42,781 nt of DNA, taken from positions 1 to 42,781 of the IMG/VR virus record IMGVR_UViG_3300047459_000012; one strand, given 5' to 3'. The stretch's first letter is position 1. Each line of letters begins with the position of its first letter. The position numbers were made by a program, and so were the translations under genes. The DNA comes from a virus. The notes under the pieces are model-generated. The model did not search any database and had not been told where the DNA came from. It saw only the letters and a program-made list of their open reading frames with translations. Positions 1 through 42,781 of this stretch are shown piece after piece.

Positions 1-2
1 TA

Positions 3-695
3 GGAACGTTCGCAGGTAACTACGTTGGTAACTTCAGTCGTGACTTCGGTGGAAACTACGTCGGTAACTATGCACGTGGATTTGCTGGTAACTACGTAGG
101 AGATTATACTCGTGGATTTGCTGGTGAATACACTGGTGCTTATTCCGGAACATACTCTCGTGGATTTGCTGGTAACTACGTAGGTAACTACAACCGTGGA
201 TTCGTTGGTGAGTACACTGGTACTTACAACACAACGTTTACAGGTAACTACTCACGTGAATTCTCCGGACAGTACACACGCGACTTCGCTGGTGACTTTA
301 CTGGAAACTACGCAAGAACATTTGCTGGTGAGTACACTGGTGCATACGCACGTGACTTCACAGGTAACTTTGAAGGTAACTACAACCGTGGATACATTGG
401 TGAGTACACTGGTACTTACTCACGTGACTTCGTAGGTAACTACTCTCGTGTCCGTGTATCTGCATACGCACGTGTTAGACCATCATCCTACAGTGGCACA
501 TACACGCGTGATCGTGTATCAACATACGTAGGTGACTTCACTGGTAACTACACTCGTGACTTCGGTGGTAACTACACTCGTGACTTTGCTGGTAACTACG
601 CACGTAGTTTCGTCGGTAACTACATCGGTCAAACCATCTCCGATACAGAAACACACGTTACAGACGTATACACGCTATACGTAAGGGTTGCATAA
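3..695 (+). CDS. Tetrapeptide-repeat structural protein (3' end, partial)
   Basis: The reading frame is open from the left edge to the TAA at 693-695, giving 230 residues of a longer protein with no start in the window. From codon 3 to codon 207 an aromatic residue falls at every fourth position: 52 consecutive positions, 49 of them Tyr or Phe and three Arg (codons 151, 159, 171). The tetrad is [YF]-x-[G/R]-[N/D/E/G/T], and G or R at the third place often follows a G,G,R order, giving a 12-residue super-repeat. After codon 210 the repeat stops and a short tail rich in Thr, Val and Tyr closes the protein. It lies upstream of the tail fibre module, so a virion surface or fibre role is likely but inferred. 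I do not recognise a named family. It ends on a terminator hairpin. Confidence 0.85.
   Translation, partial: GTFAGNYVGNFSRDFGGNYVGNYARGFAGNYVGDYTRGFAGEYTGAYSGTYSRGFAGNYVGNYNRGFVGEYTGTYNTTFTGNYSREFSGQYTRDFAGDFTGNYARTFAGEYTGAYARDFTGNFEGNYNRGYIGEYTGTYSRDFVGNYSRVRVSAYARVRPSSYSGTYTRDRVSTYVGDFTGNYTRDFGGNYTRDFAGNYARSFVGNYIGQTISDTETHVTDVYTLYVRVA
9..632 (+). repeat. 12-bp-period tandem repeat coding the tetrapeptides
   Basis: Fifty-two tandem 12-nucleotide units each code one tetrapeptide, mostly of the form TAC/TTC-NNN-GGT/CGT-AAC/GAC. Units differ by synonymous and conservative changes, so the repeat is clear in protein and approximate in DNA. It is in frame throughout. Confidence 0.9.
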
Positions 696-706
696 ACAAC
701 CCTTTT
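683..706 (+). terminator. Hairpin terminator overlapping the stop codon
   Basis: AAGGGTTG (683-690) and CAACCCTT (697-704) form a perfect 8-bp stem with a 6-nt loop and a short T stretch. The loop contains the stop codon of the tetrapeptide protein. Confidence 0.7.
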
Positions 707-716
707 ATGTTATAAT
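688..716 (+). promoter_or_regulatory. Possible sigma70-like promoter inside the terminator
   Basis: TTGCAT (688-693), a 17-bp spacer and TATAAT (711-716) resemble a host-type promoter. The -35 box lies in the terminator stem, and the expected start near 723 lies just before a second terminator hairpin, so productive output is doubtful. Confidence 0.35.
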
Positions 717-732
717 GATTGTCTGAATATGG

Positions 733-758
733 GCGGGTCTTCGGACCCGCTTTATTAA
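733..758 (+). terminator. UUCG-loop terminator
   Basis: GCGGGTC-TTCG-GACCCGC (733-750) is a 7-bp stem with a stable C(UUCG)G tetraloop, followed by a T-rich stretch. It shares its architecture with the terminators at 12060 and 23697. Confidence 0.8.
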
Positions 759-809
759 TCTTATACATAAATTTGATATTTGAATTGAACCCTTTTGGAG
801 AATGAGTAA

Positions 810-1271
810 ATGAGTTATAGACGTTGGATGGACAACGCATTCTGGGAAACAGAAGAGAAGAAAGAACTAAACTGTATCCTAGAAATGGAAGATGATATGG
901 GTCGTGTCACTCGTCAACAGATGTTGTTGGCAAGGCAGGATCGTGATGGAAATACCAACGAGTTGTTTTCGGAAGTTGTGGATGCGCTTGGTGAAGAGTT
1001 GATCGATAAGGAAACTATCGATCGAGTCGAACGCAAAGCTGCGGAAGCGGAAGAAGAGAAACAACGTGATTTGGAACATCAAAAGGCTAGGAAACTTGAA
1101 AAACTGTTCAACTACAAACTAGAAGCGTTTGAGGTTGAGGAGATTAAGAACTCTAAAAACCGGAAGTTAAAGGCAAAATTGCGTCGTGCAAAATCTAAGA
1201 TTGAAGTAGATATGTACTCAATCATGATTCTACAAGACCAACTAGAGGCCGAGACAGATGGAAAAGAGTAA
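810..1271 (+). CDS. Charged coiled-coil protein of unknown function
   Basis: This 153-residue protein is rich in Glu, Lys and Arg. Its central and C-terminal part (about residues 75-150) reads as one or two long charged helices (for example AEAEEEKQRDLEHQKARKLE), suggesting a coiled coil. There is no signal peptide or membrane segment. The ATG at 810 follows GGAG at 796-799. Its 3' end overlaps the next gene by 14 nt, so it is probably translated together with the glycosyltransferase and dioxygenase-like genes. I do not recognise the family. A scaffold or adaptor role would be a guess. Confidence 0.75.
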   Translation: MSYRRWMDNAFWETEEKKELNCILEMEDDMGRVTRQQMLLARQDRDGNTNELFSEVVDALGEELIDKETIDRVERKAAEAEEEKQRDLEHQKARKLEKLFNYKLEAFEVEEIKNSKNRKLKAKLRRAKSKIEVDMYSIMILQDQLEAETDGKE

Positions 1272-1995
1272 AGGTTTTATTATTGTTGCGTCTAAGAAAC
1301 GCAACTTTTATTTGTACGCAATCAATCTTGCAGAGTCTCTCAGGGACTACTATGAACCGGAAGAGGAATGCAAGATTTGTTTGGTGACTGAGGAACGATT
1401 CCTTGATGACCGTGGTCGAGATGTCGCAGACGATATTCTCTTATGTGACGATCACTACCGCGCTAAGTTATGGGGTATGGCGAAATCGCCGTATGACCTA
1501 ACGATGTATATTGATGCTGACATGGAAGTAGAGCATGAAGACATTGTCAAAGTATGGGACGAAATGAAAGATCACGATGTGGTCTTCACCGCTTTGACAG
1601 ATGACCGTGACTACATATATGCAGAACGTGACTTTGATACTCCGGAAGGCGTTTCTAAGTTCACACTATGCGGAGCAGTATGTTTATATGATATGTCTAA
1701 ACCGATTGTACGTGAGTTCATGGATGATTGGTGGGACTTGACATTCAGACAAATGAATGACACTTGGTGGCCAGACGGGTACGTGGACAGTCTCAAATCT
1801 TGGGATCAGTTCTCACTCTGGTGGTTGACTGAGAAAGAAGAAAAGTATAAGGATCTCAAGGTTGGTATCTTTGATGACGACTTGAGATGGAACTACTACA
1901 ACGCACTTAATTGGGCAATAACAAAACCAGAAACAGGGCCAGTGATTATACGTCACTTCTCTGCTGGTCTTAATAAGGATACACCAATCGTATGA
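1258..1995 (+). CDS. GT-A fold glycosyltransferase
   Basis: The 245-residue protein starts with a beta strand and helix typical of nucleotide-sugar-binding GT-A enzymes (KGFIIVASKKRNFYLYAINL). It carries a D-x-D metal/nucleotide motif, YIDADMEV, at residues 84-91 (D86, D88). A Trp-rich segment around residues 157-190 (DDWWDL, DTWWPDG, WDQFSLWWL) may form the acceptor site, and a His-containing strand (IIRHFSAG) lies near the C-terminus. It probably transfers a sugar from a nucleotide sugar to a phage or host acceptor; donor and acceptor cannot be read from the sequence. It overlaps the preceding gene by 14 nt and the next by 4 nt (ATGA), which supports one translational unit. Confidence is high for the fold class and low for the substrate. 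Confidence 0.75.
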   Translation: MEKSKGFIIVASKKRNFYLYAINLAESLRDYYEPEEECKICLVTEERFLDDRGRDVADDILLCDDHYRAKLWGMAKSPYDLTMYIDADMEVEHEDIVKVWDEMKDHDVVFTALTDDRDYIYAERDFDTPEGVSKFTLCGAVCLYDMSKPIVREFMDDWWDLTFRQMNDTWWPDGYVDSLKSWDQFSLWWLTEKEEKYKDLKVGIFDDDLRWNYYNALNWAITKPETGPVIIRHFSAGLNKDTPIV

Positions 1996-2699
1996 CACAG
2001 TTAAACGACCAATATCTAAAGCACGTCGACGTTAAGAACCCTGAGTTGCTTGCGATTCTGGACAACTACGCTGGACTACCTAAGATTTCTGGATTTGCAG
2101 AGAACTGTCACTGCACGTCTAAGGAACGTATGCGTCAGCGTAACTGGTACGTTGGACCAAAGTACATGCAAGAGATTGTAGATGAGGGAACGCAACACGA
2201 AGGTTTCCCAGATGAGATGGTAGGTTATAACTTTAAACTATCAGATCGCGCACACCAGATGTTCGAGAAGGATGCGGACCCAATCTTCAAGCGTGACATG
2301 ACGCACATGTTGTCGGATCTAAACGACAAGATGATGAACTTCCTGTCTGTCAAGCACAATGCGCTTGCTGCGGTATACCCGCCAGGTGGTTTCATTGCAT
2401 GGCACAACAATGCTAACGCTCCAGGCTTCAACCTAATATTCTCTTACTCAGAGAGTGGTTCAGGTTGGTTCGAGTACATCCATCCGGAAACTAAAGAAGT
2501 TGTCCGTTGCCAAGACAAGCCAGGTCAGTGGACTTGCAAGGCAGCATACTTCGGACACTACGGTGAAGAAGAGAAACTAATGTATCACGCTGCATCTTCA
2601 GAAGATGATTGGCGTGTAACCGTTTCTTATGTCTTCGACTGGTCTGAGACTTCAGAAGAATTCCGTGAGATGGTCTTAGAAGACATCGCTTCAGAATAA
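1992..2699 (+). CDS. 2OG-Fe(II) oxygenase-like protein (paralogue A)
   Basis: The 235-residue protein has a double-stranded beta-helix signature in its C-terminal half: YPPGGFIAWHNNANA at about residues 129-143, GWFEYIHPET near 158, a YFG strand near 186, YHAA at 198-201 and WRVTVSYVF at 207-215. In 2-oxoglutarate/Fe(II) oxygenases the iron ligands are H-x-D/E and a distal His, with an Arg holding 2-oxoglutarate. Here H138, H199 and R208 fit, but the acidic ligand is Asn (H138-N-N140). The paralogue at 24216 has the same H-N-N, so the change is conserved. It could be an altered oxygenase or a non-catalytic fold. The start overlaps the glycosyltransferase stop. Downstream is a late promoter. 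Confidence 0.7.
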   Translation: MTQLNDQYLKHVDVKNPELLAILDNYAGLPKISGFAENCHCTSKERMRQRNWYVGPKYMQEIVDEGTQHEGFPDEMVGYNFKLSDRAHQMFEKDADPIFKRDMTHMLSDLNDKMMNFLSVKHNALAAVYPPGGFIAWHNNANAPGFNLIFSYSESGSGWFEYIHPETKEVVRCQDKPGQWTCKAAYFGHYGEEEKLMYHAASSEDDWRVTVSYVFDWSETSEEFREMVLEDIASE

Positions 2700-2716
2700 A
2701 AAAAAATATCACGTAT

Positions 2717-2757
2717 CCTAAGTGTATAAATAGAAACAGAACGTTTATACACTTAGG
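2717..2757 (+). promoter_or_regulatory. 14-bp perfect hairpin spanning late promoter and RBS
   Basis: CCTAAGTGTATAAA (2717-2730) is exactly complementary to TTTATACACTTAGG (2744-2757), with a 13-nt loop. The left arm holds most of the late promoter box and the right arm ends in the Shine-Dalgarno-like AGGG of the next gene. Read-through RNA from upstream would fold and hide the ribosome site. RNA started at the late promoter (expected near 2738) would lack the left arm and leave it free. Confidence 0.75.
2725..2732 (+). promoter_or_regulatory. T4-type late promoter
   Basis: An exact TATAAATA box in the context GTGTATAAATAG lies 31 bases before the downstream ATG. In T4 this box is recognised by RNA polymerase carrying gp55. 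Confidence 0.85.
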
Positions 2758-2763
2758 GTCTTG

Positions 2764-3120
2764 ATGACTATGGCAACTTACGAAGATTTTACAATTGATC
2801 AAGGTGCAGATTTAGCTCTACAAATAGAGTTAGTGAACCCAGATGGTTCAAAGAAAGATCTCACTGGTTACTCCGCTTCTGCAAAGATGAAAAAAACTTA
2901 CAGAAGTATCGAGTCAATTGATTTTACTGCCGTGATTCCTGAACCTTCACTCGAAGGTATCGTCACATTATCCCTTTCTAATTTAATAACCGATGGTCTA
3001 TCCACACGTGGTAGATATGTCTATGATGTAGAGATCAGCTTCGTTGATGAAGACGGACACACTATCATAGAAAGAATACTAGAAGGAAAGATAAAAGTCA
3101 ACCCTTCTGTCACAAGGTAA
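2764..3120 (+). CDS. Ig-like phage tail/baseplate-associated protein
   Basis: The 118-residue product has the pattern of small phage tail proteins with one immunoglobulin-like (BppU N-terminal-like) domain: FTIDQGADLALQIEL at the N-terminus, DLTGYSASAKMKK in the middle, RYVYDVEISF near residue 88, and ILEGKIKVNPSVTR at the end. It probably decorates or connects parts of the tail or fibre. Starts at 2764 or 2770 are both possible; AGGG at 2755-2758 gives gaps of 5 or 11 bases, and a TTG at 2761 is less likely. It is the first gene behind the late promoter at 2725. Family assignment comes from pattern memory, and the exact virion role is unknown. Confidence 0.7.
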   Translation: MTMATYEDFTIDQGADLALQIELVNPDGSKKDLTGYSASAKMKKTYRSIESIDFTAVIPEPSLEGIVTLSLSNLITDGLSTRGRYVYDVEISFVDEDGHTIIERILEGKIKVNPSVTR

Positions 3121-3124
3121 TAAA

Positions 3125-4003
3125 ATGCCAATAAGAAAAGTAGGTGGTATCACAGGGGTAGCGTCAATAAGTGGTTTTGGTTCTGGTACCAAAGTCAAAA
3201 GAGTTACTGTTGGTCGTCCTATTAGTACTGTTGCCCAAAGTATTGGTGGAAATATTAAGACATTTGACGGTCTTGGTGATATTCCCAGTATCGAAGAGTT
3301 AAAACTGGGCGAGATTGGTATAAATACTCAGGACGGAAAACTCTATATCAAACGAGAGTATGATGGTGGAGTTCAGTCTATTGTGGAGATTGGCGCTGTA
3401 GGAGATGGAAGTCTCTCTGCGACAACTACATTCAACGCATACATCTATACCTCTGACGGAACACTAGAGGTTGTAACAGGACCAGACGACGCTGGCAACG
3501 TATTACAATACGATCCAGATCCGAACAGTCCATCAAGAATTCAAGTATATCTCAACGGTGTCTTACTCCATCAAGGAATAGATTACGTTGCGGATGACGG
3601 GAGTAACATCTCCCTAACTCACGTTGTAGACGCAGAACAAGTTGTACAAGTTGCCGCCTACAATTCTACTGGCGTTTCTTTTGGAAACGACCTCATTATA
3701 GATGACCACTTTGCCTTTATTGTAGGCACCAACGAAGAGACTCGTTTTTATCATAATGGTACTGACACCATCATCAAACATTTAGGTTTCAATGATAGTC
3801 AGTTCAAGATACAACACCAGAATGATGACAAACTTATTATGGATGACGCGGGAGTTCAACTTCTGGGCAACTATACATTGAATGGACAAAGTGTCGCTAC
3901 ACAAACTGAAGTAGATTCATTACATGCTAGAATTAATAATCTAGATAGTGACCTACAAGATGTTAACGATTTAATACAAGAATTACTTCAATTTAGATCG
4001 TAA
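3125..4003 (+). CDS. Tail fibre-like structural protein with C-terminal coiled coil
   Basis: This 292-residue protein has a glycine-rich N-terminus and a segment LKLGEIGINTQDGKLYIKR around residues 60-78, common in phage fibre and adhesin proteins. A beta-rich domain follows (RIQVYLNGVLLHQGIDYV near residue 140), resembling domains in the large fibre at 4486. The C-terminus, about residues 255-290, has heptad spacing (TEVDSLHARINNLDSDLQDV) and should form a short, probably trimeric, coiled coil. It begins 4 nt after the preceding gene. A virion attachment or fibre-connector role is inferred from composition and neighbours. Confidence 0.7.
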   Translation: MPIRKVGGITGVASISGFGSGTKVKRVTVGRPISTVAQSIGGNIKTFDGLGDIPSIEELKLGEIGINTQDGKLYIKREYDGGVQSIVEIGAVGDGSLSATTTFNAYIYTSDGTLEVVTGPDDAGNVLQYDPDPNSPSRIQVYLNGVLLHQGIDYVADDGSNISLTHVVDAEQVVQVAAYNSTGVSFGNDLIIDDHFAFIVGTNEETRFYHNGTDTIIKHLGFNDSQFKIQHQNDDKLIMDDAGVQLLGNYTLNGQSVATQTEVDSLHARINNLDSDLQDVNDLIQELLQFRS

Positions 4004-4009
4004 AAATAA

Positions 4010-4066
4010 ACTACTGGTTAAGTTTGTTTTTAGTATAAATAAAGACAGTATATTAACCATCCTAGT
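4010..4066 (+). promoter_or_regulatory. Late promoter inside an imperfect inverted repeat
   Basis: An exact TATAAATA lies at 4034-4041. It is flanked by TGGTTAA (4015-4021) and TTAACCA (4053-4059), extended by ACTA (4010-4013) and TAGT (4063-4066) across a small internal loop. The next ATG is at 4076 and has no clear Shine-Dalgarno sequence. The promoter is well supported; the hairpin's role is uncertain. Confidence 0.75.
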
Positions 4067-4075
4067 ACTCCAAAT

Positions 4076-4435
4076 ATGATCAATAATAAGTCCTTTAATA
4101 GGGTGCTTGCCGAAAGTCTGTTCAATCTGGCTAAGAAGAAACAAGACGAAGTGACTTCTACTCCAGGCCAAGAAACTCAGTTATTTGAACTTATCGAAGG
4201 TACCTCATCATCAACTAATGATCGTACTGTGATCCCAGAATCTCAGGCGTTCATTGCTCCTGGCGACACCGCCATATTTACATTGAACGGTAATCCGGCA
4301 CGTGATGACTTAATTGATGTATGGGTAAATGATGTACTTCAACATCCTGAAGAAGTATATGAAACCATCGGAGATACTATACAGTTTTTTGAGATCCCCC
4401 CTTCTGGGACGGACATCTACATAAAATTTCGTTAG
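4076..4435 (+). CDS. Small structural protein, fibre module
   Basis: The 119-residue protein begins with a helical segment (NKSFNRVLAESLFNLAKKKQDE), then a Ser/Thr-rich linker, then a beta-rich domain (FIAPGDTAIFTLNG, DVWVNDVLQHPEEVYETIG) ending in DIYIKFR. The C-terminal domain resembles the phrase found near the C-terminus of the large fibre (a beta domain with a conserved VNDVLQ or VGGVIQ turn), so it is probably a virion component. It has its own late promoter 35 bp upstream. I do not recognise a named family. The ribosome binding site is weak. Confidence 0.65.
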   Translation: MINNKSFNRVLAESLFNLAKKKQDEVTSTPGQETQLFELIEGTSSSTNDRTVIPESQAFIAPGDTAIFTLNGNPARDDLIDVWVNDVLQHPEEVYETIGDTIQFFEIPPSGTDIYIKFR

Positions 4436-4441
4436 TATATT

Positions 4442-4455
4442 ATTAAACGTTTAAT
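4442..4455. repeat. 14-bp perfect palindrome
   Basis: ATTAAACGTTTAAT is a perfect palindrome in the gap before the large fibre gene. It could be a protein-binding site or a weak hairpin. It is followed by an AGGAG ribosome site. Confidence 0.4.
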
Positions 4456-4485
4456 TCCAACACTAACCAACTAGGAGATAACCTA

Positions 4486-7400
4486 ATGGCATTTAGGCAG
4501 ATTAAATCCCCTGCACTAGCGGACAAGGCGGTAATCAATACTAAGCTTGACGAAAGTGCGGTACAGGGACAATCAACCCTTCAAGGTATGGTAAACCCTG
4601 CGGATTGTTTCACGCTTCTCTATGATGTCAATTCCGACTCATTAAAGAAGATTGGTGCAGACGCATTCTTCGCATCTTTCAGTACATCTGATCTAAGCGA
4701 AGGATCTAACCTATACTATACCGCTGATCGTGCTAATGCTGATGTTGCTGCTCAAATCGACGCAGACGTTCTAGTAGAAACTCAACGCGCACAAGCTGCA
4801 GAAACACTACTACAAAACAACATCGACGCAGAATCAAGTGCTCGTGCTCAAGCAGACGTTACCCTACAGGCTAACATCACTGCGGAAGAGACACGCGCAA
4901 AGGCACGTGAAGATTCAATCGAAGCTGCATATCAGTCAGCAGACGCAAATCTACAGTCACAGTTAAATAACTTCATCAACAACGTAGACAGCGATTCACT
5001 AGACTCTCTAGCAGAAATCGTAGAAGCATTCCAAAACGCTGATGACGCGTTATCTGCTTCTATCATCGCAAACGCTACTGCGATCACGAGCGAAGTTAAC
5101 CGTGCTGTTGCAAAAGAAACAGAAATCAACGACCGTCTTACTGTCGAAATCTCTCGCGCACAATCAGCAGAAACTTCACTTGCTGGTCTAATCGGCGCGG
5201 AAGAGACTGCACGTATCGCTGGTGACAACGCACTATCTGCACGACTAGACACAGAAGAGACCAAGTCTACTTCTCTACAGTCTCAGATCACTACTGAAGT
5301 TAGTCGCGCTAGTGGAGAAGAGTCACGCATCGAAGGTCGTCTTGACAGTGAAATCACTCGTGCTACTGGTGCAGAAGTTGCAAACGCACAGAACATCCAA
5401 GACGAAATCAACGCACGTGCTGTTGCAGATACACAAGTTCGTACCGACCTAGGTGCTGACATTGTTACTGCTGAAGCAGCTGCTAAGGCACACGCTGAAG
5501 CACAAGACGCACTAATGATTGGTGATGCATCTGTAGACGGTACTGTATCTAATACTGTTACTGACCGCATCGCAACTGCAAAAGCAGAAGCAATCACTGA
5601 ATCAAGCAACTCTGTTGCAATCGAGAACGCTGCACGTATCGCAGGCGATTCTGATCTAAACGTTCGCGTTGATACAGAAATCTTACGTGCGACTACTGCT
5701 GAAACTGTCCTACAAGACAACATCGATGCAGAAGAAGTCCGTGCAACTGCTGCTGAAGCAAACCTACAAACACAGGTCAACTTCATCACATCAAACACTG
5801 ATCCAGCTGCTCTAGACTCACTAACAGAAATCGTTAGTGCATTCCAGTCATCTGATTCAGACATGTCTGCTCTTATCGCATCTAACACAACTGCGATTTC
5901 ATCCGAAGCAACAACTCGTGCATCTGCTGACACTATCCTACAGGGTAACATCGACGCAGAGGCATCAACTCGTTCAACTGCTGACGCTGGTCTACAATCT
6001 CAGATTGACCAGATCAATGTTGACATTCAAGTTGAGAAAGATGATGTTCTTGATGAAGCAAAAGCATACACGGATCAAGAAGCTGATTCACACATGGCGG
6101 AAGCGAAACAACACGCTGACGCACAAGATACTGCACTAATCGGTGACGCTTCCGTAAATGGAACTAGTGGAAACACTGTCACTGCTCGTATCGCAACTGC
6201 GAAACAACAGGCTGTATCACACGCAAACTCAATCGTTGCTACAGAAGAAGCTGCTCGTATCGCTGCAGATGATGCACTATCTCTACGTACTACTGTACTA
6301 GAAGGTGAGATGGATGCGGTTCAGGTTCTTTCTTCACAGAACGAAACTGACCTACGTGCAGAAGAAGTTGCTCGTGCTTCTGGAGACTCAGATCTACAGG
6401 CGCAAGTCGATGCATTAAACTCGAACACTACAATTGAAGTTGATGATCTACAAGATCAGATCACTGCTGAAGTTCTACGTGCTCAAGGTGCAGAACAGAC
6501 TAACGCTGCTTCAGTTGTTACAGAACGTCAACGCGCTGAAGGTGTAGAATCAAGTCTACGTACAGACATCAACACAAACATCGGCAACATCTCTACGAAC
6601 GCAGGTAACATCACTATTGAACAAGCTGCGCGTATTGCTGGAGATGCGGCACTATCGACTCGTGTTGATACCATAGAAGAAGGTTTCACAAACGTTGACT
6701 CTGATCTACAATCTCAGATCTTCGCAGAAGTCGCTCGCGCATCTGGTGCTGAAACTGTCCTAACAAATCAGGTAACTGGTCTACAGGGTCAAATCACAGA
6801 CAACGATTCAGACATTCTTGCTCTACAAGGACTAGTTGGTTCTGACGTACAAGATCTACAAGATCAACTTGACGCAGAAATCACTCGTGCTACTGTCGCA
6901 GAGGGAGTTAACGCTGCTTCTGTAGTTGCTGAGAAGAACCGTGCTGAAGGTATCGAAGGCGGTCTACGTACTGACGTAGATAGTGTTCAGGTACAGGTTA
7001 CTGCAAACGATTCTGATATCCTTGCACTGCAAAATCTACAAGGAACAGATGTTGCTGATCTACAGAATCAGTTGGACGCAGAAGTTTTACGTGCGACTGG
7101 CGTTGAAGGTGGTATCCGTACTGACCTAACAACTCTAGAAGGTCGTGTTGACTTCATCGTTTCTAACGAAGATGGTGCTGCACTAGATTCACTAACAGAA
7201 ATCGTTAGTGCATTCCAAGAAGCAGATTCAGATCTACAAGGTGTTATCGATGCTAACGGTGGTCGTCTAACTACTCTAGAAACAGAGATGGACGCAGTTG
7301 AACTACGTGCTACTGACCTAGAAGCGAAAGACGTTGCTCACACAAACCGTCTAAACGGTCTAGATTCTGATCAACTAGTTCAGAACGGTCGTCTAAACGT

Positions 7401-9963
7401 TGCCGAAGCAGATATCGTTGCACTAGAAACTAAGCAAGGTTCTGCACTTCTACAAACTGTTGCTACTAACATCTCAGACGCAATCAACGAACTACACGCA
7501 GAAATCGACGTAGAAGTTGGTGATCTAACTGCTCTAGAGGGTCGCGTAACAACTGCTGAAGGTGAAATCGATACTCTACAGTCTGAAATGGACGCGGTAG
7601 AAGATCGTGCAACTTCACTAGAAACTCGTATGACTACAGAAGAAGGTCACGTTGACGTTCTACAAGGTCAGATGGGTACGCAGGTACTAACAACAACTGC
7701 ATCAACTGTTACTGCTGCTGTTAACGAGTTACACGCTCAGACAGACGTAGACGAAGGTCGTATCTCTACTCTAGAAGGTGAGATGGACGCAGTCGAAGGT
7801 CGCGCAACTTCACTAGAAAGTCGTGCAACCGCAACTGAAGCGAAGGACATCGAACAAGATGGTCGTCTAACAGTTAACGAAGCAGACATCGATGCACTAG
7901 AAACTAAGGTTGGTTCTTCAACTGAAACTCTAGACACAACTGCACAAACTCTTGTTGGTGCAATCAACGAAGTACACGGTGAGACAGACACTAATACATC
8001 TGGTCTTGCTGCTGCTGTTGCACGTGCAGACGCTGACAGTGACGCTCTAGTACAAGAGATCGCTGATCGTACTGCTGCAGATACGCAGATCCGTATCGAT
8101 CTTGCTGCTGATCGTACAATTGATCAAGCAGACTACATCGCACGTGACGCGGTTGTCCTTGCATCTGCACAGACTTACGCAGAAGCAGAAGCGGACGACG
8201 CAGAAGCTGCTGCTAAGACATATGCAGACGGTATCGTTGCAAACGAAGCTGCTCTACGTACAGGTGCTGACGCAACTCTACAGGGTAACATCGACGCAGA
8301 AGCAACTGCACGTCAAATCGCTGACAACGGTCTAGACTCACGTCTAACAGTTGTTGAGACAGAGATGACTGCAACTCAACTTGCTGCTGGTGTAAACGCT
8401 GATGGTACTTACATCACACCAACATCAACTAACTACCTGAATTCATCTACTTCTCTCGCAGACGCAGACGCGAAGTTAGACGCTGCCATTAAGGCAGTTG
8501 ATAACACTCGTAACTCAGGTATCAACAACCTACAGTCACAGATTGACGCAGAGATCGCACGTGCGAGTGCTGCGGAAGATGCAAACACCGTTCTAATCAA
8601 TGGTGAGACTACTCGTGCAACTGGTGTAGAATCAGATTTGTCTGCATTGATCAATGTCAACGCACAGTCAATCGTAGATGAGTCTACACGTGCACAGGGT
8701 GTTGAATCATCACTACAGTCTCAGATCGACTTTGTCGTATCTAACACAGACTCTGCCGCACTTGATTCTCTAACAGAGATCGTTGCTGCACTACAGTCTG
8801 GAGACGGTGATCTACTATCTCTAATCCAAACTAACCAAACAGACATCTCCACTAACGCTTCTGGACTTGCACAAGAGATCATTGATCGTGCGGCACAGGG
8901 CGCTGCGATTCGTGGTGAGTTCGCTGCTGCGGATACAAACCTACAGACTCAGATCGACGGTAAAGTCGCTAAGTCTGGAGACACGATGTCTGGTTCCCTA
9001 TCAATGGGCGGCAACAAGGTAACTTCAGTCGCTAACGGTACAGACCCACAAGACGCGGTAAACAAGGGTCAGTTGGATGCAGGTCTTGCTGCACAACACA
9101 TCTCGCAGTTCTCAACTACAGATGTAACCGAAGGTGATAACCTATACTTCACAACTGCTCGCGCACGTTCTTCAGTATCTGCTGTAGACACTGCGGGTGA
9201 AGGTAAGGTATCTTACGACCCATCGACAGGTGCATTCTCAATCGATACTGCAAAGACCATGTTGGAACTTGCAGACGTTGCTGATACTGCATACGACGGT
9301 AAGAATGGTTATGTACTACGTGTAAACAACACTCTAGACGGAATGTCTCTACAGGATCCAACTCAGTTGGCATTCAACAACGCACAACGCCAGACAATGG
9401 CTGGTGACGGTGCGCAGACTACATTCGCGATAGATTTTTACACACAAGACCAGAACGCAATCGTCTTTGTTGGTGGTGTTATTCAGGATCCAGGCGTACA
9501 CTACTCCATCGATGCACAGGCACAAACTATTACATTCAACGCTGCAATCCCAGTTGGTACACAGGCGGTTATCATCGCACAGTCTACTAACTCAGTTGGT
9601 GTACTAGATCCTAAGTCGGTTGGTTTAGAAACTCTTGCTGACAATATCAAGGTATTTGAACAAGGTAACGATGTTGTTGTTGGAACTTCTGCTACAGTAG
9701 TTTCTGCATTCAACAAGACAACTTACCGTTCTGCTAAGTATGTTGTAACAGTAGAGTCTGGTGGTGAATTCGAAACTCGTGAGGCACTAGTTGTCCACGA
9801 TGGAACATCTGCTTACATTGTTGAGTATGGTGTCGTATTCACTGGTTCATCATTCCTAGGTGATACAGACGTTCGTGTAAACGGACAGAGTATTGAACTA
9901 CTATACACCGCTGAATCAGCAGGTGCGGTAGTTTCTGTCTCAGTAACATACGTTGACGCATAA
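4486..9963 (+). CDS. Giant coiled-coil tail fibre protein (1825 aa)
   Basis: The N-terminus (MAFRQIKSPALADKAVINT) and an NLYYTADRA motif near residue 83 are followed by over 1300 residues of short alternating helices rich in Ala, Asp, Glu and Thr (recurrent phrases such as RAQAAETLLQNNIDAE, ARIAGDNALSAR and LESRATATEAK), expected to form a trimeric coiled-coil shaft. A module LDSLTEIVSAFQ recurs near residues 169, 443, 900 and 1425. Near residue 1496 is the fibre repeat GDTMSGSLSMGGNKVTSV, then NLYFTTARA and a beta-rich C-terminal region that may be the tip or its attachment domain. It resembles the long repetitive fibres of marine T4-like phages; equivalence to T4 gp34 or gp37 is not established. 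AGGAG precedes the ATG, and it lies in the same late unit as the next fibre. Confidence 0.85.
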   Translation: MAFRQIKSPALADKAVINTKLDESAVQGQSTLQGMVNPADCFTLLYDVNSDSLKKIGADAFFASFSTSDLSEGSNLYYTADRANADVAAQIDADVLVETQRAQAAETLLQNNIDAESSARAQADVTLQANITAEETRAKAREDSIEAAYQSADANLQSQLNNFINNVDSDSLDSLAEIVEAFQNADDALSASIIANATAITSEVNRAVAKETEINDRLTVEISRAQSAETSLAGLIGAEETARIAGDNALSARLDTEETKSTSLQSQITTEVSRASGEESRIEGRLDSEITRATGAEVANAQNIQDEINARAVADTQVRTDLGADIVTAEAAAKAHAEAQDALMIGDASVDGTVSNTVTDRIATAKAEAITESSNSVAIENAARIAGDSDLNVRVDTEILRATTAETVLQDNIDAEEVRATAAEANLQTQVNFITSNTDPAALDSLTEIVSAFQSSDSDMSALIASNTTAISSEATTRASADTILQGNIDAEASTRSTADAGLQSQIDQINVDIQVEKDDVLDEAKAYTDQEADSHMAEAKQHADAQDTALIGDASVNGTSGNTVTARIATAKQQAVSHANSIVATEEAARIAADDALSLRTTVLEGEMDAVQVLSSQNETDLRAEEVARASGDSDLQAQVDALNSNTTIEVDDLQDQITAEVLRAQGAEQTNAASVVTERQRAEGVESSLRTDINTNIGNISTNAGNITIEQAARIAGDAALSTRVDTIEEGFTNVDSDLQSQIFAEVARASGAETVLTNQVTGLQGQITDNDSDILALQGLVGSDVQDLQDQLDAEITRATVAEGVNAASVVAEKNRAEGIEGGLRTDVDSVQVQVTANDSDILALQNLQGTDVADLQNQLDAEVLRATGVEGGIRTDLTTLEGRVDFIVSNEDGAALDSLTEIVSAFQEADSDLQGVIDANGGRLTTLETEMDAVELRATDLEAKDVAHTNRLNGLDSDQLVQNGRLNVAEADIVALETKQGSALLQTVATNISDAINELHAEIDVEVGDLTALEGRVTTAEGEIDTLQSEMDAVEDRATSLETRMTTEEGHVDVLQGQMGTQVLTTTASTVTAAVNELHAQTDVDEGRISTLEGEMDAVEGRATSLESRATATEAKDIEQDGRLTVNEADIDALETKVGSSTETLDTTAQTLVGAINEVHGETDTNTSGLAAAVARADADSDALVQEIADRTAADTQIRIDLAADRTIDQADYIARDAVVLASAQTYAEAEADDAEAAAKTYADGIVANEAALRTGADATLQGNIDAEATARQIADNGLDSRLTVVETEMTATQLAAGVNADGTYITPTSTNYLNSSTSLADADAKLDAAIKAVDNTRNSGINNLQSQIDAEIARASAAEDANTVLINGETTRATGVESDLSALINVNAQSIVDESTRAQGVESSLQSQIDFVVSNTDSAALDSLTEIVAALQSGDGDLLSLIQTNQTDISTNASGLAQEIIDRAAQGAAIRGEFAAADTNLQTQIDGKVAKSGDTMSGSLSMGGNKVTSVANGTDPQDAVNKGQLDAGLAAQHISQFSTTDVTEGDNLYFTTARARSSVSAVDTAGEGKVSYDPSTGAFSIDTAKTMLELADVADTAYDGKNGYVLRVNNTLDGMSLQDPTQLAFNNAQRQTMAGDGAQTTFAIDFYTQDQNAIVFVGGVIQDPGVHYSIDAQAQTITFNAAIPVGTQAVIIAQSTNSVGVLDPKSVGLETLADNIKVFEQGNDVVVGTSATVVSAFNKTTYRSAKYVVTVESGGEFETREALVVHDGTSAYIVEYGVVFTGSSFLGDTDVRVNGQSIELLYTAESAGAVVSVSVTYVDA
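5812..5846 (+). repeat. Fibre-module DNA repeat, copy 1 (35 bp)
   Basis: Codes for LDSLTEIVSAFQ. Copy 2 at 7183-7217 differs by one base and copy 3 at 11655-11689, in the other fibre gene, by two bases. A more divergent copy lies near 8762. Confidence 0.85.
7183..7217 (+). repeat. Fibre-module DNA repeat, copy 2 (35 bp)
   Basis: Same 35-bp module as 5812-5846 with a single C-to-T difference, in the same reading frame of the giant fibre. Confidence 0.85.
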
Positions 9964-9982
9964 GGAACACGTGATAATAGTC

Positions 9983-10005
9983 GGGGGAGGGATCAGCTCT
10001 CCCCC
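9983..10005 (+). terminator. Hairpin between the two fibre genes
   Basis: GGGGGAG (9983-9989) pairs with CTCCCCC (9999-10005) across a 9-nt loop. The T tract is poor, so this may be a partial terminator or an mRNA-stabilising hairpin between the two fibre cistrons. Confidence 0.5.
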
Positions 10006-10034
10006 ATCCATTAAAATTCTAAAAGGTAAACAAA

Positions 10035-12032
10035 ATGTCTACAAATAAGAAATTTAGAATACAGAACGGCGTTGACGTATCGAATGGTGACATCTCAATC
10101 AACGACGTAACTGTAATTGGTGCGGACGGTAAGGTTGTACCTGCCGCGATCGCCGATGCTGTTGCAGGTCTGACTTCTTCTGATATCGCAGACCTACAGG
10201 CGCAGGTAAGTGCTATTCTGGGAACTTCTCCAGAAACACTTGACACGCTCCAAGAAATTGTTGCTGCATTTGAAAATGCTGATAGTTCTCTGACAGGTTC
10301 TGTTGCTCAGAACGCTTCAGATATCGCAACAATCAACACTACTCTAACAAACGGTGTTGCAACACCAACAGATGTTGCTGATCTACAATCGCAGGTCACT
10401 TCAAACGATACAGACATCGCGGCAAACGCTGCGGCAATTGCTGCTGCAAACTCGCGTACTTCTGGTATCAGTACATCTTCAGGTTCATCTAACATTCAGA
10501 TGGCCGCTGAAGTTGACATGGACAGTAACAAAGTTACTAACATGACAGATCCAACTGCGGCACAAGATGCGGCAACTAAGGCATATGTTGACGCTGGCGA
10601 TTCTGCTTCAGTATCAACCGCAGCTGCTGACGCAACTTCTAAAGCAGATGCGGCAGAAGCAAGTGCTAAGTCACATGCTGATGCGGGTGACGTTGCAAAC
10701 TCAAACGAAATAAACGTTGAGACTGCACGTGCGGTTGCGGTAGAGGGTTCTTTACAGGCACAGATTGATACAGTATCATCTGGTGGTGTATCTGGTCGTC
10801 AGTCACTACAAGACGCAATCGACGCAGAAGAAGTTGCACGTATCGCTGCTGACGCAGTACTTCAGTCAAACATCGATGCAGAAGCAAGTGCTCGTGCTGG
10901 TGCAGACAACACTCTACAGTCTAACATCGACACAGTATCTGCGGCAGTATCTGCAATCACCAACGGTTCACCAGAAACACTGAATCAGTTGACAGAACTA
11001 GTTGCGGCATACGAAGGTGCTGATACAAGTCTACAAACTCTGATCGATAACCTAGGTGGTGACGCATCTGCCCTAACGGGTCGTGTATCAACCCTAGAAT
11101 CAGAAATGGATGCGACTGAAACTGCGACTTCGTCTAATGCGTCTGCAATCGCTGCGGAAGTTGTTCGTGCAACTGCTGCTGAAGGTGTTAACGCATCTGC
11201 GATCTCCGCAGAGGCAAGTGCTCGTGCAGCTGCGGTAAGTGCTGAAACAACTGCTCGTCAGAACGCGATCACTGCTGAGACTAACGCTCGCATCCTTGCG
11301 GACAACGGTCTACAGTCACAGATCGATGCACTAGACAACTCAACAACTGGTGACAAGTCTGACCTACAAGCACAGATCACGTCTAACGATAACGACATCG
11401 CTGCTCTACAGAGTCGTGCTGGAACGATCGAAGCAGATTACGCAACACAGGCTTCACTGAACAACGAGATCTCTCGTGCAAGTTCAGCGGAAGCAGTTAA
11501 CGCTGCGGCAATCTCAGACGAACAGACTCGTGCGACTGCGGCAGAGCAATCAAACGCTGCTGCGATCACACAAGAAATTCTTGATCGTCAGTCTGCTGAT
11601 GCGATACTACAAAGTCAGATCGACTTTATCGAAGAGAACACTGACCAAGCATCACTAGACTCTCTAACAGAGATCGTTAGTGCATTCCAATCAGCGGATA
11701 GTTCTACATTAGGTGTTGTAAACTCTAACACTAGTCGCATCTCTGCACTAGAATCTGGTGTAGTTGCAATCGAAGCATGGGACACTGATAACGTATCAGA
11801 AGGTCAAGTCAACCTATACTTCACCGAATCACGTGCGAAGGCATGTGTCGGTGCGGACAACGGTTCATGCATAGACTACAATCAGGCTTCTGGTAAGTTC
11901 TCACTAGATCTATCAGAAACTGCGGGTGCTCTTGTACCAGACAACTCAACTAACTCGGACAAACTAGACGGACAACACGGTTCACACTACCGTATCGATG
12001 TCTACGATGTCAACGGTACTGTTGTCAACTAA
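10035..12032 (+). CDS. Second coiled-coil tail fibre protein (665 aa)
   Basis: This protein shares modules with the giant fibre just upstream: a helical shaft with ARAAAVSAETTARQNAITAE-like repeats, three LTEIVSAFQ-type modules (LDTLQEIVAAFENAD near residue 71, LNQLTELVAAYEGAD near 315, LDSLTEIVSAFQSAD near 542), and a C-terminal NLYFTESRA segment. Its N-terminus (MSTNKKFRIQNGVDVSNGDI) is the usual opening of marine T4-like fibre or adaptor proteins. A fibre phrase, MDSNKVTNMTDPTAAQDA, lies near residue 160. The protein ends in QHGSHYRIDVYDVNGTVVN without the giant fibre's C-terminal beta domain. It is probably a partner fibre segment or a paralogue. A strong UUCG terminator follows. Confidence 0.8.
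   Translation: MSTNKKFRIQNGVDVSNGDISINDVTVIGADGKVVPAAIADAVAGLTSSDIADLQAQVSAILGTSPETLDTLQEIVAAFENADSSLTGSVAQNASDIATINTTLTNGVATPTDVADLQSQVTSNDTDIAANAAAIAAANSRTSGISTSSGSSNIQMAAEVDMDSNKVTNMTDPTAAQDAATKAYVDAGDSASVSTAAADATSKADAAEASAKSHADAGDVANSNEINVETARAVAVEGSLQAQIDTVSSGGVSGRQSLQDAIDAEEVARIAADAVLQSNIDAEASARAGADNTLQSNIDTVSAAVSAITNGSPETLNQLTELVAAYEGADTSLQTLIDNLGGDASALTGRVSTLESEMDATETATSSNASAIAAEVVRATAAEGVNASAISAEASARAAAVSAETTARQNAITAETNARILADNGLQSQIDALDNSTTGDKSDLQAQITSNDNDIAALQSRAGTIEADYATQASLNNEISRASSAEAVNAAAISDEQTRATAAEQSNAAAITQEILDRQSADAILQSQIDFIEENTDQASLDSLTEIVSAFQSADSSTLGVVNSNTSRISALESGVVAIEAWDTDNVSEGQVNLYFTESRAKACVGADNGSCIDYNQASGKFSLDLSETAGALVPDNSTNSDKLDGQHGSHYRIDVYDVNGTVVN
11655..11689 (+). 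repeat. Fibre-module DNA repeat, copy 3 (35 bp)
   Basis: Two mismatches to the copy at 5812-5846 although it lies in a different gene. This suggests recent exchange or selection on the module. Confidence 0.8.
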
Positions 12033-12059
12033 TCCAAGTTCTTAGAACTTCGATGAAAG

Positions 12060-12085
12060 AGGGAGTCTTCGGACTCCCTTTTTTT
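12060..12085 (+). terminator. UUCG-loop terminator of the fibre operon
   Basis: AGGGAGTC-TTCG-GACTCCCT (12060-12079) is a perfect stem with a UUCG loop and a seven-T tail. The core GGGAGTC-TTCG-GACTCCC is identical to the hairpin after gene 23. Confidence 0.9.
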
Positions 12086-12090
12086 ATGTC

Positions 12091-12112
12091 TATAAATAAA
12101 ATCGTATAAATA
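12091..12112 (+). promoter_or_regulatory. Two tandem T4-type late promoters
   Basis: Exact TATAAATA boxes lie at 12091-12098 and 12105-12112, 14 bp apart start to start, directly after the fibre terminator and 34 bp before gene 13. They should drive the neck and packaging operon. Confidence 0.85.
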
Positions 12113-12145
12113 GAGAGACACACACGTAACTTCGAGACACATTAG

Positions 12146-12913
12146 ATGTACGCTACTGACAGAGAAGAACTAATCGAGTATTGCCTACGTGCACTGGGAC
12201 ATCCAGTTGTTGAGATCAATATCGATGACGAACAATTAGATGATCGTGTTGATGAGGCACTTCAATGGTTCCGTGAGAACCACCCAGACGGGTCGAAGAG
12301 ATATTATCTCAAACATCAACTAACACAACAGGATGTCGACACACAGACCGTAGATCTACCGGACGACCTTGATTTGACTGCGGTGGTACGTATGTTACCA
12401 GTCTCCCTGTCGAACTCTCAGGGGTGGTTTAGTGACGCTTGGCAGTATCTACAGTATACCATATCAGACTTCACTCGTGCAAACGGTGTGTTGGGTGATC
12501 TGGCGTATTATGAAGGTATGCAACAACAGTTATCGCTACTCGACATGAAGTTGATGGGTCGACCACAGATTACTTTTGATCGACAGTACAATCGTGTGAA
12601 CCTACTTGTTTCCAAAACGAAACTAACAGAGGGAGACTTCGTCGTGTTTGAAGTCTATGGTATTCGCAGTCCGGACGATGCAGTGTCCGAATACAATAAT
12701 CTATGGAACCACCGCTTCCTGAAAGAATACACAACTGCACTGATCAAGCGTCAGTGGGGCATCAACCTAATCAAGTTTGACGGTATGTCATTACCTGGCG
12801 GGGTTACTATCAATGGTCGTCAAATCTATGATGACGCAATCGCAGACATCGACAAGATCATGGAGAAGTTCCGATTGGAAGAGGACGAAGGTCCAATGTT
12901 CTTTATGGGGTAA
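12146..12913 (+). CDS. 13: Neck protein gp13
   Basis: The 255-residue product matches T4 gp13, which with gp14 forms the neck that seals the filled head and joins it to the tail. Recognisable features are an N-terminal helix (REELIEYCLRALGHPVVEIN), an acidic segment DEQLDDRVDEALQWF at about residues 28-42 with HPDGS and YYLKHQLTQQD shortly after, and a C-terminal region beginning near residue 180 (NNLWNHRFLKEYTTALIKRQ). T4 gp13 is longer (309 residues). It is the first gene of the 13-14-15-16-17 block in T4 order, behind two late promoters. Gene 14 starts 3 nt after its stop. Identification combines sequence pattern and synteny. Confidence 0.9.
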   Translation: MYATDREELIEYCLRALGHPVVEINIDDEQLDDRVDEALQWFRENHPDGSKRYYLKHQLTQQDVDTQTVDLPDDLDLTAVVRMLPVSLSNSQGWFSDAWQYLQYTISDFTRANGVLGDLAYYEGMQQQLSLLDMKLMGRPQITFDRQYNRVNLLVSKTKLTEGDFVVFEVYGIRSPDDAVSEYNNLWNHRFLKEYTTALIKRQWGINLIKFDGMSLPGGVTINGRQIYDDAIADIDKIMEKFRLEEDEGPMFFMG

Positions 12914-12916
12914 ACC

Positions 12917-13798
12917 ATGGCGACTAATCCATACATAAGTCAAAAGAACCGATCCGAACAGAGTTTATATGAGGACTTGATAATCGAGTCTATCAAATTC
13001 TACGGACAGGATGTCTATTACCTACCACGAGAGATCGTAGAGAAGGAAGACATCTTCCTAGACAGCATTCAGTCTCAGTTCGGTGACGCATATAAGGTCG
13101 AGGTCTACATCGAGAACGCAGAAGGGTTCGATGGAGAGGGAGACATCTTTACCAAGTTTGGTATTGAGATTCGTGACCAAGCCACCTTCGTCATCGCGCG
13201 TCGTCGATGGAGAGAGCTGGTCGGTGACCGTCTTGCGGATGCGCAGTTCCGACCACGCGAAGGTGATGTGATCTACCTGCCTATGTCCGAGTCACTGTTC
13301 CAAGTGATGAAGGTCGAGACGGAGACTCCGTTTTATCAGTTATCTCAACTACCTACCTTCCGTATGCAGTGCGAGTTATTCGAGTTCTCAGACGAAGACT
13401 TCGACACTGGTATTCCAGACATTGATAATGTCGAGGTTGAGGGTGCATTTCAGTACGAACTACAGATGCCTCCAAGAGTCGCAGACGATGAATCCTACTA
13501 CTTAATTGGGGAAGATGTCCAACAGGTATTCGACGACTACATACTAAATGGCGAGGTCGCTTCATGGAGTAGTGACACTCGTGTGTTAAAAATTGCACAC
13601 ACAGGTGCGACCGATGGTAAGTATCATGAGTGGGCGACAGATCGTCCAGTCGTTGGACCGAATGCGTCTATGACTCCATCTTCACAAGACGAAGGTGTCA
13701 ATGAAATACAGGTCGATGCGCAGAATAAAGTATTCAATGATTGGGAAGAGGACTTCCTCGATTTCAGTGAATCTAATCCGTTTGGAGATATAGTCTAA
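12917..13798 (+). CDS. 14: Neck protein gp14
   Basis: The 293-residue protein begins with a phrase characteristic of T4 gp14: NPYISQKNRSEQSLYEDLI and then IKFYGQDVYYLPRE at about residues 29-42. gp14 assembles with gp13 at the portal vertex to allow head-tail joining. T4 gp14 is 256 residues; this copy is a little longer, with an acidic C-terminus (EEDFLDFSESNPFGDIV). GGGG precedes the ATG. The TAA shares a base with the ATG of gene 15, which indicates translational coupling. Confidence is high because family pattern and order agree. Confidence 0.9.
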   Translation: MATNPYISQKNRSEQSLYEDLIIESIKFYGQDVYYLPREIVEKEDIFLDSIQSQFGDAYKVEVYIENAEGFDGEGDIFTKFGIEIRDQATFVIARRRWRELVGDRLADAQFRPREGDVIYLPMSESLFQVMKVETETPFYQLSQLPTFRMQCELFEFSDEDFDTGIPDIDNVEVEGAFQYELQMPPRVADDESYYLIGEDVQQVFDDYILNGEVASWSSDTRVLKIAHTGATDGKYHEWATDRPVVGPNASMTPSSQDEGVNEIQVDAQNKVFNDWEEDFLDFSESNPFGDIV

Positions 13799-14577
13799 TG
13801 ATGGGTGGTCATTTTTACCATAAACGTATGCGCACTTGTGTTGCTTTGTTTGGGTCTATGTTCAACGATATGCATATACTAAGAACCGCGGCAAACGGTA
13901 AAGTATTGTCTCAGGTCAAATTACCTTTGACTTATGCACCTCGTAGAAACTTCATCTCACGACTAGAAGAGATGAGTAAGGGAGAACAGTCCGAACGTAA
14001 GGTCGCATTAAAGTTGCCTCGTATGTCCTTTGAGGTTTCTTCAATATCATATGATTCTGCCAGACAACTGCCAAAAGTAAATCAAGTAAGTGTAGAAAGT
14101 AAAATTAGTGGTAATCGTCAAGATGTGTTTTGTGGTGTTCCATATAAGATTGGTTTTGAACTAAACATTTATGCGAAGTCACAAGATGACGCGTTGCAGG
14201 TGGTAGAACAGATCTTACCATACTTTGCTCCGCAGTATTCCCTGTCGGTAAAACCATTCTCTGATTATCCAGAAATCAAGGAAGACATTCCTGTTACTTT
14301 AACAGGAGTCAATTTCTCAGATGACTTTGAAGGTCCGGTTGAACAAAGACGAACCATCATATACACTCTATCCTTTGATATGAATGCAAATTTCTATGGT
14401 CCAATAAAAACTGGCACAGAGATTCGCGAAGTAAATACAGAGCTTAACGCAATAGTCTCCGATATTGGAGATATAGATTTCCTAAGTAATGTACGTGTGA
14501 CACCAGATCCGATTGACGTAAATTCAAACGGAGACTTTGGTTTTAATATAGAGATAACCGATGACAGACAGTCATAA
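13798..14577 (+). CDS. 15: Tail completion/sheath terminator protein gp15
   Basis: At 259 residues it is close to T4 gp15 (272). gp15 forms the ring ending the tail tube and sheath and connects the tail to the neck. The N-terminal half shows the expected pattern: HKRMRTCVALFGSMFNDMHI, then VKLPLTYAPRRNFISRLEEM near residue 40, VALKLPRMSFEVSSISYDS near 65, and a beta-rich C-terminus. Two adjacent ATGs (13798, 13801) are possible, the first overlapping the gene 14 stop. The 3' end overlaps gene 16 by 17 nt. Confidence 0.9.
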   Translation: MMGGHFYHKRMRTCVALFGSMFNDMHILRTAANGKVLSQVKLPLTYAPRRNFISRLEEMSKGEQSERKVALKLPRMSFEVSSISYDSARQLPKVNQVSVESKISGNRQDVFCGVPYKIGFELNIYAKSQDDALQVVEQILPYFAPQYSLSVKPFSDYPEIKEDIPVTLTGVNFSDDFEGPVEQRRTIIYTLSFDMNANFYGPIKTGTEIREVNTELNAIVSDIGDIDFLSNVRVTPDPIDVNSNGDFGFNIEITDDRQS

Positions 14578-14947
14578 CCCCCCAACAATTATCACGGACG
14601 ATGACCGAAAAAACTTTGTCCACGAACAGGACTATGAGTACTCCCGTGATACCTACTATGATCTAATCGAGAAAGGTCGAGAATCACTTGACCTAATGAT
14701 TCAGGTCGCGCGTGAATCAGAACATCCCCGAGCATTCGAGGTGTTGTCTAATATGATCAAGGACATCGCTAATGTCAACGACAAGCTGATGGAACTTAAC
14801 AAGAAACAAAAAGAACTCTTGCAAGACGACAAACCCAAAGAGAAAAACACCACGAACAATAATCTATTCATCGGGTCGACAACTGAACTCCAGCGTTTCC
14901 TATTGGGGGACAAGGATGAGAAGGTCATAGACCAAGACGATGAGTAG
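14561..14947 (+). CDS. 16: Small terminase subunit gp16
   Basis: The 128-residue protein contains the most conserved stretch of T4 gp16, DYEYSRDTYYDLIEKGRESL at about residues 24-43 followed by ARESEHPRAFEVLSNMIKD. A helical, coiled-coil core (DIANVNDKLMELNKKQKELL) should form the ring. gp16 recognises DNA and regulates the large terminase during head filling. T4 gp16 is 164 residues, so this is a compact version with an acidic C-terminus (DEKVIDQDDE). It overlaps gene 15 by 17 nt and gene 17 by 8 nt. Confidence 0.9.
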   Translation: MTDSHNPPTIITDDDRKNFVHEQDYEYSRDTYYDLIEKGRESLDLMIQVARESEHPRAFEVLSNMIKDIANVNDKLMELNKKQKELLQDDKPKEKNTTNNNLFIGSTTELQRFLLGDKDEKVIDQDDE

Positions 14948-16559
14948 TTATAGTAAGAACTCCTATCTAGGTAATCCTCAGATTAAAAGAGATGGTGTCG
15001 CAGAAGAATGGGACGCCACGAAACTCCGTGAGTATAAGAAGTGCATGGAGGATCCTTCGTATTTCTGCAAACAGTACGTCAAGGTTATTCATCTAGACAA
15101 AGGTCTCGTTCCATTCAACCTCTACCCGTATCAAGAAGACATGTTTGATCACTTTGAGGACAACAGGTTCTCTATCGTCCTAGCGTGTCGACAGTCAGGT
15201 AAGTCTATCAGTTCGGTCGGATACATTCTATGGTATGCCCTATTCCACCCAGAGAAGACTATTGCGATCCTTGCGAACAAGGGTGCAACCGCGCGTGAGA
15301 TGTTGGCGCGTGTGACCTTGATGTTAGAAAATCTTCCTTTCTTTCTACAGCCGGGTTGTAAGGCTCTCAACAAAGGGTCTATCGAACTATCAAACAACTC
15401 GCGTATCGTTGCAGCGGCGACATCTGGATCATCCATTCGTGGTATGTCGGTTAACCTTCTATTCCTAGATGAGTTTGCGTTCGTTGAGAACGCGGCAGAA
15501 TTCTATACGTCAACCTATCCCGTAGTATCTTCCGGTGTAGACACTAAGGTGATCATTACATCAACCGCGAATGGTATCGGTAATACTTATCATAAGATCT
15601 GGGAAGGTGCCGTGCAAGGTGTAAACGAATACAAACCCTATCGTGTAGATTGGTGGGATGTGCCTGGGCGAGATGATAGGTGGAAAGAGGAAACCATCGC
15701 GAATACATCCCAACTCCAGTTTGATCAGGAATTTGGGAATACCTTCTTCGGGACGGGTGACACATTGATCGAGGGTAATACCCTGCTAGATCTACGTGCG
15801 CGACAACCAATAAATCTATTGGAAGGTGGGGATCTCAAGGTATATGAGAAACCCATCAAAGATCATGAGTATATCATGACCGTGGATGTAAGTAAGGGTA
15901 GAGGACAGGACTATTCGACATTTACGGTAATCGATGTATCACAAAGGCCATTTAAACAAGTGGCTGTATATCGAAACAACAATATTTCTCCCTTGCTCTA
16001 CCCGAGTATTATTTATAAGTATGCGAATCTTTATAACGAAGCGTTATGTATTGTTGAAAATAATGATGCCGGAATATTGGTTGCAGTTGGTCTCTACCAA
16101 GATCTAGAGTATGAAAATATGTTCTTGGAATCCGCTATCAAGTCAGACGCTATCGGTGTAACGATGACTCGTAAAGTAAAACGCATCGGGTGTTCGTCTA
16201 TTAAAGATATCTTAGAGAACAATAAATTACAAGTAGTTGATGAAGAAACTATTCTAGAGATCTCCACATTTGTCTCTAAAGGAGTATCCTATGAGGCGAG
16301 TGATGGTAACCACGACGACTTGATGATGAACCTAGTGATGTTCGGTTACTTCGTCTCCACCCAATCATTCGGTGACAACTTCGACATGAACATCAAGAAC
16401 CTTTTGTTTGAAGAAAGGATGGCGCAGATCGAGGAAGACCTACCACCATTCGGCATCATCGATGATGGTAGAGATTTGGTCGAGGCACCGTCAACAGATG
16501 GCGCAGAATGGACGAACTTTCAGACCCCGTTCGATGCAAATTACGGTGAAAACTGGTAA
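14940..16559 (+). CDS. 17: Large terminase subunit gp17 (packaging ATPase-nuclease)
   Basis: This 539-residue protein has both terminase domains. The N-terminal ATPase has Walker A CRQSGKS at 83-89, Walker B LLFLDEF at 173-179 and a coupling motif ITSTANG at 206-212. The C-terminal RNase H-like nuclease has acidic residues in VDVSKG (D316), VENN (E373) and HDD (D460). It packs DNA into proheads through the portal and cuts concatemers. T4 gp17 is 610 residues; the difference is mostly at the termini. The ATG overlaps gene 16 (ATGAGTAG). A late promoter follows immediately, before gene 18. Confidence 0.95.
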   Translation: MSSYSKNSYLGNPQIKRDGVAEEWDATKLREYKKCMEDPSYFCKQYVKVIHLDKGLVPFNLYPYQEDMFDHFEDNRFSIVLACRQSGKSISSVGYILWYALFHPEKTIAILANKGATAREMLARVTLMLENLPFFLQPGCKALNKGSIELSNNSRIVAAATSGSSIRGMSVNLLFLDEFAFVENAAEFYTSTYPVVSSGVDTKVIITSTANGIGNTYHKIWEGAVQGVNEYKPYRVDWWDVPGRDDRWKEETIANTSQLQFDQEFGNTFFGTGDTLIEGNTLLDLRARQPINLLEGGDLKVYEKPIKDHEYIMTVDVSKGRGQDYSTFTVIDVSQRPFKQVAVYRNNNISPLLYPSIIYKYANLYNEALCIVENNDAGILVAVGLYQDLEYENMFLESAIKSDAIGVTMTRKVKRIGCSSIKDILENNKLQVVDEETILEISTFVSKGVSYEASDGNHDDLMMNLVMFGYFVSTQSFGDNFDMNIKNLLFEERMAQIEEDLPPFGIIDDGRDLVEAPSTDGAEWTNFQTPFDANYGENW

Positions 16560-16561
16560 GT

Positions 16562-16569
16562 TATAAATA
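16562..16569 (+). promoter_or_regulatory. T4-type late promoter for genes 18-19
   Basis: An exact TATAAATA starts 2 bp after the gene 17 stop and 74 bp before gene 18. An AGAAGGA ribosome site precedes the gene 18 ATG. Confidence 0.85.
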
Positions 16570-16635
16570 GTGTTATTGACGATATTACTCCGTATTATGT
16601 TTAACTTATTATACCTTAACTAGAAGGATACAATC

Positions 16636-18027
16636 ATGGCTCTTATTTCACAGGCATCTCCGCATGTCCAGTTGAAAGAAATTGACCTGTCGGGAATTGT
16701 CCCAGCGGTCACTTCTACAACTGGCGCATTCGTCGGAGACTTCGCGTGGGGCCCTTCAAACGAACCAGTTCTTGTCGGTAACGAAGCAGAACTAGTTTCT
16801 AAATTCGGGTCTCCAAAGGACGGAAGTGATTCAAAGGATTTCCTTGCAGTCGCTCAGTTCTTAAAGTATTCGGGTAGTGCATTTGTAACTCGTGTAAATA
16901 ACGGCGTTGCTGCAGCAGATGGTGTCATCTCTGCAAAACATGTCGGCACGAAAGGCAATAAACTATCCGTAACAGTTACGGGCGTAAGCCCAGACTTATC
17001 GGTCGATGTTTCATATGACAATGAATCAGTCGAATCATTTGACTTCCTAAGCGCAACGGTCGGTGACGAACGTTATGCAATCGAATACGTAAACCGTCGT
17101 TCCAATTGGATCTCTCTATCAGACGTGCCAGTAGCTGACACTTATGATTTACAAGACGGAACAGACGTTGCAGGTAGCAACATAGGTGCGATAGAAAGTG
17201 CATACGGCGATGTTGATCAAATTCAGATCGACTTCATTTGTGTGCATAACGTCCCAAACAACCAAGTATCTAATGTTGTTCAAATTGCAGAAAATCGCAT
17301 GGATTGTGTTGTTGTTGCATCACCAGATCAAGCACCTTTCTCTGCGCAACACGTTGTTGACTGGGCAGTTACAAAACCTTCATCTTCATACCTAATCATG
17401 GACGGCAACTGGGTTCAGGTTTACAACAAGTATGAAGACAAGTACGAAATGATCCCAGCATGTTCATCAACTGCGGGCATCATGGCAGCGTCTGACCTAG
17501 ACTCTGCACCTTGGTTCTCCCCAGCGGGAACACGTCGTGGTCAGTACTTCGGTGTATCAGCACTTTCTTTCAACCCAACAAAGTCTGATCGTAACGCCAT
17601 GTATGAAGCGAGAGTTAACCCAATCGTTTCTATGCCAGGACAAGGAACCGTACTATTCGGTGACAAGACTGCATTATCACGTCCATCTGCATTCGATCGC
17701 ATCAACGTCCGTCGACTATTCCTAGTCATCGAACGTGCAATCGGTGAAGCAGCGAAACAGGTTCTATTCGAACTGAACGATGACTTCACACGCGCAGAGT
17801 TTACAAACATCGTAGAACCATTCCTACGTGAGATTCAGGGTCGTCGTGGTATCACGGATTTCCGTGTAGTTTGTGACGATACAAACAACACGCCACAAAT
17901 CATTGACCAGAATCAATTCATCGCGTCTGTCTTTATTAAGCCAGCACGTTCAATCAACTACGTCACTCTCAACTTCGTCGCGGTTCGTACCGGCGTCGAA
18001 TTTGAAGAAGTTGTCGGCACTGTATAA
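16636..18027 (+). CDS. 18: Contractile tail sheath protein gp18
   Basis: The 463-residue protein has the sheath N-terminus (SPHVQLKEIDLSGIVPAVTSTTG... with GAFVGDFAWGP near residue 31) and the conserved C-terminal core (IDVRRLF-like INVRRLFLVIERAIGEAAK near residue 356, then FLREIQGRRGITDFRVVCDD and FIKPARSINYVTLNF). These C-terminal strands form the sheath mesh that contracts at injection. T4 gp18 is 659 residues; the missing length corresponds to surface insertions, so this is a compact sheath. It is followed 11 nt later by the tube gene. Confidence 0.95.
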   Translation: MALISQASPHVQLKEIDLSGIVPAVTSTTGAFVGDFAWGPSNEPVLVGNEAELVSKFGSPKDGSDSKDFLAVAQFLKYSGSAFVTRVNNGVAAADGVISAKHVGTKGNKLSVTVTGVSPDLSVDVSYDNESVESFDFLSATVGDERYAIEYVNRRSNWISLSDVPVADTYDLQDGTDVAGSNIGAIESAYGDVDQIQIDFICVHNVPNNQVSNVVQIAENRMDCVVVASPDQAPFSAQHVVDWAVTKPSSSYLIMDGNWVQVYNKYEDKYEMIPACSSTAGIMAASDLDSAPWFSPAGTRRGQYFGVSALSFNPTKSDRNAMYEARVNPIVSMPGQGTVLFGDKTALSRPSAFDRINVRRLFLVIERAIGEAAKQVLFELNDDFTRAEFTNIVEPFLREIQGRRGITDFRVVCDDTNNTPQIIDQNQFIASVFIKPARSINYVTLNFVAVRTGVEFEEVVGTV

Positions 18028-18038
18028 GGAGATTGAAC

Positions 18039-18563
18039 ATGTCACTTAGAGTAGACGATTTTAAAGCAAAATTAAAGGGTGGTGGTGCACGTGCTAACTT
18101 ATTCCGTGTCATCATGAACTTCCCCGCTTATGCTGGTGGAGATTCAGAACTAACTTCATTCATGTGTAAGGCATCACAGTTACCTGCATCAACGGTACCT
18201 GCAATTGATGTACCTTTCCGTGGTCGTGTCCTAAAGATTGCGGGTGACCGTACATTCGAAGACTGGAACGTAACGGTAACTAACGACACAGGTTTTGAAG
18301 TTCGTGACGCAATGGAACGCTGGATGAACGGCATCAATGGTCACAGTGCAAACTCAGGTCTAACAAGTCCTGTTGCATACCAAGCAGATATGACTGTAGA
18401 ACAACTTGACAAAGACGGAAGCGTACTAAAATCGTACACATTCCGTGGTGCATTCCCAATCAGTGTCGCATCAATTGAGTTATCATATGACTCAAACGAC
18501 GCGATCGAGGAATTCCAAGTTGATTTCGCAATCCAATACTGGGAGTCAAATACCACTAGTTAA
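18039..18563 (+). CDS. 19: Tail tube protein gp19
   Basis: The 174-residue product matches T4 gp19 (163 residues), the tube that passes DNA through the contracting tail. Visible features are MSLRVDDFKAKL at the start, ANLFRVIMNFP, a conserved loop LPASTVPAIDVPFRGR near residue 48, and DRTFEDWNVTVTNDTGFEVR near 70. I chose the ATG at 18039 because AGGAG at 18028-18032 is 6 nt away and the family begins at MSLR; an upstream TTG at 18033 would clash with that site. It sits in the late unit beginning at 16562. A GC-rich hairpin follows. Confidence 0.95.
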   Translation: MSLRVDDFKAKLKGGGARANLFRVIMNFPAYAGGDSELTSFMCKASQLPASTVPAIDVPFRGRVLKIAGDRTFEDWNVTVTNDTGFEVRDAMERWMNGINGHSANSGLTSPVAYQADMTVEQLDKDGSVLKSYTFRGAFPISVASIELSYDSNDAIEEFQVDFAIQYWESNTTS

Positions 18564-18585
18564 AGGTATTATAAGTAAGTTTGAT

Positions 18586-18606
18586 GGGGGTGCCTTGCAC
18601 CCCCTT
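18586..18606 (+). terminator. GC-rich hairpin after gene 19
   Basis: GGGGGTGC (18586-18593) pairs with GCACCCCC (18597-18604) around a CTT loop. Only two T bases follow, so termination is probably partial, letting gene 20 be read from upstream. Confidence 0.65.
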
Positions 18607-18626
18607 ATACTTGAACTGAGGATCTT

Positions 18627-20132
18627 ATGGCAGATAATGACTCAAACGTTTTCTCCGCATTCGGTTTCGAACTGAAGAGAGCGTCAAAAGAAAAAGATAA
18701 AAATAAAGTAACATCTATCGTCCCTAAAGTGGATGAGGATGGTGCTGGTTACGTCACCGCGTCAGGTTCGTACTTCGGACAGTATATTGACATGGAAGGC
18801 GGTTCTGCTAAGGATAATCATGGACTCATCGCTAAGTATCGACAAGTCGCGGAACATCCGGAAGTCGATGCTGCAGTTGAAGACATCCTAAACGAATCTA
18901 TCGTTGCGGGTGAACTAGAATCTACTGTTGCGTTGAACCTAGACAAGGTCGACACCTCAGACAAAATCAAAAACACACTACTCGAAGAGTTCGGCAACAT
19001 CGTTGCAATGTTGAACTTCGAGGAATACGGTCACGACATGTTCCGTTCATGGTATGTCGATGGTCGTCTATATCACCACCTTGTGGTTGACACATCTAAT
19101 CCTAAGATGGGGATCCAAGAGATCCGTCCGATCGACTCTGCAAAGATTCGCAAGGTCAAAGAGGTGAAACACAAAACAGATCCAGCAACTGGCGCGAAGT
19201 TGGTAGACAAGGTAAATGAGTTTTACATCTACCAAGACAAAGGCGGTACAGGTACTGGTGTCAAGTTGACCTCTGATTCTGTTTCGTATATCACTTCAGG
19301 TTTATTGGACAACTCAAAGAAACGTGTCCTATCCTATCTACAGAAAGCAATTAAACCCGTAAACCAGTTGCGCATGATGGAAGACTCGTTGGTCATCTAT
19401 CGTATGTCTCGCGCACCTGAGCGTCGTATCTTCTACATCGACGTGGGTAACTTACCGAAGGGTAAATCAGAACAATACATCAAAGACATTATGTCGCGTT
19501 ACCGTAACAAGATCGTTTATGATGCACAGACGGGTGAGATCAAGGATGACCGAAAGCACATGTCGATGCTTGAGGACTTCTGGTTACCACGTCGTGAGGG
19601 TGGTCGAGGAACAGAGATCAGTACACTGCCAGGCGGTGAGAACCTTGGTCAGATCGACGACATAATTTATTTCCAAAAGAAGTTGTATCGTTCATTGAAC
19701 GTGCCCCTATCGCGTCTCGAACAGGAACAACAGTTCGCACTAGGTCGTGCGACAGAGATCAACCGTGATGAGGTTAAGTTTCAGAAGTTCATTGACAGGT
19801 TGCGACGTAAGTTTGCAAACCTATTCACAGGTATTTTAAGAAAGCAGTTGTTACTGAAAGGTACATGTACTGAACAAGATTGGGAGTCGTGGAAGAACCA
19901 CATCCAGATCGATTTCAACCGCGACAACCACTTTGTCGAATTGAAGGAAGCAGAAATACTGCGAGAACGACTACAGACTATGGATCAGGTTTCCACATAC
20001 GTAGGAGAGTACTTCTCACGTGAGTGGGTTATGAAGAACGTCATGATGTTCAATGATGAGGACATCGCAGAGATGGCGAAACAAGTCGAAGCTGAGAACT
20101 CAAACAGCGACGATATGGATGATGATTTTTAA
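18627..20132 (+). CDS. 20: Portal vertex protein gp20
   Basis: At 501 residues it is close to T4 gp20 (524). gp20 is the dodecameric portal through which DNA enters and leaves the head. Characteristic segments include YFGQYIDMEG near residue 49, VDAAVEDILNESIV near 79, MSRAPERRIFYIDVGNLPKG near 255, and RLEQEQQFALGRATEINRDE near 363. No late promoter box lies in the 63-bp gap upstream, so expression probably comes from read-through of the sheath-tube unit. It ends in an acidic tail. Gene 67 follows 12 nt later with an AAGGAG ribosome site. Confidence 0.95.
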   Translation: MADNDSNVFSAFGFELKRASKEKDKNKVTSIVPKVDEDGAGYVTASGSYFGQYIDMEGGSAKDNHGLIAKYRQVAEHPEVDAAVEDILNESIVAGELESTVALNLDKVDTSDKIKNTLLEEFGNIVAMLNFEEYGHDMFRSWYVDGRLYHHLVVDTSNPKMGIQEIRPIDSAKIRKVKEVKHKTDPATGAKLVDKVNEFYIYQDKGGTGTGVKLTSDSVSYITSGLLDNSKKRVLSYLQKAIKPVNQLRMMEDSLVIYRMSRAPERRIFYIDVGNLPKGKSEQYIKDIMSRYRNKIVYDAQTGEIKDDRKHMSMLEDFWLPRREGGRGTEISTLPGGENLGQIDDIIYFQKKLYRSLNVPLSRLEQEQQFALGRATEINRDEVKFQKFIDRLRRKFANLFTGILRKQLLLKGTCTEQDWESWKNHIQIDFNRDNHFVELKEAEILRERLQTMDQVSTYVGEYFSREWVMKNVMMFNDEDIAEMAKQVEAENSNSDDMDDDF

Positions 20133-20144
20133 GGAGTATATGTA

Positions 20145-20402
20145 ATGAGTGAAACAACTGAAAATTTAATCGGTGCTTTAGAGGTCGGAAATTTCACTTC
20201 TGCCGAAGAACTATTTAACACCATTATGCAAGACAAGGTTCAAGATTCGTTAGACACCGAAAAGATTAGTGTTGCTAATCAGATTTTCAACGGTGTTGAA
20301 GCAGAAGATTTAGAAGTAACCGACGAAGAAATCGATGCGGCATTTGAGTCGGGTGATTTTGAGGAATATGTATTCGGACTTGATACGGAAGAACTCGAAT
20401 AA
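20145..20402 (+). CDS. 67: Prohead core protein gp67-like
   Basis: This 85-residue acidic protein has an N-terminal pattern like T4 gp67 (80 residues): a short helix LIGALEVGNFTSAEELFNTI followed by EKISVANQIFNG, then an acidic C-terminus with many Glu and Asp. gp67 is part of the internal scaffold of the prohead and is degraded by the gp21 protease. Position between portal and protease matches T4 order. AAGGAG precedes the ATG. Identification relies on size, charge pattern and synteny. Confidence 0.75.
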   Translation: MSETTENLIGALEVGNFTSAEELFNTIMQDKVQDSLDTEKISVANQIFNGVEAEDLEVTDEEIDAAFESGDFEEYVFGLDTEELE

Positions 20403-20426
20403 AATCGATGTTAAAAACTTTTCGTG

Positions 20427-20434
20427 TATAAATA
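20427..20434 (+). promoter_or_regulatory. T4-type late promoter for 68-like, 21, 22, 23
   Basis: Exact TATAAATA in the context CGTGTATAAATAG, followed by AAGGAGG and the ATG at 20453. Together with the terminator at 23697 it bounds a head-assembly operon. Confidence 0.9.
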
Positions 20435-20452
20435 GACTAATAAGGAGGCAAG

Positions 20453-20650
20453 ATGAAAACTTTTCAAGAAATTCGTGAGGCAAAGGACAAGGTCGTCTTC
20501 AACAAGAAGATGTCTGGTTATCCTGTTGTCATTACTAAAGTCGCGAAAGGATTCCATCTAACAATTGACGGAGATTCTGTCGATACCTTTAAGTCGCAAA
20601 AAGAAGCGGAAACAACCGCAAAACAAGTCCTGAAGGACTTAGGAAAATAA
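20453..20650 (+). CDS. Small head-assembly-region protein (gp68-like position)
   Basis: A 65-residue basic protein that starts MKTFQEIREA, a typical opening for small prohead-core proteins in T4-like phages, then a compact beta-alpha unit (YPVVITKVAKGFHLTIDGDS... KEAETTAKQVLKDL). It lies between gp67-like and gp21, where T4 has gene 68 (141 residues). The length is well under T4 gp68, so I call it a positional analogue, not a proven homologue. The AAGGAGG ribosome site is strong, suggesting high expression from the adjacent late promoter. Confidence 0.6.
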   Translation: MKTFQEIREAKDKVVFNKKMSGYPVVITKVAKGFHLTIDGDSVDTFKSQKEAETTAKQVLKDLGK

Positions 20651-20651
20651 A

Positions 20652-21311
20652 ATGAAGCTGATTAGCGAATTCGTAGAAAACGACATTGAATGCATCGTTG
20701 AAGCCAAAGAGAACGGCGAGAAGAACTTTGTCATTGAAGGTGTATTCGCTCAGGCAGACAAAAAGAATCGTAACGGACGTATCTACCCAAAACCAATTAT
20801 GGAGAAGGCGGTAAATACGTATGTTGAAAATCAAGTTAGCAAAAAACGTGCTGTTGGGGAACTCAATCACCCTGAAGGTCCGACTGTTAACTTGGATAAA
20901 GTTTCTCACCTCATTACTGACTTGAAATTTGAAGGAAATGATGTGGTTGGAAAGGCACAAATATTGGATACCCCAATGGGTCAGATAGTGAAAGGTCTCT
21001 TAGAAGGAGGTGTTCAACTAGGTGTGTCAACTCGTGGAATGGGAAGTCTTGAGAGTAAAAACGGCGTAATGTACGTCAAAGATGATTTTATTCTTGCTAC
21101 GGTAGATATCGTGCAAGATCCATCGGCACCGGAAGCTTTTGTTAATGGGATTATGGAAGGTGTGGATTGGGTCTGGAATAATGGAATCTTAGAACCTCAA
21201 GCTATTGAAGATATTGAGACTGAAATTAAGCAAGCACATATCGCACATCGTCCTGAAGTGCAGATTCGTGAATTCAAGAATTTCCTCTCGTTAATCAAAT
21301 CTAAACTATAA
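20652..21311 (+). CDS. 21: Prohead core protease gp21
   Basis: The 219-residue protein (T4 gp21: 212) has the phage prohead protease pattern: NFVIEGVFAQADKKNRNGRI at about residues 25-44, a conserved His in GELNHPEG (H73), and a nucleophile Ser in LGVSTRGMGS (S126). IVQDPSAPEAFVNGI near residue 155 is also conserved. gp21 cleaves scaffold, gp67 and the N-terminus of gp23 during head maturation. It starts 1 nt after the preceding gene and is followed by scaffold gene 22, as in T4. Confidence 0.95.
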   Translation: MKLISEFVENDIECIVEAKENGEKNFVIEGVFAQADKKNRNGRIYPKPIMEKAVNTYVENQVSKKRAVGELNHPEGPTVNLDKVSHLITDLKFEGNDVVGKAQILDTPMGQIVKGLLEGGVQLGVSTRGMGSLESKNGVMYVKDDFILATVDIVQDPSAPEAFVNGIMEGVDWVWNNGILEPQAIEDIETEIKQAHIAHRPEVQIREFKNFLSLIKSKL

Positions 21312-21321
21312 AGGAGTCACT

Positions 21322-22350
21322 ATGACTGATTTAAATCAAGCAGTAGAAAGTGAAATCCGCGATACTGAGATTGAGTCTAACGAAATCGTGGAGGAAACTC
21401 TCGAAGAAGCAGCACCAGAAAACAAAGATGCAGTCACTGAACCAGAAGCACAGGCTTCAGTTGACAAGGCATCCGATGCTGCTCCAAAGGCTACCCCACC
21501 AAAAACCAAGGCGGGAATGATCAACGCAATGCATAATAAGTTAATGACATCTAGTAAATCAGATGTTCAAGCTGCTTATAACAAGATGCATGAAGGTGTT
21601 GTAAATGCCGAAGACTTGGTAGCAGAAGAAGTGGACACTGCGTCCGAACTTGCTGCTATTGTTGAAGGTGAAGCGACTCTATCTGAAGAGTTCAAGAAAA
21701 AGACATCTGTAATCTTCGAAGCGGCTGTAAAGTCAAAGCTTTCAGAAGAGATCACACGTCTTGAAGAGAACTACGCGGTAGAACTTGCTGAAGAAGTCGA
21801 AACAATCAAAACTGACCTAGTCGGTAAGGTTGATTCATACCTAAACTATGTAGTTGAAACTTGGATGGAAGATAACAAGGTTGCTATTCAGAACGGTCTA
21901 CGTACTGAAGTCGCAGAGTCTTTCATGAACAACATGCGTGATCTATTCGTAGAATCATACATCGAAGTTCCAGAAGCCAAGGTCGACCTAGTTGACGAAC
22001 TTGCAGGACAAGTAGAAGAGTTAGAAGAACGTCTAAACAACACTACTGGTGATGCAATTTCACTAGCTGAAGAACTTGAAACTTATAAGCGTAACACTAT
22101 CATCGCTGAGGCATCACGTGATTTAGCAGATACACAAGCGGAGAAGTTAAAGGGTCTCCTAGAAAGCGTTGACTTTGAAAACGAAGAATCTTTCGTTGCG
22201 AAGGTTAACACTGTCAAGGAATCATACTTCTCAAAAGAAATCCCAGAGCAACTTGAAGAATCTGTCGAAGAAACGACAGAGGAAGAAGTAGAGGTTTCAT
22301 CTGTAATGGAGAATTACCTACACGCTCTTCGTAAAACCACTAAGCAATAA
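21322..22350 (+). CDS. 22: Prohead scaffold protein gp22
   Basis: A 342-residue, strongly acidic and mostly helical protein in the T4 gene 22 position. The N-terminal 60 residues are Glu/Ala/Pro-rich and low in complexity; the rest forms long coiled-coil helices (for example VDELAGQVEELEERLNN near residue 222). gp22 is the main component of the internal scaffold around which gp23 assembles, and is later digested by gp21. The short C-terminal segment (VMENYLHALRKTTKQ) is typical of the scaffold-shell contact. T4 gp22 is 269 residues. AAGGAG lies 7 nt before the ATG. Confidence 0.9.
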   Translation: MTDLNQAVESEIRDTEIESNEIVEETLEEAAPENKDAVTEPEAQASVDKASDAAPKATPPKTKAGMINAMHNKLMTSSKSDVQAAYNKMHEGVVNAEDLVAEEVDTASELAAIVEGEATLSEEFKKKTSVIFEAAVKSKLSEEITRLEENYAVELAEEVETIKTDLVGKVDSYLNYVVETWMEDNKVAIQNGLRTEVAESFMNNMRDLFVESYIEVPEAKVDLVDELAGQVEELEERLNNTTGDAISLAEELETYKRNTIIAEASRDLADTQAEKLKGLLESVDFENEESFVAKVNTVKESYFSKEIPEQLEESVEETTEEEVEVSSVMENYLHALRKTTKQ

Positions 22351-22361
22351 GGAATAGTAAA

Positions 22362-23666
22362 ATGCAATCATTCGATACATTGATTGAGAAGTGGTCACCA
22401 GTACTTAACGAAGAATCTGCTGGCGCGATCACTGATCCACTACGTAAGGCAGTAACTGCTGCCGTCCTAGAAAACCAAGAACGTGCTCTAATGGAAGAGC
22501 GCAATGCAACAGCAGGTTTCCTAGCAGAAGCACCAACCAACTCAACTGGTGGTGCAATTTCGAACTGGGATCCAGTTCTAATCTCACTAGTACGTCGCGC
22601 AATGCCAAACCTAATGGCATACGACCTATGTGGTGTCCAGCCAATGTCTGGTCCAACTGGTCTAATCTTCGCGATGAAGTCACACTACAACGGTCAGGGA
22701 CCAGGCAACGAAGCACTAGGTCTTGATGAACCACAATCTGGTTTCTCTGGTGCAGTCGATGCAACAGGCGAATCTTCAGGTCTTGCTGGTCTACAAACTG
22801 ACGGAACTGGTCGTGAACTAGGTCTACCAGGCCGACCAATGTCTACAGGCGCTTCTGAGTCTCTAGGTGAAGTTGACGGTTCATTCAAGGAAATGGGTTT
22901 CTCAATCGAGAAGCAGAGCGTTGTTGCTAAGTCACGCGCACTGAAGGCTGAGTACTCACTAGAACTTGCGCAAGACCTAAAGGCAATCCACGGTCTAGAC
23001 GCAGAAACAGAACTTGCAAACATTCTGTCTACAGAAATCCTTGCAGAGATCAACCGTGAAATCGTTCGCACAATCAACTCTCAAGCGGTTCTAGGTGCAC
23101 AGACTTCTAACGTCGCTGCTCCAGGCATCTTTGACGTATCAACAGACGGCGACGGTCGCTGGTCTGCTGAGAAGTTCAAGGGTCTTGCAATGCAAATCGA
23201 TCGTGAAGCAAACGCAATCGCGAAGGCTACACGTCGTGGTAAGGGTAACATCGTTGTATGTTCATCTGACGTTGCTACTGCACTTGCTGCTTCTGGTCAA
23301 CTAGACTACACGCCAGGCGCTGGTCTATCAGTAGATGATACTGGTAACACATTCGCTGGTACTCTAAACGGTCGTCTACGCGTATTCATCGACCCATATG
23401 CAACTGTTGATTACCTAACAGTTGGTTATAAGGGTTCAAACGCATACGACGCAGGTATGTTCTACTGCCCATACGTACCACTACAGATGGTCAAGGCTGT
23501 TGCAGAAGATACATTCCAACCTAAGATTGGTTTCAAGACTCGTTACGGCATGGCGTCAAACCCATTCGTATCAGGTCCAGGCCAACACGATATGTCTAAC
23601 ACAGCAGGTGCGAACACATACTACCGCATCTTCCGCGTTGACAACCTAATGGTCCAAGGATCATAA
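22362..23666 (+). CDS. 23: Major capsid protein gp23
   Basis: The 434-residue protein shows T4 gp23 signatures: FDTLIEKWSPVLNEESAGAI near the N-terminus, a maturation site of the form L-x-E at residues 54-56 (GFLAE|APTNS), and WDPVLISLVRRAMPNLMAYD with VQPMSGPTGLIFAMKS after it. C-terminal parts include GKGNIVVCSSDVATALAASG and FVSGPGQHD. It adopts the HK97 fold and builds the head shell. T4 gp23 is 521 residues, so this copy is compact. Leucine is mostly CTA (18 of the first 27 Leu codons by hand count), unlike the replication genes. AAGGAA precedes the start and a UUCG terminator follows. Confidence 0.97.
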   Translation: MQSFDTLIEKWSPVLNEESAGAITDPLRKAVTAAVLENQERALMEERNATAGFLAEAPTNSTGGAISNWDPVLISLVRRAMPNLMAYDLCGVQPMSGPTGLIFAMKSHYNGQGPGNEALGLDEPQSGFSGAVDATGESSGLAGLQTDGTGRELGLPGRPMSTGASESLGEVDGSFKEMGFSIEKQSVVAKSRALKAEYSLELAQDLKAIHGLDAETELANILSTEILAEINREIVRTINSQAVLGAQTSNVAAPGIFDVSTDGDGRWSAEKFKGLAMQIDREANAIAKATRRGKGNIVVCSSDVATALAASGQLDYTPGAGLSVDDTGNTFAGTLNGRLRVFIDPYATVDYLTVGYKGSNAYDAGMFYCPYVPLQMVKAVAEDTFQPKIGFKTRYGMASNPFVSGPGQHDMSNTAGANTYYRIFRVDNLMVQGS

Positions 23667-23696
23667 TAAAAAAGAACTAGTCTACTAGTCATTTTG

Positions 23697-23722
23697 GGGA
23701 GTCTTCGGACTCCCTTTTTTTT
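23697..23722 (+). terminator. UUCG-loop terminator after gene 23
   Basis: GGGAGTC-TTCG-GACTCCC (23697-23714) with an eight-T tail, identical in its 18-nt core to the terminator at 12060. Confidence 0.92.
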
Positions 23723-23725
23723 GTG

Positions 23726-23733
23726 TATAAATA
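23726..23733 (+). promoter_or_regulatory. T4-type late promoter after gene 23
   Basis: Exact TATAAATA in GTGTATAAATAA, 3 bp after the terminator T tract and 22 bp before the next ATG. The terminator-late promoter pairing repeats the arrangement at 12060-12112. Confidence 0.88.
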
Positions 23734-23754
23734 ATTCGATAACGAGGATAGATT

Positions 23755-24219
23755 ATGAGCGTAACATCAAACACAAACCTTTTACAACCTACGGGATTCC
23801 GTATCGTAATTGAGCGCGCGAAATATGGTAACCTTGAATTCTTTGCGCAGTCAGTAACACACCCAGGCTCTACAGCAACACCTTTTGAGATGCCTGTTCC
23901 AAAAACACAAAGATTTCCTGTTGCCGCTGACACAATAGAATATTCGGATTTGTCAATTAGTCTCATCCTAGACGAAGACATGGTCGCTTATAAAGAAATG
24001 CAAGATTGGATGCAACGCACCGTAGATTCGTCTGAGGATTTATCTCACGATATCACGATTATTATTCTCACCAGTCACAACAATGCAAACATCAAAATAA
24101 CATATGAAGGATGTCTTCCCACCCAGATAGGTTCGGTCGAATTGAACGCTACTGCCGGAGACGTTGCATATATAACATACGAAACATCATTTAGGTTTAC
24201 TAAATTCACTATATCATGA
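23755..24219 (+). CDS. Tail tube-like (gp19-fold) structural protein
   Basis: This 154-residue protein resembles the tube-fold proteins common in marine T4-like phages: NLLQPTGFRIVIERAKYGNL at the start, a FFAQSVTHPG segment near residue 29, FPVAADTIEYSDLSISLILDEDM near 56-78, KEMQDWMQ, and a C-terminal strand block (GSVELNATAGDVAYITYETSFRF). It is not gp19 itself, which is at 18039. It may form a tube cap, baseplate or tail-completion component. A late promoter lies directly upstream. The TGA overlaps the ATG of the dioxygenase-like gene, which may link that protein to the late, virion-related programme. Confidence 0.7.
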   Translation: MSVTSNTNLLQPTGFRIVIERAKYGNLEFFAQSVTHPGSTATPFEMPVPKTQRFPVAADTIEYSDLSISLILDEDMVAYKEMQDWMQRTVDSSEDLSHDITIIILTSHNNANIKITYEGCLPTQIGSVELNATAGDVAYITYETSFRFTKFTIS

Positions 24220-24860
24220 TGGTAAAATTAGATATAAAGAACCGGAACCTCTTGGAGATTCTAGAAGACTTCCGATATACGTATCGAGAGTTGTATCAAC
24301 CCGAACAGACAAACCGATGTCTGGTCGAGGAGTTGCGTGGACAGTCAGACCACTACACGGGCGAAGAGGAGATGTGGCGCGTCATCGACGAAGGTCGTGG
24401 ACACAGAGGTGCCGCAGAGAACTCCTTCTGTTATCCTATCAAACCCGATCACTACTTTGGGACACACCCAGAAGAATACCGCAAGACGTGGAACACACTG
24501 AACTCCAGTTTAATGGAGGAACTAGGTGTGCAACACAGTGCACTCTCAACACTCTACCCGCCAGGCGGTTTCATCGGTTGGCATAATAACGCAGACGCAT
24601 CCGCATACAATGTGATCTTCACGTGGTCCGAGAGAGGAGACGGGTGGTTCAAATATGTCGATCCTAAGACCGAACAAGTCATAACGGTGCAAGACGAACA
24701 GGGGTGGAATTGCAAAGCGGGATACTTTGGAGACTACGATTCAGGTAATGTAGTCTACCATGCCGCAAGAACAGAATGTTACCGTATGACTCTCAGTTAC
24801 GTGTTGGGTCATGACGAAGACTATTGGAAAGATTGTATTGAAACGATCACCGATATGTGA
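24216..24860 (+). CDS. 2OG-Fe(II) oxygenase-like protein (paralogue B)
   Basis: A 214-residue paralogue of the protein at 1992-2699. Shared blocks: LYPPGGFIGWHNNADA (about residues 113-128), a GDGWFKYVDPKT turn near 141, GWNCKAGYFGDY near 163, YHAA at 181-184 and YRMTLSYV at 189-196. The iron site is H123-N-N125 with distal H182 and R190, so the usual acidic ligand is Asn here too. The N-terminal halves have diverged. Starts at 24216 or 24219 are possible; both overlap the upstream stop. It is in the late unit from 23726. The uvsY promoter overlaps its 3' end. Function unknown; catalysis should not be assumed. Confidence 0.7.
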   Translation: MMVKLDIKNRNLLEILEDFRYTYRELYQPEQTNRCLVEELRGQSDHYTGEEEMWRVIDEGRGHRGAAENSFCYPIKPDHYFGTHPEEYRKTWNTLNSSLMEELGVQHSALSTLYPPGGFIGWHNNADASAYNVIFTWSERGDGWFKYVDPKTEQVITVQDEQGWNCKAGYFGDYDSGNVVYHAARTECYRMTLSYVLGHDEDYWKDCIETITDM

Positions 24861-24865
24861 TATAA
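24838..24865 (+). promoter_or_regulatory. Sigma70-like promoter for uvsY-uvsW
   Basis: TTGAAC (24838-24843), a 16-bp spacer and TATAAT (24860-24865), 29 bp before the uvsY ATG. Confidence 0.65.
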
Positions 24866-24894
24866 TGTAGTTTTGAAAACCCCACGGATTATAC

Positions 24895-25341
24895 ATGCTT
24901 AATATTGAAGTGATACACAAGGAGTGGACAGAGGACTCTGTTATTCCTATGCACCAACTGGATGAGACATCACGTCAAATCCCCATGCTACACGCAAAGT
25001 ATTTAGAATACCTCACCGTAACCAAACTTACCCTACGTCGCGCAGAGGCGTCACAGAAGATCCTGTTGAAGGAGAAGTGGTTGTACTACAACGGTAAGAT
25101 GGACCCACAGACTCTACAGGAGAAGGGGTGGGATCCAGATCCATTCAACGGTCTCAAGATTCTCAAGGGTGAGATGGACTACTATTACGACTCCGACCCA
25201 GAGATCTCTAAGTCTGAAGACAGAATCTTCGCACTTAAAGCACAGATAGATAGTCTTACAGATATTCTTAACATGATCAAATGGAGGCATTCGACGATCA
25301 AGAACATGATTGATTATCGTCGATTCGAGGCTGGTGGATAA
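24895..25341 (+). CDS. uvsY: Recombination mediator UvsY
   Basis: The 148-residue helical protein matches T4 UvsY (137 residues) in length and pattern: IPMLHAKYLEYLTVTKLTLR near residues 29-48, KEKWLYYNGKMDPQ near 63, and the ending NMIDYRRFEAGG, close to T4's C-terminus. UvsY loads the UvsX recombinase onto gp32-coated single-stranded DNA. It is followed in overlap by uvsW, giving a recombination pair. The ribosome site is weak. uvsX and gene 32 are not in this window. Confidence 0.88.
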   Translation: MLNIEVIHKEWTEDSVIPMHQLDETSRQIPMLHAKYLEYLTVTKLTLRRAEASQKILLKEKWLYYNGKMDPQTLQEKGWDPDPFNGLKILKGEMDYYYDSDPEISKSEDRIFALKAQIDSLTDILNMIKWRHSTIKNMIDYRRFEAGG

Positions 25342-26857
25342 CAAGATTCGCATTAGGATGAAGGACTACTCCCATTTTATGGTAGAGGCCCATCCAGCCC
25401 AAGAGAATGAATTGAAGGAATACTTCTCGTTCTTTGTGCCTGGCTACAAGTACATGCCTGCATATAAGTCTCGACACTGGGACGGAAAAGTCAAACTCTA
25501 TAACATGATGACTAAACAGATGAACGTGGGTCTCTACACGCACCTGCGGAAGTTCTGCGCGGATCGTTTCTACCCACTGGAGATTGTTGAAAATGAGACT
25601 TATGGGATTCCTTCGTTCCGTGAAGACATCGACCATCCTGCCCTTATTGACTTTCTATCTCTGCTTGATGCTCCTTTTAAACCACGAGACTATCAATACA
25701 AAGCAATTTCTCATGGGGTGGAACACCGAAGATGTATCCTTCTTTCTCCCACTGGTAGCGGGAAGTCATTTATTATATACAATCTTTTACGGTATTGCTA
25801 CGAAGTCACCGAAGGAAAAATTCTAGTTATCGTTCCAACCACGTCTTTGGTCGAACAGATGTACAAAGATTTTGAAGACTACGGTTATGACGTAGATGAG
25901 TTCTGTCACCGCATCTACTCCGGTAAGGAAAAGGTCACTGATAAACGTGTCATTATATCCACATGGCAATCCATTTATAAATTTGGCAAGGAGTGGTTCG
26001 AACAGTTCGACTCGGTCTTTGGTGATGAAGTGCACCTGTTCAAGGCAAAGTCACTGACTACCATGATGGACAAGTGTGTCAACGCAAAATATCGTTTCGG
26101 TCTTACGGGTACTCTCGATGGGACAGAGACAAACAAACTTGTTCTAGAAGGTCTTTTCGGTCCAACGATGGTTGTTACTAGAACTGTTGAGTTACAAAAG
26201 ACAAAAGAACTTTCGGAACTAGACATCTCTATTTTGCTACTTAGATATCACAATGATGTCTGCCAACAAGTTAAGGAGATGTCGTATCAGGAAGAGTTAG
26301 ATACGATCGTCACCTACGAACCCCGCAATCGATTTATCAGTAAATTAACACTCGATCAGTCAGGCAACACCCTCGTGATGTTTCAGTTCGTTGAAAAACA
26401 CGGAAAGGTTCTGCACGAGATGATCAAATCTATGGCTGAAGAAGGACGTAAAGTATTCTATGTATCTGGTGAAGTAGATGCCACAGACAGAGAACAAATA
26501 AGAGGGATAGTAGAAAAAGAAAATGATGCAATTATCGTTGCTTCTCTTGGTACTTTTAGTACTGGTATTAACATCCGCAATCTTCATAATATTGTATTTG
26601 CGACACCATCCAAGTCTCAAGTCAAAGTACTCCAATCGATTGGTCGTGGTCTTCGTCAGTCTGATGATGGTCGGACTACTCGACTTTTTGATATTGCTGA
26701 TGATCTTCATATTAGGAATCACAAGAACTTTACACTAAAACATAGCGCTGAAAGGATTAAGATATATACTAAAGAAGGATTTAAATACAAGATTTATCCT
26801 ATAAACCTTAAACCAATAAAAGTAGAAGAAGATGTCGAAAACAACCTCTTTGGTTAA
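25334..26857 (+). CDS. uvsW: DNA/RNA helicase UvsW
   Basis: A 507-residue superfamily-2 helicase, matching T4 UvsW (503). From the chosen start it has an N-terminal domain aligning with T4 (DNKIRIRMKDYSH), Walker A SPTGSGKS at 138-145, DEVH at 231-234, FGLTGTLDG near 254, and a motif VI segment SIGRGLRQSDDGR. UvsW unwinds R-loops and branched DNA and helps shift T4 from origin- to recombination-dependent replication. I chose the GTG at 25334, which overlaps the uvsY stop and aligns with the T4 N-terminus; a TTG at 25310 or ATG at 25358 are alternatives. It ends in NNLFG, reminiscent of short clamp-binding tails. Confidence 0.92.
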   Translation: MDNKIRIRMKDYSHFMVEAHPAQENELKEYFSFFVPGYKYMPAYKSRHWDGKVKLYNMMTKQMNVGLYTHLRKFCADRFYPLEIVENETYGIPSFREDIDHPALIDFLSLLDAPFKPRDYQYKAISHGVEHRRCILLSPTGSGKSFIIYNLLRYCYEVTEGKILVIVPTTSLVEQMYKDFEDYGYDVDEFCHRIYSGKEKVTDKRVIISTWQSIYKFGKEWFEQFDSVFGDEVHLFKAKSLTTMMDKCVNAKYRFGLTGTLDGTETNKLVLEGLFGPTMVVTRTVELQKTKELSELDISILLLRYHNDVCQQVKEMSYQEELDTIVTYEPRNRFISKLTLDQSGNTLVMFQFVEKHGKVLHEMIKSMAEEGRKVFYVSGEVDATDREQIRGIVEKENDAIIVASLGTFSTGINIRNLHNIVFATPSKSQVKVLQSIGRGLRQSDDGRTTRLFDIADDLHIRNHKNFTLKHSAERIKIYTKEGFKYKIYPINLKPIKVEEDVENNLFG

Positions 26858-27260
26858 ACATTTAAAATTAATAACGGGTGAAGAACTAGTTTGTGAATTG
26901 ATGAGCGAAACTGGAGACTCACTTATAATTCGAAACGCACTGTCTTTGATTGAAAAAGATCTGAGCAACGGTGGTAAGTACTATGCGTTTAAAACTTTTA
27001 TGGTATATCAAGACAGTCCCCAAAATGTTATGATTGTCTTCTTTGATAAGATCATGTCAGTTGCTGTTCCAACAGAAGAGATGTATGCTTCTTACGGTGA
27101 TGCTATAAAAGAGATGAACGAGTACAATGAGGAACAAGAACTCAAGAAAGAAGATAAAGATGAGTGGGATAGTGATCTGTCTCTAGAAGAGTTCTTAAAT
27201 GAAATGGACCGTAATAATGACTTCATGGATTCTGACGTAGAAGGAATGATCAAGAATTAG
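26832..27260 (+). CDS. Possible Sm-like fold protein
   Basis: The 142-residue protein overlaps the end of uvsW by 26 nt. Its N-terminal 90 residues have the order of small beta strands seen in Sm/LSm-like proteins: LVKHLKLITGEELVCELM, a SLIIRNALSLIE strand pair, and later NVMIVFFDKIMSVAVPTEEM. The remainder is a long acidic helix (EEQELKKEDKDEWDSDLSLE). Such proteins are common near uvsW in marine T4-like phages. Sm-like folding and RNA binding are inferences from pattern only; it is best treated as a conserved unknown. Confidence 0.65.
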   Translation: MSKTTSLVKHLKLITGEELVCELMSETGDSLIIRNALSLIEKDLSNGGKYYAFKTFMVYQDSPQNVMIVFFDKIMSVAVPTEEMYASYGDAIKEMNEYNEEQELKKEDKDEWDSDLSLEEFLNEMDRNNDFMDSDVEGMIKN

Positions 27261-27337
27261 GGCTATACTATTCTCCCCTTTGGTTAAAGAGATTATACAG
27301 TATAAATTACATTCTGTCAAGACTTTTTTAAAATATT

Positions 27338-27778
27338 ATGAAAATAGGTTTCACATGTTCAACGTTCGACCTTCTACACGCAGGTCACGTCCAACTTCTA
27401 CGTCACGCTAAAGATCGGTGTGACTACCTGATAGTAGGTCTACAGACAGACCCCACTATCGATCGCCCCAACACCAAGAACAAACCCATACAAACTTTGG
27501 TTGAAAGATACACTCAACTGAGGGCGGTTAGTTATGTCGATGAAATTATCCCATACCAAACGGAACGAGATCTCGAAGATATTTTGTCTCTATATAATTT
27601 GGATGTTCAGATATTGGGCGAAGAATATCGTGAGAAGGATTTCACTGGAAAGGATATCGGTCGTAAACGGGGAATAGAGTTTTATTTTAATGAAAGATCT
27701 CATAGATTTTCTTCAAGTGAATTGCGACAAAGAGTCGCCTATAGATCAGAAATTGGATTGACACACAGGTCGAAATAG
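27338..27778 (+). CDS. Cytidylyltransferase-like nucleotidyltransferase
   Basis: The 146-residue product has the HxGH nucleotidyltransferase signature, TFDLLHAGHVQLL, with H14 and H17, and a C-terminal RFSSSELR (R123 onward) in the place of the family's R-x-x-x-IS/T-T motif. This is the TagD/RfaE-type fold that joins CTP or ATP to small phosphates such as glycerol-3-phosphate or sugar phosphates. The 77-bp gap before it contains no convincing promoter. The substrate is not readable. It may feed surface glycan or lipid changes together with the glycosyltransferases at 1258 and 37333, which is inference. The gene 55 promoter lies inside its 3' end. Confidence 0.82.
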   Translation: MKIGFTCSTFDLLHAGHVQLLRHAKDRCDYLIVGLQTDPTIDRPNTKNKPIQTLVERYTQLRAVSYVDEIIPYQTERDLEDILSLYNLDVQILGEEYREKDFTGKDIGRKRGIEFYFNERSHRFSSSELRQRVAYRSEIGLTHRSK

Positions 27779-27786
27779 GGTATAAT
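27758..27786 (+). promoter_or_regulatory. Sigma70-like promoter for gene 55
   Basis: TTGACA (27758-27763), a 17-bp spacer and TATAAT (27781-27786), a near-perfect promoter 31 bp before the gene 55 ATG. Confidence 0.85.
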
Positions 27787-27816
27787 TACCTCATTAAATT
27801 TTGGAAGTTGTATATC

Positions 27817-28407
27817 ATGAAACCTAAAGAAAAACCACATTACGTCAATAATAGAGACTTTTCTAACGCAGTCGTCGAGTACTGTACTTCTGCCCAAGAG
27901 GCAAAAGATGTCGGTGAGTCCACACCGATCGTTACAGATTATATCGCTTCCTGCTTCCTAAAGATCGCAGAGGGTCTCTCTCATAAAGCAAACTTTGTTC
28001 GTTATACCTATCGTGAAGAGATGGTCATGGATGCGGTCGAGAACTGTCTCAAGGCGATCGAGAATTACGATATCGAAGCTGCAACCCGATCGGGCAAACC
28101 AAACGCATTTGCTTACTTTACACAGATCTCATGGTATGCATTCTTGCGTCGGATCCAAAAGGAAAAGAAACAACAAGACGTAAAGATGAAGTTCATCGCA
28201 GAGGCGGACATCGGCGAGTTCCTTGATGATGATGGTGAAGGATATGGAAATATGCAATATGCGTCTCCCTTCATTGACACCCTACGTATGCGTATCGATG
28301 CAGTTAAAGGTGCTGACCAAGAGTTTAAAGAGTACGCGAAAGAAGAGAAGAAACGTAAACGTCGCGCAGTAAATGTTGATTCGGACTTATCGGAGTGGAT
28401 GGAATAA
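27817..28407 (+). CDS. 55: Late transcription sigma factor gp55
   Basis: The 196-residue protein matches T4 gp55 (185 residues), the small sigma factor that directs RNA polymerase to TATAAATA late promoters. Conserved pieces are HYVNNRDFSNAVVEY near the N-terminus, the core-binding/promoter region REEMVMDAVENCLKAIENYD and NAFAYFTQISWYAFLRRIQK (about residues 90-110), and a hydrophobic-acidic C-terminus DSDLSEWME suited to binding the sliding clamp, as T4 gp55 does. I chose the ATG at 27817 (GGAAG at 27803-27807); the upstream TTG is too close to that site. Seven exact late boxes in this window are its likely targets. Confidence 0.93.
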   Translation: MKPKEKPHYVNNRDFSNAVVEYCTSAQEAKDVGESTPIVTDYIASCFLKIAEGLSHKANFVRYTYREEMVMDAVENCLKAIENYDIEAATRSGKPNAFAYFTQISWYAFLRRIQKEKKQQDVKMKFIAEADIGEFLDDDGEGYGNMQYASPFIDTLRMRIDAVKGADQEFKEYAKEEKKRKRRAVNVDSDLSEWME

Positions 28408-28526
28408 TGTGGACTTATGAATGTAAAGCGGGAACCTATAAAGAGAGTTCCCTACCTCGCTTGGTGTGGACTATTCTTACACACCGACTACATCACCTCA
28501 TACAAGACGGAAAATTTTCAGATTAA
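28407..28526 (+). CDS. Small 39-residue protein of unknown function
   Basis: ATG at 28407 shares a base with the gene 55 stop (TAATG), and the frame runs 39 codons to TAA at 28524-28526. The peptide begins MWTYECKAGTYKESSLPRL and ends THRLHHLIQDGKFSD, with aromatic, basic and His residues and no membrane segment. The overlapping start suggests translational coupling to gene 55, and the stop sits 2 bp before the next promoter. It is too short for most ORF cut-offs. I do not recognise the family; similar short ORFs next to gene 55 may exist in related phages. Confidence 0.6.
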   Translation: MWTYECKAGTYKESSLPRLVWTILTHRLHHLIQDGKFSD

Positions 28527-28528
28527 AC

Positions 28529-28557
28529 TTGACAAACCCCTCACACTATAGTATAAT
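28529..28557 (+). promoter_or_regulatory. Consensus sigma70 promoter for 47-46
   Basis: TTGACA (28529-28534), a 17-bp spacer and TATAAT (28552-28557): both boxes are consensus. The start is expected near 28564, giving a leader of about 104 nt before gene 47. Confidence 0.9.
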
Positions 28558-28584
28558 GTGTGTCTAAATTAGTAAAAGTTTAAC

Positions 28585-28653
28585 GCGGGAGTTCGTTATG
28601 GAGACAGTGAATACCCTTCCCTGTAGTAGGTGAAATCCCTACATCCCGCTCCA
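28585..28653 (+). ncRNA. Compact tRNA-like structured leader element (candidate)
   Basis: In the gene 47 leader, GCGGGA (28585-28590) pairs with TCCCGC (28644-28649), followed by T and CCA as in a tRNA 3' end. Inside, TTCGTT and AGTGAA (28592-28597 and 28606-28611) can close an 8-nt loop containing GG, like a D-arm. GTAGG and CCTAC (28626-28630 and 28638-28642) close a 7-nt T-loop-like TGAAATC. The region between them is only about 14 nt, too short for a normal anticodon arm. It may be a degenerate tRNA, a tRNA mimic or a cis-regulatory RNA. It is not a standard tRNA. Confidence 0.45.
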
Positions 28654-28667
28654 ATTACTGAGAGTTT

Positions 28668-29726
28668 ATGAAGATCGCTATATTGAATGATACCCACTGT
28701 GGGTGTCGTAATTCGTCTGAAATTTTTATGGATTACCAAGAACGCTTCTATACAGAAGTGTTTTTCCCTTTTCTGTTAGAAAACAACATCACCCAAATCC
28801 TACACCTTGGAGACTACTACGACAATCGTAAGACGGTCAATCTCAAGGCGCTCAGTCATAATCGAAGAATCTTCTTAGATAAATTGCGTGAGTATAACAT
28901 CCACATGGACATCATCCCAGGCAATCATGATGTCTATTTTAAAAACACCAATGAACTCAATTCCCTGAAAGAGTTGATGGGTCACTACATGAACGAGGTC
29001 GACATTCTTATGGATCCGATCGTGCGTGACTACGATGGTATTAAGTTCGGTCTTGTACCTTGGATCTGTCCAGAGAATGAGGAAGAGTGTTTAAAGTTCC
29101 TAGAGAATTGTGGTGCAGATGTCATCGGTGGCCACTTTGAACTCGCAGGGTTTGAAATGGACAAGGGTTTAGTATGTAAAGAAGGTATGGACTCCACGCC
29201 TCTACAAAAGTTCGAGACGGTCCTGTCTGGACACTTCCATACCAAGTCATCTCAGGGTAACATACACTACCTTGGTGCCCAGATGGAGTTCTTCTGGAAC
29301 GATGCGCACGATCCTAAGTACTTCCACATCTATGATACAGAAACACGAGAACTTGTTCCCGTGAAAAATGGTGTGACTATCTTTCACAAGATTTATTATG
29401 ACGAAGACATCGTAAACTATTTCGAAGACCTATCTTACCTTGATGGCAAGTTCGTTAAGTTGATTGTGACTAACCGATCGGACATGAAAAAATTCGAAAG
29501 GTATGTAGACCGCATCCAACAACAAAAGATCCACGAACTGAAGATCGCCGAAGACTTCCGTGAGTTCCGTGGTGAAAATGTGGGTGATAGTGAAATAAGT
29601 GTTGACGACACCCAAACTCTAATCTATAATTATATCCAAGATGTGGATACTGACCTAGATAAAGATCGAATTAAAGGACTTGTGTCTGAACTAATGGTAG
29701 AGGCGCAGAGCGTAGATGTTGCATGA
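28668..29726 (+). CDS. 47: Recombination endonuclease subunit gp47 (Mre11/SbcD-like)
   Basis: The 352-residue protein has the calcineurin-like phosphoesterase motifs of Mre11/SbcD in order: LNDTHCG near residue 5, HLGDYYDNRK near 46, IIPGNHDVYF near 83, IGGHFEL near 153 and LSGHFHTKS near 184. With gp46 it forms the complex that resects double-strand ends and produces 3' single strands for recombination and recombination-dependent replication. T4 gp47 is 339 residues. It overlaps gene 46 by 4 nt (ATGA). It has its own promoter and a structured leader. Confidence 0.95.
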   Translation: MKIAILNDTHCGCRNSSEIFMDYQERFYTEVFFPFLLENNITQILHLGDYYDNRKTVNLKALSHNRRIFLDKLREYNIHMDIIPGNHDVYFKNTNELNSLKELMGHYMNEVDILMDPIVRDYDGIKFGLVPWICPENEEECLKFLENCGADVIGGHFELAGFEMDKGLVCKEGMDSTPLQKFETVLSGHFHTKSSQGNIHYLGAQMEFFWNDAHDPKYFHIYDTETRELVPVKNGVTIFHKIYYDEDIVNYFEDLSYLDGKFVKLIVTNRSDMKKFERYVDRIQQQKIHELKIAEDFREFRGENVGDSEISVDDTQTLIYNYIQDVDTDLDKDRIKGLVSELMVEAQSVDVA

Positions 29727-31447
29727 TTAAATTTCAGAAACTCCGTTGGAAGAACTTTCTTTCTACGGGTGACTACTTTAATGAGATCGACTTTCTAGAG
29801 AATCCAACAAACTTAGTGGTTGGTGAGAACGGCGCGGGCAAGTCTACTATGTTGGATGCCCTGTCGTTCGCTCTCTTTGGTAAGGCGCATCGTAAGATCA
29901 ATAAAGCACAACTAGTAAACACCATCAATAATAAAGACTCCAGATGTGAAGTCGAATTTATTGTTAATGGTGTTCAATATAAAGTTATTCGTGGTATCAA
30001 ACCCGCCAAGTTCGAGATTTGGAAGGACGGTACCATGATCAATCAAAGCGCACACGCGCGTGAGTACCAAGAGATTCTTGAGAAGAACATCCTACAGATG
30101 TCTCACAAGAGTTTCCACCAAATTGTTGTTCTCGGTTCGTCGTCTTTTATCCCATTCATGCAACTCAACTCTACTTCTCGGCGTGATGTGATCGAAGACC
30201 TTCTTGATATTAACATATTTTCCAAAATGAATGTGATACTCAAGGAGAAAATCTCTCTCCTCAAAGGCGAACTCGAGAACAACAACCATTCTATTGAGAT
30301 GGTTAGAACACGCATATCTTCTCAAAAGAAGTATATCCGTGATCTTAGCGCCATCAACACTGCGCATCGTAAAGAAAAAGAAGAAGAGATCAAAAGTCTC
30401 AACGATGATATCGCAACTTTCAATGAAGTCAACGCAGAACTGTCCGAAACCGTCAATAATTTGTTACCTTCGGTCACAGAAGAATTAAGCAAAATGCGTA
30501 CCAATAAGACTAAATTGGAGAAGTATCGCACTAAATTTGATACACAGGTTAAGTCTGTTGTTAAAGAAGCAAAGTTCTTTGATGATAATGAAGTGTGTCC
30601 TACATGTGACCAAGACATCGGTGATGAACTGCGCAATAGTAAAAAGTCCGCTGCGAATGAACGTGCACGTGAACTACAGAAACTTATGGTTCAGGCGGAT
30701 GCTCAGTTGAATGATTACCAAACCCAGATCGATAAACTTGAAGAAGACATGGCAGATCTGCTGCATAAACAAAATCTTATGAACAATAATATGCAGTTAA
30801 TCGCCCGTCTGACTCAGAACGTTCAGAAGATCCAGAATGATCTCGCAGATATGGCTGACAGTTCTGGTGATATGTCTCAGGCAAACAAAGACCTCAATAA
30901 CCTTGATGAAGAGTTACATACACTAAACGACAGCAAGTACACGCTCAACGAGAAGTCGTCTTACAATCGTGTTGCGTCCGAACTACTCCGCGACACTGGT
31001 ATCAAGACCAAGATCATCAAACAATACATTCCGGTCATCAACGAACTCACCAACAAGTATCTACAGACGCTGGACTTCTTCGTCCACTTTGAGTTGGATG
31101 AGAGTTTCAATGAGACCATCCGATCGCGTTACCGTGACACCTTCTCGTATGACTCGTTTTCAGAAGGTGAGAAACAAAGAATCGACTTGTCTTTACTATT
31201 CACTTGGAGACACATCGCCAAGATGAAGAACTCCGTATCAACTAACCTGTTGATCCTAGATGAGACGTTCGATTCGTCTCTCGATGGCGAGGGTGTCGAC
31301 AACCTAATGAAGATCATTGACACTCTCAAGGAAGACACCAACGTATTTGTAATCTCTCACAAGACCGAACTGGAGGACGCCCACTTCGAACGCAAACTGT
31401 CGTTCGTTAAGGACAAAAACTTTAGTCGAATGCGAGATATTACTTGA
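29723..31447 (+). CDS. 46: Recombination endonuclease subunit gp46 (Rad50/SbcC-like)
   Basis: The 574-residue SMC-type ATPase has Walker A GENGAGKSTM at the N-terminus, long coiled coils on both sides of a zinc hook (CPTCDQDI near residue 293), an ABC signature FSEGEKQRID near 476, and Walker B NLLILDETFDSSLDGEG near 510. It partners gp47 in end resection. T4 gp46 is 560 residues. Leucine codons here are mainly CTC, CTT and TTG, unlike the CTA-rich virion genes. The gene 45 promoter starts at its stop codon. Confidence 0.96.
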   Translation: MIKFQKLRWKNFLSTGDYFNEIDFLENPTNLVVGENGAGKSTMLDALSFALFGKAHRKINKAQLVNTINNKDSRCEVEFIVNGVQYKVIRGIKPAKFEIWKDGTMINQSAHAREYQEILEKNILQMSHKSFHQIVVLGSSSFIPFMQLNSTSRRDVIEDLLDINIFSKMNVILKEKISLLKGELENNNHSIEMVRTRISSQKKYIRDLSAINTAHRKEKEEEIKSLNDDIATFNEVNAELSETVNNLLPSVTEELSKMRTNKTKLEKYRTKFDTQVKSVVKEAKFFDDNEVCPTCDQDIGDELRNSKKSAANERARELQKLMVQADAQLNDYQTQIDKLEEDMADLLHKQNLMNNNMQLIARLTQNVQKIQNDLADMADSSGDMSQANKDLNNLDEELHTLNDSKYTLNEKSSYNRVASELLRDTGIKTKIIKQYIPVINELTNKYLQTLDFFVHFELDESFNETIRSRYRDTFSYDSFSEGEKQRIDLSLLFTWRHIAKMKNSVSTNLLILDETFDSSLDGEGVDNLMKIIDTLKEDTNVFVISHKTELEDAHFERKLSFVKDKNFSRMRDIT

Positions 31448-31472
31448 CACTGACTGGATATTGTTATATAAT
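31444..31472 (+). promoter_or_regulatory. Sigma70-like promoter for gene 45
   Basis: TTGACA (31444-31449) overlaps the gene 46 stop; a 17-bp spacer and TATAAT (31467-31472) follow. The bases after the -10 box are GTCCC, as at gene 44. Confidence 0.9.
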
Positions 31473-31499
31473 GTCCCACATATTAACTGAGGAATCCAC

Positions 31500-32177
31500 A
31501 TGGAACTATCAACCCGAACTGTCGAGATCCTACGAAACTTCTCGACGATTAATCAAAACATCGTAGTCAATGGCGGCAACGTCATCAAGACTATGTCTAT
31601 TGCAAAGAACATTGTATCTCAAGCAGAGATTGATGAAACCTTTCCTAGTTCATTCGGTATCTACGATCTGTCGGAGTTTTTGTCGGTGTTGTCCCTTGTA
31701 GACAATCCTTCAATCGAGTTTGGTGAAAACTTCTGTACCGTATCAGACGGCAGTGGTCTTTCCTCAGTTCGTTATTTCTACTCAGATCCAGAGATGCTTT
31801 CTGCACCTAAGAAAGAGATCATCATGCCTGAGTGTGAGGTCAGATTTCTACTCACTAACGAAACCCTAAGTAAGATCAAACGTGCATCGTCTGCATTGGG
31901 TTATGATGAAATTTCAATTAGTCCCGATGGAAACGCTGTACGTATTGATGTCGTTGATATTAACAATACGACTTCAAATTCATACTCAATTCAAGTTGAA
32001 GGTCAGTTCCCAGAGGATGCAGATTTCAAATTTGTTATTGGGGTAAATAACCTGAAATTGTTGGGTGATGATTATGAGGTTTCGATTTCAACTAAGTTGA
32101 TTTCTAGTTTCCGATCAACATCTGGCAAAACCGAATACTTTATTGCACTTGAAAAGTCATCAACATACGGAGCATAA
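31500..32177 (+). CDS. 45: Sliding clamp gp45
   Basis: At 225 residues it fits T4 gp45 (228), the trimeric ring that tethers DNA polymerase and activates late transcription through gp55. Recognisable parts are MELSTRTVEILRNFSTINQN, then IDETFPSSFGIYDLSEFLSV near residue 43, the central repeat of the clamp fold, and the ending SSFRSTSGKTEYFIALEKSS. TGAGGA precedes the ATG. It starts a replication cluster with its own promoter. The next small ORF starts 1 nt after its stop. Confidence 0.95.
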   Translation: MELSTRTVEILRNFSTINQNIVVNGGNVIKTMSIAKNIVSQAEIDETFPSSFGIYDLSEFLSVLSLVDNPSIEFGENFCTVSDGSGLSSVRYFYSDPEMLSAPKKEIIMPECEVRFLLTNETLSKIKRASSALGYDEISISPDGNAVRIDVVDINNTTSNSYSIQVEGQFPEDADFKFVIGVNNLKLLGDDYEVSISTKLISSFRSTSGKTEYFIALEKSSTYGA

Positions 32178-32178
32178 A

Positions 32179-32394
32179 ATGACTGAAGACCAAGCTACAT
32201 TTTACGACCTCGCAAACCGCGTTGCCCGTTCATGTGTCGCAGTAGTAGATACTGTTGTAACGCGTGGTGGGTTTAAGGGTGAGGAACTTACAACTATCGG
32301 ACAACTACGTGACCAAGCAATTCAAGTGGTTGCGTTGTACGAGAAGTTGGCAAAAGAACACGCAGAGTCTGCCGCAGAAGAAGACTCTGAGTAA
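32179..32394 (+). CDS. Small helical protein of unknown function
   Basis: The 71-residue protein starts 1 nt after the gene 45 stop at ATG 32179, with GGAG about 8 nt upstream; an upstream in-frame ATG inside gene 45 has no such support. It is helical and acidic at its C-terminus (MTEDQATFYDLANRV... EKLAKEHAESAAEEDSE). In T4 a small RNA polymerase-binding gene, rpbA, sits near this position, but I see no sequence reason to equate them. A long-stem terminator follows directly, so the transcript from the gene 45 promoter likely ends here. Confidence 0.7.
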   Translation: MTEDQATFYDLANRVARSCVAVVDTVVTRGGFKGEELTTIGQLRDQAIQVVALYEKLAKEHAESAAEEDSE

Positions 32395-32401
32395 ACCCTT
32401 T

Positions 32402-32473
32402 GGGGCGGTGGGTAACTTCTCTTTCACCGCGAATACTTTATTATGATTCACCCACCGCCCCGTTTTTTTTTTT
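32402..32473 (+). terminator. Strong terminator with 12-bp stem and 11-T tail
   Basis: GGGGCGGTGGGT (32402-32413) is perfectly complementary to ACCCACCGCCCC (32450-32461), with a 36-nt loop, then G and eleven T. The next gene's ATG begins at the first base after the T tract. Confidence 0.9.
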
Positions 32474-32712
32474 ATGAAACTGTATGATCCCCTAATCGCA
32501 AAAGAGACCTCAATCCATGTTGCACTTGGGACGGTCATCAACTATCCACTTAACATCTTCTACACATGGTTAGCAGTTGTTAAGTGGGGTATCACGGACC
32601 CTATAACTTTGTCCACTATTCTTACTGTCGGAATATCCTTCGTCGCGTTCACTCGCATATACATAGTAAGGACTCTTACAGAAAGACGTAAGACCAAACT
32701 TAATAAAGATAT

Positions 32713-32722
<10 letters not shown>
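32474..32722 (+). CDS. Small membrane protein (DUF7220-like)
   Basis: The 82-residue protein has two predicted membrane segments (about residues 18-37, GTVINYPLNIFYTWLAVV, and 43-62, ITLSTILTVGISFVAFTRIY), then a basic tail (RTLTERRKTKLNKD). The pattern resembles small two-helix phage membrane proteins of the DUF7220 type; this is recalled, not searched. The ATG follows the T tract of a terminator immediately, with no Shine-Dalgarno sequence. Its last codons and TAG stop (32720-32722) lie inside the tRNA gene, so tRNA processing would cut its mRNA. Role unknown; holin-like activity is possible but unsupported. Confidence 0.7.
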
Positions 32723-32788
<66 letters not shown>

Positions 32789-32801
32789 CTTTGGAGACAC
32801 C

Positions 32802-33395
32802 GTGAATTTATCTACTCAGGTATCAGACACATTTGCTCGGTCTATGACTGCGTTCTTTCGTCTGTTTGCAGATCTCTTTTTCCGCAAGCGTTACGGTCAC
32901 CGTGCACTCGTTTTAGAAACAGTTGCGGGTGTGCCAGGCATGGTTGCGGGTATGATGACCCACCTCTACAGTCTACAAGCATTTAAGAAAGGACACGGTA
33001 CCAAGATACACGAGATGCTCGCAGAGGCGGAGAACGAAAGAAAACACCTCATGTTTTTCATGGAGGTGATCCAACCGTGGTTCATTGAACGTGTAATCAT
33101 CATCCTTGCCCAGTTTATCTTCTGGCACTACTATCTGGTGATGTTTGTTCTATTCCCCCGAACCGCACACCGCATGACTGGATACTTCGAACAGGAAGCG
33201 GTACAAAGTTACACAAATTATTTGGAACTGATCAAGGCCGGAGAGATCGAAGATGTCCCCGCACCACAGATCGCAATTGATTACTATAGCGAACTCCATG
33301 AGTTTTCTAAGTTGTCTGATATGATTAAGTGCGTCCGTAATGATGAGATGCACCATGCTAAAGTCAACCACGCATATGCGTCCGGGCGACTATAG
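32802..33395 (+). CDS. aox: Alternative oxidase (ubiquinol:oxygen oxidoreductase)
   Basis: The 197-residue protein carries the alternative oxidase signature in full: LET (E39), ENERKHL (E79, H82), FEQEAV (E130) and RNDEMHH (E182, H185), the six ligands of the di-iron site, plus Y137 in the place of the catalytic tyrosine. Two hydrophobic helices (about residues 40-60 and 94-118, IERVIIILAQFIFWHYYLVM) would sit in one membrane leaflet. The enzyme reduces oxygen to water with quinol electrons without pumping protons. Related plastoquinol oxidases occur in cyanophages, but this sequence looks closer to proteobacterial and mitochondrial types. The GTG start is set by GGAG at 32793-32796. It sits behind tRNA-Thr. 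Confidence 0.93.
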   Translation: MNLSTQVSDTFARSMTAFFRLFADLFFRKRYGHRALVLETVAGVPGMVAGMMTHLYSLQAFKKGHGTKIHEMLAEAENERKHLMFFMEVIQPWFIERVIIILAQFIFWHYYLVMFVLFPRTAHRMTGYFEQEAVQSYTNYLELIKAGEIEDVPAPQIAIDYYSELHEFSKLSDMIKCVRNDEMHHAKVNHAYASGRL

Positions 33396-33472
33396 TATAA
33401 ACTGATTGTTTTTATCGATAGAACCGATCGTATTTGTCGCATTCTTGTGGATAAATAGATTGAAGAAATCGG

Positions 33473-33501
33473 TTTACACGAAAGGGATAATGCGGTATAA
33501 T
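33473..33501 (+). promoter_or_regulatory. Sigma70-like promoter for gene 44
   Basis: TTTACA (33473-33478), a 17-bp spacer and TATAAT (33496-33501), followed by GTCCCCC. The ATG is 28 bp downstream after TGGAG. Confidence 0.8.
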
Positions 33502-33529
33502 GTCCCCCTATTATATTATGGAGTAGTAA

Positions 33530-34474
33530 ATGAGTAACGAATTCTTGTGGGTGGAGAAGTACCGCCCGAAAACTGTATCCCAAACTATCCTACCCACAGA
33601 ACTGAAAGACACTTTTCAGAACATTGTGGACGGTGGAGAAATCCCGAACATGATGTTCAGTGGGACTGCTGGGACAGGTAAAACTACAGTCGCTCGTGCG
33701 ATCTGCGAGGAACTGGAGTTAGATTACATCGTAATCAACGGGTCCGAAGAAGGCAACATTGACACACTACGAGGAAAGATCAAACAGTTCGCTTCTTCCG
33801 TCTCGTTGGCTGGTGGTTACAAGGTCGTCATTCTCGATGAGGCAGACTATCTAAATCCTCAGTCAACCCAACCTGCATTGCGGGGGTTTATTGAGGAGTT
33901 CTCGAACAACTGTCGTTTTATTATGACATGTAACTTCGATAACAAGATCATCGACCCATTACACTCACGATGCACTAAGATCGCGTTCAGTGCCACCAAG
34001 AAGACTCTCCAGTCTCTCTCGGCGGAGTTTATGCAACGCGCGATGACCATTCTCCAGACGGAGGGTGTAGATTATAATAAGGATGTCCTTGCGCAGGTCA
34101 TCATGAAACACGCACCGGATTGGAGGCGTGTTCTGAATGAGTTGCAGAAAGGATCGATTTCGGGGTCACTGAATGTGGCGTCTGTTCTCAACGGAGAAGT
34201 CGTGGACAACTACACTCAGTTGTTCGGCGCAATCCGTGATAAAAACTTTAAGAAGATGAGGTCATGGGTCGTCAATAACATTGACGTAGAACCAGCGGCG
34301 GTGTTCCGTGGTGTCTACGATCGTATGTATGACCATGTCTCCCCGAATAGTATTCCACAACTTGTTTTGATACTTGCTGACTATCAATACAAGAATGCGT
34401 TTGTCGCAGATCATGAATTAAACATGGTCGCCTGTCTCACAGAGGTGATGGCAAACGTGGAGGTCAAAGCGTGA
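33530..34474 (+). CDS. 44: Clamp loader large subunit gp44
   Basis: The 314-residue AAA+ ATPase (T4 gp44: 319) has WVEKYRPKTV near its start, Walker A GTAGTGKTT at 45-53, Walker B VVILDEAD at 99-106, and the SRC motif with arginine finger at 146-148. Four gp44 subunits with one gp62 open and load the gp45 clamp. TGGAG precedes the ATG. The 3' end overlaps gene 62 by 4 nt (GTGA), which indicates coupled translation and subunit balance. Confidence 0.95.
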   Translation: MSNEFLWVEKYRPKTVSQTILPTELKDTFQNIVDGGEIPNMMFSGTAGTGKTTVARAICEELELDYIVINGSEEGNIDTLRGKIKQFASSVSLAGGYKVVILDEADYLNPQSTQPALRGFIEEFSNNCRFIMTCNFDNKIIDPLHSRCTKIAFSATKKTLQSLSAEFMQRAMTILQTEGVDYNKDVLAQVIMKHAPDWRRVLNELQKGSISGSLNVASVLNGEVVDNYTQLFGAIRDKNFKKMRSWVVNNIDVEPAAVFRGVYDRMYDHVSPNSIPQLVLILADYQYKNAFVADHELNMVACLTEVMANVEVKA

Positions 34475-34848
34475 GTCCGTTTGATTTCCTAAACAGCATT
34501 AACAGTACCAAGGTAAATTTACTCGATAAGGATCCGGAAAATATTAATCAATACAATAGCTTCCTAGTAAATAGGTCGCTTTCATACTTTCCAGATACTG
34601 TGTTAATTAGTAACGAAATGAACAGGTTGCATCATATAGATGCGAGACTTCAACACGATTTTCTTATAAATATTATACGTAGGAAAAAACGTTTCTCGAA
34701 ATGGGATAAACCCCAAAGTACAGATATCGAGTGTATCAAAGAGTATTACGGATATAGCGATTCCAAAGCGAAGCAGATTATTGGACTCTTAACCTCGGAA
34801 CAATTACAAGAACTCAAACATAAGGTTAATAAAGGTGGAAGAGAATAA
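34471..34848 (+). CDS. 62: Clamp loader small subunit gp62
   Basis: A 125-residue protein starting with GTG at 34471 in GTGAG overlap with the gene 44 stop; GGAGG at 34459-34463 supports the start. The N-terminal SPFDFLNSINSTKVNLL and the segment YNSFLVNRSLSYFPDTVLIS (about residues 28-47) fit gp62 of marine T4-like phages. It is clearly shorter than T4 gp62 (187 residues) and lacks much of its C-terminal part. It completes the clamp loader with gp44. Position between 44 and regA is as in T4. It overlaps the possible GTG start of regA. Confidence 0.85.
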   Translation: MSPFDFLNSINSTKVNLLDKDPENINQYNSFLVNRSLSYFPDTVLISNEMNRLHHIDARLQHDFLINIIRRKKRFSKWDKPQSTDIECIKEYYGYSDSKAKQIIGLLTSEQLQELKHKVNKGGRE

Positions 34849-34870
34849 TCTAGTTCAATGGAACTCAGAG

Positions 34871-35245
34871 ATGATGTTAGAGATCACCCTAGCAGAACCT
34901 GATGATTTCCTAAAAGTTAGAGAAACACTTACTCGTATAGGGGTCGCCTCACGTCGCGACAACACCCTATTTCAATCGTGCCATATCCTACATAAACAGG
35001 GTAGGTACTTTATCGTCCATTTTAAGGAGTTATTTTTACTGGACGGCAAGAAGTCAAACTTAGAAACGACGGACATGGAACGTCGTAACACGATAGCAAC
35101 CCTTCTACAGGATTGGGGTCTGGTATCAATCGTAAACCCAGAAGTTGCACAAGATTGCGCTCCTATGCGACAGATCAAAATAATTTCGTATAAGGAAAAG
35201 TCAAAGTGGAATCTGCAACCGAAATACAACATCGGTAATAACTAA
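34871..35245 (+). CDS. regA: Translational repressor RegA
   Basis: The product matches T4 RegA (122 residues) nearly along its whole length: MLEITLAEPDDFLKVRETLT, GVASRRDNTLFQSCHILHKQ, RYFIVHFKELFLLDG, LLQDWGLV and the ending KWNLQPKYNIGN. RegA binds ribosome sites of early phage mRNAs and blocks their translation. I place the start at ATG 34871 (or 34874) because it reproduces the T4 N-terminus; a GTG at 34835 overlapping gene 62 would add 12 residues and has AAGG upstream, so it remains possible. The next gene overlaps its stop (TAATG). Confidence 0.92.
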   Translation: MMLEITLAEPDDFLKVRETLTRIGVASRRDNTLFQSCHILHKQGRYFIVHFKELFLLDGKKSNLETTDMERRNTIATLLQDWGLVSIVNPEVAQDCAPMRQIKIISYKEKSKWNLQPKYNIGNN

Positions 35246-35787
35246 TGGCGAAAGAATATTATGACATTTTTGAAGGTCGCGAAGACAATATTCGCGACAA
35301 AGTCCCATTCATAGGTCGACTTCCTTTTGATATGGAGTCGAATTATGGGTGGACGCAGTTCATGGAAATGATGGACTCGCATCCAGATGACCTATACGAT
35401 CGTAACTCAGATAAGATGCGTATTGGTCTTAATGCTTTCCATTCTCGCGGCAGTGCGCCAGAGTTTGCAAAGAACATTTACGAAGAAATGCAAGAAGTAT
35501 TTGCACTTCACGAAAACAAGATCACTAACATTGCGTTTAGTGGATTTGGTCGTGCTAGTGGATCTTATCCTTGGCATAAGGATTCGATGGACGTATTCTT
35601 GGTTCAGGTTATCTCTACCGTGGGTCTCAAAGTAGAACACATTAATGACGAGGAACCTTTTGATTTCGAGCCAGGCATGTTCGTCTATTTGCCAAGGGGA
35701 ACCCATCACCAAGTATTCCCAAGGGTGTCTCGTGTTTCTTTCTCGTTCGGTGTGGAGGGTGATCCGGACCCATCAAAATACTACTGA
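35245..35787 (+). CDS. Cupin/JmjC-like Fe(II)-dependent oxygenase
   Basis: The 180-residue protein shows a cupin or JmjC-like oxygenase pattern: SGFGRASGSYPWHKDSMDVF with H111-x-D113, a strand block FLVQVISTVGLKVEH, FEPGMFVYLPRGTHHQVFP with the distal His at 154 or 155, and VSRVSFSFGV with R163. These fit an iron site of H-x-D...H. The whole protein is about one cupin domain. It may hydroxylate a protein or small molecule; substrate unknown. It is coupled to regA by start-stop overlap, so it is probably expressed with the replication genes. Unlike paralogues A and B it keeps the acidic ligand. Confidence 0.75.
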   Translation: MAKEYYDIFEGREDNIRDKVPFIGRLPFDMESNYGWTQFMEMMDSHPDDLYDRNSDKMRIGLNAFHSRGSAPEFAKNIYEEMQEVFALHENKITNIAFSGFGRASGSYPWHKDSMDVFLVQVISTVGLKVEHINDEEPFDFEPGMFVYLPRGTHHQVFPRVSRVSFSFGVEGDPDPSKYY

Positions 35788-35797
35788 GGAAATTCTC

Positions 35798-36043
35798 ATG
35801 TCTGGTAAAAACGTTGTATCGTTATCAGAGGTCTTGAAAAAAAAACAGGATAAAGAGAAAGAACTTGAAATGTATCGAAGACATCTCACAATGATCGAAG
35901 ACCGCATGGCCTTCCTAGAGATGGATCGAAAAGTTACGATGGAAATCATCGATATGATCGAAAATGATGCCGTCGTAGTCGTTGATGATTCTCTACCTAT
36001 TATACGTATAGATAATGACGACTATGATGACCTAGATGATTGA
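35798..36043 (+). CDS. Small acidic coiled-coil protein of unknown function
   Basis: An 81-residue protein from ATG 35798, with GAGGA about 8 nt upstream. A longer frame to 35645 exists but runs inside the previous gene with no ribosome site. The N-terminal half is a charged helix (LKKKQDKEKELEMYRRHL), and the C-terminus is strongly acidic (IRIDNDDYDDLDD). I do not recognise a family. Its charge pattern could suit binding to a DNA-binding partner or the transcription machinery, but nothing in the sequence proves this. Confidence 0.7.
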   Translation: MSGKNVVSLSEVLKKKQDKEKELEMYRRHLTMIEDRMAFLEMDRKVTMEIIDMIENDAVVVVDDSLPIIRIDNDDYDDLDD

Positions 36044-36162
36044 ATAGTTAAATATTCACATGTCTAGTGTTACCTTTATACTCATAACGAGTATATATAC
36101 TATCGACCTGCCACATAAGTGGGGGTTATTTTAAACTTGCTTAAAACTAAGGAGTTAGCAAC

Positions 36163-36642
36163 ATGACATTAACAGCAAAACAACTGTTCCCACGTTCAGC
36201 ATTCGTCGGATTTGATACTATGATCGACGAACTAGACAGGGTCGCACGACACTCGGGTGATACGTTCCCCCCGCATAATATTCTAAAGACGGGAGAGGAT
36301 CAATACCTAATCGAGTTAGCCGTCGCCGGTTTCACGGAAGACGAACTCGAAATCGAAGTAAAGAACCGAACACTTAGCATTCGAGGGTCTGTAAACGACA
36401 CTAGAGAGTATATTCATAAAGGCATTTCGACGAAAAGATTTGAACGTCAGTTCCGTCTGTCGGAGTATGTTGAAGTAATGGGAGCTGATTTCAGGAACGG
36501 ATTACTAGCCATTTCATTGGAAGTAATAATCCCTGAAAGTCAGAAGCCTCGTAAAGTAGCAATTAATGGGACTAGTATATTAAGTCCACAACTTTTAAAC
36601 GAGGAGAACAACAATGGAGAAGAGCAACCGAGCCAACTCTAG
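36163..36642 (+). CDS. hsp20: Small heat shock protein Hsp20
   Basis: The 159-residue protein has an alpha-crystallin domain at about residues 38-130: HNILKTGEDQYLIELAVAGF, then ELEIEVKNRTLSIRG, FERQFRLSEYVEVMGADFRN and GLLAISLEVIIPE. The C-terminal QKPRKVAIN resembles the I-x-I/V oligomerisation region. Hsp20 holds unfolding proteins; many marine T4-like phages, notably cyanophages, carry it, possibly for virion assembly. AAGGAG precedes the ATG. No clear promoter or late box is visible in the 119-bp gap upstream, which contains only an AT-rich stretch with the palindrome GTATATATAC. Its 3' end overlaps a small membrane ORF. Confidence 0.92.
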   Translation: MTLTAKQLFPRSAFVGFDTMIDELDRVARHSGDTFPPHNILKTGEDQYLIELAVAGFTEDELEIEVKNRTLSIRGSVNDTREYIHKGISTKRFERQFRLSEYVEVMGADFRNGLLAISLEVIIPESQKPRKVAINGTSILSPQLLNEENNNGEEQPSQL

Positions 36643-36721
36643 GTTAGAAGAGATGGGTTGGATGTTCGCAGGACTATCAAGCGTATTCGTGGTAGCCGTC
36701 TGTGTCCAACAACTAATGTAA
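36614..36721 (+). CDS. Small 35-residue single-pass membrane protein
   Basis: ATG at 36614, 7 nt after the strong site GAGGAG (36601-36606), opens a 35-codon frame to TAA at 36719-36721. It overlaps the last 29 bases of hsp20 in another frame. The peptide has a polar N-terminus (MEKSNRANSRLEE) and one hydrophobic helix (MGWMFAGLSSVFVVAVCV). It is followed at once by a terminator, as expected for the last gene of the unit. Below usual length cut-offs. Function unknown. Confidence 0.6.
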   Translation: MEKSNRANSRLEEMGWMFAGLSSVFVVAVCVQQLM

Positions 36722-36726
36722 TAAAT

Positions 36727-36750
36727 AAGGGAACTTAGGTTCCCTTTTTT
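36727..36750 (+). terminator. Terminator after hsp20 unit
   Basis: AAGGGAAC-TTAG-GTTCCCTT (36727-36746) forms an 8-bp stem followed by T to 36750. The next ATG begins 5 bases later. Confidence 0.88.
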
Positions 36751-36754
36751 ATAT

Positions 36755-37336
36755 ATGAACATAAATCACTACAGACAAAAAGGTTGGGTCGTCATTGAGT
36801 CCGCACTAAACCCACACGAAGTCGATATGGTCAAACGCATCGGTGAGGACATGCGCCTCCATGCCGCAGACTATTCCACGTGGAGTGGTATCTCGTGCGC
36901 AGGCAACTTTGACGATCGACTGTTTCAGTCTTACACCAGTGACATCATGAAAGGACTCGCACGTGAAATCTTAGGGAATGAGGTCTATCTATTCAACGAT
37001 CAGATCGTCATCAAACTGCCCAACGACCGACTCCGTTTCGAACCTCACAAGGACAACCAATATGGACCCAACAGTGATGGATCCATCCATACGGTCAATA
37101 TGTCTTGGATACTTGACGACTTCACCGAAGAGAACGGAACCCTTGAGTTGCAGAACCAAGACGATGGAGAGTGGGTTACTATATACCCTAAGAAAGGTGA
37201 CATCGTAGCGATACAGGGGAACACCTATCACAGATCCGGTAAGAACAGGTCTATCTACAGTAGAGGTTTGTACGCTTGCGTTTACACAGAATCCCCGATA
37301 CACCTTGAAGGATTTTACACTCAGAGATTCGTATGA
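36755..37336 (+). CDS. Phytanoyl-CoA dioxygenase (PhyH)-like 2OG-Fe(II) oxygenase
   Basis: The 193-residue protein matches small PhyH-family dioxygenases: YRQKGWVVIESALNPHEVD at the N-terminus, RFEPHKDNQYG with H98-x-D100, SWILDDFTEENGTLELQ near residue 117, GDIVAIQGNTYHRSGKNRS with distal H159, and SRGLYACVYTES with R170 as likely 2-oxoglutarate ligand. All three iron ligands are present, so it is probably active, substrate unknown. The ATG follows a terminator by 5 nt and has no ribosome site of its own. It overlaps the next gene by 4 nt (ATGA), pairing an oxygenase with a glycosyltransferase-like protein, as at 1258-2699. Confidence 0.85.
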   Translation: MNINHYRQKGWVVIESALNPHEVDMVKRIGEDMRLHAADYSTWSGISCAGNFDDRLFQSYTSDIMKGLAREILGNEVYLFNDQIVIKLPNDRLRFEPHKDNQYGPNSDGSIHTVNMSWILDDFTEENGTLELQNQDDGEWVTIYPKKGDIVAIQGNTYHRSGKNRSIYSRGLYACVYTESPIHLEGFYTQRFV

Positions 37337-38142
37337 AAGTAGTTCAGATCGTCATAAAGGGAAACAAAGTATCCGAAGAATATGCCGCACTCTCGCAGTA
37401 TTCATTCGAACGCGCCTTGCGTGAGGGATATATTGATTCTATAGAACATTTCGATGCTATCACCCCAGAGTCTGAAGACTTCCAAGAACACGTAGACCGA
37501 TACACATGGTCGCGTAGTTTGATGACACTGGACAATAAGAAGTTCGGACAACCAAAGGAAGACCACTCACCAACAGAGAAGGCGGGGATGTGTTCTCACT
37601 GGGAGATCATGCGTCAGTGTGCGGTTAGCGGTGAACGCGTGTGGGTCATCGAGCATGACACGTGGATGTTAGAAGAACGGTACGAGTCCTTTAAGGCTCT
37701 GGTCACTCTAACACCCGAAACTCTCTATGCAAACATTGGACTGTTCATGGGTATGTATTCCCTCGACCCAAGATTCTGTCACTGGGCGTATCACATGTTG
37801 ACTACCAATGACTTTCCAATAAACTGCGGTCCTTACTGTGTTCTTCAACGTCTTTTCAGAACATACACCACAAATCACCTATCACATCCGGATATTAATT
37901 ACTACGGAAAGCACATTACTTCTTTACACCCATGGCATAACTGTGATACTATAGGCGTTGGTCGTGAAATTGGGAAGTTCTTTAATACAAATGATCCATT
38001 GGATAAATCACACGGGTTACCTACACCTACTACTCAGGTTGTTTCGAAAGGGCTCTCTGTCACTCAGGAACACCATAGTTACAAACAACAACTACAAGAT
38101 GAACCTTGGAAAAGGCACAAGTTTTTCAAAGTTATTGATTGA
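37333..38142 (+). CDS. GT25-like glycosyltransferase
   Basis: The 269-residue protein resembles family 25 (LPS-type) glycosyltransferases: an N-terminal strand [20 protein letters not shown], a central [20 protein letters not shown] at about residues 85-104 like the family's SH...W segment, and VIEHDTWML at 105-113 in place of the E-D-D motif. [14 protein letters not shown] and [14 protein letters not shown] follow. The His in EHD instead of EDD is unusual and may alter metal use. It overlaps the PhyH-like gene and ends at the gene 43 promoter. Likely role: sugar transfer to a phage or host surface component, inferred. Confidence 0.65.
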
Positions 38143-38167
38143 CACTGACCTCACAATGGGATATAAT
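38139..38167 (+). promoter_or_regulatory. Sigma70-like promoter for gene 43
   Basis: TTGACA (38139-38144), a 17-bp spacer and TATAAT (38162-38167). The expected start at 38173-38175 coincides with the gene 43 ATG at 38175, so the transcript would have little or no leader. Confidence 0.85.
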
Positions 38168-38174
38168 ACGTCCC

Positions 38175-40646
38175 ATGAGTAAATTTTATACATCCGTGTT
38201 GCGAATGGGCAACAACATACTATACCGCGGCTATGAGAATGGACAACAGTTCAAGTTGCGCGTACCCTTCAAACCCAAACTCTATGTTACCGGAAATTCT
38301 CCGTCAGACTGGAGAACTCTAGATGGCACCTCTGTCACGGAAATGCAGTTCGATTCCATGAAAGAAGCGACTGAGTTTACAAAACAATATCGTGAGGTTT
38401 CTAACTTCAAGGTCTACGGTATGACCAACTACGCGATGCAGTTCATCGCGGAGACTTTCCCCAATAACATTAAATTTGAACGTAAAGATGTTCGAGTTCT
38501 CAATATTGATATTGAGGTCGCTTCAGATCAAGGTTTTCCGTCTCCAGATGTTGCGGAACATCCGATAATCTCTATCGCGATTCGCAAGAACGATGGTATG
38601 TATTGGGTCTGGGGACTCAACGACTACACGCCCACGCGCGAGGACGTTCTGTTCATTAAGTGTGATAATGAGGACGACCTACTGCGTAAGTTCGTAGACC
38701 ACTGGGTTGCCTACTCACCGGACATCGTCACCGGATGGAACACACGATTCTTCGATATCCCCTACATCGTCAACCGATGCTACCGAATGTATGGTGACGA
38801 CACTTTATTAAAACGTCTGTCACCTTGGGGTGCAGTACGTGAACGTGTACAGAAGATCAATGGGCGTGACAATCAAGAATACATCATTGAGGGTATGGAA
38901 CACCTTGATTATATTGAAATCTTCAAGAAATTTACATACAACACCTTGGGACAACAAGAGTCATATCGACTTGACCACATCGCCCACGTCGTCCTAGACG
39001 AACGTAAACTTTCATATGAGGAACACGGAAACCTACACACTCTCTATCGTGAGGACTACCAGAAGTTTATTGACTACAACGTCAAAGACGTGGAGTTGGT
39101 ACACAAACTCGATGAGAAACTCGACCTTATTTCTCTGGTTCTGACTATGGCGTATCGCGGTGGTGTGAACTACGGAGACACCTTGGGTACCACGAACATT
39201 TGGGACTCGATCATCTATCGACTTCTGAATAAGAACAAGATCGCAATCCCACCCAAGACCGAAAAACCGAAGACTCCATATCCAGGCGGTTATGTTAAAG
39301 AACCACAGGTAGGATCGCATGAATGGGTCACCTCGTTCGACTTGAACTCTCTATACCCGAACATCATTGTTCAGTATAACATGTCTCCAGAGACCGTTAT
39401 GGACGGTCTGGTGGACGCATCGGTAGAGTCTTTCCTTGATGGTCAACAGATACAAGGTGAAGGATATTCCCTCGCGCCCACGGGTGTGCGATTCTCTCAC
39501 GAACATAAAGGCATCATTCCACAGATCATTGAACAATATTACTCTGAACGTAGAATCGTCAAAGATGAGATGTTAAAGTTAGATCAAGAGTATCAGAACA
39601 ATCCTAACAAGATATTGCAGTATAAGATTACCGCATTAAACAACCAACAGATGGCAATCAAGATCCTAATGAACTCACTTTATGGTGCGTTGGGTAATAA
39701 GTGGTTCCGTTACTTCGATCAGCGGGTCGCTGAGTCTATCACGATGGCGGGTCAGTTGGCGATCAAATGGGCAGAGAGGGCCGTTAATAATGAAATGCAA
39801 AAAATACTCGAAACTGAAGAAGACTATGTGGTGGCCATTGATACGGACTCTGTTTATATTAGGATGGGGGGCCTTGTTGACAAGTTTGCTCCTAAAAATC
39901 CAGTAAAGTTTTTAGACAAGATATGTTCCACTCATTTCGAAAAGAAACTCGCTGAGTCATATGATAAGATGTCTATTGCTATGGGTGCGTATGTCAACCG
40001 CATGGAGATGGGACGTGAGGTAATCGCGGATCGTGGGATTTGGATGGCGAAGAAACGATACATCCTAAACGTCCACAACAATGAAGGTGTCCAGTACACA
40101 GAACCTAAACTCAAGATGATGGGTATCGAAGCGATCAAATCTTCCACTCCGCAGGTCGTCCGTGATAAGTTCAAGGAGATCTTCCGCGTCATTGTGGAAG
40201 GTACTGAGACTGACACTCAAGGATATATTCGAGACTTCCGGTCCCACTTTAAGACTCTGCCTCCCGAAGATGTATCGTTCCCCCGTGGTGTTTCCAATCT
40301 TGACAAGTGGATCGACCGTGAACATCTTTTTAAGAAATCATGCCCTATCCACGTTCGTGGCGCGTTGACCTATAACAACGCAATCAAACAGAACGATCTC
40401 ACTACACGTTATGAAAACGTGACAACCGGAACCAAGATCAAGTTCTGTTACCTCAAACTACCAAACCGATTGGGACAGAATGTTGTATCGTTCCCGCTCA
40501 ATCTTCCCCCTGAACTCGGTTTACACAGTTTCGTTGACTATGACATGATGTTCGACAAGACCTTCCTTGACCCACTGGAACCGATCCTTGATGCGGTCGG
40601 GTGGAAGGCAGAACCAGCCGCAACCCTTGAGGATTTCTTTGGATAA
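38175..40646 (+). CDS. 43: Family B DNA polymerase gp43
   Basis: The 823-residue polymerase (T4: 898) has a 3'-5' exonuclease motif NIDIEV with D112 and E114, the same numbers as in T4, which supports the ATG at 38175 over an upstream in-frame start at 38139. Exonuclease motif II contains [13 protein letters not shown]. Polymerase motifs are [10 protein letters not shown] (motif A), NSLYGALGN (motif B) and AIDTDSVYI (motif C). The last residues LEDFFG fit a clamp-binding tail. It replicates phage DNA with 44/62 and 45. No Shine-Dalgarno sequence precedes the ATG. The gene is uninterrupted: no intron or split. Confidence 0.96.
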
Positions 40647-40647
40647 T

Positions 40648-40673
40648 GTGACTTATTACCTAAAAAAAGTCAC
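40648..40673 (+). terminator. Weak terminator candidate after gene 43
   Basis: GTGACTT (40648-40654) pairs with AAGTCAC (40667-40673) around a 12-nt A-rich loop, followed by GTTT. The stem is AT-rich and the T tract short. Confidence 0.4.
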
Positions 40674-40682
40674 GTTTAAGTG

Positions 40683-40710
40683 TTGACTTTCTCTCATACT
40701 TTGGTACAAT
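40683..40710 (+). promoter_or_regulatory. Sigma70-like promoter, cassette copy 1
   Basis: TTGACT (40683-40688), a 16-bp spacer and TACAAT (40705-40710). The leader shares ATGAGAGA...TTGTTATG with the cassette at 41223. Confidence 0.75.
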
Positions 40711-40738
40711 TATACTGTAATTGAGATGAGAGATTGTT

Positions 40739-40954
40739 ATGCGATACAACTACAGTATGGTCAATCCTTCGGTGATGAGTGACTTTAACCAGCAACTGGT
40801 TGATGAACTCTTCGAAGATTGGTCTTTAGAAGATACTCCCGAAGCCCTACTCGATGAACAGTTCTGGCGAGATTACCGTAGTTCACATCAAGCTTTGTGT
40901 CAAGCTGGTGTGAGTGCGAGTGACCTAGACTCGGATCTGCGTCCGATGTCATGA
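40739..40954 (+). CDS. Small acidic protein of unknown function
   Basis: The 71-residue protein starts at ATG 40739 behind GAGATGAGAGA and begins MRYNYSMVNPSVMSDFNQQL. It is acidic and helical (LVDELFEDWSLEDTPEALLD) without signal peptide or membrane segment. Its ATG context is nearly the same as that of the gene at 41280, including the first residues (MRY versus MGY). Its stop overlaps the next ATG (ATGA). Such short promoter-driven genes are typical of early accessory regions, where host-takeover proteins are often coded; that role is an inference. Confidence 0.7.
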   Translation: MRYNYSMVNPSVMSDFNQQLVDELFEDWSLEDTPEALLDEQFWRDYRSSHQALCQAGVSASDLDSDLRPMS

Positions 40955-41193
40955 ACCGTGGATACGTCAATAGGTATGTTCGTGATCAAGTAAGCCAACT
41001 TGGTGGCATAACCTATCGCAACCCGTCTAAAGGTCACGCTTACTGGCGATGCGAACTGACCAATCAGACCCTTCGTGATGTCGGTACCCCGCGAGACGTT
41101 AACAACTTTTATAACGTCTGGAACCAGAAATTGCGCCGACTCAAGAAAGCTCGCGCTGAGTTAGAGAATACATTGTCTACCCAAGATCGGTAA
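40951..41193 (+). CDS. Small basic protein of unknown function
   Basis: An 80-residue, strongly basic protein coupled to the preceding acidic gene by an ATGA overlap. It contains YVNRYVRDQVSQLGGITYRN, an aromatic-Cys segment YWRCELTNQTL, and a basic helical C-terminus (NQKLRRLKKARAELENTL). Nucleic-acid binding is possible given charge, but no known motif is visible. The pairing of an acidic and a basic small protein resembles toxin-antitoxin or other partner pairs by layout only; I have no family evidence for that. Confidence 0.7.
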   Translation: MNRGYVNRYVRDQVSQLGGITYRNPSKGHAYWRCELTNQTLRDVGTPRDVNNFYNVWNQKLRRLKKARAELENTLSTQDR

Positions 41194-41222
41194 TATTACC
41201 ATAAAAAAGTTTTAAAAAAGTG

Positions 41223-41250
41223 TTGACTTATTCTCAGAATGCGGTATAAT
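41223..41250 (+). promoter_or_regulatory. Sigma70-like promoter, cassette copy 2
   Basis: TTGACT (41223-41228), a 16-bp spacer and TATAAT (41245-41250), preceded by A-rich AAAAAAG as in copy 1. Confidence 0.82.
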
Positions 41251-41279
41251 GGGTACATAAAGTCATGAGAGAGGTTGTT

Positions 41280-41465
41280 ATGGGATACAGAATTTTGAAC
41301 ATTTCAGATGAAACCCGCGAGAAGTATCAAGAACGTGTGGGTCTGGAAGGTCCATTTTTCTATGACGGTGATAGAGTCTTGTACTATGATGCACGTGAAG
41401 GTGCCTATCTTGATCCCACTACCGACATGTACTTAACCTATGATGAATATCAGGAGTTTGTGTAA
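41280..41465 (+). CDS. Small acidic protein of unknown function
   Basis: The 61-residue protein starts at ATG 41280, with GAGAGAGG (41267-41274) 5 nt upstream; an in-frame ATG at 41265 lies within that site's start and is less likely. The sequence is rich in Tyr and Asp (FYDGDRVLYYDAREGAYLD, TDMYLTYDEYQEFV). It has no membrane segment or motif I recognise. It overlaps the next gene by one base (TAATG). Short and strongly initiated, it fits an early accessory gene. Confidence 0.7.
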   Translation: MGYRILNISDETREKYQERVGLEGPFFYDGDRVLYYDAREGAYLDPTTDMYLTYDEYQEFV

Positions 41466-41950
41466 TGAGTAATTCAATTATTGTTGTTATCGCCACTCAG
41501 TTCCGTGAGAACTACGGTGCCCACGATTGGAACGGTGAGGGTTACTGCCCTCAGCACTGGAAGTCCAAGGGTGGCGACACCTATTTCATCTCTGCTTCTG
41601 CGGCGGATATTGCCGACTCTCAGTGGTGGGTCGACGTTGAGCGTTCTATCGAGCACTCATCTGCATACTCTGAGGAGTACATCATCTCCGAGTCGGTCGT
41701 CGATCTTATCGACTTCCGTGAGGAAGACCACATCGAGTTCTGGGAGTCCGCGATCTGCGCGACGGTAGACTTCGGTCAGTTGTACTGTGAGAAGAAGGCA
41801 CTCAACTTCGAGAACGAGGTTGTCGGTGTCCGTCGATGGGAACAGGACTCTATGGGTAAGGACGCATGTTCTCTAGAAAATTTTGATGAACCTGTGCGCG
41901 AGGAATGGCGCTTCAAAAAAGAGGCGAACCTCTATGGGGACGCTGCATAA
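41465..41950 (+). CDS. Conserved phage protein of unknown function
   Basis: The 161-residue protein begins with a beta strand and a conserved-looking block (IVVIATQFRENYGAHDWNGE, then YCPQHWKSKGGDTYF at about residues 27-41). Proteins with this WK-K-GG-TY pattern occur in several marine phages to my memory, without known function. Trp and acidic residues are frequent; there is no signal peptide. The C-terminus is polar (EEWRFKKEANLYGDAA). Coupled to the preceding gene by TAATG. Codons differ from neighbours in using more GAG and GAC, which may reflect separate acquisition. Confidence 0.7.
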   Translation: MSNSIIVVIATQFRENYGAHDWNGEGYCPQHWKSKGGDTYFISASAADIADSQWWVDVERSIEHSSAYSEEYIISESVVDLIDFREEDHIEFWESAICATVDFGQLYCEKKALNFENEVVGVRRWEQDSMGKDACSLENFDEPVREEWRFKKEANLYGDAA

Positions 41951-41955
41951 TTTTA

Positions 41956-41984
41956 TTGACAGGTCTCCATTTTTCTAGTATAAT
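41956..41984 (+). promoter_or_regulatory. Sigma70-like promoter for the DUF4338-like gene
   Basis: TTGACA (41956-41961), a 17-bp spacer and TATAAT (41979-41984), followed by TGGGAG and the ATG at 42009. Confidence 0.85.
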
Positions 41985-42008
41985 GTGTAGTATTGATGGG
42001 AGTACTAC

Positions 42009-42781
42009 ATGATTTTATCTAAGAAAGACGCTATGTGGGCGTCTTTACAATTTATCGAATACTTCGAGAACTTCGGACGTATCGACGACTATTTTCGTGC
42101 GCGTAAGATTGAACGTGTTCGGAACATCCCTACACCACTGCCCGGTTTTAGTGTAGAGGATGATCTTTTTCAACAGTTCGATTTGCATCCTATGGATATG
42201 GACTTTAGAATACAACAACTACCTAACGAGATGTTCGATACCTTATTAGAAAAAACAGCGTCTTTCTCTCCAGATGAATCGCCAGGCAAGACACATAAAA
42301 TGGTTGTCATGGAGAAGACCACAAATACGATTGTTGGATTCATTCGTTTTGGATCCCCACTGATAAATTCGAAACCAAGAAATGAATACCTTGGGGGTGT
42401 TCCAGATCTCGACATCTTCAACCGTCGAGCGATTATGGGATTCAATATTGTTCCTTCTCAACCCTTTGGGTACAACTACCTTGGTGGTAAACTTCTCGCT
42501 GCTATCTGTTGTTCACACGAAAGTCGTCGACTTTTAAACAAGAAGTATGATACAGAGTTTTGTCTGTTTGAAACCACATCTCTATATGGTAATCTCAAAG
42601 GCGCATCGATGTATGATGGCATGAGACCTTATCTGAGATATAAGGGAGATACACAATCTAAGTTCCTATTGACCTTGGGTGAAGATATGTATCCTCGTAT
42701 GCGTGATTGGTTCATTGAGAAGAATGGAGGAGAAGAAATCGTACCGAAGGGTGTATCGTCGCGTAAACTGAAAATGCAAAC
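42009..42781 (+). CDS. DUF4338/DruA-like protein (partial, right edge)
   Basis: Open from ATG 42009 to the window end: 257 codons without stop, so the C-terminus is missing. GGGAG lies 6 nt before the ATG. The segment FNIVPSQPFGYNYLGGKLLA (about residues 143-162) and then FCLFETTSLYGNLKGASMYD and GMRPYLRYKG resembles the DUF4338 pattern (a strand ending in P, a helix with LG..LL, then ET-S...G..Y), the family that includes DruA of Druantia anti-phage systems and many phage relatives. I assign this from memory of the pattern, so function is tentative. No other Druantia component is visible. Confidence 0.65.
   Translation, partial: MILSKKDAMWASLQFIEYFENFGRIDDYFRARKIERVRNIPTPLPGFSVEDDLFQQFDLHPMDMDFRIQQLPNEMFDTLLEKTASFSPDESPGKTHKMVVMEKTTNTIVGFIRFGSPLINSKPRNEYLGGVPDLDIFNRRAIMGFNIVPSQPFGYNYLGGKLLAAICCSHESRRLLNKKYDTEFCLFETTSLYGNLKGASMYDGMRPYLRYKGDTQSKFLLTLGEDMYPRMRDWFIEKNGGEEIVPKGVSSRKLKMQ

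Follow-up and report, generated by a model that had tools for sequence, protein, structure and literature searches.

A hairpin that probably holds back translation of a tail-fibre assembly gene until late transcription in a marine T4-like phage

Why would a phage place a late promoter in one arm of a perfect hairpin and the ribosome-binding site of the adjoining gene in the other? The question arises in virus record IMGVR_UViG_3300047459_000012, whose 42,781 bases were analyzed at full length and are called the window here. Judging by its gene content, the source is a T4-like phage, with gp13-, gp14-, gp17-, gp18-, gp20-, and gp23-type proteins encoded in the left half of the window and UvsY, gp55, gp46, gp45, gp44, gp62, RegA, and gp43 types in the right half. 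Phage C48C1 (listed under Kyanoviridae) has the closest annotated genome, with 75% identity at the hairpin locus. The late box TATAAATA occurs 10 times in the window versus 1.35 expected, mainly in the left half, and the gp55-type factor would be its expected reader. Exact TTGNNN-N16-18-TATAAT promoters are found in the right half, with the sole exception of 688-716; no other exact match lies within the first 24 kb (the late half of the window). An initial annotation of the sequence had proposed that early read-through RNA is kept translationally silent by the hairpin, while late RNA starting inside the loop escapes. The features involved are listed in Table 1.

Table 1. Position of the hairpin, the gene behind it, and related features in the window
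Feature	Position	Strand	Remarks
Sigma-70-type promoter	688..716	+	TTGCAT-N17-TATAAT with TG preceding the -10 box; conserved; 118-aa gene ~2.05 kb downstream
Cassette gene 1	810..1271	+	153 aa
Cassette gene 2	1258..1995	+	245 aa, glycosyltransferase-like by eye (YIDAD motif)
Cassette gene 3	1992..2699	+	235 aa, perhaps hydroxylase-like by eye; ends 18 nt before the perfect stem
Hairpin left arm, CCTAAGTGTATAAA	2717..2730	+	pairs 14/14 with the right arm
T4-type late promoter box, TATAAATA	2725..2732	+	mostly within the left arm
Presumed late transcription start	2738	+	sixth base past the box, in the loop; placed from T4 late promoters
Hairpin right arm, TTTATACACTTAGG	2744..2757	+	pairs 14/14 with the left arm
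Shine-Dalgarno-like AGGG	2755..2758	+	in the right arm
118-aa gene	2764..3120	+	PHROG 1084/3304 "L-shaped tail fiber protein assembly"; homologues found
gp55-type late sigma factor	27808..28407	+	phrog_234, E 1.7e-48

The arms of the hairpin (ATCCTAAGTGTATAAATAGAAACAGAACGTTTATACACTTAGGGTCTTGATGACTATGGCA) are 100% complementary across a loop of 13 nt, as first annotated, and with G-U pairs included the helix grows to 17 bp (2715-2731/2743-2759). Its RNA fold has a free energy of -23.5 kcal/mol (z -4.6), a stability equaled by 0 of 200 shuffles, and no second perfect inverted repeat of ≥14 bp (loop of 3 to 40 nt) is present in the window. The late box and the AGGG had been placed in the left and right arms, respectively. 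The box does lie mostly inside its arm; for the AGGG a small correction is needed, in that AGG falls within the perfect arm while the final G (2758) is one base beyond it, yet wobble-paired. The box is a T4-type late promoter directly upstream of the 118-aa gene, 31 nt before ATG 2764, and nearly all relatives retain it ahead of their copy of the gene. Either ATG 2764, 5 nt past the AGGG, or ATG 2770, where most relatives start, could be the start codon.

Burial of the start site was expressed as opening cost, that is, the free energy to open the start region from -16 to +6, with read-through RNA modeled as starting 30 nt ahead of the late box and late RNA as starting six bases past it. The computed cost was 21.2 kcal/mol on the read-through RNA versus 5.2 on the late RNA. 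When as much as 400 nt of preceding sequence was included, the AGGG was paired on the read-through RNA with a probability of 0.99 to 1.00, and the hairpin is thus predicted to hide the ribosome site on the longer RNA. Since the predicted late start falls past the 5' strand of the hairpin, the late RNA should be unable to form the stem; its predicted cost stays at 4.2 to 5.2 kcal/mol for any start from 2733 to 2752, with two of the four AGGG bases still pairing locally and weakly. The computed folding therefore agrees with the annotated picture of a site hidden on the read-through RNA and largely free on the late one. If ATG 2770 is taken as the start, the difference between the two RNAs is only 8.4 to 8.6 in the nearly identical loci L195 and L161.

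By the same method, the T4 genes e, 49 (measured from the non-consensus box AATAAATA), I-TevII, segB, and 53 gave differences of 13.3, 13.1, 12.6, 12.2, and 7.5, and T4 genes 4, 9, 15, and 18 gave 2.0 to 2.8. The effect in the window matches that of e, 49, segB, and I-TevII in size, but soc, which the annotation had also named, scored only 1.9 though it is a documented case; the method is therefore imperfect and misses some documented cases. Among homologues of the 118-aa gene, the median difference was 6.8, with 63% above 5 (59 distinct 5' regions). In contrast, 42 other late-promoter genes on the same contigs had a median of 0.7 and none exceeded 5 kcal/mol, ruling out burial as a general trait of late promoters. 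When the shuffle was confined to bases preceding the late start, the burial effect was lost, and by this measure 56% of the homologues and no control were outliers.

We propose that the hairpin is probably a cis-acting developmental translation lock on the tail-fibre assembly gene. RNA polymerase would start at 688-716, or at another upstream start, transcribe the cassette at 810-2699, and continue into the tail-fibre assembly gene; the terminator scan detected no terminator from 1305 to the hairpin, so the polymerase would run on. In this long RNA the left arm, which carries the late-promoter sequence, would pair with the ribosome-binding site and leave the gene untranslated. Later, RNA polymerase carrying gp55 would use TATAAATA and start the RNA inside the loop, and the short late RNA, lacking the left arm and hence with an open ribosome site, would allow expression alongside the other virion genes. 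We infer the existence of the read-through RNA, the position of the late start, and the block of translation. The box and the stem stand in the sequence, and burial and release, specificity for this gene, a T4-like size of the effect, co-variation of the arms, and an early-type promoter upstream, all found in the sequence or by computation, support the annotated interpretation in silico.

The promoter at 688-716 is, from its sequence, a plausible source of early read-through RNA. Its hexamers are kept in relatives while the spacer varies, and two other hairpin clades (the L029 and L036 groups) carry TTGACA versions at equal distance. An exact match was found in 33 of 52 hairpin loci versus 10 of 39 co-directional loci without the hairpin (raw counts, relatedness ignored), mostly at ca. 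-2.05 kb in the former and scattered in the latter. The three co-directional genes behind it have the same order in most hairpin-bearing relatives, and searches of Pfam, PHROG, and PDB gave no identification of their proteins. A terminator-like hairpin at 731-752 directly follows the promoter (~15 nt on) and may limit the early RNA that starts there; another such site lies at 1285-1305. The promoter itself overlaps a further terminator-like hairpin (683-704), the hairpin at 731-752 is kept with varied sequence in relatives, and the stretch 683-752 is possibly an attenuator or leader structure.

In related marine phages, the region from VrlC to gp14 has been described as a cluster for host recognition that comprises tail fibres as well as glycosyltransferases, the latter thought to alter the host surface (PMC7029224), and the hairpin locus of the window precedes gp13/gp14-type genes. 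If such genes were expressed early beside late tail genes, a lock would presumably be needed. The same hairpin could nevertheless act against read-through from an upstream late promoter, so that the gene would be dosed through its own late promoter and timing would play no part. Its mechanism would be identical whatever the source of the long RNA, and the gene does sit among late structural genes. However, the cassette is immediately preceded by a conserved early-type promoter and two terminator-like hairpins separate it from the large upstream gene, and we consider dosage control unlikely.

Relatives differ in the sequence of their stems. The stem CCTAAGT/ACTTAGGG is found in the window and in C48C1, while other loci have CCTTAAACTGTT/AACAGTTTAAGG (L016 group), CCTCAGATTGT/ACAATCTGAGG (L029 group), CCAGTTTCC/GGAAACTGGG (L033/L036 group), or GTTAATTCATATAA/TTATATGGGTTAAC (L291). 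The recurrent use suspected in the annotation thus holds in the form of unlike stem designs at the same gene. An altered right arm in L191 mends the bulge seen in its relatives. In the L016 group the stem extends outward and so hides a second ribosome site, a purine-rich GAGG closer to the ATG. A stem acting mainly in RNA stability or processing, for instance as an RNase III-type substrate or as a barrier at the 3' end of the cassette RNA, would make burial a by-product, and in many relatives the stem does begin a few to ~18 nt past the upstream stop codon. Against this, the ribosome site or the start codon falls within or next to the right arm in most strong designs despite shifts in stem sequence and position, and the late-start region is always within the stem, which leaves a primary role in stability or processing quite improbable.

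Co-variation over the whole clade (alignment A2) was set aside because the register of the stem shifts by one between subclades, and an arm-swap test and a count within one subclade were used in its place. Among 51 UTR types, own arms were best in both directions for the window (-26.0 kcal/mol versus a mean of -7.7 with other arms), L029, L021, L027, and L291. Most types had no preference for their own arms (median rank 19 among co-directional types), and the evidence for co-variation therefore rests on the strong-hairpin types. Within the L016 subclade, 98.1% of cells were paired, and neither this value nor the covariation score was reached by any shuffle. One pair changed from A-U to G-C in three sequences and another was altered on both sides via wobbles; two pairs with double changes were equaled by 39 of 500 shuffles. 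The comparison of related phages suggested in the annotation thus shows arms that co-vary, both in the arm swap and in the A-U/G-C double changes. These results suggest that pairing rather than sequence may be selected and that the lock may have been rebuilt several times with unrelated stems, a part of the wider early-cassette reading given below.

Inverted repeats are also common in DNA operators, transcription terminators, and two-way late promoters, and the late promoter of I-TevI is overlaid by an operator that I-TevI itself binds (PMC2988022). We rejected the three in turn: the sequence of the arms differs between clades, as would not suit an operator; the stem is followed by GTCTTGATG with no T run and was not listed by the terminator scan; and the right arm has no exact reverse TATAAATA. 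A palindrome of any of these kinds is very improbable. A chance repeat is hardly credible, even in A+T-rich intergenic DNA that folds readily, given a mean of 0.015 such repeats expected per window (200 first-order Markov re-samplings, of which 1 had any), a hairpin that persists with other arms in many relatives and is lacking in the 42 control late genes, and the co-variation, which makes chance very unlikely.

By design, the proposed lock would be of the T4 gene e and I-TevI kind, with functional membership predicted from sequence. Two reviews (PMC3014915, PMC2988022) describe the hairpin mechanism for e, soc, 49, and I-TevI of T4, and related arrangements for I-TevII, I-TevIII, segB, and Aeh1 mobE, the genes so locked being late genes present on long early or middle RNAs. 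Gene e, as described in the section of PMC3014915 on TIR structure, has an adjoining late promoter, a hairpin that hides the ribosome site on a long early RNA, and a late RNA without the 5' strand of that hairpin; the computed difference is also similar (13.3 versus 16.0 here). It differs in having two late boxes and another stem, and in being a lysis gene (lysozyme), whereas here the late box itself is within the stem, the gene is for tail-fibre assembly, and the phage is Kyanoviridae-like and not of the Straboviridae. Repression was measured for gene e and is predicted from sequence for the window gene. The I-TevI, I-TevII, I-TevIII, segB, and Aeh1 mobE genes similarly have a site sequestered on early or middle RNA that late RNA escapes (PMC2988022), and in I-TevII our computation also places the late box in the stem. 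However, these are homing endonuclease genes, unlike the virion-assembly gene considered here, whose stem is redesigned between clades. The starts of soc and 49 are likewise sequestered on long RNAs (PMC3014915), in different genes.

Searches of an open-access library gave no account of this type of hairpin at the gene, nor is the gene named in the relevant passages of the T4 reviews PMC3014915 and PMC2988022; the target gene, the group of phages, and the repeated redesign all seem to be new. If true, the lock would bring a virion-assembly gene of marine phages far removed from T4 under a kind of control known for a few genes of T4, and would offer a natural series of stem designs for one lock with which to test how much burial is needed. 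It also predicts early activation of genes in the host recognition region, with the neighboring tail gene restrained.

A wider reading, for which we would put the chances a little short of even, is that a large group of marine T4-like phages carry, in the host recognition region, an early-transcribed cassette within their late structural genes and silence the first late gene behind it with a repeatedly rebuilt hairpin, selected for pairing and not for sequence, while hairpin-less relatives have at least two other types of conserved leader. Over 138 distinct 5' regions, the median difference was 5.4 where the upstream gene is co-directional (n=115) and -0.15 where it is divergent (n=20). On the protein tree, the hairpin label requires 19 changes and is clustered, and its association with the direction of the upstream gene, clear in raw counts, was not significant on the tree (too few independent pairs). 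Among cultured phages, no exact late box was found in the 100 nt before the gene in S-T4, Sf-CH8, MED4-213, P-HM1, S-CAM9, ACG-2014f, and Pelagibacter phage Mosig. S-SRM01, HTVC008M, and the Melnitz phages have an exact box before the gene, and Melnitz may, from its sequence, have a weaker hairpin.

Other leaders were seen at the same gene. In a clade without the hairpin, the late box is followed by a conserved leader, GGCAGGGGC..GTCCGACAAAGAAA..ATTTC-ATG (loci L041, L043, L044, L046, L048, L049, L055, L073, L088, L092, L096, L101, L102, L144, L155, L157, and others). It may be an unknown structured RNA; Rfam gave no match in the three loci searched. A second shared motif, CGAGTTACTTAGTATCG, followed by ATTGGG or similar ahead of the start codon, lies upstream of the homologous gene in L212, L217-L223, L234, L235, L240, and L249. 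L047 and L060 have a shorter design, in which CCATA just past the late box pairs with the ATGG of the start itself and the presumed late start would split the left arm in two.

Elsewhere in the window, positions 1-690 hold the end of a gene with short, degenerate GNY-type repeats at the left edge, and 4486-9963 encode an 1825-aa repetitive protein, also with short degenerate repeats, with one weak match, to a PHROG of unknown function. Rfam found a tRNA alone over the five sources searched. Inverted repeats lie at 32402-32461 and 32546-32587, upstream of tRNA-Thr (32713-32788), one of them being the perfect 12-bp GGGGCGGTGGGT/ACCCACCGCCCC. The gp13-type gene at 12146 is preceded by two late boxes 14 nt apart (overlapping range 12091-12112).
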